Of a DNA stretch of 37,474 nucleotides, positions 1-37,474 are shown piece after piece. The DNA is taken from assembly GCA_938028625.1 (NCBI GenBank), contig CALIZB010000016.1, forward strand, positions 1-37,474, in the 5' to 3' direction. Under the pieces are notes generated by a model. The model searched no databases, had not been told where the DNA came from, and saw only the letters and a program-made list of their open reading frames with translations. The first letter of the stretch is position 1, and each line of letters starts with the position of its first letter. This DNA comes from an uncultured Bacteroidia bacterium (lineage in GTDB: Bacteria > Bacteroidota > Bacteroidia > JANWVE01). The translations under genes and the position numbers were made by a program.

Positions 1-777
1 CCTGAAACCCAAAAATATGTATCTAATGAAGTACAAATTATTAACGTAACTAATACCAAAGATATACTAGAAAAACGTAAAACCTATGCTAGAAATACTT
101 ATCTTATTGGTAATCCTACCTTTAATTTAGGTATAGATACCAAAGGTAATGAAATACCTGAACAGTTCCGTAGTATATCAAATTTATCTCAATTACCAGG
201 TGCAGAAAATGAAGTAAAGCAAGTGGCTAACTATCTACCCAATTCTATGCTTATTACAGGTAAAGAAGCTACCGAAGAATATGTAAAATACCTCAAAAAT
301 CCACGTGTTCTGCATATTGCTACACATGGTTATTTCAAAAAAGGAGAATACCAAAGTAGTACTCAAGCCATGTTAAATGGGGGTTTGCTATTCGCAGGAG
401 TAGTAGATTATGACCGCATGTATATTCGCCCTTTTGAAAAAGAGGACGGAAAACTGACAGCCTTTGAAGTCATGAACATGGAATTAGATAGTACAGAGTT
501 AGGTGTGTTAAGTGCCTGTGAAACAGGTTTAGGTCAAGCCAGTAAAGAAGGAGTATATGGCTTACAGCGTGCTTTCAAAGTAGCAGGTGCAGAATGTATT
601 ATTATGAGTTTATGGAAAGTCAGTGATGAAGCTACCCAGTTACTGATGACTAAATTTTATGAAAATTGGCAGAAAAAAGGCATGAATAAGCGTATAGCCT
701 TTGAAACTGCCCAAAAAGAGATTAGAAAACAATATAAAGAACCTTACTATTGGGGCGCTTTTGTGATGATTGAATGA
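1..777 (+). CDS. CHAT-domain (caspase-like) protein, C-terminal part
   Basis: The reading frame is open from the first base of the window, so the gene starts upstream and only about 258 residues are visible. The visible part is a CHAT domain, a clan CD caspase/separase-like peptidase fold. The catalytic His lies in HIATHGYF (about bases 310-335) and the catalytic Cys in LSACETGLG (about 508-535). The segment LPGAENEV (about 193-218) is the conserved entry to the domain. The end, YYWGAFVMIE, is the usual CHAT terminus. In Bacteroidota such domains normally follow TPR repeats, which would be off the window. An internal GTG at 223 is not the real start. The substrate is unknown; both catalytic residues are present, so an active peptidase is plausible. 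Confidence 0.88.
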   Translation, partial: PETQKYVSNEVQIINVTNTKDILEKRKTYARNTYLIGNPTFNLGIDTKGNEIPEQFRSISNLSQLPGAENEVKQVANYLPNSMLITGKEATEEYVKYLKNPRVLHIATHGYFKKGEYQSSTQAMLNGGLLFAGVVDYDRMYIRPFEKEDGKLTAFEVMNMELDSTELGVLSACETGLGQASKEGVYGLQRAFKVAGAECIIMSLWKVSDEATQLLMTKFYENWQKKGMNKRIAFETAQKEIRKQYKEPYYWGAFVMIE

Positions 778-827
778 GTTTTCACAAAAACATTAAAAAA
801 TTCATATTATCGTTTCACTCAATCTCT

Positions 828-835
828 TATTTTTG
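828..835 (+). promoter_or_regulatory. -7 promoter box of bcp
   Basis: TATTTTTG matches the Bacteroidota -7 consensus TAnnTTTG and ends five bases before the bcp ATG at 841. No good TTTG -33 element is seen at the usual distance. If used, the mRNA would be nearly leaderless. Confidence 0.45.
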
Positions 836-840
836 CCATT

Positions 841-1302
841 ATGAGTTTAAATAAAGGAGATATTGCACCTGATTTTAGTGCAAAAGACCAAAATGGTAAT
901 TTAATTCAACTTAAAGACTTTAAGGGAAAAACAGTAATTTTATACTTTTATCCCAAAGATGATACTCCCGGCTGTACCAAAGAAGCCTGCAACTTCAGAG
1001 ATAATTATAATATGCTCATGCAAAAAGGCATGGTTGTACTTGGAGTAAGCGCTGATGATGAAGAAAGCCATAAAAAATTTGCAGAAAAATTCAATCTTCC
1101 GTTTTCATTATTGGCAGATACAGACAAGAAAATCATAGAAAGTTATGGCGTTTGGGGAGAAAAGAACATGTACGGCAAAAAAAGTATGGGGATTCTACGA
1201 ACTACTTTTGTGATAGACAAAGAAGGTAAAATACAGGAAATTATCAAAAAAGTAGATACAGAAGCGGCTACAGAACAAATTTTGAAAAAAACAGAAAGAT
1301 AA
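841..1302 (+). CDS. bcp: Thioredoxin-dependent thiol peroxidase (Bcp/PrxQ peroxiredoxin)
   Basis: A 153-residue atypical 2-Cys peroxiredoxin that reduces hydrogen peroxide and alkyl hydroperoxides in the cytoplasm, with thioredoxin as electron donor. The active-site stretch FYPKDDTPGCTKEACNF holds the peroxidatic Cys45 and, five residues later, Cys50, the resolving Cys arrangement of the Bcp/PrxQ subgroup. Thr42 and Pro43 of the conserved TPGC core are present. Length and the N-terminal KGDIAPDF motif are typical for the family. The ATG at 841 lies just behind a -7 promoter box. It is probably a single-gene unit, since the next gene begins 12 bases downstream but is unrelated. Confidence 0.95.
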   Translation: MSLNKGDIAPDFSAKDQNGNLIQLKDFKGKTVILYFYPKDDTPGCTKEACNFRDNYNMLMQKGMVVLGVSADDEESHKKFAEKFNLPFSLLADTDKKIIESYGVWGEKNMYGKKSMGILRTTFVIDKEGKIQEIIKKVDTEAATEQILKKTER

Positions 1303-1314
1303 ATCATTAACTGA

Positions 1315-2799
1315 GTGCGTGCAAGCTGTCTGAAACATGTTTTTTATCACAAAATATGGTTATTAGTCATAATATGGCTGGTTTCTGTGTGTATTCGTAT
1401 CCCTTTTCTAAACAGACCACTGTCCATTCATCATGAGTGGATGCTTGCCCATCTGCTCATTACCTTGCAGATATGGGAAAAAAAAGGTATATCTCAATCT
1501 AAATACGCACTTATATACACCTATCCGCAGGATAAAACCAATGCCCATTTAGATTTTATAGGGGGACTAAAAGACAAACAGGGTAATTTTTATTACGTTT
1601 CTTATCCGCCTTTGGCTTTTTTTGTGGCGTACCTGTTCTGCAAGATATTCTTTTTGCCCATTGTCCCTTTAAGTATTCAAATTTTTAATTTGTTATGGCA
1701 CTTTGTAACAGCTTATTGGCTGTACAGGTTTGTAAAATTATTTTTTCAGTCAGACAGGTGGGCTTTATGGGCATATATTATGTATCTGTTTTTGCCTTTT
1801 AATCTTTGGTATCATGGTAATAGTTACTTTGTGGATATTTTTGTACAGGGACTTTGGATTGGATATGCGTACTTCTGGCTTAAAATTTATTATGCCCCTC
1901 ATAAAATACAGAATTATATTTTTCTTTTTTTGCTCGCATTCTCTATGATGTACACAGAATGGATTGCGGTTTTTGTTGGCTTTTCTACTTTTATAGCAAG
2001 TACATATCTGTACATTAAAGAACGTTCCCTGAAACGGTTTTTACCCACAATAATAGCAGGAACGGCTATGGTATTAGCATTAAGCCTTACCTTGTACCAG
2101 TATGCAAGCATTGAGAACTTTGAAACTCTAAAAACGACTTTGCAGAACAAATACGAGTTTAGAAGTGGTAAAAAAGAATTAAGAGAACCTAATACTACTT
2201 TGTACTGGTTTATGCTTTTGTATCACTATATAAAAGCATACACACCATTGCTTTTACTCATGTCTGGGGCAAGCATTTACCTTGTTCTGAAAAAAAAGAA
2301 AGAAATTTTTATCTCATTCAATCCATTTTCCATAAGCATTTTGACCTTGTTCTTGCTTCCTGTTATTTTACATCACGGGATTTTGTTTGGTTTTACCTAT
2401 TTTCATGAATTTTCCGTATTAAAAAGTAGCTTTATTTTAATTATTGCAGGATTATGGTTAGTCAGAAAACTGAATATACCCCAATGGATACTGATAAGTA
2501 TAGTTTTTTTGCAAATAAGTATGTACTATGTAGCATTTTATCGTTACACAGATGCGTATAAAGCTATTGGTGAGACAATTAAAAAAGAGCGAAAATATGA
2601 GGAATTAGTTGTATTAGCCATCACAGAAGATTTTTGGGCTGTACCACAAATTATGTATTACGCACAGTGCAATTTTTATTATGAGGAAAAACAATTAAGA
2701 GATTTGCCTGAATTTTTGAGAAAACACAACATTAAAAAATATGCCGTTTTTTACATAGAACAAGATAAAGTTATATCCTACAAGCATTTTACATATTAA
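1315..2799 (+). CDS. Polytopic membrane protein, glycosyltransferase family 39/ArnT-like
   Basis: A 494-residue protein with about ten to twelve hydrophobic segments along its whole length and a short C-terminal soluble tail. The first loop carries an acidic/His motif (HHEW, near residue 41) and a YVSYPPLAFF stretch, in the place where ArnT/PMT-type GT-C glycosyltransferases have their catalytic loop, so it probably transfers a sugar from a polyprenyl-phosphate donor outside the inner membrane. I cannot name the substrate. The start is uncertain: GTG at 1315 gives a complete first membrane helix, whereas the first in-frame ATG is at 1441 and would remove it. An A8 tract at 1478-1485 lies in the coding sequence but the frame is intact. 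Confidence 0.7.
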   Translation: MRASCLKHVFYHKIWLLVIIWLVSVCIRIPFLNRPLSIHHEWMLAHLLITLQIWEKKGISQSKYALIYTYPQDKTNAHLDFIGGLKDKQGNFYYVSYPPLAFFVAYLFCKIFFLPIVPLSIQIFNLLWHFVTAYWLYRFVKLFFQSDRWALWAYIMYLFLPFNLWYHGNSYFVDIFVQGLWIGYAYFWLKIYYAPHKIQNYIFLFLLAFSMMYTEWIAVFVGFSTFIASTYLYIKERSLKRFLPTIIAGTAMVLALSLTLYQYASIENFETLKTTLQNKYEFRSGKKELREPNTTLYWFMLLYHYIKAYTPLLLLMSGASIYLVLKKKKEIFISFNPFSISILTLFLLPVILHHGILFGFTYFHEFSVLKSSFILIIAGLWLVRKLNIPQWILISIVFLQISMYYVAFYRYTDAYKAIGETIKKERKYEELVVLAITEDFWAVPQIMYYAQCNFYYEEKQLRDLPEFLRKHNIKKYAVFYIEQDKVISYKHFTY

Positions 2800-2891
2800 A
2801 CACGCCTGTAATAACGGAGTTTTATTTGAAAGAACGTATTACACATTCATAAAATTTTACCTATTTTTTACAAAAAATAAATGGAATAGAG

Positions 2892-2923
2892 TTTGTAAAT
2901 ATGCCATTCGTTTTGTAATTTTG
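2892..2923 (+). promoter_or_regulatory. Promoter of the exported protein at 2950
   Basis: TTTG (2892-2895), a 20-base spacer and TAATTTTG (2916-2923) fit the Bacteroidota consensus TTTG-N19-23-TAnnTTTG. It leaves a leader of about 20 bases before the ATG at 2950. Confidence 0.65.
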
Positions 2924-2949
2924 TACCATCATTATTTTTCATTTAGCGT

Positions 2950-3447
2950 ATGAAGACATTAGTTATACTTGGTTTTATTATTTCTTTTCTTACAGCTACA
3001 CCCATACGTGTAAATAACATTGTTTTAGAATTACCTGATGGTTTTGAAATTCCTAAGAACAGTGATGTAGTTAAAGAAAAGAATATTACATACTTCAAAG
3101 CAGTAGGGTTAGAACAAGAGGATTTTTTAGAATTTAAAATTATGCCCCGAGTAGCGGATATTACTATTGAAAGTGCTAAAAAAGAAATAATAGAGAAATA
3201 CAAACCCGAAACTGATTATGGAATTGAGTCCTTTAAAACGCCTTTCTTTAAAGGTCATATTGCATCTGTACATAATAACGAAGGCACAACCATCACTCAG
3301 GTTGCAGTTCTTCGTAATGATTTGAATGCTTACCATATTACCTTACGCCAGATGTATAAAAGCAAACAGCAGGGGGATAAAATATTCAAGAAATTTCTTA
3401 ATTCTGTGGAAAAAGCCCCTGTCAAAACTATCAGACAAAATAATTGA
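2950..3447 (+). CDS. Small exported protein of unknown function
   Basis: A 165-residue protein with an N-terminal signal peptide (MKTLVILGFIISFLTA), followed by about 145 soluble residues with alternating beta-strand-like segments and a C-terminal amphipathic helix (KIFKKFLNSVEK). The pattern, an extended strand around LELPDGFEIP, then strands and a helix before the end, resembles the small DcrB/PsbP-like fold, but that is only an impression. I do not recognise the family. It has its own promoter just upstream and converges on the minus-strand glycosyltransferase at 3511. Confidence 0.7.
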   Translation: MKTLVILGFIISFLTATPIRVNNIVLELPDGFEIPKNSDVVKEKNITYFKAVGLEQEDFLEFKIMPRVADITIESAKKEIIEKYKPETDYGIESFKTPFFKGHIASVHNNEGTTITQVAVLRNDLNAYHITLRQMYKSKQQGDKIFKKFLNSVEKAPVKTIRQNN

Positions 3448-3510
3448 TACTAAAAAAACGCATGTAATTTAAGAACTAAAATTTTAGATGCTCAAAGTAA
3501 CATACAAAGT

Positions 3511-4251
3511 TTATTCAATGTTATTTTGAGCGTTTTTGTATGCCTTAAAGGCGCGTATGCTTTTAGATAATGCACTCATTCTTGCCCACATATAGCCTTC
3601 ATAACCGTCTAAAAAACCTAATTTGAACACAAATATACCTATAAACTTAACCCAAGGTAAAATAACTATTCGCAAAAAGCTATATTTTGGTTTTTTAACA
3701 GCTTCTATGTCTGTGTATTTCATGATTTTTTCCCAATGGGTTTGTAAGTCTGGAATAGAATGATGTTCAAAAGGATATTTAAGAGATGCGGTTTTACCTT
3801 GTACTTCTACATATTCATGCAAACTGCGGCTTTTATAGGTAGCAAAATTTTTTCTGAACAGGCGCAGAATTTTTTCTGTACCCACACCGCCATACTTCAA
3901 GCGTTTTCCGTATAAAAAATTAACTCTTGTAAGATAAAATCCGTTTTCTTGTGGACTACTTTGAATCGTTTGCTGTATTTCATTAGCTAATTCGGTGGAT
4001 ATGCGCTCATCTGCGTCTATACTTAGTACCCATTCCTGAGTGCATACATCAGCGGCATATTGTTTTTGGTCGCCGTAAGTATCAAAAAATCTGTGATATA
4101 CCTTTGCACCCATAGCTTTGGCTATTTCTATGGTATTATCTGTGCTTCCGCAGTCTACCACTACAATTTCAGATGCCCACTGTACGGTTTCAAGACAAGC
4201 AGTAAGGTTATGAGCCTCATTTTTGGTAATTATAGCTACTGAAACAGACAT
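3511..4251 (-). CDS. Family 2 glycosyltransferase, WaaE/KdtX-like
   Basis: A 246-residue GT-A fold glycosyltransferase. The N-terminus VSVAIITKNEAHNL and the following EIVVVDCGSTDNT form the nucleotide-sugar binding part, and LSIDADERIS carries the DxD-type metal-binding acids. The second half (GGVGTEKILRLFRK, then RSLHEYVEVQG) is the signature of the WaaE/KdtX subgroup that adds sugars to lipopolysaccharide core or similar glycans on the inner face of the inner membrane. A C-terminal amphipathic/hydrophobic stretch (FLRIVILPWVKFIGIFVFKL) could attach it to the membrane. It lies ten bases after the LysR gene on the same strand, so the two are probably co-transcribed. Confidence 0.88.
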   Translation of the reverse strand: MSVSVAIITKNEAHNLTACLETVQWASEIVVVDCGSTDNTIEIAKAMGAKVYHRFFDTYGDQKQYAADVCTQEWVLSIDADERISTELANEIQQTIQSSPQENGFYLTRVNFLYGKRLKYGGVGTEKILRLFRKNFATYKSRSLHEYVEVQGKTASLKYPFEHHSIPDLQTHWEKIMKYTDIEAVKKPKYSFLRIVILPWVKFIGIFVFKLGFLDGYEGYMWARMSALSKSIRAFKAYKNAQNNIE

Positions 4252-4261
4252 AATAAAAGGT

Positions 4262-5182
4262 CTAATTTATCAATTTATCAATAGATTTGAAATGTGTATT
4301 GTAAATATCTTCTTTATGCATCATGATGTATTCTAAAAAAGCATTTACCACAGGGGGTTGTTCGCGTTTAGCTAACCATACCAAACGCCAGTCTGTTTCA
4401 ATAGGTAGCCCTTTGAAAGGAATAATTTTGAGGGTTTTTGCCTTAATTTCAGTATGACTGCCGATTAAGGGCATAATAGAATATCCTAATCCTGCAATAA
4501 CGGCTTGTTTTACCGCTTCATTAGATGTCAGTTCAATTAAACGTGAAGTTTTTATATTATGTTTGGATAAAAAATCTTCCATAAGGCGTCTATTAGCAGA
4601 ACCCCATTCTCTATAAATTAAAGTTACTTTGGAAAAATCTGTTTTTTCGGTTATGAAAGGCATATTTTTATTTCCCATGAGGTAGAGTTTATTTTTGAGC
4701 AAAATCGTTTCTTTGAGGTCTAAATCATGAGTAGGTAAACCTACTAAACCTATATCTGCTATGTGTTTTTCCAAATTTTCTAAAAGTTTAGCTCTGTTAG
4801 TAACATCAATTACTAACTCTATATTAGGATACTTAGTGCTGAAATTGGAAAGATAGTAAGGTATGATGTATTTTCCCGTGGAAACCACGGAAATTTTGAG
4901 TTTACCTGCTAATAAACCTTTGTATGCGTATGCTTTATACTGCAACAGTTCTGCTTCTGACAGAATTTTTGATGCAATTTTTGCTACTTCCTGCCCAAAT
5001 TCTGTAATATTTATCTGCTTGCCAATAATTTCTATGAGCGGAATATCAAACTGTCGCTGAAAGTTTTTAATCTGAATAGAAACTGCGGGCTGTGTGAGGC
5101 ATAGCTCGTCAGCGGCGCGGGTAATGTTTTTTGTCTCCACTACTTTTAGAAATACTTTTAACTGGTGCAGAGTACAATTCAT
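4262..5182 (-). CDS. LysR-family transcriptional regulator
   Basis: A 306-residue regulator of normal LysR length. Residues 1-60 form the winged helix-turn-helix (LHQLKVFLKVVETKNITRAA, then LTQPAVSIQIKNFQ). Residues from about 90 form the periplasmic-binding-protein-like effector domain, with the CysB/CbbR-type strand KLKISVVSTGKYIIPYYL. Such proteins usually sense a small metabolite and bind as tetramers near their own promoter. It is divergent from nusB (5355) with a 172-base gap, and its downstream neighbour is the glycosyltransferase at 3511. The sequence does not reveal the effector or the target genes. Confidence 0.92.
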   Translation of the reverse strand: MNCTLHQLKVFLKVVETKNITRAADELCLTQPAVSIQIKNFQRQFDIPLIEIIGKQINITEFGQEVAKIASKILSEAELLQYKAYAYKGLLAGKLKISVVSTGKYIIPYYLSNFSTKYPNIELVIDVTNRAKLLENLEKHIADIGLVGLPTHDLDLKETILLKNKLYLMGNKNMPFITEKTDFSKVTLIYREWGSANRRLMEDFLSKHNIKTSRLIELTSNEAVKQAVIAGLGYSIMPLIGSHTEIKAKTLKIIPFKGLPIETDWRLVWLAKREQPPVVNAFLEYIMMHKEDIYNTHFKSIDKLIN

Positions 5183-5320
5183 AAGATAAGAAAAGTTTTA
5201 CGCAAGTATAAATAACATTTATCAAAAATGAAAGTTTTATTAGTAATTCCAAATGATAAGAAAGCAAAAATGACTTTGTGCTGTTCAGGCAAGTATACTC
5301 AAACAAAAACAGCGCAATAC

Positions 5321-5350
5321 TTTGTATATTACGGATATTATTTAATATTG
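5321..5350 (+). promoter_or_regulatory. Probable promoter of the nusB-holA operon
   Basis: TTTG (5321-5324), an 18-base spacer and TAATATTG (5343-5350; one mismatch to TAnnTTTG). The box ends four bases before the nusB ATG at 5355, which again implies a nearly leaderless transcript. Confidence 0.45.
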
Positions 5351-5354
5351 CGGC

Positions 5355-5885
5355 ATGAAGACGGAAAAGAAGTTAGTCCTGAACAGAAGAACGGTAAGAA
5401 TGGTTGCTGTAAATATGATATATGCCGTACTTATGAATGACATGAACATACATAATTATTGGACTAACGTTACCCAATATGCCAAAACGCAGGAAAGACA
5501 TGAACAAAAACCCGAAAAAGAAGAGGACTATTATCTGGACTATTTAGAAAAAATTCTTGATACAGGCAAAGAAAATGAAATTTATCTTTTATTGCATGAT
5601 TTATATTATCAAACTCTGAAACATAAAGAAGAGAATATTGAGCTGATTGCTAATTTTTTAGAAAACTGGGACTGGTCAAGAGTAAATAAAATAGAACAGG
5701 TACTGATGATGCTTTGTATAACAGAATGGATGTATTTTCCTGGTATTCCTGCCAAAGTAAGCCTGAATGAGTATATGGAAATTGCTAAAATATATGCTAA
5801 CCCTGATGAAAGCCATAAATTTATTAATGGAGTATTAGATAAAATTCTTGTATATTTGCGAGAAAATAAACAAATACTTAAATAA
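5355..5885 (+). CDS. nusB: Transcription antitermination factor NusB
   Basis: A 176-residue all-helical protein. The N-terminal LNRRTVRMVAVNMIYAVL is the NusB entry helix. The C-terminal half has the diagnostic pattern: RVNKIEQVLMMLCITEW, a Pro-containing turn, then VSLNEYMEIAKIYANPDESH and KFINGVLDKIL. NusB binds boxA RNA with NusE (S10) to allow antitermination at rRNA operons. It is somewhat longer than the 139-residue E. coli protein because of a charged insert at about residues 45-70. It is the first gene of a five-gene forward operon ending with holA. The ATG at 5355 was chosen because a promoter box lies just upstream and the NusB homology starts within ten residues. Confidence 0.82.
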   Translation: MKTEKKLVLNRRTVRMVAVNMIYAVLMNDMNIHNYWTNVTQYAKTQERHEQKPEKEEDYYLDYLEKILDTGKENEIYLLLHDLYYQTLKHKEENIELIANFLENWDWSRVNKIEQVLMMLCITEWMYFPGIPAKVSLNEYMEIAKIYANPDESHKFINGVLDKILVYLRENKQILK

Positions 5886-5903
5886 AACACAAATAAACAA
5901 ACT

Positions 5904-6191
5904 ATGACAAAAAATACAGGTTCATTTTTATTGGGATTAGGAATAGGATTAGCCATAGGTATCCTGTTTGCCCCTGACAAAGGAAAAAATACCCGAGAAA
6001 AACTGATTTTTCAGCTCCAGAATGCTTTTGAAAAACTGAAAGATTATATTAACAAGCTCAAAAATGAAGAAGAAAGTTTAGCCAATGAAGGCAAGCACCT
6101 TGCTCGTGAAGTGGTTAAAGAAACCAAAGAAAAAGCAGAAGCACTGCTGATGGATATAGAAGAACTGATGGAAAAAGTAAAAAATCAGTAA
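5904..6191 (+). CDS. YtxH-domain membrane-anchored protein
   Basis: A 95-residue protein with one glycine-rich transmembrane segment at residues 7-23 (FLLGLGIGLAIGILFAP). The following acidic/basic DKGKNTREKL and a long charged coiled-coil tail rich in Lys and Glu complete it. This is the YtxH/GvpP-like architecture; members are stress-associated in some bacteria but have no defined biochemical role. It starts 18 bases after nusB and belongs to the same operon. Confidence 0.85.
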   Translation: MTKNTGSFLLGLGIGLAIGILFAPDKGKNTREKLIFQLQNAFEKLKDYINKLKNEEESLANEGKHLAREVVKETKEKAEALLMDIEELMEKVKNQ

Positions 6192-6235
6192 AGCGTATAT
6201 TTATATCACTCTTCAAATAATTTAAATCTGTCATT

Positions 6236-6682
6236 ATGTACAGAAAAGTATTGTTTTTTATAGTCTATAGTTTATTTTTTGGGGTCAGTGCTTGTTCTTC
6301 GGGAAAGTCTGAAAAAGACCCTAAAAAAGCAAAAGAAGAATCTCTCAAACGCATAGAGGAGAATCGTCCTAAAATTCTGTGGGTAACCAAAGAATACAAT
6401 ATGGGGGTCGTAAAAGAAGGAGATAAAAAAGAATTTGACTTTAAATTCAAAAATGTAGGTAAAAGTCCCCTACAAATTACCAATGCTCAGCCTTCCTGTG
6501 GCTGTACCGTACCTGATTTTCCCAAAGCTCCTATTCCTCCTGGTGGAGAGGGTAAAATTCATGTAGTATATAGTACCATAGGCAAACCGGGTATTGTCAA
6601 TAAATCTATTACTATCACCGCTAATACAGACCCAAGTATAGAAGTTTTGTATATTACAGGTGAAGTTATTCCAAAAAAATAA
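6236..6682 (+). CDS. DUF1573-domain lipoprotein
   Basis: A 148-residue protein. The N-terminal signal peptide ends in a lipobox-like GVSAC, so it is probably a lipoprotein. After a charged linker comes a DUF1573 domain (about residues 45-145), an immunoglobulin-like fold of the MSP/ASPM type. Diagnostic pieces are FKNVGKSPLQI and PSCGCTVPDFPKAPIPPGG, with the conserved CGC, and the end ITITANTDPS. DUF1573 proteins are very common in Bacteroidota; their task is unknown. It stands between the YtxH gene and the dehydrogenase-like gene in the nusB-holA operon. Confidence 0.88.
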   Translation: MYRKVLFFIVYSLFFGVSACSSGKSEKDPKKAKEESLKRIEENRPKILWVTKEYNMGVVKEGDKKEFDFKFKNVGKSPLQITNAQPSCGCTVPDFPKAPIPPGGEGKIHVVYSTIGKPGIVNKSITITANTDPSIEVLYITGEVIPKK

Positions 6683-6687
6683 ACATT

Positions 6688-7356
6688 ATGAAAATTGCTG
6701 TTATTGGAGATAAAAAAAGAACAGAAGAATTTATTACTGCCTTCGGAAACTTACATGAAGTCGTTACAGTTTCTGAAAAGCAGCTGCCCAGCGAAGATTT
6801 AACCCTATATAACGCTGTTTTTGACCTTAATTACGAAAGCACCCCAGAGCATATTCGATATTATGCACCGTTAAAAAACAGACCTGTTATTATTTCTGCT
6901 GTAAAAACCACTTTACAACGGGAAATAAACCGTACAGGTAGCGTAGAATGTGCTTTGTTAGGTATGAACTGTATGCCTACTTTTATTAACCGACCTGTAT
7001 TAGAATGTACAGTTGCAGACCGCTATGACAGGGATACATGGAATAATCTCGGAGAACTGCTGAACAAAAAAATATCCATAGTAGATGACCGTGTGGGCAT
7101 GGTTACCCCCAGAATAGTCTGTATGATTATCAATGAAGCCTTTTTTACCTTGCAGGAAGGCACAGCTACTATAAAAGACATTGATTTAGGCATGAAACTC
7201 GGGGTAAACTATCCTTATGGACCTTTTGAATGGGCAAAAAAAATAGGTTATGATGAAGTATATGAGGTTTTGCTGGCAGTGTATAAAGATATGTGTGATG
7301 ACCGCTACAAAATATCCAGTTTATTGAAACAATACGCATTACAACATAAGTCTTAA
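6688..7356 (+). CDS. 3-hydroxyacyl-CoA-dehydrogenase-like protein with a reduced Rossmann domain
   Basis: A 222-residue protein. The C-terminal 115 residues follow the 3HCDH C-terminal helical domain (FINRPVLECT, DDRVGMVTPRIVCMIINEAF, IDLGMKLGVNYPYGPFEWA), including the Asn and Gly-Pro-Phe/Trp positions of that fold. The N-terminal part begins with a beta strand like a Rossmann fold (MKIAVIGDKKR) but is only about 100 residues long and lacks a GxGxxG dinucleotide motif, so NAD binding is doubtful. It could be a reduced or non-catalytic relative of hydroxybutyryl-CoA dehydrogenase. It starts five bases after the DUF1573 gene, and its stop codon overlaps the holA start by one base. Confidence 0.72.
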   Translation: MKIAVIGDKKRTEEFITAFGNLHEVVTVSEKQLPSEDLTLYNAVFDLNYESTPEHIRYYAPLKNRPVIISAVKTTLQREINRTGSVECALLGMNCMPTFINRPVLECTVADRYDRDTWNNLGELLNKKISIVDDRVGMVTPRIVCMIINEAFFTLQEGTATIKDIDLGMKLGVNYPYGPFEWAKKIGYDEVYEVLLAVYKDMCDDRYKISSLLKQYALQHKS

Positions 7357-8384
7357 TGGCAAAAACAAGTTTCTCTGTAAATTTTGCAGATATTGTACAG
7401 CAAATTAAGGATAAAAAATTTTACCCTGTGTATTTTTTGCATGGAGAAGAGCCTTTTTTTATTGAACAAATAGAACAGTCCTTGCTTCATAACATACTTC
7501 AACCTCATGAAAAAGACTTTAATCTTTCTATCTTATATGGAAATGAACTCACCGCAGACAAATTAGTGGCTATTGCTAAACGATATCCTATGATGGCAAG
7601 CCATCAATTAGTTATTGTGCGAGAGGCTCAAAAAATGCAGAAAGAACTAGAAAAACTTATTCCATACTTTGAAAACCCCCAACCGAGTACTATTCTTTGT
7701 TTTTGTTACAAGGACAAAATTGACAAATTTGATACTAAAAAATATGCAAAAGCGATTGTTAAAAAAGGCATAGCTTATGAAGCTAAACGTTTGTATGAGA
7801 ACCAAGTTCCACAATGGTTAGCAGAACATGCCAAAACCAAATCCCTTAACCTTACTCCCACAGCAATACAGATGATAACCGTGCAAATGGGCAATGACCT
7901 CTCCACAATAGACAAAGAATTAGATAAATTGGTGTTAAACTGTAAAGACCTACCCAAAATCACTGAAAATGAAGTGAGCGAATTTATGGGTATTAACAGA
8001 GAATTTAACATTTTTGAATTTATCTCTGCCATAGCCCAAAAAAACGGACAAAAAGCCAATGCTATTGTTCAGTATTTTGTAAAACATGAAAAAGAATATC
8101 CTACGGTAGTAATAGTTTCTAATGTATTCTATTTTTTTGAAAAAGTATGGCGTTTGCATGCTCATCAAGCATATAAAAAAAAGGATGCTGCTCATGTTTT
8201 GGGTATACCTGAATTTGTTGTTAATGATTATGTTACAGCTACCGAGAAATATGCAAAAAACAATCTTGGTAAAATTATGGAAGCTATTTTTGAAGCCGAA
8301 CTCAACTCCAAAGGAGTAGGCGCCAATGATGTGGTAGACGGGCTGATTGTACAAAAGTTAGTACATAAAATTTTACGAATGTGA
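7356..8384 (+). CDS. holA: DNA polymerase III subunit delta
   Basis: A 342-residue clamp-loader subunit, close to the usual HolA length. It opens the beta sliding clamp during loading at replication forks. The N-terminal segment PVYFLHGEEPFFIEQIEQSL is the family start. The LVIVREAQKM strand, the DLSTIDKELDKLVL helix and FNIFEFISAIAQKNG follow in the HolA order of AAA+ and collar domains. The ATG overlaps the preceding stop codon (TAATG at 7354-7358), so it is translationally coupled to the upstream gene. It is the last gene of the nusB operon; no terminator hairpin is seen in the 123 bases that follow. Confidence 0.93.
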   Translation: MAKTSFSVNFADIVQQIKDKKFYPVYFLHGEEPFFIEQIEQSLLHNILQPHEKDFNLSILYGNELTADKLVAIAKRYPMMASHQLVIVREAQKMQKELEKLIPYFENPQPSTILCFCYKDKIDKFDTKKYAKAIVKKGIAYEAKRLYENQVPQWLAEHAKTKSLNLTPTAIQMITVQMGNDLSTIDKELDKLVLNCKDLPKITENEVSEFMGINREFNIFEFISAIAQKNGQKANAIVQYFVKHEKEYPTVVIVSNVFYFFEKVWRLHAHQAYKKKDAAHVLGIPEFVVNDYVTATEKYAKNNLGKIMEAIFEAELNSKGVGANDVVDGLIVQKLVHKILRM

Positions 8385-8457
8385 TATATATAAAACCTTG
8401 CCTGTAATTTGAGGATACATTCAGATAAAACTTTACAATTCCATAATACAGAAAGTA

Positions 8458-8488
8458 TTGTATAATACAGTGATTTTTCGGATTTTTG
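8458..8488 (+). promoter_or_regulatory. Probable promoter of the T9SS protein at 8508
   Basis: TTG (8458-8460), a 20-base spacer and GATTTTTG (8481-8488; one mismatch to TAnnTTTG). It lies 19 bases upstream of the ATG at 8508. Confidence 0.45.
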
Positions 8489-8507
8489 CCGTTAAATTAT
8501 ATTCATT

Positions 8508-10730
8508 ATGGTTAAATATCTCTCTTTTGTTCTTGTTCTTTGTGCTTTGTTCATAAACAGCGGAACGCAGGCACAGTCTTACATTACTTCTACTATTTAC
8601 CAAACTCAGTATGTAAGTCCTGCAAACTTAAATCCTACACTGAGTGGAAGCAATCCTGATGCTATTCCTGGTATCATTGAAAACAACGAATCTGCTACGC
8701 GCGGGCAAACCCCTTATCGTGTAACAGGTATCGTAGTTTCTAACCCTCGCCGTTCTGTACAACGTAGTAGTGCGTATCAAGTATACATTCAATCTTCTAA
8801 CAACCCTTGGGAAGGTACTATGGTACACTGTAATGCCGCGGATACCGCAAATCCTAACATTGATTTCTGGAATAACTTTATTGTAGGTAATCAAGTAGAG
8901 ATTATTGGGCATGTAGGTTTATTTCAAGGGGATAACCAAATTTTCTTAAACAATACACTTACCAGTCCTCCTATTGTAAATTTACTTGGAACAGCAACTG
9001 TGCCTTCTGCAGTAACGCTTGCTATTGATACTTTCATGAATAAAATTGGTGTAAATCAGGTTATCAATCGTGCAGGTGAAAAATATGAAGGTATGTATGT
9101 ACAGTTTAATAATGTATTGGTAGCTAGTGTAACTGGACCTACCTCAGGTAGATACAACATTACTTTCCAAGACCCTGTTACAGGTGCCCAAATTAAATTC
9201 GCAGACCGTAGCGGAAGATTCAGAAACGGAACAACTGCTGCTAATGGCATGGCATTAAATCCTTCCTTTAATCCTACTCCTTTGGCAGGTCAGATTATCA
9301 GCCATGTACGAGGGTTTATTACTGAAGTAACTGAATCAGGTAATCAAACCTATCGTATTGCTCCTTGGGAAGATAGCGATTTAGGTACTCCTGTAGGTGC
9401 TTTTCCTATTATTAACAATGTAAAACGTAATCCTGTTGTATCTAACTCTACTTCTAATACTACTATCACAGCCAACATTACTACGGCTATTGGTACTATT
9501 ACAGGTGCTACTCTGTACTACGCCGCAGGTGCAGGAGCTATGACTTATTCTTCTGTATCTATGACAGATATTGGTGGAGGCAAATGGCAAGGTGTAATTC
9601 CTATGGCTACTAACAACACCGCAAAAGGCATAGACAGTATCGTAAAATACTACATATCCGCTATTAACTCATCTTCCAACACAAGTGTATTTCCTTCTAC
9701 CGCGCCTACTCTGAGTGCCGCTTACAAAGTACTTGATGGAGGAATTACCAAAATACGAGATATTCAATACACGCCATTCTCTAACAAAAGTAGCTTATTC
9801 TGGGGTGATACTATACCTGCCGCTAATATTAACATTGCAAACTGTATCGTAACAGGTACAGAAAACGCCGCTAATATCGGATATGTATTCTTACAACAAG
9901 GTACAAGCCCATGGAGTGGAATTCGTTTGTATAAAGATGCCGCTAATCCCTTAGGACACCTTAACCTTGGTGATAACGTAACCATTAACCAAAATGCGTA
10001 TATTTTTGAAAGTGGCGGAATGACAATCATGCGTGTATACAACACAATTACACCTGCAAGTACAGGAAATCCACTTCCTCCTTTCTATAACATGAATAGC
10101 AAAATTGATAGCTTAGTAGGTTCTTCTACTCCAAAACTATGGGCAGAACAATATGAGTCTATGTTAGTAGAACTTACTTCTCAACACTTGATTGATATGG
10201 ACGCTGATGCAACAGGAATTAATACTTCTAACACAAACTTCGGCGAGATTGCGATATACAGTAATCCTTCCGCTGCTGTGGGCGTAAGAGCAAAACCTCG
10301 TGAAAACACCTCAGCCGCACAAACGTATGTAAATACAAACTTTAATCTTGGCACTACATTCCCTTATTTTAGAGGTTTATTATTTGAGTCTTTCAGTGCT
10401 TACAAAATTATTGCCCGTGATGATAATGACATGAGTTTTGTATTGAGTTTAATAGATGAAACCGCTACTGAAACTGCATTGGGTCAGAACTACCCCAATC
10501 CTGCTACATACAGCACACAAATAGATTTCTCTCTCACTAAACCCGCACAAGCACAATTAACTGTGTATGACCTTACAGGCAAACTCATTGCTACTCTTGT
10601 CAATCAAAATCTTGGTACAGGCAAATATACTGTTACTTTTGATGCATCTATACTTCCCACAGGTACATACATTTATCAATTACGTACAGGTGAGAAAGTA
10701 ATCACAAAACAAATGGCAATTACACACTAA
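8508..10730 (+). CDS. Secreted protein with OB-fold-like domains and T9SS type A sorting domain
   Basis: A 740-residue exported protein. A signal peptide (residues 1-22, ending TQAQ) is followed by two segments with an OB-fold-like pattern, TGIVVSN...YQVYIQS...NPWEG near residues 75-110 and IVTGTEN...GYVFLQQGTSPWSGI near 445-475, as in DUF5689/YhcR-type nucleic-acid or sugar binding domains. The last 80 residues are a T9SS type A sorting domain (QNYPNPATYSTQIDFSL, YDLTGKLIATLV, LPTGTYIYQL). It is therefore carried across the outer membrane by the Por system and probably anchored to the surface. The function of the body is unknown. It is monocistronic, with its own promoter and a strong terminator. 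Confidence 0.85.
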   Translation: MVKYLSFVLVLCALFINSGTQAQSYITSTIYQTQYVSPANLNPTLSGSNPDAIPGIIENNESATRGQTPYRVTGIVVSNPRRSVQRSSAYQVYIQSSNNPWEGTMVHCNAADTANPNIDFWNNFIVGNQVEIIGHVGLFQGDNQIFLNNTLTSPPIVNLLGTATVPSAVTLAIDTFMNKIGVNQVINRAGEKYEGMYVQFNNVLVASVTGPTSGRYNITFQDPVTGAQIKFADRSGRFRNGTTAANGMALNPSFNPTPLAGQIISHVRGFITEVTESGNQTYRIAPWEDSDLGTPVGAFPIINNVKRNPVVSNSTSNTTITANITTAIGTITGATLYYAAGAGAMTYSSVSMTDIGGGKWQGVIPMATNNTAKGIDSIVKYYISAINSSSNTSVFPSTAPTLSAAYKVLDGGITKIRDIQYTPFSNKSSLFWGDTIPAANINIANCIVTGTENAANIGYVFLQQGTSPWSGIRLYKDAANPLGHLNLGDNVTINQNAYIFESGGMTIMRVYNTITPASTGNPLPPFYNMNSKIDSLVGSSTPKLWAEQYESMLVELTSQHLIDMDADATGINTSNTNFGEIAIYSNPSAAVGVRAKPRENTSAAQTYVNTNFNLGTTFPYFRGLLFESFSAYKIIARDDNDMSFVLSLIDETATETALGQNYPNPATYSTQIDFSLTKPAQAQLTVYDLTGKLIATLVNQNLGTGKYTVTFDASILPTGTYIYQLRTGEKVITKQMAITH

Positions 10731-10750
10731 TTTTTTCAATTTTAATACAA

Positions 10751-10785
10751 AAAAACCTCACGGAAGTTTAACCTGTGAGGTTTTT
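10751..10785 (+). terminator. Rho-independent terminator after the T9SS gene
   Basis: A perfect 11-base stem, AAAAACCTCAC (10751-10761) with GTGAGGTTTTT (10775-10785), closes a 13-base loop and ends in a T run. It lies 21 bases after the stop codon at 10730. Confidence 0.9.
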
Positions 10786-10837
10786 CTGATGTATATAATA
10801 ATTTTATGGTTTCAATAAAAACGAATACAAACAAAAT

Positions 10838-10871
10838 TTTGTTTTCAAACCAAATAAAATAATTATTTTTG
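10838..10871 (+). promoter_or_regulatory. Promoter of the response regulator-hemG pair
   Basis: TTTG (10838-10841), a 22-base spacer and TATTTTTG (10864-10871) match the Bacteroidota consensus. The ATG of the response regulator is at 10885. Confidence 0.65.
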
Positions 10872-10884
10872 TGTTCAAATAAAA

Positions 10885-11274
10885 ATGAAAGTAGTATCTG
10901 TTTTACTGATTGATGACAATGATGTAGATAATTTCATTCACCGTAGGGTCATTGATATAACGGGGTTTGCAGAAAACGTACATGCTTGTACCTCTGTCAA
11001 AGGTGCAAAAGACTTTGTAGACACGTTAGTTAAAAGTGGTGAATCCTTACCTGACATCATTTTTCTGGATTTGAATATGCCCGGTGAAAACGGGTTTGCT
11101 TTTTTGGAATGGTTTACTAATACTTTTGCACAACATTCAAATCCAAGCAAAATTATTATTCTTACCTCTTCCAATAATCAGGCAGATGTAGACCACGTTT
11201 TTTCTTTTTCTAATGTGGTCAAGTTTATCACAAAACCTCTTAAAAAAGAAGACCTGACACAACTTGCTCTGTAA
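10885..11274 (+). CDS. Single-domain response regulator (CheY-like receiver)
   Basis: A 129-residue receiver domain with no output domain. Present are the acidic pair in VLLIDDNDVDN, the phosphoacceptor Asp in IIFLDLNMPGENG, the switch Thr/Ser in IILTSSNN and the conserved Lys in FITKPLKKEDL. Receivers of this DDNDVDNFIHR type are common in Bacteroidota and usually take phosphate from hybrid histidine kinases. No kinase gene lies in the window, so it is an orphan here. It is six bases ahead of the protoporphyrinogen oxidase gene and both share one promoter, an unusual pairing. Confidence 0.93.
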   Translation: MKVVSVLLIDDNDVDNFIHRRVIDITGFAENVHACTSVKGAKDFVDTLVKSGESLPDIIFLDLNMPGENGFAFLEWFTNTFAQHSNPSKIIILTSSNNQADVDHVFSFSNVVKFITKPLKKEDLTQLAL

Positions 11275-11280
11275 AAGCGT

Positions 11281-12600
11281 ATGTTTCTTATTGTAGGTGC
11301 AGGAATAAGTGGGCTGATATTAGGATATCGCTTAAAGAAATATAGAATACCCTACTTAATCATAGAAAAAAGTGAGAAGCCTGGCGGGAATATTCAGACT
11401 TTGTCTGTTGAAGGTAGAATTTTAGAACTCGGACCTAATACACTGCTTCTCAGGCCGCATATCCTTACTTTGATACAGGAACTCAAATTAGAAAATGAGG
11501 TTCTTTTTGCTTCCAAATATGCCAAAAAACGATATATCCTCAAAGAAAACAGATACAGAGCTTTACCTATCAATCCTTTTTCCTTATTTTTTGGTTCATT
11601 TTTCAGTCCTTCCACAAAAATAAAAATTCTCAAAGATTTTTTGAAAAAGCCTAATTCTAATCTATCTGATAATGAAAGTATACATGATTTTTTTGTACGT
11701 CATTTTGGGTTAGAAGTAGCTGAGTTAGTAGTAAATCCTTTTGTTTCAGGTATATACGCAGGCAATAGCCAAAAACTGATTACAAAATACGCCTTTCCTA
11801 CTTTGATAGAAGCTGAAAAAAATATAGGAAGTATTATTAAAGGTTTTATTAAATATCAAAAAGAACACCGTTCACAAGGAATTATCTCATTCAAAAATGG
11901 AATGCATACACTTGTTCAGGCACTTTATGAAGTTCAGCGTGAAAATATTCTACTTAATACAACTATTGAGAGATTAGATTTTGGTACAAATGAGCATACT
12001 GTCCACCTTGCTTCGGGAAAAAACATAACAGCAAAGAACATTATTTTTACTACACCCGCACACACTACGGCAAAATATATTCAGTCTTTATCAGAACCTT
12101 TTGCACAACAATTAAAAGATATTTATTACAGTCCTGTATGCGTAGTGCACAGCGCATACCCCAAAAATAAAGTTAAGCACAAAACAGACGGATTTGGTGC
12201 TTTACATCCTGCAAAATATGATACTTTTACATTAGGTACAATATTCAGTTCTTCTGTATTTGACAACCGTACAAATCGTGAGGAAGTATTACTGACTACT
12301 TTTATCGGAGGGCAGAAATTTTTACCTCTTTCTCAACAGAAAATCAAAGAATATACTCATAAAGAACTTTCAGAATATCTTGGTATTGAAGCAGAACCAC
12401 TATTCACGCATGTGCATATATGGGAAAAAGCTATCCCACAGTATGAAAGCAATTATGCCTATATACTACCTTATGTGCATTCATGGGAAGAACAAGGTAT
12501 TTATCTGTCAGGAAACTGGCTAAATGGAATTTCTGTGGAAAAATGTATAGGCTTTAACGCAGAGTTGGCACAGAAATTGGCAAGTTCGGTTAGAGAATAA
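11281..12600 (+). CDS. hemG: Protoporphyrinogen oxidase (HemY/PPOX type)
   Basis: A 439-residue FAD-dependent oxidase. The N-terminal dinucleotide motif FLIVGAGISGLILGYRL and the GG in EKSEKPGGNIQT bind FAD. LELGPNTLLLRP is the PPOX substrate-pocket signature. FVSGIYAGNSQKL matches the conserved PPOX segment, and the C-terminal IYLSGNWLNGISVEKCI is the FAD-closing motif. The enzyme oxidises protoporphyrinogen IX (or coproporphyrinogen III in the coproporphyrin-dependent branch) in haem synthesis; the sequence alone does not separate the two. The symbol hemG is used by some annotators and hemY by others for this oxygen-dependent family. It is co-transcribed with the response regulator upstream. 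Confidence 0.9.
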   Translation: MFLIVGAGISGLILGYRLKKYRIPYLIIEKSEKPGGNIQTLSVEGRILELGPNTLLLRPHILTLIQELKLENEVLFASKYAKKRYILKENRYRALPINPFSLFFGSFFSPSTKIKILKDFLKKPNSNLSDNESIHDFFVRHFGLEVAELVVNPFVSGIYAGNSQKLITKYAFPTLIEAEKNIGSIIKGFIKYQKEHRSQGIISFKNGMHTLVQALYEVQRENILLNTTIERLDFGTNEHTVHLASGKNITAKNIIFTTPAHTTAKYIQSLSEPFAQQLKDIYYSPVCVVHSAYPKNKVKHKTDGFGALHPAKYDTFTLGTIFSSSVFDNRTNREEVLLTTFIGGQKFLPLSQQKIKEYTHKELSEYLGIEAEPLFTHVHIWEKAIPQYESNYAYILPYVHSWEEQGIYLSGNWLNGISVEKCIGFNAELAQKLASSVRE

Positions 12601-12667
12601 GTCAAAGTATTGAAAAATATAAAGTTGTAAAAGTGATTATCCAATTTAAAAAAACAAATTCGTTAGT

Positions 12668-12701
12668 TTTGCATAAAATTACAATATTTTTCATATCTTT
12701 G
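12668..12701 (+). promoter_or_regulatory. Promoter of the basic repeat protein
   Basis: TTTG (12668-12671), a 22-base spacer and TATCTTTG (12694-12701). The ATG is at 12761, giving a leader of about 55 bases. Confidence 0.6.
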
Positions 12702-12760
12702 CTATGTAAATCACGTATAAGTGCTATTTGATGAATTAGATTTATTATCTGCATAGAATA

Positions 12761-14230
12761 ATGAAATTTTGGGCTTTATTTGTACGGCAAACCTTTCAGC
12801 ATATCTGTCTTGTAGTATGCTGTATTTTCTTTTTTATGCTGCATACAGAAAGCTATGCCCAAAGAAATACGAATAAATCATACCGTAAAAAAGTATGTAA
12901 GGGAGATGGCTGTCAGCAGACCAAAGTACGTTCTTCCAGTAAAAGAATGAATTATCCTGTGGGTACAAGGTACAGAAAAGTAGGTTCTACAAGTAGGAGT
13001 GGTTATAGGCGTTCTGTATGTAGAGGAAAAGGCTGTTATCAAGTGAAATATACTGTACCCCAACGAGATTTGAATTATAAGCCCAGCTATAATCCGCGTA
13101 AAGCACAGCGTTTCAACAGATATAATCCCCGCGAACAGCGTATCCAATTTCGTTTGCGTGATGTAGGTTATTCTTGTACGCCGCGCATGAAAAAATCACA
13201 CAGTTTTAGGAGATATGGGTGCTACGAACAGCCTGTACAGTTCAGGTTAAGAGAATACCGCTATTCTTGTACGCCAAAAATGAAAAAATCACACAGTTTT
13301 CGGAGATACAGTTGTTATGAACAGCCTGTACAGTTTAGGTTAAGAGAATACCGCTATTCCTGTACGCCAAAAATGAAAAAATCGCATAGTTTCAGGAGAT
13401 ACAGTTGTTATGAACAGCCTGTACGCTTTCGTTTAAAGGAATACAGCTACTCCTGCTACACAAAATTACAAAAGGCACGCAGATTTTCACGGTACACCTG
13501 TTATCCTATAAAAGTACCTAATAACAGTTGTTTACTTAATCAGCAGGAGTGTCCCATTCAGTTTGATAGACCTACACGTTGGCAGGTATTCAAGCATGAT
13601 ACCCGTAATTTTTTCCGTAACAAGCACAAACACTGTAAACTGATGGGCAGGTATACAGGTGTAGGAAAAGGAAATTATATCACTACTTCAAAAGGAGAAG
13701 CTATTGTGGCTAATTTCAAGGTAAAAAAGAAAATAGACCACCCTGTTAAAATTATAGTGCGTTTAGTCCCCGAAGATTTAAGTAAAATAAAATATGGTAA
13801 ACATGGCAAGCGAAAAATAAGAATGAAGCGAAAAGTGATAAAAAAAGCAGAAACTAAACGCATCATGATTAGAGAAATGACGTATAGAGGTCGCTATGAC
13901 TGGATTTTAGCCGCCTATCCTGAGGAGTCTCTCAAATTAGTGGATTTTCAGGCACAGTACGAGGGACCACCTATACCTTTTAACATTGCTATTGATGTAC
14001 AACCTCCTGAAAATAAGAAAGAGAAAAAGAAAAAGGCAAAAATTAAAAAGAAAGTAGCCAAAGAAAAAGAACGCAAGAAAAAACGAGCAGAACGTGCTAA
14101 CCGTAAAGTACGCAAACAGGCAGAGTTTGACCAGAAACGTGAGAAAAAATTAGAGGAAAAAGAAGCAAAAATAGAAGGTAATCCCCCTAAAAATAAAAAG
14201 AAAAAGAAAGAAGAAGATAACGAGAATTAA
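12761..14230 (+). CDS. Exported, highly basic protein with Cys/Arg-rich 31-residue repeats
   Basis: A 489-residue protein that I do not recognise. A signal peptide of about 34 residues ends in ESYAQ. Two related motifs follow (KVCKGDGCQQTK near 44-55 and SVCRGKGCYQVK near 86-97), then four tandem 31-residue repeats (residues about 128-251). Each repeat has a VQFRLREY-like start, a central YSCTPKMKKSHSFRR-like core and a YSCYEQP-like end, so two Cys per repeat. A middle domain (about 280-415) contains beta-strand-like stretches such as HPVKIIVRLVPEDL. The last 70 residues are almost only Lys, Glu, Arg and Ala, a charged helix or disordered tail. The protein is very basic, suggesting binding to nucleic acid or anionic polysaccharide outside the cytoplasm; this is inference. 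Confidence 0.75.
   Translation: MKFWALFVRQTFQHICLVVCCIFFFMLHTESYAQRNTNKSYRKKVCKGDGCQQTKVRSSSKRMNYPVGTRYRKVGSTSRSGYRRSVCRGKGCYQVKYTVPQRDLNYKPSYNPRKAQRFNRYNPREQRIQFRLRDVGYSCTPRMKKSHSFRRYGCYEQPVQFRLREYRYSCTPKMKKSHSFRRYSCYEQPVQFRLREYRYSCTPKMKKSHSFRRYSCYEQPVRFRLKEYSYSCYTKLQKARRFSRYTCYPIKVPNNSCLLNQQECPIQFDRPTRWQVFKHDTRNFFRNKHKHCKLMGRYTGVGKGNYITTSKGEAIVANFKVKKKIDHPVKIIVRLVPEDLSKIKYGKHGKRKIRMKRKVIKKAETKRIMIREMTYRGRYDWILAAYPEESLKLVDFQAQYEGPPIPFNIAIDVQPPENKKEKKKKAKIKKKVAKEKERKKKRAERANRKVRKQAEFDQKREKKLEEKEAKIEGNPPKNKKKKKEEDNEN
13142..13513 (+). repeat. Four tandem 93-base coding repeats
   Basis: Units at 13142-13234, 13235-13327, 13328-13420 and 13421-13513. Units 2 and 3 encode identical 31-residue peptides and differ at six bases, all silent. 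Unit 1 is close, and unit 4 is clearly diverged while keeping the Cys, Arg and aromatic positions. Confidence 0.9.
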
Positions 14231-14290
14231 GACCAAAAATACTGTACAAGGTATATACAAAAGACTCAACTGAATTGTATATAAAACCTG

Positions 14291-14298
14291 TATTTTTG
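14291..14298 (+). promoter_or_regulatory. -7 promoter box of the AAA-ATPase/nuclease gene
   Basis: TATTTTTG matches TAnnTTTG and ends four bases before the ATG at 14303. A TTG at 14275-14277 is closer than the normal -33 spacing and lies in the right arm of an inverted repeat (TATATACAA 14252-14260, TTGTATATA 14275-14283). Confidence 0.45.
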
Positions 14299-14302
14299 TA
14301 TA

Positions 14303-16012
14303 ATGAGTGCAGTAAAATTTCCTTATGGAATAAGTAACATAGAAAAACTTTCTTCACAGGGTTTTGTTTTTGTGGACAAAACCTGCTTTATAGAAAAATT
14401 AGAGAAAAACACTGAAAGTTATGTTTCTTACCTTCGCCCGCGTAAGTTTGGCAAAAGTCTTTGGCTGTCCATTCTGGAATACTATTATGATGTTAAACAG
14501 GAAAGTAAATTTAATAAATTGTTTGGCAAATACTATATTGGCAAATATCCTACGCCTGCCCGAAACAGCTACCGTATTCTCAAATTTGATTTTAGTGGCA
14601 TAGATACCAGCACTCCCGAAAGCACAAAGCAAGGATTTAATTTATCTGTACAAGGTGCTTTACAAGAGTTCAATAATAAATATAACATTTTTTCTCAACT
14701 GGGATATATAGAAAACAAAGATGCCGAGGAAATGATGTTTTTATTTTTCCGGAATTACCCCAAAGACCTTCCTATCTACCTGCTTTTTGATGAATATGAC
14801 CATTTTACGAATGATATTCTTTACCGAAATAAACATGAATTTATAGAAACGGTATCCAAACAGGGTTATGTACGCAAATTTTATGAAGTGATTAAAACGG
14901 CTACGCAACAAGGTATTGCAGACAGAGTATTTATTACAGGCGTTTCTCCCGTTACGCTTGATGGCTTAACCAGTGGATTTAACATTCTTACTAATCTTAC
15001 CCACAACCCTGAGTACGAAACTATGATGGGTTTTACGGAAGACGAGGTACGCGAATTATTAAAATTAGTTTTACGGGATAAATCTCGTGAAAATGAAATT
15101 ATGAACGAAATGCGAGAATGGTACAATGGATATAAGTTTTGTGAGTCATCTGAGCAGAGTATCTACAATACAGATATGGTTTTGTATTATCTCAAAGAAT
15201 TTAAGGATACTCAACAATCCCCTAAACGACTGTTGGACATTAACATTGCCCCTGATTACGGAAAAATCAAACAGATGTTTAGAGTATTAGATGTACATAA
15301 ACATTACGAAGTACTGACAGAAATACTGCAAAAAGGATACATTGATACAGAATTAGTGAGTATATTTAACTTTGACAGAGGATTTACGCAGACAGATTTT
15401 ATCAATTTTTTGGCATATCTTGGCAATTTAACCATAGACAGAGCTATATTAGAGAATATAGTACGGTTCAGGATACCCAACCGTGTGATTGAAATACTGT
15501 ATTGGCAGTATTATGGGGAAGTTTTACAAGAACAGGCAGATTTAAGCATTGATGTGTTAGATGCTATTCAGCCTGCTATATTAGAGATGGCATTACAGGG
15601 TAATCATGTACCTTTTTTTAACCTTGTTGAAAACCTGCTTAAAGAACTTTCCAACCGTGATTTTTCAAGTAAATTCAATGAAAAATATATCAAATTAGCG
15701 ATATTGGCGTATATTTCACAGATAAGCGTATTTGACATACGGAGCGAAAACGAACTCAAAGGTGGGGGTTATCCTGATATTATGCTGTTAAGAAAATCTA
15801 CTACGCACATAGAGCATCACGAGTACGTAATAGAACTCAAATATCTGAAAAAAGAACAAGAAAATGCGTTAGAAAAAACAAAACAAGAAGCCAAAGAACA
15901 AATTTTGAACTATTATCATCAAGATAAAACCTTACAAAACAAGCCATATTTGCATTTGCTTATAGTAGTTGCGGTAAAAGATGTGTTGTACATAGAGGAG
16001 GTGGTAAAATAA
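14303..16012 (+). CDS. AAA-ATPase-like / PD-(D/E)XK nuclease-family protein
   Basis: A 569-residue protein of the two-domain family abundant in Bacteroidota and some other anaerobes. The N-terminal AAA-ATPase-like domain starts with KFPYGISNIEKL and has a Walker A-like loop RPRKFGKSLWL (Gly50, Lys51, Ser52) and a Walker B-like LLFDEYDHF (Asp163, Glu164). The C-terminal domain has a PD-(D/E)XK nuclease core, with Asp492 in GGGYPDIML and Glu511-x-Lys513 in YVIELKYL. Both active sites look intact. The biological role of the family is unknown; it often occurs in many copies per genome, and mobile or conflict roles have been suggested. The start is fixed by the -7 box immediately upstream. No neighbour is clearly linked. 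Confidence 0.88.
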   Translation: MSAVKFPYGISNIEKLSSQGFVFVDKTCFIEKLEKNTESYVSYLRPRKFGKSLWLSILEYYYDVKQESKFNKLFGKYYIGKYPTPARNSYRILKFDFSGIDTSTPESTKQGFNLSVQGALQEFNNKYNIFSQLGYIENKDAEEMMFLFFRNYPKDLPIYLLFDEYDHFTNDILYRNKHEFIETVSKQGYVRKFYEVIKTATQQGIADRVFITGVSPVTLDGLTSGFNILTNLTHNPEYETMMGFTEDEVRELLKLVLRDKSRENEIMNEMREWYNGYKFCESSEQSIYNTDMVLYYLKEFKDTQQSPKRLLDINIAPDYGKIKQMFRVLDVHKHYEVLTEILQKGYIDTELVSIFNFDRGFTQTDFINFLAYLGNLTIDRAILENIVRFRIPNRVIEILYWQYYGEVLQEQADLSIDVLDAIQPAILEMALQGNHVPFFNLVENLLKELSNRDFSSKFNEKYIKLAILAYISQISVFDIRSENELKGGGYPDIMLLRKSTTHIEHHEYVIELKYLKKEQENALEKTKQEAKEQILNYYHQDKTLQNKPYLHLLIVVAVKDVLYIEEVVK

Positions 16013-16162
16013 AAGGACTTTTTAATTTTTGAACTTTATGCTTATAGGTCAAACCAATAACTTTTTCTATTCTAAAAATTAAAGTAATTGAATATCAGCA
16101 TATTATACTTTTTTATGTTCTTTATCTTTTTACCTCTCTACCCGTACTATGTATAAAACTAC

Positions 16163-16858
16163 ATGAAACTTCATTCTTTGAACCAGGTGAGTATTCCTGT
16201 TCCCTGCCATGAAAACTGGAATACAATGAGCGAAGCCGAAAAAGGACGCTTCTGTGCCGTGTGCCAAAAAACAGTAATAGATTTTTCTCAGATGCAGGAA
16301 AGTGAGATAATTGCTACCCTTAACCAAAAAATGCAGATGGGAACTGTCTGTGGCAAATTCAGCAAAACACAGATAAAAAGTACTTACTCATGGATGGATA
16401 AAATTTCTCAAAAGCTCCGCTACTTTGCATTGGCATTGCTGATGGCTTTCGGAATACCTAAAATGAGCAAAGCACAATTACATGAAAATTCAAATAAAAA
16501 AGAATTTACTGTTGGGGAGATAGAAGCTATATCTCATAGCAATATATCAGGTACAGTTCAAGTCAAAAAAACACACATCATTCTTCCACAGGCTGAGGTA
16601 CAGTTATGGAAAAGTAATCAACTTGTATTAAGTACCAAAACAAATAATAATGGTTTTTACCAATTAAAAGGCATACAATCAGGCACATATACTTTGAAGG
16701 TATACAGAAAAGATTACGTTCCGTATGTTCTAAATGATGTACAGGTTGAAGAGAATACAAATTATACATATAATATTGAGTTATTGAAAACGCCCCAAGA
16801 AACTAAACCTGATAAAAAACACATAATGGGTAGAATAAAAATAAATATGAGAGATTAA
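16163..16858 (+). CDS. Membrane protein with N-terminal Cys motif and CarboxypepD_reg domain
   Basis: A 231-residue protein with three parts. Residues 1-66 carry Cys15 in VPCHENWNTM, a CxxC pair (Cys31, Cys34) in KGRFCAVCQKTVIDFSQM and Cys63 in TVCGKF, a likely metal-binding knuckle. Residues about 82-102 form one transmembrane helix (YFALALLMAFGIPKMSKAQ). Residues about 120-210 form a carboxypeptidase-regulatory-like beta sandwich (SGTVQVKKTHIILPQAEVQL, NNNGFYQLKGIQSGTYTLKV). This arrangement, a cytoplasmic Cys module joined to an exported sandwich, recurs in Bacteroidota, but I know of no assigned function. It converges on the acyl-CoA dehydrogenase gene and shares a bidirectional terminator with it. 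Confidence 0.8.
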   Translation: MKLHSLNQVSIPVPCHENWNTMSEAEKGRFCAVCQKTVIDFSQMQESEIIATLNQKMQMGTVCGKFSKTQIKSTYSWMDKISQKLRYFALALLMAFGIPKMSKAQLHENSNKKEFTVGEIEAISHSNISGTVQVKKTHIILPQAEVQLWKSNQLVLSTKTNNNGFYQLKGIQSGTYTLKVYRKDYVPYVLNDVQVEENTNYTYNIELLKTPQETKPDKKHIMGRIKINMRD

Positions 16859-16861
16859 AAT

Positions 16862-16898
16862 AAATAAGCGCCATCAGAAGTATTGATAGCGCTTATTT
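16862..16898. terminator. Bidirectional Rho-independent terminator
   Basis: AAATAAGCGC (16862-16871) pairs perfectly with GCGCTTATTT (16889-16898), with an inner ATCA/TGAT extension. There is a T run after the hairpin and an A run before it. It lies between convergent genes ending at 16858 and 16918. Confidence 0.85.
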
Positions 16899-16917
16899 TT
16901 ATGACAAAGTTTAGAAA

Positions 16918-18060
16918 CTATTCTTTGGTTAGATAGCGAGCTATTACAATTTTCTGAATTTCAGTAGTTCCTTCATAAATTTCTGTAATTTTACTATCAC
17001 GCAGTAAGCGTTCTACATGGTATTCTTTTACATAACCATAACCACCATGTATTTGTACGGCTTCTAATGCACATTTTACAGCTGTACGAGATGCAAACAA
17101 CTTTGCCATAGCCGCCGCCATACCGATAGGTTTGTGCTGGTCTTTAAGCCATGCCGCTTTTAAGCATAATAATCTTGCCGCTTCTACTTCCGTAGCCATG
17201 TCTGCCAATTTAAACTGAATAGCCTGCAACTGATTGATAGCATTACCAAAAGCCTTACGCTGTGAAGAGTATTTAATGGCTAATTCCAGAGAACCTGATG
17301 CTATACCTAATGCTTGTGAAGCAATACCAATACGCCCTCCGTCTAATACCTGCATGGCAAACTTAAATCCAAAACCATCTTCACCGATTCTGTTCTCTTT
17401 GGGAACAATTACATTATCAAACTGTAAAGAACAGGTATCAGAACCGCGTATACCAAGTTTATTTTCTTTTACCCCCTGAGTAAAACCTTTTTGTCCCTTT
17501 TCTACGATAAGGCAGTTTATACCTCTGTGTCCTTTACTACGGTCTGTCTGTGCCATTACTAAATACACTGAGGCATTATGTCCGTTAGTAATCCAGTTTT
17601 TAGTGCCGTTAAGTACATAATGGTCGCCTTTGTCTTCTGCGGTAGTATTTTGTGAAGTAGCATCAGAACCCGCTTCAGGTTCAGACAAACAGAACGCGCC
17701 TATCATTTTACCTTGTGCAAGTGGTACTAAATACTTGCGTTTTTGCTCTTCTGTGCCATATTTTTCTAACCCCCAACACACGAGAGAGTTATTTACAGAC
17801 ATGCACACAGAGGTAGACGCATCTATTTTGGAAATCTCTTCCATAGCAAGTACATAAGAGATGGTATCCATGCCTGCGCCCCCATATTCAGGACTGACCA
17901 TCATGCCGAGAAATCCAAGTTCACCAAGTTTTTTGATTTGCTCATGCGGAAATTCTTGTTTTTCGTCACGTTCAATAACGCCAGGTAACAGTTCTTTTTG
18001 GGCAAATTCTCTTGCCGCATCTCTCACTGCTATATGTTCTTCGCTTAATTCAAAATGCAT
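16918..18060 (-). CDS. Acyl-CoA dehydrogenase
   Basis: A 380-residue FAD-dependent dehydrogenase that introduces the alpha-beta double bond in fatty or branched-chain acyl-CoA oxidation and passes electrons to ETF. The domains come in the usual order: helical N-terminus (MHFELSEEHIAVRDAAREFA), middle strand region (FCLSEPEAGSDA, LNGTKNWITNG) and C-terminal helices (QALGIASGSLELA, QIHGGYGYVKEYHVERLLRD). The catalytic base is Glu363 in ITEIYEGTTEIQ, the short-chain/butyryl-type position. The frame is open upstream to 18129, but the ATG at 18060 gives the family start, so the extra 23 residues are rejected. It lies 83 bases behind gmk on the same strand. Confidence 0.95.
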   Translation of the reverse strand: MHFELSEEHIAVRDAAREFAQKELLPGVIERDEKQEFPHEQIKKLGELGFLGMMVSPEYGGAGMDTISYVLAMEEISKIDASTSVCMSVNNSLVCWGLEKYGTEEQKRKYLVPLAQGKMIGAFCLSEPEAGSDATSQNTTAEDKGDHYVLNGTKNWITNGHNASVYLVMAQTDRSKGHRGINCLIVEKGQKGFTQGVKENKLGIRGSDTCSLQFDNVIVPKENRIGEDGFGFKFAMQVLDGGRIGIASQALGIASGSLELAIKYSSQRKAFGNAINQLQAIQFKLADMATEVEAARLLCLKAAWLKDQHKPIGMAAAMAKLFASRTAVKCALEAVQIHGGYGYVKEYHVERLLRDSKITEIYEGTTEIQKIVIARYLTKE

Positions 18061-18143
18061 ATTTATTTTTTTAATTAAAGTGGCAATATAAAAAGGTTTT
18101 TGAAAACTGCCAAAAAATCCCTGCATCATACAGGTAGGTAAAG

Positions 18144-18719
18144 TTAGTTCTGTGATAAAAAATTCCTTAAAATCTCCTCAACCTCTGTACATGCTTTATC
18201 TAACTCATAATTGACTACAACTTTATCAAACAAATGCGCTTGTAATATCTCGGTTTCAGCTTTTTTTAAGCGTTGTTGGAGTGTTTTTTCGTTTTCTGTA
18301 CCTCGTTCTATCAAACGTTTTTTTAGTTCTTCTAAACTTGGCGGCTGTATAAAAATAGATAAAGCACGGTCTTTAAAGTAGCTTTTAATCGCTAATGCAC
18401 CTTTTACGTCTACCTCAAAAAGCACGTGCTTACCTTGATTAAGCAGAGAATACGTTTCACTTTTTAATGTGCCGTAGAATGTACCTTCATATACTTCTTC
18501 CCATTCTAAAAAATCATTGTTTTTTACGTGGTTTTGGAACTGTTCTGCGGTTATGAAATGATAATGTACATTGTTAATTTCTCCTTTACGCGGACTTCGC
18601 GTAGTAGCAGACACAGAAAAAGCAATATCCTCAAACAAAGGTAATACGCGAGCTAAAATACTTCCTTTTCCTGAACCACTGGGCGCTGTAAATATGATAA
18701 CCTTGGTGGAATAATCCAT
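18144..18719 (-). CDS. gmk: Guanylate kinase
   Basis: A 191-residue enzyme that converts GMP and ATP to GDP and ADP. The P-loop IIFTAPSGSGKGSI (residues 8-21) is at the N-terminus. GMP-binding elements follow in SATTRSPRKGEINNVHYHF, and FLEWEEVYEGTFYGT with the lid region and FEVDVKGALAIK are typical. I chose the ATG at 18719; the alternative is a TTG two codons earlier. It follows yicC on the same strand with 35 bases between them, the conserved yicC-gmk pairing of many bacteria, so it is a housekeeping gene. Confidence 0.95.
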   Translation of the reverse strand: MDYSTKVIIFTAPSGSGKGSILARVLPLFEDIAFSVSATTRSPRKGEINNVHYHFITAEQFQNHVKNNDFLEWEEVYEGTFYGTLKSETYSLLNQGKHVLFEVDVKGALAIKSYFKDRALSIFIQPPSLEELKKRLIERGTENEKTLQQRLKKAETEILQAHLFDKVVVNYELDKACTEVEEILRNFLSQN

Positions 18720-18754
18720 TTGCAAAAATTCAATTATTTACTCAAATAAACAAA

Positions 18755-19630
18755 TTACGCAATGTTGTTCAGTTGTTCTTTTATTTTTTCTACTTCCTCT
18801 TTCATTACTACCACAATTTTTTGTATCTCTACATGACTGGACTTTACCCCAAGTGTATTTACTTCACGGTGCATTTCTTGTGCAATAAATTGCAGTTTTT
18901 TACCGTTGTTTTCATTGCTTTCCAGATTCTCCACAAAATAACGACAGTGATGCAAAAGACGGGTTTTTTCTTCTGCAATATCGTATTTTTCTGCATAATA
19001 CACTAATTCCTGCATCAATCTGTCTTCGTTTAAATTTAGGTTGTATTCTTTAAGAATTTGAGTTAATTTTTCTTTTAGTACAGGAATACGGTTATTTTCA
19101 TATTTAGCAATTTCATCACTTAAAGTTTCTATTCTTAATACACTTTCTTTAAGCGATTTGGCTGTATTCTCACCTTCTTGTATGCGAAACTGTAATACTT
19201 TCTCAATAGTTTTTTGCAATACTTCTAATACATCTTGCCATAATTCATCAGAAGGAGTATTCTCTGTTTTTTTCCATACTTCACTCTGACGGATAAGTTG
19301 TATAAAACTTTGTTCTGTAACCGATATATTCAGTTTTTTGGCTAAACTTTGTATTTCATTCCAGTACGCAAAAGCTGTATTTTCATCTATACTGATATGA
19401 CTGACACTATAAGACGGCGCAAATTCCACAGAAAGATTCAGATACACTTTGCCCCGTTCTAATTTTTGGGTTAGAATATTGCGTATTTCTATTTCTTTGT
19501 CACTGATAAGCCTTGGCAAGTTCATTCCAAAATCTATTCCTCTGCTATTTAGGCATTTAATTTCACATTGTATCTGATATTGTTCAAAGGTTTGGGTAAC
19601 GCTTCCGAAGCCGGTCATAGAAGTAATCAT
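18755..19630 (-). CDS. yicC: YicC-family endoribonuclease
   Basis: A 291-residue protein starting with MITSMTGFGSV, the YicC hallmark, followed by CEIKCLNSRGIDFGMNLPRL. The C-terminal DUF1732 part has AEKYDIAEEKTRLLHHCRYF and KKLQFIAQEMHREVNTLGVK, the conserved end of the family. E. coli YicC is an endoribonuclease that takes part in small-RNA turnover, forming a clamp-like hexamer. It is the first gene of a minus-strand group yicC-gmk-acyl-CoA dehydrogenase. A -7 box is only four bases upstream of the ATG. Confidence 0.95.
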   Translation of the reverse strand: MITSMTGFGSVTQTFEQYQIQCEIKCLNSRGIDFGMNLPRLISDKEIEIRNILTQKLERGKVYLNLSVEFAPSYSVSHISIDENTAFAYWNEIQSLAKKLNISVTEQSFIQLIRQSEVWKKTENTPSDELWQDVLEVLQKTIEKVLQFRIQEGENTAKSLKESVLRIETLSDEIAKYENNRIPVLKEKLTQILKEYNLNLNEDRLMQELVYYAEKYDIAEEKTRLLHHCRYFVENLESNENNGKKLQFIAQEMHREVNTLGVKSSHVEIQKIVVVMKEEVEKIKEQLNNIA

Positions 19631-19634
19631 GGTG

Positions 19635-19642
19635 CAAAAATA
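19635..19642 (-). promoter_or_regulatory. -7 promoter box of yicC
   Basis: Read on the minus strand this is TATTTTTG (TAnnTTTG consensus), ending four bases before the yicC ATG. No good -33 element is seen, so confidence is moderate. Confidence 0.4.
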
Positions 19643-19951
19643 GTAGCATTGTTTAGATACAACCTAAAAATGTTTATACAGGAATTTTCTGAATTAAATT
19701 TTTTTGCTATACTTTTAGATTGTATTGTAACAGAGCTACTACTCCCACTGATAAAGAAAAGAAATCAGAAAAAATAAATATGGGTTCAGCATTTTGCTCA
19801 ATGCTATACGAAAGTAAATAGATTAGCTTACAAAGTCTAAAAAAATTCTTTTTTGTAAAAAAATTCCTTTTTGTTTTTGATAAACTTATACTCTAAATTA
19901 TTGATAATCAAATTAAAACAAAATAGGCATACGTTTTGAAATTCAAGATGT
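19643..19951. other. AT-rich intergenic region between yicC and the viperin gene
   Basis: About 310 bases between divergent genes. A hydrophobic 35-codon open frame at 19670-19777 has no support as a gene. Two similar segments, AAAAAATTCTTTTTTGT (19839-19855) and AAAAAAATTCCTTTTTGT (19857-19874), form an imperfect direct repeat. TTGATAATCAA (19901-19911) is a short palindrome about 40 bases before the viperin start and could be an operator. No full TTTG-N19-23-TAnnTTTG promoter is visible; TACGTTTTG (19930-19938) is the nearest -7-like sequence. Confidence 0.4.
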
Positions 19952-20827
19952 ATGATACCAACTGTAAATTATCATTTGCTTAAAGCCTGCAATTATGCTT
20001 GCAAGTACTGTTATGCGACCTTTGACGATGTTAAAGGAAAAGGTATATCCAAAGAAGAGCAAAAGAGTCTTATTATTCTTTTGGCACAAAGTAAACTATT
20101 CCGAAAAATCAATTTTGCAGGGGGAGAGCCGCTTTTAGTGCCTTATATTCATGAACTTATTCAGTTAGCCAAACAACAAGGACTAACTACAAGTATTGTT
20201 ACTAATGCCAGTTTGCTTACAAAAGAATGGATACTCAACATTCACCCGTATTTAGATATTCTAACTCTTAGCATAGACAGTGCGAGTAAAACAAGCAATT
20301 TACTTATTGGCAGAAAAGACCATCAGGGTAATACTGTAAATACAGAAAAACTTATTGTCATAGCTCAACTATGCCATAATTTGAGAATAAACCTTAAAAT
20401 CAATACAGTTGTTAATAGATTTAACAAAAACGAAACGCTTACTCCACTCATAAATGCCTTACAACCTTTTCGTTGGAAAGTATTAGAAGCTACCAAAGTA
20501 GAAGGTCAAAACGATAAACAGTATTCAGAAATATGTGCAGAAAAAACAGATTTTGAAAGCTTTTGTATTCGTAACCAGTCAGGGCTTTTGGAAAATATAA
20601 AATTTGTGCCTGAACCTGCGGATATCATTCAAGGCTCTTATCTCATGGTAGACCTATTGGGCAGGTTTTACGACAGTAGTTCAGGAAAACATTCGTACTC
20701 TTCAAAAATTTTAGAATCAGGGGTAGAAAAAGCATTATCAGAAATCAATGTAAATATACACAAATTCCATCTACGAGAAGGCGATTATGAAGTTAATAGA
20801 GAATTCCTAATTTTGAATAAGCAATAA
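19952..20827 (+). CDS. Prokaryotic viperin (pVip), radical SAM antiviral nucleotide-modifying enzyme
   Basis: A 291-residue radical SAM enzyme that I recognise as a viperin homologue. Animal viperin and characterised pVips turn CTP, GTP or UTP into 3'-deoxy-3',4'-didehydro nucleotides that terminate viral RNA chains. The [4Fe-4S]/SAM motif is Cys13-x3-Cys17-x2-Cys20 (KACNYACKYCYATF), followed by INFAGGEP (53-60). Viperin-specific blocks come in order: YLDILTLSIDS (100-110), LLIGR (117-121), LKINTVVNRFN (148-158), PFRWKVLEATKVEGQN (172-187), then VPEPAD, GSYLMVDLLGRF and ILESGVEKAL, and a C-terminal HLREGDYEV matching the RGGKY end of viperin. These blocks separate it from MoaA and other SPASM-type relatives. 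The ATG at 19952 is the only start, as an in-frame stop lies 15 bases upstream. The preferred nucleotide cannot be read from the sequence. Confidence 0.93.
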   Translation: MIPTVNYHLLKACNYACKYCYATFDDVKGKGISKEEQKSLIILLAQSKLFRKINFAGGEPLLVPYIHELIQLAKQQGLTTSIVTNASLLTKEWILNIHPYLDILTLSIDSASKTSNLLIGRKDHQGNTVNTEKLIVIAQLCHNLRINLKINTVVNRFNKNETLTPLINALQPFRWKVLEATKVEGQNDKQYSEICAEKTDFESFCIRNQSGLLENIKFVPEPADIIQGSYLMVDLLGRFYDSSSGKHSYSSKILESGVEKALSEINVNIHKFHLREGDYEVNREFLILNKQ

Positions 20828-20841
20828 ATTTTGTACATTTG
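20812..20841 (+). promoter_or_regulatory. Promoter of the small split gene at 20847
   Basis: TTTG (20812-20815), an 18-base spacer and TACATTTG (20834-20841). It overlaps the end of the viperin gene, and its box ends five bases before the GTG at 20847. It suggests that the small gene can be transcribed apart from viperin. Confidence 0.5.
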
Positions 20842-20846
20842 TATTT

Positions 20847-21255
20847 GTGAAACCTTTTTGTACTTTTTTGATTATATTTGTTCTTATGGTATTGTTTTAT
20901 ATACCTGTACAGGCGTCTTCTGTGCCTTTCTCTCCAAAAAGTGCTTCTGAACAAAGTTTTACCCCAAATCTCTATTTCTATAAAAAACAAGGTAAAAAAA
21001 CTGAAAGTGCTTAAAAAAGTAAAAAAAGTGCACTCTAATCAGACGGCGGGGATACTCATTTTTATTATTGGGTGTATGATAACTTTGGTAGGCACAGGAA
21101 TTATTATTGTAGCTATTACAGATGCTGTTCTTACCATTGGGCTGGGCGTTCTGGTGCTGGGGTTTGTAGTGATGTGTATAGGAGATATTATTGGTAATCT
21201 GCGTTTAATGAACCTTATTCTTAACCTGTGTGACTGTCTTTCTGTTTTATTATAG
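20847..21255 (+). pseudogene. Small exported membrane protein, split by a +1 frame change at an A7 tract
   Basis: Two reading frames look like halves of one protein. Frame one starts at GTG 20847 with a signal peptide (MKPFCTFLIIFVLMVLFYIP, then VQASS), a linker and KKQGKK, then stops at 21012-21014. The other frame continues across the same place with LKVLKKVKKVHSNQTAG, two hydrophobic helices (ILIFIIGCMITLVGTGIIIV and VLTIGLGVLVLGFVVMCIG) and ends at 21255. Removing one A from the seven at 20994-21000 joins the halves into about 135 residues: signal peptide, basic linker, two membrane helices. That order is common in small Bacteroidota membrane proteins. It may be a real frameshift, phase variation, transcript slippage or a sequencing error. 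It begins 19 bases after viperin; function unknown. Confidence 0.6.
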
Positions 21256-21273
21256 CAACCTGTATTCAGATGT

Positions 21274-21300
21274 TCAAATTTAGACTGTTTCTAAATTTGA
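21274..21300. other. Perfect 10-base inverted repeat
   Basis: TCAAATTTAG (21274-21283) and CTAAATTTGA (21291-21300) surround a 7-base loop. GTTCAAA at 21272-21278 can also pair with TTTGAAC at 21305-21311. It lies behind the split gene and ahead of the ferredoxin promoter. It lacks a T tract, so it is either a weak transcript end or a protein-binding dyad. Confidence 0.5.
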
Positions 21301-21317
21301 GTATTTTGAACAAATTT

Positions 21318-21348
21318 ATTGACAAAGCAGGTTTATGTATTAACTTTG
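21318..21348 (+). promoter_or_regulatory. Promoter of the ferredoxin gene
   Basis: ATTG (21318-21321), a 19-base spacer and TAACTTTG (21341-21348). The ferredoxin ATG follows at 21373. Confidence 0.6.
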
Positions 21349-21372
21349 TAGCAACAAATACATATAAAAACT

Positions 21373-21720
21373 ATGGCAATTAAAATAATTTCTGACTGTA
21401 TCAATTGTGGCGCATGCGAACCTGAATGCCCCAATACAGCAATATATGAAGGTGGTGCAAACTGGACTTTTGCGGGAGGAACAACCTTAAAAGGTACTAT
21501 TGATTTTGGCGATGGCACTACTATTGAAGCCAATGCGCCCCAGCCTGCTTTAGCTTCTGATATTTACTATATCGTTCCTGAAAAATGTACAGAATGTGTA
21601 GGTTTTCACGAAGAATCACAATGTGCGGCTGTATGCCCCGTAGATGCTTGCGTACCAGACCCTGACTATGTAGAATCCAAAGAAGAACTCATGGATAAGA
21701 AAAACTGGTTACACGGTTAA
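21373..21720 (+). CDS. 2[4Fe-4S] ferredoxin (Alvin-like, with an extra loop)
   Basis: A 115-residue soluble electron carrier. The first cluster motif is Cys9-x2-Cys12-x2-Cys15-x3-Cys19-Pro (CINCGACEPECP). The second is CTECVGFHEESQCAAVCP, with eight residues between the second and third Cys, the enlarged loop of Allochromatium-type ferredoxins that usually gives very low and unequal potentials. Between the clusters is an extra stretch of about 30 residues rich in Gly and Thr (near 27-55). The partner enzyme is not in the window. It follows the viperin locus closely; viperin needs an electron donor, but ferredoxins of this type are general housekeeping proteins, so a link is only speculation. 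Confidence 0.93.
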   Translation: MAIKIISDCINCGACEPECPNTAIYEGGANWTFAGGTTLKGTIDFGDGTTIEANAPQPALASDIYYIVPEKCTECVGFHEESQCAAVCPVDACVPDPDYVESKEELMDKKNWLHG

Positions 21721-21745
21721 TATTGTTTCATTTTTATTTTTTAAC

Positions 21746-21779
21746 AAAAAAGCAATGGGATATTTCCTGTTGCTTTTTT
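21746..21779 (+). terminator. Rho-independent terminator after the ferredoxin gene
   Basis: AAAAAAGCAA (21746-21755) pairs with TTGCTTTTTT (21770-21779), and the stem continues inward through TGGGA/TCCTG with wobble pairs to a 4-base loop. A T run forms its 3' side. Confidence 0.88.
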
Positions 21780-21810
21780 ATTTGAGGTATATTTTGTCAT
21801 ACTTTTACGC

Positions 21811-22077
21811 ATGATTTGGACAGAAATTATAGGGTATGCCGCCGCATGTCTGACCACAGTTTCATTTATTCCGCAGGCGTATAAAATTTATCAGACCAAA
21901 GATACAGAAGCTATTTCTTTATCTATGTTTGTCATATTCAACATCGGACTGATATGCTGGCTGATTTTTGGAATTTTAATGCACTCTTTGCCTGTTATTT
22001 TAGCAAACAGCATTACGCTTGTGTTGGCAATGTATATTCTTTTGGTGAAAATAAAGAACAGCATGCGTAAAAAATAA
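21811..22077 (+). CDS. SemiSWEET sugar transporter
   Basis: An 88-residue integral membrane protein with three helices, the half-size bacterial version of eukaryotic SWEET transporters; two copies form a sugar uniporter. The first helix ends in the PQ-loop motif SFIPQAYKIYQTKDTEAIS. The third has the pore Asn (ILANSITLVLAMYILLVKIK), and NIGLICWLIFGIL makes the second helix. Length is typical for SemiSWEET (85-100). It stands alone between the ferredoxin terminator and the exported protein at 22143. Confidence 0.92.
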   Translation: MIWTEIIGYAAACLTTVSFIPQAYKIYQTKDTEAISLSMFVIFNIGLICWLIFGILMHSLPVILANSITLVLAMYILLVKIKNSMRKK

Positions 22078-22093
22078 TTCTCTGATAACAGGT

Positions 22094-22125
22094 TTTGAGA
22101 TTTGCGACAAAATTTCTTATTTTTG
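22094..22125 (+). promoter_or_regulatory. Promoter of the exported protein at 22143
   Basis: TTTG (22094-22097), a 20-base spacer and TATTTTTG (22118-22125), 17 bases before the ATG. Confidence 0.65.
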
Positions 22126-22142
22126 TATAAAAGTAACTGTAC

Positions 22143-22976
22143 ATGAAAAATTTGGTTTTTATCAACTTTCTGCTCTTGGGTTGCATTACGTTGTATGCCC
22201 AGCAAAATTCCTTGCCTTATTTTGAAGAGTGGTTAGGCGAACCTAATCAGTATGATGATGGTGTAGCATATTATATGGATAACCATGTTTTTGTTAAGTC
22301 TGTAAGTATGCAAGGCAGTAAAACAAAAACGGTTTTTTATGAGCGAAAAAACACAAAGCAATATGAAAAAACAGAAATAGTCAATCTTCCTTATACAAAT
22401 GAACAGGACACTAAATACATGATACTACCCCTTATACAGGCTACGTACCTACGCATAGAGCAGAAAAATGAAGTAAAAAGTGTCATTTTACCTGAAAAAG
22501 CCATATATCACAGTATTTCTGTAACAGAAAAACATATATTTGTTATCGGTAATATAGATAAAAGTGCTTATTTTGTCTGTGTGGATAAGACAGGAAAAAT
22601 AGAATACGAGCACACATTCAGTTATGCACACCATAACCAAGTAAAAAGTATAGCAGAGGATAAAGATGGCAATCTATACTGTGCAGGATACATAGAACAG
22701 AGCATAAATAACACTTTTGACGCATGGCTTGCAAAATTATCCCCACAGAGAGAACTTTTATGGAGTAAATTATATGGCACAGATAAAGGTACAGATGAGT
22801 TTTACAGAGTACAAATTACCCCATACGGACTGCTTTGTTCAGGGCTTACGTATCGTAATGAAAATTTTGATACATACATTTTGCATACAGATTTGGACGG
22901 TAATTTTGGTAGCATTGCTTCTGTACCTGAATACTCTTATATGAATAAAAAAGTATTAAACATTCCTAAAAAATGA
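22143..22976 (+). CDS. Exported beta-propeller-like protein
   Basis: A 277-residue protein with a signal peptide (MKNLVFINFLLLGCITLYAQ) and a body made of repeating strand patterns: HIFVIGNIDKSAYFVCVDKT, SIAEDKDGNLYCAGYIEQS, AWLAKLSPQRELLWSKLYG and DTYILHTDLDGNF. This resembles the outer blades of the PQQ/SBBP-type propellers that are common in Bacteroidota exported proteins, but only about four to five blades fit. No T9SS sorting domain is present, so it is likely periplasmic. Function unknown. It converges on the T9SS gene at 23057. Confidence 0.7.
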   Translation: MKNLVFINFLLLGCITLYAQQNSLPYFEEWLGEPNQYDDGVAYYMDNHVFVKSVSMQGSKTKTVFYERKNTKQYEKTEIVNLPYTNEQDTKYMILPLIQATYLRIEQKNEVKSVILPEKAIYHSISVTEKHIFVIGNIDKSAYFVCVDKTGKIEYEHTFSYAHHNQVKSIAEDKDGNLYCAGYIEQSINNTFDAWLAKLSPQRELLWSKLYGTDKGTDEFYRVQITPYGLLCSGLTYRNENFDTYILHTDLDGNFGSIASVPEYSYMNKKVLNIPKK

Positions 22977-22999
22977 ATGTAATAAATATGAGATAAATA

Positions 23000-23036
23000 A
23001 AACACAGGAGTTTTTTCATTGCCCCTGTGTTTTTTT
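23000..23036. terminator. Terminator between convergent genes
   Basis: AAACACAGG (23000-23008) pairs with CCTGTGTTT (23024-23032), followed by a T run to 23036. It lies between the genes ending at 22976 (plus) and 23057 (minus); the A run before the hairpin is short, so its action on the minus strand is less sure. Confidence 0.8.
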
Positions 23037-23056
23037 CATTAAGCTACTTGTGTTTT

Positions 23057-24115
23057 TTATTGTTTTATGAATTTACTGGCTTGTTTCAAGCCACCATTGT
23101 TATCATACAATTGATAGATATACACACCTGCGGGATAATGTGCCATACTAATACTTGCTACATCATAACCTGCAATATTTTCACTCATAAGCACCTTACC
23201 TGTTATATCTGTAATGCGGATAGTTTGTATATTTTTCATTTCTCTTAAATTAAAGTAAAGCACGTTTTGTACAGGATTAGGATATGCCTTTACTTTGTCC
23301 TCAACAACGATAGGGTCATTTTGAGCAGTTACGATGGTATTATATTCAGCAGTTTTAGACTCGTTTAGTGTAAAAGGTTTTTTCATGTCCATGCTCAAAA
23401 GAATAACAGGACTTGCATTTTGCAACCAACTATAAGTTTGGGCGGTATCCGCTTGACTAGAAAAATACATATAGACCATACCTACTTTCAGATACACGGT
23501 ATCTCTATTGACAGAAGTTTCTTTTACTCTAAGTGTATTAGAATATGTTCCACTAGGAATAGTCAGCGTACCATAAGCGTCTGCATACTGAGTTTTGTAT
23601 ACATTAGTTACAACTTTGAAATCATTACCTAGATAACTAAACATCGCTACGGCTTTGGAGGTATCCGAACCCATGTAACCTAATGTGATAGGCGTAGGTA
23701 TGATAAGTTGGTTTTTAGGGGCATAATCAATAGGCACATTAGTAAGAGGTTGTCCTGTTTTATACACATATAATCCATCTGCATATAGCCCAGAACTATT
23801 TTTTAGAAAGTAAACAACTTGGCTATCTTGGGTATTATGCTGTGCCATAGTTGCAGACGGGAAGTTTGTAGATCCAGGTAAACCTGTGGGAGAAACAAAA
23901 GTATTAGTTTTAGTTCTGTTGTTATCAGGCATGTAATTCCATGTTTGTGGTGACATGCTTGGTGGAGTCATAGTTATAGTAAAACTAGTATCTTTTACGT
24001 TTGCGAAAGCATCTCCTACACTAGGTAAAGCGCTGTTAGTAATAGTTGGAGCTTGTGCATAGCCGAATAAACTCCATAAACAAGATGCAAGAATAATAAG
24101 GAATGATTGTTTCAT
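23057..24115 (-). CDS. Secreted protein with T9SS type A sorting domain
   Basis: A 352-residue protein with a signal peptide (MKQSFLIILASCLWSLFGYAQ), a beta-rich body of about 250 residues that I do not recognise and a C-terminal T9SS type A domain (VKAYPNPVQNVLYFNLREMK, ITDITGKVLMSENIAGYDV, YPAGVYIYQLYDN). It is expected at the cell surface or in the medium. The next upstream gene on the same strand is the PKD protein, 33 bases away, and both may form one transcript of surface proteins. Confidence 0.85.
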   Translation of the reverse strand: MKQSFLIILASCLWSLFGYAQAPTITNSALPSVGDAFANVKDTSFTITMTPPSMSPQTWNYMPDNNRTKTNTFVSPTGLPGSTNFPSATMAQHNTQDSQVVYFLKNSSGLYADGLYVYKTGQPLTNVPIDYAPKNQLIIPTPITLGYMGSDTSKAVAMFSYLGNDFKVVTNVYKTQYADAYGTLTIPSGTYSNTLRVKETSVNRDTVYLKVGMVYMYFSSQADTAQTYSWLQNASPVILLSMDMKKPFTLNESKTAEYNTIVTAQNDPIVVEDKVKAYPNPVQNVLYFNLREMKNIQTIRITDITGKVLMSENIAGYDVASISMAHYPAGVYIYQLYDNNGGLKQASKFIKQ

Positions 24116-24148
24116 AGCAGAAACATATGAGCAAAAATTATGCCTTTT

Positions 24149-25525
24149 TTATTTAACTATGGTTATCTTTTGTACATTCTCTGTATTATGAATTTGGGTT
24201 TTTATGAAATAAACGCCGTTACTCAGGCTTTGTACATCTATCAGTTCTTGAAGTTCAAATTTATGTATACCGCTCATCCGTTCCTCTTGTAGTAAAACTG
24301 CTATTTTTTGACCTTGTATATTATACAAAACCGCATTTACAATACTGGGTTCAGGTATGTAAAAAGAATAAACACTATGCGGATTACATGGATTAGGGTA
24401 CACCTTTCCAAATACGATTTTATTACCGAGTCTCAAATTTTCTAATCTTGTATCATTATGAATGTGAATGTAATCTTTTTTTACTTCGGTAACAGTGCAT
24501 CCCTCTGCGGTAACTCCTGTTAAAGTAATTGTATAATTTCCTGCTTTCTTATAGATGTGTTTTGGGTATTTGTCTTCTGAAACAAAGTCGTCGCCAAAAT
24601 TCCATTGATATTTTACGAAGTCAAAAGCAGATACAGGTTTAAAGGTAATCTCTTCATCAATGGCAGAACGTGGAAAATCTGCTACAAAATCAATTTCAGG
24701 GTTTTTTCCTACATGAATATAATCCACCTTGAAGGTAGAATGTTCTCCTTTTGCGCCTTTTGCTGTGAGAAATACAGTGTATTTACCCGGTTTTTGGTAA
24801 ACGTGTGTAGGTTCAGGTACTTTTGAAATAGGACTGCCATCACCAAAATCCCATTCGTATGAAAAAGTATTCAAACTCAGATTTTTAAATGCCACGTTTA
24901 AGGTATCACAGCCATACGTTGCAGTCGCTATAAAATCTGCGTAGGGTTCATGAGAATTATCTATATGAATGTAAGTTTCTTGAGTAGATACTACTTCGCA
25001 GTCTAATTCATTTTTTACAGTTAATCTTACTAAAAAATCTCCTTCTGTGCGATAGAAATGGGTTACTTTTCTACCATAGCCTTTGTTGCCATCTCCAAAA
25101 TCCCAGATGTATTCTTTTGCGGTACTGTCTTTTGCTCTGAATCTTACTTTGGAATAAGGTATTCGGCGAGATAGGGTATCCACTTTAAAGTCCGCTTTGG
25201 GTAGTTTAACTACTTCAATCCAATTCGTTTTTACAAAGTTATAGGCATTTTTTCCCTTATAAGCAATCATTTCTACGGTATACTTACCTGGCTTAGTATA
25301 AGTATGATAAGGATTAAATTCTTTACTTTGCTTGCCATCACCAAAAAACCATTTGCAAGAGTCCAAGCCAGAGATTTCTACAAAAAATTGAGTATCAAAA
25401 GGAGCGCAACCTACATATTTACTTGCATAAATGGCACGGTCATTGTCTATAAATTGTGCATATAAGCCTGTTGTATACAAGAGCAAAAAAGTAACATTTA
25501 TCCATAATCCTTTGGGTACGCACAT
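24149..25525 (-). CDS. PKD-repeat secreted protein with T9SS type A sorting domain
   Basis: A 458-residue exported protein. After a signal peptide ending GLYAQ come four PKD domains of about 80-90 residues. Each has the core W-x-F-G-D and a following HxY...G-x-[YF] strand: CKWFFGDGKQSKEF, YIWDFGDGNKGYGR, YEWDFGDGSPISKV and YQWNFGDDFVSEDK. The last 85 residues are a T9SS type A sorting domain (GKVYPNPCNPHSVYSFYIPE, YNIQGQKIAVLL, LSNGVYFIKTQI). PKD domains are immunoglobulin-like spacers or carbohydrate/protein binders in surface adhesins. No catalytic domain is present, so an adhesive or structural role is likely. Confidence 0.92.
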   Translation of the reverse strand: MCVPKGLWINVTFLLLYTTGLYAQFIDNDRAIYASKYVGCAPFDTQFFVEISGLDSCKWFFGDGKQSKEFNPYHTYTKPGKYTVEMIAYKGKNAYNFVKTNWIEVVKLPKADFKVDTLSRRIPYSKVRFRAKDSTAKEYIWDFGDGNKGYGRKVTHFYRTEGDFLVRLTVKNELDCEVVSTQETYIHIDNSHEPYADFIATATYGCDTLNVAFKNLSLNTFSYEWDFGDGSPISKVPEPTHVYQKPGKYTVFLTAKGAKGEHSTFKVDYIHVGKNPEIDFVADFPRSAIDEEITFKPVSAFDFVKYQWNFGDDFVSEDKYPKHIYKKAGNYTITLTGVTAEGCTVTEVKKDYIHIHNDTRLENLRLGNKIVFGKVYPNPCNPHSVYSFYIPEPSIVNAVLYNIQGQKIAVLLQEERMSGIHKFELQELIDVQSLSNGVYFIKTQIHNTENVQKITIVK

Positions 25526-25567
25526 ATTGTTTTATGAATGACGGTGATTTTTTTAACATAAACGAAA

Positions 25568-25575
25568 CAAATATA
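25568..25575 (-). promoter_or_regulatory. -7 box of the PKD-protein gene
   Basis: On the minus strand this reads TATATTTG (TAnnTTTG consensus), 42 bases before the ATG at 25525. No clear -33 element is seen; an inverted repeat at 25600-25619 occupies that place. Confidence 0.4.
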
Positions 25576-25599
25576 CGAAATATATCCTCTATTTGTTAC

Positions 25600-25619
25600 A
25601 CCTTAAAAAACTTTAAGGT
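25600..25619. promoter_or_regulatory. Inverted repeat between divergent genes, possible operator
   Basis: ACCTTAAA (25600-25607) and TTTAAGGT (25612-25619) are perfect 8-base arms around a 4-base loop, between the -7 boxes of the divergent PKD-protein and crcB genes. It has no T tract. A dimeric regulator could bind here. Confidence 0.45.
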
Positions 25620-25641
25620 AATTTTACTTTGTAGATATTTT

Positions 25642-25649
25642 TATTTTTG
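25642..25649 (+). promoter_or_regulatory. -7 box of crcB
   Basis: TATTTTTG, eight bases before the ATG at 25658. The nearest TTTG (25628-25631) is only ten bases upstream, too close for the usual -33 element. Confidence 0.4.
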
Positions 25650-25657
25650 CGGTGTTT

Positions 25658-26032
25658 ATGTTTAAGCCTTTGTTTTTAATTTTTATAGGTGGTGGAATAG
25701 GAAGTGTTATTAGATATTTACTTCATTTTTATGTGCGTAAAATAATTGATACTCCATTTCCAATAGGTACGTTATTAGCCAATATCATAGCCAGCTTCTT
25801 AATAGGATTTATAGCAGAAAAAGTTCATTTTCAAGGCTTACCTACATGGTATAAATATCTTTTTATTACAGGCTTTTGCGGTGGACTAAGTACCTTTTCT
25901 ACATTTAGTTACGAAAATGTAATGCTCATAACACAAAAAGAAATTTTTTTAAGTACACTTTATACTGTTTTAAGTGTAGTGATATGTTTTTTATTCACTT
26001 TTTTAGGCATTATAGTCGGTAAAAAAATATGA
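25658..26032 (+). CDS. crcB: Fluoride ion channel CrcB/Fluc
   Basis: A 124-residue integral membrane protein with four helices, a dual-topology dimeric channel that exports fluoride. Signature segments are GGGIGSVIRYLL in helix 1, FPIGTLLANIIASFLIGF with the pore Asn in helix 2, and FITGFCGGLSTFSTFSYEN with the Gly-Phe-Cys-Gly-Gly and Phe-box residues in helix 3. I prefer the ATG at 25658; a GTG two codons earlier (25652) is also in frame. No fluoride riboswitch is recognised in the 126-base divergent region upstream. Instead a palindrome sits there. Confidence 0.95.
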   Translation: MFKPLFLIFIGGGIGSVIRYLLHFYVRKIIDTPFPIGTLLANIIASFLIGFIAEKVHFQGLPTWYKYLFITGFCGGLSTFSTFSYENVMLITQKEIFLSTLYTVLSVVICFLFTFLGIIVGKKI

Positions 26033-26087
26033 TTCACGGCACGCTCTCCGCTTTTTATGGAAACTTAAAATAAATTATGTTACAAAT

Positions 26088-26118
26088 TTTGTGATTTTGA
26101 TTTTATTTTTTACATTTG
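26088..26118 (+). promoter_or_regulatory. Promoter of the vWA-protein gene
   Basis: TTTG (26088-26091), a 19-base spacer and TACATTTG (26111-26118), 20 bases before the ATG at 26139. Confidence 0.65.
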
Positions 26119-26138
26119 CATAGTATAAATGCAAAGTT

Positions 26139-26822
26139 ATGGAAAATTACATCAATCCATTCATCAACGTGGAGTCTCCAGATAATTTTGAACAAAAGTG
26201 CCTTTGCACATTAGTACTAGACGTATCAGGTTCTATGAGTGGTGCACCGATAAATGAACTCAACAGAGGATTACGAGAATTTTACAATACCGTAAGGCAA
26301 GATTTTGTAGCATCTCAGCGTCTGGAAGTAAGTATTATTACTTTTGGCAGTCAGGTATTGATGATACAAACTCCCGCCCTGACAGAAAATTTTACAATGC
26401 CTACATTAGTTGCCGATGGTTCTACGCCTATGGTAGACGCCGTGAGAATGGCAATTAAACAAACTCAACAACGTAAAGAATGGTACAAAACCACAGGACA
26501 GCCTTATTATCGCCCATGGATTATTCTGATAACAGACGGCGAACCTGACCATGACCAAGATATGGAAACCTTGAGTAAAGAAATAAGAAAAGGAGTGGAT
26601 AACAAAAACTTCTTATTTTATGCGGTAGGAGTGCAGGGATATAATCACAAGAAATTAGCCTCGGTTTGCCATCCAAGTACTCCACCCCTGCCTCTCCAAG
26701 AACTACGTTTCAGTGAGTTTTTTAAGTGGTTGAGTGCAAGTATTACTATGGTAACTCATTCCAAAGATGGAGATAAACTTCAACTCCCTTCTGTAAACGG
26801 CTGGACACAAATGGAGATATAA
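26139..26822 (+). CDS. TerY-like von Willebrand factor A domain protein
   Basis: A 227-residue cytoplasmic protein consisting of one vWA domain. The MIDAS metal site is complete: Asp28-x-Ser30-x-Ser32 in LDVSGSMSG, a Thr in VADGSTPMVDAVRMA and the Asp in ILITDGEPDHDQD. The YRPWIILITDGEPD and FFKWLSASITMV segments, together with the C-terminal LPSVNGW, place it with the TerY branch linked to tellurite/stress systems, where it normally works with a PP2C phosphatase and a protein kinase. Neither partner is next to it here: a 366-base gap follows and then crtI. It may act with partners elsewhere. Confidence 0.9.
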   Translation: MENYINPFINVESPDNFEQKCLCTLVLDVSGSMSGAPINELNRGLREFYNTVRQDFVASQRLEVSIITFGSQVLMIQTPALTENFTMPTLVADGSTPMVDAVRMAIKQTQQRKEWYKTTGQPYYRPWIILITDGEPDHDQDMETLSKEIRKGVDNKNFLFYAVGVQGYNHKKLASVCHPSTPPLPLQELRFSEFFKWLSASITMVTHSKDGDKLQLPSVNGWTQMEI

Positions 26823-27188
26823 CCTAAAAAATGACACACGGCGTCTTATAACAAAGCTGTGAAACTGTACAAAATATTGTATCTTTATATTTAATCAGGC
26901 AAAATACCTGTTTTCAAGCCTGAGAATCTGCTTTATTAGATAATTCTGTGCTGTGTGCTGACGAGAATGGAGCAGTTGGTTTAAGTAATTTAACACCAGA
27001 ACAAATTACTAAGTGTAATACAATTAAAATCACTACCGAAGAAGTATATAAGAACTACAAATCTTTTTGTGTACAGGAAAAATGTTTTATGTAAGTACCT
27101 ATAAGCCGTATTAAAAATATTTGACTACACTTTTAAGATAATCCTCTGAACTAATTCGTACATAAAAAAGTTATACACAGAAAACACT
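26823..27188 (+). other. Gene-poor gap with a possible gene remnant
   Basis: A stretch of 366 bases without a convincing gene. An open frame from GTG 26948 to the stop at 27092-27094 encodes 48 residues, including LSNLTPEQITKCNTIKITTE and ending in CVQEKCFM. It has no promoter or recognisable family and could be the tail of a decayed gene. TCAGGC (26895-26900) and GCCTGA (26918-26923) form a 6-base hairpin without a T tract. No RNA gene is recognised. Confidence 0.35.
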
Positions 27189-28667
27189 ATGAAAACAGCT
27201 GTCATTATTGGTTCAGGTCTGGGAGGGCTTTCTACCGCACTCCGCCTTACACAAAAAGGATACAGAGTAAAAGTTATTGAAAAAAATGATACTGTTGGAG
27301 GAAGGCTGAATATTTTACAGGACAAAGGATACACTTTTGATGTAGGTCCTTCTTTTTACTCTATGTCTTACGAGTTTGACGAACTTTTTGCAAGTGCAGG
27401 GGTAAAAAATCCGTTACAGTTGGAAAAACTCAATCCTGTGTACCAAGTGTATTTCAGACATCGCAAAGAACCCTTCAAAATTTACACAGATTTAGAACAA
27501 TTAGCACAGGAATTTGCTTTTGAACCTAATTTCAAACAAAAAATAGAAAAATATCTTGCCAAAGCAGGTCAGTTTTTTCATGATACGGAGAATGTTATTG
27601 TAAAAAAGAACTTCAATTCTGTTCTTCACTACCTTATGGGTATGACCAAAGTGCCCCTAAAACACACTCCTTACCTGTTCAAATCTATGTGGAAAGTATT
27701 AGACAAAACCTTTGAACACGAAGAAACCAAAGTCATTTTCTCATTAGTAGCTTTTTTTCTGGGTTCTACTCCGTTTGAAACCCCTTCTATTTATTCTTTG
27801 CTTAACTATACAGAACTCAAACATGACGGCTACTGGGCAGTAAAAGGTGGCATGTACAGCATTGTCAAGGAAATACGAAAAATACTGGAACAAAGAGGTG
27901 TAGAGTTTGTTACTAACACAGAAATTGTAAGTTATGAAAATGGTACACCCGATAAAGTAACCGCTTTCATAGACCAAAATGGAAATAAATATACCGCTGA
28001 CGTATTTGTTGTGAACAGTGATGCCGCTTCATTTAGAGGAAAAGTACTCAAAAGACAAAAGTTTAATGAACAAAAACTAGACAATTTAGACTGGACTTTA
28101 TCACCCTTTACCATTTATCTTGGGGTAAGAAAAAAGCTCAAAAATCTTATTCATCACAACTATTTTCTTGGGGATAACTTCAAAGAATATGCAAATAAAA
28201 TATTCAAATCCACTATTGCACCGGAAAAACCCTATTACTATGTAAACGTAACTTCCAAGTCAGACCCAAGTACTGCACCCGAAGGTTGTGAGAATGTATT
28301 TATTTTATGTCCTGTACCTGATTTACGCTTTAAAAAAGACTGGGCGGATACAGAAACTTTTGCCAAAAACATTATTCAGGACTTGCAGGAACGTATAGGG
28401 GATAACATTTTGGACAACATTGATACTATGCATATTATGAACCCTATAGATTGGCAAAATAAATTCAATTTATACAGAGGTTCAGGATTAGGTCTATCAC
28501 ATGGTATGCGTCAGGTAGGCGGTTTCAGACCTAAAAACTATGACGAAGAGTACAAAAACGTCTTTTATGTAGGGGCTTCCACTACACCAGGCACAGGGCT
28601 GCCTATGGTAGTTATCGGTTCAAAATTAGTAACAGAACGTATAGAACAATCCAATGTAAATGTATAA
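27189..28667 (+). CDS. crtI: Phytoene desaturase (CrtI-type carotenoid desaturase)
   Basis: A 492-residue FAD-dependent membrane-associated enzyme that introduces double bonds into phytoene to make neurosporene or lycopene. The N-terminal FAD motif is VIIGSGLGGLSTALRL, with VIEKNDTVGGRL, and GYTFDVGPSFYSM follows as in CrtI. HDGYWAVKGGMYSIVKEI and the C-terminal bacterial-type desaturase signature NVFYVGASTTPGTGLPMVVI close the fold. It stands 19 bases ahead of crtB in the same operon. Related saturases and ketolases share the fold, but the neighbourhood with phytoene synthase supports the desaturase. Confidence 0.95.
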   Translation: MKTAVIIGSGLGGLSTALRLTQKGYRVKVIEKNDTVGGRLNILQDKGYTFDVGPSFYSMSYEFDELFASAGVKNPLQLEKLNPVYQVYFRHRKEPFKIYTDLEQLAQEFAFEPNFKQKIEKYLAKAGQFFHDTENVIVKKNFNSVLHYLMGMTKVPLKHTPYLFKSMWKVLDKTFEHEETKVIFSLVAFFLGSTPFETPSIYSLLNYTELKHDGYWAVKGGMYSIVKEIRKILEQRGVEFVTNTEIVSYENGTPDKVTAFIDQNGNKYTADVFVVNSDAASFRGKVLKRQKFNEQKLDNLDWTLSPFTIYLGVRKKLKNLIHHNYFLGDNFKEYANKIFKSTIAPEKPYYYVNVTSKSDPSTAPEGCENVFILCPVPDLRFKKDWADTETFAKNIIQDLQERIGDNILDNIDTMHIMNPIDWQNKFNLYRGSGLGLSHGMRQVGGFRPKNYDEEYKNVFYVGASTTPGTGLPMVVIGSKLVTERIEQSNVNV

Positions 28668-28686
28668 CCTTTAATACAAAAAAAGT

Positions 28687-29517
28687 ATGAACGCACTTGA
28701 ATTGTATTCCGAATGTTCAGCCAAAATAGCAAAACTACTCACCCGTGAGTATTCTACCTCATTCAGCAAAGCTATTCATTTATTGGACAGGTCTTTGCAC
28801 CGTTCTATCTACGGCATTTATGGCTTTGTACGTTTGGCTGATGAAATTGTAGATACGTTTTATCACCAGAACCAAGAAGTTCTTTTCCGAGAGTTTTGCC
28901 AAGAAGTAGAAAAAGCATTGAACTTAAAATTTTCATTAAATCCTATTTTACATGCTTTTCAAGAAGTTGTACATACCTACAAAATTCCTAAAGAATACAT
29001 AGATGCCTTTTTATACAGCATGGAGTTAGATTTAACAAAGAGAGAATATACAGACGAAGAAGCATCAGTGTATATTTACGGTTCTGCGGAAGTAGTAGGT
29101 TTAATGTGTTTGTGCGTATTTGTTCCTGATGAAAAGGAACGAACAAACCTAATTCCTTATGCCAAAAAATTAGGTTCAGCTTTTCAGAAAGTTAATTTTT
29201 TACGGGATATACAGTCTGATTTGGAAGTGCGAAAGCGGATATATATTCCAAAGGAATTATTGGAGAACGGAAAAATCACCGAAAAAACAAAAAAACAATA
29301 TGAAGCGATTTTAGAGCAAGAATTCAAAGAAGCACAAAAAGGCATAAACCTGCTTCCCAAAACCTGCCGAAAAGGTGTACAGATTGCCCACACGTATTTT
29401 TATGCCCTATTCAAGAAAATACAGAGTAAAAGCGTAGAAGAAGTACTACAAAAGCGCATTCGTATAGATAATTTTCATAAATTCAGACTTTTAGCACGAG
29501 CATCGCTGATGTGGTAA
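28687..29517 (+). CDS. crtB: Phytoene synthase
   Basis: A 276-residue prenyltransferase of the squalene/phytoene synthase family that joins two geranylgeranyl diphosphates into phytoene. Both Mg-binding Asp motifs are intact: Asp52-Glu-x-x-Asp56 in RLADEIVDTF and Asp174-x3-Asp178 in NFLRDIQSD. YSTSFSKAIHLL near the N-terminus and EYTDEEASVYIYGSAEVVG in the middle are typical. It follows crtI by 19 bases and ends at a strong terminator, so crtI-crtB is a two-gene carotenoid unit. No cyclase, hydroxylase or ketolase gene is in the window, so the final pigment cannot be told. Confidence 0.95.
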   Translation: MNALELYSECSAKIAKLLTREYSTSFSKAIHLLDRSLHRSIYGIYGFVRLADEIVDTFYHQNQEVLFREFCQEVEKALNLKFSLNPILHAFQEVVHTYKIPKEYIDAFLYSMELDLTKREYTDEEASVYIYGSAEVVGLMCLCVFVPDEKERTNLIPYAKKLGSAFQKVNFLRDIQSDLEVRKRIYIPKELLENGKITEKTKKQYEAILEQEFKEAQKGINLLPKTCRKGVQIAHTYFYALFKKIQSKSVEEVLQKRIRIDNFHKFRLLARASLMW

Positions 29518-29523
29518 AAATAC

Positions 29524-29558
29524 AAAAACAGCAGATACAAAAAGTATCTGCCGTTTTT
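29524..29558. terminator. Bidirectional terminator after crtB
   Basis: GCAGATAC (29531-29538) and GTATCTGC (29544-29551) with a 5-base loop, extended outward after one mismatch by AAAAAC/GTTTTT pairs. It sits between crtB (ends 29517) and the convergent T9SS gene (ends 29573). Confidence 0.88.
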
Positions 29559-29572
29559 TTATTATATTATCA

Positions 29573-31372
29573 CTATTGTACAATAAGTGAAATTTGTTTT
29601 TGTTTATCTCCATTCCGAAGCGTCAGGATATACATTCCTTTTGGCAGTTGATTTACATCTACTTCGTTTGTACCTATATTCAACCATGTAGAAAGAACTT
29701 TTTTACCATACAAATCATAGATAGTTGCCTGCATATTTTGGTCTGCTTGAATGTACATCTTGTCTTGTACAGGGTTAGGATAAATTTTTGTATTTCCAAA
29801 AGTATTGTCTGCGATACCTGTTGCCATGTTAATAGTAACGCTTATGTTAGAAGTTTTAGAACAAGGTGCGAGAGTAACCGTTACACTTACTGTACCTGTA
29901 CCAGGACTACCCCATTGTACCATGATATTGTTTGTACCTGCACCAGATAGGATTGTACCACCTGTTACGTTCCAATTGTACGTTGCGCCTGTGGTAGAAG
30001 GTACGCTGTATGAATAGGTTAAATTCTCTACTACGCTTATAGGACCTGAAATAGTAGCATTTGGAGAAGGATTTACAGTTACTTTTACATAGTTTCTAAA
30101 ACTTGTTTTACCGCCTGATGTAATTTCTGCAAAATAAGTAGTTGTTGTAGTAGGCGTAACCGTAAAAGAACTACCTGTACCAATAGGCGTTCCACCGCTA
30201 GCTGTTGTGTACCAATTGATAGTTCCTGTACCTGATGCTTGTAAATTTACAGGATTTCCTGCACAAATAGCAGTATCTTTGGTCAGAATAGTAGGCGCAA
30301 CAGCACCGTCCCATTTGAACATGCCCCCTGTAAAAGCATCTACGTTGAAACTACCTGAAAAACCTGTATTAGAGTTAATAAAACTCGTATGAGCATGTTG
30401 TACATTATCTATGTAAGTCCATGTAGCGCCATCGTCACAAGTGTAAGCTGTACCTGGAGCACCACTATAAATAGAACCAATTACATACGTTCCTGTTGTA
30501 CCGGGTACATAACTAATAGTAGATTTAGCATCTAATCCTCCTGTGGGTCCAGTGGTAAGCATAGTCCATGTTAAACCGCCGTCTGTAGTTTTAATAATTC
30601 CTGCGTTAGTTGTGCCTACTACTCCGATTGCTAAACCATTTAAGCTATCTTTAAATGCTAATCCATTTACATAGACGTTTGTAGCAAAAGGTGTAGTATG
30701 TACAGTCCAATTTAGTCCTTTATTATTAGATTTGTAGATTCTGCCTTGTGTAGTGCCAAACCATATTTTATTACCTACTGCGGCGTAAGAATTAGTTAAA
30801 CCGTATTCGCTACCTGATAAAGGTGCAGGAATATTAGCAGAGGGTACACGTACCCAGTTTGTGCCGCCATTAGTGGTAGTGTAAATTTCATAATAACCGC
30901 CATTAGGGTCGCCCATGCAAAAACCTTCATTTTCGTTAAAAAAGTGTATCACATTACCAAAACCTGCGGGTGCGGTAAAAGTAGCTGTGGGCTGTACAAA
31001 CCAGTTTGCACCACCATCATTAGTACGGATAACTTTTCCTCCGCCTGCTGTACCGTCGTACATAATTACCCATGCCGTATCTTTATTTAGTGCAAAAAGT
31101 TGGGCGGTGCTATATCCTGAAATACCTGGTGCGTTATACACGCCGGGTGTCCAAGTAGTGCCGCCATTAAGTGTACGGGTAAAATCATGCACAATAGCAT
31201 TTGCCCCTGAACCGTCATACGCACTCGCCCACACAACGTTAGGATTAACAATAGAAACATTCGTAATTCCTCTACTTGCCGCAGTAAATCCTGTGGCTTG
31301 GGTTAACCATGTCTGCCCAATTGCTTGTAAAGAGAACAAAAGCAGCATAAAGATGGAATTTTTGGTACTCAT
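29573..31372 (-). CDS. Secreted YCF48/BNR-like propeller protein with Ig-like domains and T9SS sorting domain
   Basis: A 599-residue exported protein. The signal peptide ends in QAIGQ. Residues to about 350 contain repeated DGGxxW units of the BNR/YCF48-like propeller (NGGTTWTPGVY, NDGGANWFVQPT, TNGGTNWVRVPS, NKGLNWTVHTT, DGGLTWTMLTT). Next come two immunoglobulin-like domains: about 365-435, with the GTINWYTTASGG core, and about 440-515, with ATYNWNVTGGTIL. The C-terminus is a T9SS type A domain (TKIYPNPVQDKMYI, TIYDLYGKKVLSTW, LPKGMYILTL). It is likely a surface-exposed binding protein without an enzyme domain. A plus-strand frame opposite to it (30915-31388) is a shadow. Confidence 0.9.
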   Translation of the reverse strand: MSTKNSIFMLLLFSLQAIGQTWLTQATGFTAASRGITNVSIVNPNVVWASAYDGSGANAIVHDFTRTLNGGTTWTPGVYNAPGISGYSTAQLFALNKDTAWVIMYDGTAGGGKVIRTNDGGANWFVQPTATFTAPAGFGNVIHFFNENEGFCMGDPNGGYYEIYTTTNGGTNWVRVPSANIPAPLSGSEYGLTNSYAAVGNKIWFGTTQGRIYKSNNKGLNWTVHTTPFATNVYVNGLAFKDSLNGLAIGVVGTTNAGIIKTTDGGLTWTMLTTGPTGGLDAKSTISYVPGTTGTYVIGSIYSGAPGTAYTCDDGATWTYIDNVQHAHTSFINSNTGFSGSFNVDAFTGGMFKWDGAVAPTILTKDTAICAGNPVNLQASGTGTINWYTTASGGTPIGTGSSFTVTPTTTTTYFAEITSGGKTSFRNYVKVTVNPSPNATISGPISVVENLTYSYSVPSTTGATYNWNVTGGTILSGAGTNNIMVQWGSPGTGTVSVTVTLAPCSKTSNISVTINMATGIADNTFGNTKIYPNPVQDKMYIQADQNMQATIYDLYGKKVLSTWLNIGTNEVDVNQLPKGMYILTLRNGDKQKQISLIVQ

Positions 31373-31401
31373 AAGTAAAACTTGTTAAGTAAAGTTAAAA
31401 G

Positions 31402-31432
31402 CAAAGTTAAACACTTATGTTCAAAGAAACAA
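31402..31432 (-). promoter_or_regulatory. Promoter of the propeller/T9SS gene
   Basis: On the minus strand: TTG (31430-31432), a 20-base spacer and TAACTTTG (31402-31409), 29 bases before the ATG at 31372. Confidence 0.55.
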
Positions 31433-31455
31433 TTTTTATTTTATACTCACAATTT

Positions 31456-31489
31456 TTTGTAGTGTAGCCATCTTTTTTAAGTATTTTTG
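31456..31489 (+). promoter_or_regulatory. Promoter of the TPR-protein gene
   Basis: TTTG (31456-31459), a 22-base spacer and TATTTTTG (31482-31489), 19 bases before the ATG at 31509. Confidence 0.65.
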
Positions 31490-31508
31490 TATCATTAAAA
31501 GTACTCTA

Positions 31509-32987
31509 ATGTATAAAATCCAACATTTTTTTTGTGTTTTTTACTTTTTGTCTTTCTCTGCGGTTGCACAATCTTATTCATGGCAAGAAGCACATCGTTT
31601 GCTATTGAACATGCAGTATGAAAAACTATATCAAATACTCCCACACATAAAAAATACTCCTATGGATAAATGTATTGCCGAGTACAGTGTTTTTCATAGT
31701 TATGTTATTCAATCTTTGGTGATACAGCCAAAACAGTATGAAAACAAAGTAAAATACTATTATGAAAACACGTTGTATTATTCCCAAAAGTTACCTGAAA
31801 ATAGTCCTTATAGGCTGTATCTTGTAGGAGAAATGGATTTTGAAATGGCATTAGTATATTTGCAAGATAAAAGTTATTGGTCTGCGGTATGGAAAATAAA
31901 ATCTGCCTATCAAAAACTTTCAGAATGCGTACAAAAATACCCCGATTTTTACGAACCATACAAAACACTCGGAATACTGCATACTATGATAGGGAATATT
32001 CCCCGAAGATACACATGGATGGTAAGTATGCTCGGCTTTAAAGGCACAATACAACAAGGTGAAAAAGAACTGTTGCTCTGTATACAAAAAGCAGATTTAC
32101 AACAAACAGAAGCACAATTAGTATATGCGTATATGTGTATGAATATCTATCTCAAACGAGAAAAATCGCTGGGTATTGCTTCAGAAATGCCAAAACAGTA
32201 TCCTGAAAGCAAATATATTGCAACCGTATGCGCGCTTATCTGTACTAAACTTAACCATGACGAAGAAGGTATGTATATCATTGATAAACTTCCACAGTTT
32301 AAAGACAATTACCTTGATTTTGCTTTTACGGAATATCTTACAGCAGAATACGCTTTGCACCGAAACGACAAAAACACAGCTATACAGCATTATATGAACT
32401 ATGTTTCAAAAAACCAAAATGACCTTTTCAAAGCAGACAGCTATTTCAAAACAGGGCTGTGTTATGAACTGCAAAATAAAAGAAATGAAGCTATGGCGTA
32501 CTATCAAAAAAGTATTGCAGAACCTAATTCTGAACAGGAAGAGGACAAACAAGCAAAAAAATATGCACAGGAACTGTTAAAAAAGCCGCTCAATAGTATT
32601 CAGATGGATTTGCGCATAGCTCGCAATTATGCTGACGGCGGATATTATGACAAAGCCGTTAAACAAATAGAAAAATATCAGCAAAACCTGTCTGTATATG
32701 AAGTTCATGAACAGTTGGAATGGTATTATCGTATGGCAAGAACAGAGCACGCACAGAAAAAATGGCAGTCTGCACTTGAATACTATCAGAAATGTACTCA
32801 AATTAGTCTTATGCAACCTGTATGGATGCAGGTGTACGCATGGTATTACATGGGAACAATACATGAAGCACAAAAAAATAATACAAAAGCCAAAGAATGT
32901 TATCAAAAAGCACTTTCTTATGACGGTTATGAATATCAGAACAGTTTAGAACGGCGTGCCAAAGCCGCATTACAACGAGTAAAATAA
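31509..32987 (+). CDS. Exported tetratricopeptide-repeat protein
   Basis: A 492-residue all-helical protein with a signal peptide (ending FSAVAQ). TPR-like helix pairs run through the whole length. The clearest are ADSYFKTGLCYELQNKRNEA with MAYYQKSIAEP, RMARTEHAQKKWQSALEYYQ with KCTQI, and YYMGTIHEAQKNNTKAKECY with QKALSY near the C-terminus. The RRYTWMVSMLGFKGTIQQGE segment (near 170-190) is a membrane-like, conserved-looking piece between the two TPR halves and recalls Bacteroidota proteins of the IML2-like kind. The task is unknown; such proteins usually act as periplasmic scaffolds. Confidence 0.82.
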   Translation: MYKIQHFFCVFYFLSFSAVAQSYSWQEAHRLLLNMQYEKLYQILPHIKNTPMDKCIAEYSVFHSYVIQSLVIQPKQYENKVKYYYENTLYYSQKLPENSPYRLYLVGEMDFEMALVYLQDKSYWSAVWKIKSAYQKLSECVQKYPDFYEPYKTLGILHTMIGNIPRRYTWMVSMLGFKGTIQQGEKELLLCIQKADLQQTEAQLVYAYMCMNIYLKREKSLGIASEMPKQYPESKYIATVCALICTKLNHDEEGMYIIDKLPQFKDNYLDFAFTEYLTAEYALHRNDKNTAIQHYMNYVSKNQNDLFKADSYFKTGLCYELQNKRNEAMAYYQKSIAEPNSEQEEDKQAKKYAQELLKKPLNSIQMDLRIARNYADGGYYDKAVKQIEKYQQNLSVYEVHEQLEWYYRMARTEHAQKKWQSALEYYQKCTQISLMQPVWMQVYAWYYMGTIHEAQKNNTKAKECYQKALSYDGYEYQNSLERRAKAALQRVK

Positions 32988-33032
32988 CATAACTTGGAAC
33001 ACAACCAATCTCTGTTCATAAAATCTAATTTA

Positions 33033-34430
33033 TCAATCTGTAAATAATTCATTTTTCTGATACAGAATACATTTCACAAATCCACTTTTTTGAGTAAATA
33101 CAGGTATATAGTTTTTTTGCAATAGGTTCAGTTCTTTTTGGTTAAAGGTATTGGAAATATTGCTGTACAGAATATACGGTGCAGTGTTCCAATTTTCATC
33201 ATTGAGCAAAGGTAGGTTTTCAGTTTTTTCAGGGTTTAACCTTGTAATGTAATCTGATTTATGCAATGGTGGACAGGTGTATATCTGTGAAAAAGCTATA
33301 TGCTTATCTTTTGCGTACTGTAATACTTTGTCTTTCAGACTAAAATAAGGAACATGTGCCAAAGAAGCGTCCCAACCATTTGCAAAGGGTACAGGATATA
33401 CCCAAAAATGCCCTGCTATAAAAAATATCCCCATTAAAGCAAAAACCCACTTTTTTACTTTGAGTTCAGCTATTTCTTGCACTGCCCACAAAACAAGCAG
33501 TACATAAATAACTATAAAATACCTGTGTCCAATAGGATTGGTAAGCGGTACAAACAGAATAAAAAAAACAATAATCGCAATACCCGCACTGTACAACAAA
33601 AAATGCGCTTGGGACAACAAAACGATAATACTTTTTCTTCTTTGCCATAACAGCCACAATACTGTTATCCATAAAATAACTCTGCCTGTATCTAACAGCC
33701 TGAATACAAAAACCACTGCATTTTTGGGAATGATACCCCATGAAAATTCTGATTTATACATCTCCGAAGCAAACCATCTTCCCGTATAAAAATGATGCAA
33801 AAACAGCCACACAATTATCAGTATGGCAAATACAATATAGTTACTGACATACTTTTTCCATTGTTTTATATCAAATCTGTTATGAACAAAATCTATACAA
33901 AACAAAGCTATGCCCATTATCCAACCTCTGATAGATAAAAGACTTAATAGTGCCATTCCAATAACAATATAGATGTTTTTTTGCTCATTTATACCATAAA
34001 GCACCATCAAAAAGCCGCATAACAAAGCTATATCAGGGTTAAGACTCATAACTTGTGCTGTAAGCGTAGCTTCTGCACACAACAAAACAACAGCTATCCA
34101 TTGATAGTAATGCGGAATATATTTTTGTATAAACTTTCCCGTAAAATATACATATCCCCATATAAAAGGCAACTGCAATAAATGACTTACCACAAGGTTT
34201 TTACCGAATATTTTCCACCCCACAGCCAAATACAGATTAAATAAAACAGGATGCCCTGCATCAGTATCTGACGGTGGAAAAACAGTGTTAAAATTATGTT
34301 CATAAATATTCAGAGCTACCTGTGCATGATAGGCGGCGTCCCAAAAAAATGGAAAATACATACTCACACATACATATAAAGTCTGTATAAGCAGGAATAC
34401 CCACAAAATACTGTTAAAATGCAGTTTCAT
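33033..34430 (-). CDS. Polytopic glycosyltransferase-like membrane protein (GT39/ArnT-like)
   Basis: A 465-residue protein with about ten to twelve transmembrane helices. The first outer loop has FFWDAAYHAQVALNIYEHNF and DTDAGHPVLFNLYLAVGWKI, matching the acidic and His/Pro residues of the catalytic loop of GT-C fold glycosyltransferases of the ArnT/PMT clan. The C-terminal 120 residues are soluble. It probably moves a sugar from a polyprenyl-phosphate donor to a surface glycan or protein; acceptor unknown. It diverges from the TonB-dependent receptor, with overlapping promoters, and converges on the TPR gene with no clear terminator. Confidence 0.8.
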   Translation of the reverse strand: MKLHFNSILWVFLLIQTLYVCVSMYFPFFWDAAYHAQVALNIYEHNFNTVFPPSDTDAGHPVLFNLYLAVGWKIFGKNLVVSHLLQLPFIWGYVYFTGKFIQKYIPHYYQWIAVVLLCAEATLTAQVMSLNPDIALLCGFLMVLYGINEQKNIYIVIGMALLSLLSIRGWIMGIALFCIDFVHNRFDIKQWKKYVSNYIVFAILIIVWLFLHHFYTGRWFASEMYKSEFSWGIIPKNAVVFVFRLLDTGRVILWITVLWLLWQRRKSIIVLLSQAHFLLYSAGIAIIVFFILFVPLTNPIGHRYFIVIYVLLVLWAVQEIAELKVKKWVFALMGIFFIAGHFWVYPVPFANGWDASLAHVPYFSLKDKVLQYAKDKHIAFSQIYTCPPLHKSDYITRLNPEKTENLPLLNDENWNTAPYILYSNISNTFNQKELNLLQKNYIPVFTQKSGFVKCILYQKNELFTD

Positions 34431-34444
34431 TAAATAAAATCATA

Positions 34445-34478
34445 CAAAAATAGTCAAAATGAAACCTTATTTTGACAA
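34445..34478 (-). promoter_or_regulatory. Promoter of the minus-strand glycosyltransferase gene
   Basis: On the minus strand: TTG (34476-34478), a 23-base spacer and TATTTTTG (34445-34452), 14 bases before the ATG at 34430. It overlaps the receptor promoter of the opposite strand. Confidence 0.55.
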
Positions 34479-34501
34479 GGTAAAAATTACCCTTATCTTT
34501 G
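34471..34501 (+). promoter_or_regulatory. Promoter of the TonB-dependent receptor gene
   Basis: TTTG (34471-34474), a 19-base spacer and TATCTTTG (34494-34501). It ends five bases before the ATG at 34507 and so excludes the in-frame ATG at 34459 as the real start. Confidence 0.65.
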
Positions 34502-34506
34502 CTTGT

Positions 34507-37416
34507 ATGAAATACAGACTTTTTACCTTATTCACTTTTACTTTTGTGTGCCATTTTCTGTATGCACAGGTTGCTATTCGTGGTATGGTAGCAGATTATG
34601 ACAACTCGGATTTAATTGCAGGTGCACTTGTCAGTATAGAAGGTACATCTTTAAGTTCAGAAACCGATATTGATGGCAAATATGAAATTTCTGATGTTCC
34701 CGAAGGAGAGTATACTATTGTAATTACTGCAAAAAACTACCAAAAAAAACGCTTAACTAATGTTAAAGTAGGTGAATTTGATATGCGTTTAGATATAACT
34801 ATTGAACTAGCGCCGCCTGTATTAGTAGATAACAATAATAACAACACTGATACCACCAAAGTACAAACTAATGAAGTAATAGAAGTAGGCAAAGTAATTG
34901 AAAATGGTAGTATTATTGTGATATTACAGCAGAAAAAAGCTACACAAATCATAGAAAACACGAATGAAGACCTTATTTTACAAACCCCCGCACAGCATGC
35001 AGGAGAAGTGATTGCTAATTTGCCTGGCGTTACTTTGTTAGAAAACAAATATGCTATTATACGCGGCTTAACTGATAGATACAACACCTTTGCACTCAAC
35101 GGAATTACATTACCTAATACAGAAATAGAACGTAAAGGTTTTGAGTTTTCTTTTATTCCTGCCAATATGATAAAAGATATTGTGCTGTATAAAAGCGCTT
35201 CTGCAGATATGTCCGCTGAAATAGCAGGGGGACGCATACAACTTAATACCATAGATATGCCTAATCAAAGAAAATTTATATTCTCCTTAGGCTTAAACTT
35301 TAATGATTTAGCTTTTGGTAATGAATTTCTTACCTCAGAAGGCAATCAATTAGGAAAAGTACAGACTCTACCGCTTACCTTTCCAAGTTCTTACAAAATA
35401 GCCCGCTCACAAGGTTTATATTCTAATTATGTACCCGTTAAAGGCGATAGAGAATTTCTTGCCAATACAGCTAAATCTCTACCTAATACATGGCAGGCTA
35501 ATCAAACTAATGCAGGATTAGGACAGTACGCACAAATACTCTATCAAAATAAATTCAAAATAAGAACCCGAAAACTCGGTATCAGTACTGCCGCAGAATT
35601 AACGAATACTTACAATATCAACTACATTGACCGTACTGATTTTCTTGGCATACAAAACAATCAACCTGTATTAGATTTTACCTATCAAAACAAGCAATTT
35701 GTACGTAAAGGCGCAATAAATGGTATGCTTAACCTTGCTTATGAGTTTAATAATTACAATAAAATTACGCTCAAAAATTTAGTAGGCATACTTTCAGAAA
35801 GTCAAGTAGATGTACTGACTAATGGATATCAAACAGCTTCTTACACTAGTGGGGGGGCTTTATTAGACAGTGCTTATCGTTACAAAGCAAACTTTTTACG
35901 ACTAATTCCTAGAACGCTATTAGGTACACAAATAGGTGGAGAACATGTTTTGCCGAACTTTTCTGTAAAAGGAGCTAAAATAGACTGGCGTGCAGGATAC
36001 ACGTATTTTTTGCGTGATGAACCTGATTATCGTAGAGTTTCTTATCGCTTGAATAACGCTGATGGACAGTATTATGTGCGTATTCCGCAAAATTTGGGTA
36101 ACGGATATGGGGATTATGCAGGTTTTGGAGCTTCACGCGTATATATTGTAGGTGAAGATGAAGTATACAGCGCAGAACTAAACGCATCTTTACCTTTTAC
36201 ATTGTTTAATGCACAATCCCGAGTAAAAACAGGCGTATTTACAGAGTACAAATACCGCTTTTTTGATACTCGTTCCATAGGCTATGCTTTATCTTCTAAT
36301 AGTATATGGACAAATACTTCTCCTATTTTTGCTCTACCACCGCACCAAGTATTTGATAATGCTAATTTTAGTGATAGTACTATGTATGTTTTGGAAGGCA
36401 CACGTCCCCAAGATAACTATGTAGCTAATAGCAATCTTAATGCAGGCTATGCTATGTTTGAAACAACTATCCTTAAAAAATGGAAAACCTCAATAGGTAT
36501 GCGCGTAGAGAGTTTTTCTCAACGGCTGAAAGTAGAAAATTACTTAAAAGCCTCTAATCATAAAGATTTACCTGTAAATACCCTGATAGTAGACCTTTTA
36601 CCTTCGCTTAACCTTATTTACAATCCTAATGATAAATGGAATATTCGTTTTGCGGGTTCTAAAACGCTTTCTCGCCCTGACCCACGCGAACTTTCTTATT
36701 TTTCTTTTCTCAATGCTACTTATACCATTTTTTATGCAGGTAATAATAACTTAACTCGCACACAAATCTACAATGGAGACATAAGAGCAGAGTATTACAT
36801 GAAAGATAATCAAGTAGCTACTTTTGGAGTATTCTACAAATACTTTATTAACCCAATAGAACAAAGAGTTTTACCTTATACGATTAGCGCCCAATACTAC
36901 CGTACTTATCAAGTACAAAACGTAGCTAATGCACAGTCTACAGGAGTTGAAGCCAATTATACAGGTGCTATCCCTTTTGTTCCTAATTTGCAAGGTTATG
37001 TCAATGCTTCATACATTATCAGTACGGTAAATGTAGGAGCAAGAACCCGCAGTCTGCAAGGTCAATCACCGTATATTATCAATGTAGGGGCAAATTATCA
37101 AATTAAAAAGGCTAATTTAGCTTTTAATGCAAATTATCAAAGATTTGGAAAACGTATTGCTATTGTAGGAGAAGTAACTCCTTCCTTGAACTATCCTGAT
37201 ATTTATGAACTTGGTAGAGATATAATAGATTTGAGTATTGTAAAAAAACTGGGCAAACACTTTGAAACTCGTTTAGATTTGAGAGATGTTCTTAATCAAC
37301 CTATTCGTTTAGTACAAATTCAAGATGGAAAAAATTATGATGCTTCGCGTGATAAACTCATATTAAAGCAACAACGCGGGTTTAATGCTTTCTTTGCGGT
37401 TAAATATCAATTTTAA
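34507..37416 (+). CDS. TonB-dependent outer membrane receptor with CarboxypepD_reg domain
   Basis: A 969-residue outer membrane receptor. The start at 34507 gives a proper signal peptide (MKYRLFTLFTFTFVCHFLYAQ). A carboxypeptidase-regulatory-like domain follows (about 22-105: VAIRGMVADYDNSDLIAGAL, SETDIDGKYEISDVPEGEYT). Then comes the plug (about 155-265: AGEVIANLPGVTLLENKYAI, IRGLTDRYNTFALNG, DIVLYKSASADM) and a 22-strand barrel to the final FFAVKYQF with a C-terminal Phe. It imports a large ligand using TonB energy. No SusD gene follows within the window, so it is not a clear SusCD pair; the ligand is unknown. A G7 tract at 35851-35857 encodes Gly449-Gly450 and could be a slippage site. Confidence 0.93.
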   Translation: MKYRLFTLFTFTFVCHFLYAQVAIRGMVADYDNSDLIAGALVSIEGTSLSSETDIDGKYEISDVPEGEYTIVITAKNYQKKRLTNVKVGEFDMRLDITIELAPPVLVDNNNNNTDTTKVQTNEVIEVGKVIENGSIIVILQQKKATQIIENTNEDLILQTPAQHAGEVIANLPGVTLLENKYAIIRGLTDRYNTFALNGITLPNTEIERKGFEFSFIPANMIKDIVLYKSASADMSAEIAGGRIQLNTIDMPNQRKFIFSLGLNFNDLAFGNEFLTSEGNQLGKVQTLPLTFPSSYKIARSQGLYSNYVPVKGDREFLANTAKSLPNTWQANQTNAGLGQYAQILYQNKFKIRTRKLGISTAAELTNTYNINYIDRTDFLGIQNNQPVLDFTYQNKQFVRKGAINGMLNLAYEFNNYNKITLKNLVGILSESQVDVLTNGYQTASYTSGGALLDSAYRYKANFLRLIPRTLLGTQIGGEHVLPNFSVKGAKIDWRAGYTYFLRDEPDYRRVSYRLNNADGQYYVRIPQNLGNGYGDYAGFGASRVYIVGEDEVYSAELNASLPFTLFNAQSRVKTGVFTEYKYRFFDTRSIGYALSSNSIWTNTSPIFALPPHQVFDNANFSDSTMYVLEGTRPQDNYVANSNLNAGYAMFETTILKKWKTSIGMRVESFSQRLKVENYLKASNHKDLPVNTLIVDLLPSLNLIYNPNDKWNIRFAGSKTLSRPDPRELSYFSFLNATYTIFYAGNNNLTRTQIYNGDIRAEYYMKDNQVATFGVFYKYFINPIEQRVLPYTISAQYYRTYQVQNVANAQSTGVEANYTGAIPFVPNLQGYVNASYIISTVNVGARTRSLQGQSPYIINVGANYQIKKANLAFNANYQRFGKRIAIVGEVTPSLNYPDIYELGRDIIDLSIVKKLGKHFETRLDLRDVLNQPIRLVQIQDGKNYDASRDKLILKQQRGFNAFFAVKYQF

Positions 37417-37474
37417 GGTAAGAAATTTTTTGATAACAACTACTCAATGGTCAGGGGCATGGTCTTTCGGTACG

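What the first reader, a model, noticed from the sequence alone, without database searches (positions are those of the whole stretch)
19952..20827. A prokaryotic viperin (pVip) in a Bacteroidota chromosome
Seen: Cys13-x3-Cys17-x2-Cys20, INFAGGEP, YLDILTLSIDS, LKINTVVNRFN, PFRWKVLEATKVEGQN and a C-terminal HLREGDYEV, in the same order and spacing as animal viperin. Known: viperins make 3'-deoxy-3',4'-didehydro nucleotides that stop viral RNA polymerases, and pVips protect bacteria from phages. Inference: this is an anti-phage gene outside any recognisable defence island, between yicC-gmk and a ferredoxin. The CYATF variant next to the cluster and the nucleotide preference are worth placing in the pVip tree.
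Basis: partly seen in the sequence, partly recalled or inferred. Interest (0 to 1): 0.85.

Follow-up and report, generated by a model that had tools for sequence, protein, structure and literature searches.

The report
Ordinary bacterial viperin in Bacteroidia
This is a normal bacterial relative of the animal antiviral enzyme viperin, very probably making chain-terminating nucleotides that protect the cell from phages; it is a new member of a well-described family, not a new kind of system.

Summary
The ORF at 19952-20827 (+), 291 aa, is a genuine prokaryotic viperin. It scores 289.5 bits against NCBIfam viperin NF038283 (cut-off 180) and only 60 bits against MoaA (cut-off 284). PADLOC calls it pVip, best by the class not associated with kinases. 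An AlphaFold2 model (mean pLDDT 95.9) matches CTP-bound mouse viperin at TM 0.90, ahead of every other radical SAM enzyme. In a tree it lies inside the viperins, apart from MoaA-like outgroups. Invariant residues are kept, among them Cys13/17/20, GGEP, Asn151, Lys176 and Tyr230. 'CYATF' is ordinary: 17 of 57 aligned viperins have that Tyr. The gene stands alone, with no partner kinase and no other defence gene found on the 37-kb contig; the nearby gmk is housekeeping. Two of three genomes of the genus carry the gene, at different chromosomal places, which fits a mobile defence gene. Enzyme activity, nucleotide preference and phage defence are inferred, not shown. The more interesting side result is a clade of viperins on uncultivated phage contigs.

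The parts
19952..20827 (+). viperin (pVip; SAM-dependent nucleotide dehydratase), 291 aa
   Evidence: NF038283 289.5 bits (cut-off 180), PADLOC pVip 269 bits, TM 0.90 to mouse viperin with CTP
19988..20011 (+). CxxxCxxC [4Fe-4S] cluster motif, residues 13-20
   Evidence: the three Cys are invariant in 57 of 57 aligned viperins
20120..20131 (+). GGEP SAM-binding motif, residues 57-60
   Evidence: 57 of 57 at G57, E59, P60 and 56 of 57 at G58
20639..20641 (+). Tyr230, probably the conserved active-site tyrosine of viperins (assigned by alignment)
   Evidence: invariant in 57 of 57 aligned viperins; a conserved active-site Tyr is described in PMC8124187 and PMC9642334
20768..20791 (+). C-terminal tail HLREGDYE, residues 273-280 (usual form R-G-G-x-Y)
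   Evidence: Arg275 in 56 of 57; Glu at 276 in 3 of 57 including the window, Gly in 41

Best explanation
The gene encodes a stand-alone prokaryotic viperin. Its [4Fe-4S] cluster, held by Cys13/17/20, cleaves S-adenosylmethionine. The resulting 5'-deoxyadenosyl radical removes the 4' hydrogen of a bound ribonucleoside triphosphate, which then loses water to give a 3'-deoxy-3',4'-didehydro (ddh) nucleotide. Phage RNA polymerases that incorporate it stop, so infection is limited. Shown here: family membership, predicted fold, conserved residues, and presence or absence within the genus. Inferred from characterised viperins: the reaction and the antiphage effect. Not predictable here: whether CTP, UTP or GTP is used. 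It acts without a dedicated nucleotide kinase nearby.
For: Family models: NF038283 289.5 bits over residues 4-276, PADLOC pVip 269 bits. The best-matching solved proteins are all viperins. Model pLDDT 95.9; best fold match mouse viperin with CTP and SAH (TM 0.87 and 0.90 for its two chains), all of the top 30 are viperins, and the next radical SAM enzyme is more than five orders of magnitude weaker in E-value. Tree: all 79 viperins including this one separate from MoaA-like rows with 100/100 support. Of the residues kept in at least 50 of 57 viperins, the window departs only at 86 (Gly to Ala) and 235 (Pro to Leu). Same-genus orthologue 59% identical at another chromosomal place, none found in the third species. 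Some Bacteroidota relatives lie near type I restriction-modification genes (L051, L057). Activity and phage protection of bacterial and archaeal viperins: PMC9642334, PMC11291487.
Against: No activity data. No defence neighbours on the contig. GC and codon usage are within the range of neighbouring genes, so recent transfer is not visible. The tail has R-E-G instead of R-G-G, and residue 86 is Ala instead of Gly. The enzyme might act in metabolism rather than defence, as PMC9642334 cautions for the family.
Confidence: 0.88

Rival explanations
1. A different radical SAM enzyme (MoaA, NirJ/AhbC or a SPASM maturase) that only resembles viperin.
For: It hits MoaA and NirJ2 models, but weakly (60 and 56 bits).
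Against: Those scores are far below their cut-offs of 284 and 500, while the viperin equivalog is well above its own. Fold match to viperin with CTP at TM 0.90 against at most 0.68 for SkfB and other maturases. Tree.
Confidence: 0.01
2. A viperin that has left defence and makes a ddh nucleotide for metabolism or regulation.
For: It lies among housekeeping genes without other defence genes. It belongs to a small lineage on a fairly long branch. PMC9642334 argues that the family has roles beyond defence.
Against: Patchy presence in the genus and different chromosomal places are expected of defence genes, not of core metabolism. There is no conserved gene partner.
Confidence: 0.07
3. A decaying, inactive viperin.
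For: Residues 86 (Ala), 235 (Leu) and 276 (Glu) depart from the family.
Against: The frame is intact and the residues invariant across the family are all present; other viperins share Ala86 and Glu276 (3 of 57 each, window included).
Confidence: 0.04

Closest known systems
Prokaryotic viperins: PADLOC pVip 'not associated with kinases' (PDLC02903), NCBIfam NF038283
   Same: Full-length match above the curated cut-off, same conserved residues, same single-domain form
   Different: A sparsely sampled lineage: nearest relative 59% identical, the next 44% or less; R-E-G instead of R-G-G in the tail
Animal viperin / RSAD2 (mouse, 6q2p) and fungal viperin-like enzymes (T. virens, 9dfw, 9dfn)
   Same: Fold (TM 0.84-0.90 for the nucleotide-bound or most complete entries) and conserved residues, 33-36% identity
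   Different: No N-terminal extension; CYATF instead of CFHTA after the cluster cysteines
Kinase-fused pVips of other Bacteroidota (for example L003, L061, L068)
   Same: Homologous viperin domain, 39-41% identical
   Different: They are 461-476 aa with a second domain that reads as a P-loop nucleotide kinase; this one has no such domain, and a search of its genome with that domain gave only a 40-residue match
Viperins on uncultivated phage contigs (L131-L139, L143)
   Same: 37-42% identity; mostly the same CYATF
   Different: A separate clade (100/99), carried by phages

Membership tests
Prokaryotic viperin (pVip / SAND) | Match to the curated viperin equivalog above its cut-off | tested here: met
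   289.5 bits against cut-off 180
Prokaryotic viperin (pVip / SAND) | CxxxCxxC radical SAM motif and GGEP | tested here: met
   C13, C17, C20 and residues 57-60
Prokaryotic viperin (pVip / SAND) | Viperin fold including the C-terminal part that closes over the nucleotide | tested here: met
   TM 0.90 to mouse viperin with CTP over 300 alignment columns; the ligand itself was not modelled
Prokaryotic viperin (pVip / SAND) | Family-wide conserved residues, among them the active-site tyrosine | tested here: met
   all 13 invariant positions kept, with Tyr230, Asn151, Lys176; Lys149 56 of 57; individual roles assigned by alignment only
Prokaryotic viperin (pVip / SAND) | C-terminal R-G-G-x-Y tail | tested here: inconclusive
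   R-E-G-D-Y; Gly at this place in 41 of 57, Glu in 3
Prokaryotic viperin (pVip / SAND) | Placement with viperins and not with MoaA/NirJ | tested here: met
   100/100 split from two MoaA-like rows
Prokaryotic viperin (pVip / SAND) | Produces a ddh nucleotide | not testable with these tools
   needs enzyme assay or LC-MS
Prokaryotic viperin (pVip / SAND) | Protects against phage | not testable with these tools
   needs plaque assays
pVip-kinase subtype | Fused or adjacent nucleotide kinase | tested here: not met
   single domain; the nearby gmk belongs to a yicC-gmk pair that persists without viperin in G001 and G002
MoaA | MoaA equivalog above its cut-off | tested here: not met
   60.2 bits against 284

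The most novel reading that the evidence does not exclude
The small lineage of this genus (window, G002 and, more distantly, G049) makes a ddh nucleotide, or a mixture, not yet reported for viperins, and needs no partner kinase.
Probability: 0.07. Interest if true: 0.5.

Novelty: new member of a known kind. Interest (0 to 1): 0.22.

Why it matters
It adds one more bacterial lineage to the viperins and shows gain, loss or movement of the gene within a genus. By itself it changes little, since current annotation models already name it. The related phage-borne clade noticed on the way would matter more if confirmed: phages carrying a defence enzyme, perhaps used against rival phages or against host transcription.

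Tried and rejected
MoaA/NirJ/SPASM identity: rejected. Functional link to gmk: rejected, because yicC-gmk stays together in G001 and G002 without viperin. A special CYATF class: rejected, because Tyr at 21 is scattered over several lineages. Kinship with eukaryotic viperins: the first tree joined two fungal sequences to the window's group (99/90), but with Asgard viperins added and long branches removed this grouping lost support, so I treat it as unstable. Recent foreign origin from composition: GC 0.337 against 0.347 for the window, codon fit at the low end but within the range of neighbours. An empty site at the window's own locus could not be shown, because gene order around yicC is not kept between the species; at the G002 locus the TatD-tcdA pair is kept in G001 without viperin. 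Viperin in cultured phage records: none. The primary papers (Bernheim 2021, Lachowicz 2021, Fenwick 2020, Shomar 2024) are not held, so placement against individually assayed pVips and a nucleotide prediction could not be made.

Full report
Observation. The window is one complete contig, G000:C16, of a 2.9-Mb genome in 170 contigs. The genome belongs to class Bacteroidia: two genomes given as 'same class' have contigs of the same lengths as records titled Bacteroidia and Flavobacteriales (G003 with L110, G039 with L056). This is an inference from matching lengths.

What it is. NCBIfam's viperin equivalog NF038283 matches residues 4-276 at 289.5 bits against a cut-off of 180. Animal viperin TIGR04278 follows at 164 bits, MoaA at 60 and NirJ2 at 56, the last three far below their own cut-offs. 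PADLOC's three pVip models match, the one for viperins not associated with kinases best. The best-matching solved proteins by sequence are all viperins. An AlphaFold2 model made with 57 viperins has mean pLDDT 95.9 and pTM 0.92. Its closest solved structure is mouse viperin with CTP bound (TM 0.87 and 0.90 for the two chains), followed by fungal viperin-like enzymes with CTP; SkfB and other maturases come much later, at TM up to 0.68. Confidence is high to about residue 280.

Active site. In an alignment of 57 viperins from bacteria, archaea and viral contigs the window keeps all 13 invariant positions: Cys13, Cys17, Cys20, Gly57, Glu59, Pro60, Asn85, Ser107, Gly120, Asn151, Trp175, Lys176, Tyr230. 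The His of the N-x-H motif (residue 8) is also kept; it aligns with the site changed in the F40H variant of the second T. virens enzyme, as the sequences of 9dfu and 9dfn show. Departures from strongly conserved positions are Gly86 to Ala, Pro235 to Leu and, in the tail, R-G-G to R-E-G. The same-genus orthologue has Gly86 and R-G-G, so those two changes are probably recent in this species; a few other viperins share them. Tyr after the third Cys, the 'CYATF variant', occurs in 17 of 57 sequences from several lineages.

Phylogeny. With two MoaA-like outgroups, all 79 viperins form one side of a branch with 100/100 support. The window pairs with its congener G002 (100/99); G049 (same class) is the next relative, and in the first tree spirochaete and Bacteroidales sequences also join. 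A second tree, with eight further Asgard viperins and without long branches, keeps window + G002 + G049 (100/94) and does not support the link to fungal viperins seen in the first.

Context. None of 30 other proteins of the contig gives a convincing PADLOC match; weak hits of gmk, FAD oxidoreductases and a VWA protein are incidental. The gene stands alone between the divergent yicC-gmk pair and a small ORF followed by a ferredoxin. yicC-gmk is kept in both congeners without viperin beside it, so the nearness of a nucleotide kinase gene is not meaningful. G002 carries its viperin between an rmlA-like nucleotidyltransferase gene and a ThiF-family (tcdA-like) gene. G001 keeps the TatD-tcdA pair but has no viperin there, nor anywhere in the genome above the cut-off (G001 is 91% complete, so absence is likely but not certain). 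Of 60 related genomes, G000 included, six have a match over the cut-off. This patchy pattern suits a defence gene. A search with the second domain of a fused relative gave only a 40-residue match in the genome. Some Bacteroidota relatives lie near type I restriction-modification genes: HsdM and a Schlafen-type protein at L051, HsdS and HsdR at L057.

Mechanism. From established viperin biochemistry (PMC9642334; phage protection by viperins in PMC11291487) the expected action is SAM-dependent dehydration of a nucleoside triphosphate to its 3'-deoxy-3',4'-didehydro form, and chain termination by phage RNA polymerase. None of this was measured here. Bacterial viperins make ddhCTP, ddhUTP or ddhGTP (PMC10732462), and no nucleotide can be assigned to this one.

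Side result. A scan of viral contigs found a group of viperins (L131-L139, L143), 37-42% identical to the window, at 282-293 bits against NF038283 for the three tested, forming one clade with 100/99 support. Terminase matches lie on four of these ten records, two of them strong (118 and 82 bits). Phage-type genes surround them: thymidylate synthase, helicase and, in L137, a DNA polymerase whose start overlaps the end of the viperin gene. No cultured phage record has a viperin at the threshold used. I found no report of such phage viperins in the open library, but the main pVip papers were not available, so I make no claim of first discovery.

Verdict. It is a new member of a known family, rightly described as outside a recognisable defence island, and not surprising in itself.

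Noticed in passing
L131-L139, L143 (IMG/VR contigs of 16-115 kb): A well-supported clade of full-length viperins on uncultivated phage contigs, nearly all with CxxxCxxCYATF; terminase matches on four of ten records (two strong), and in L137 the viperin gene overlaps a phage DNA polymerase gene. Absent from 50,697 cultured phage records. Possibly a phage-borne weapon against rival phages.
   Followed up: partly
L140; L141, L142, L144: Further viperins of other lineages on contigs classed as viral (267 and 254 bits for the two tested); no terminase found, so their viral nature is unsure.
   Followed up: partly
L009 / L046 (G003 C6): A viperin reading frame cut short at 165 residues (matches the model only to position 151), next to a helicase-like gene: apparently a broken gene.
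   Followed up: no
window 14303-16012: AAA-ATPase_like plus PDDEXK_9 nuclease protein (PF09820, PF08011); role unclear. A homologue lies on the same G001 contig as the ferredoxin gene (L043).
   Followed up: partly
window 20878-21255: Small ORF with a TTG start and a hydrophobic C-terminal half between viperin and ferredoxin; no family match.
   Followed up: no
L166 2290-3061, L042 near 877-1080, L043 276-584: GC-rich repeat-like stretches between genes in the congeners G001 and G002, giving odd ORFs; one 24-base core tested is absent from the window.
   Followed up: partly
window 27189-29517: FAD oxidoreductase and squalene/phytoene synthase genes side by side, looking like a carotenoid pair.
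   Followed up: no
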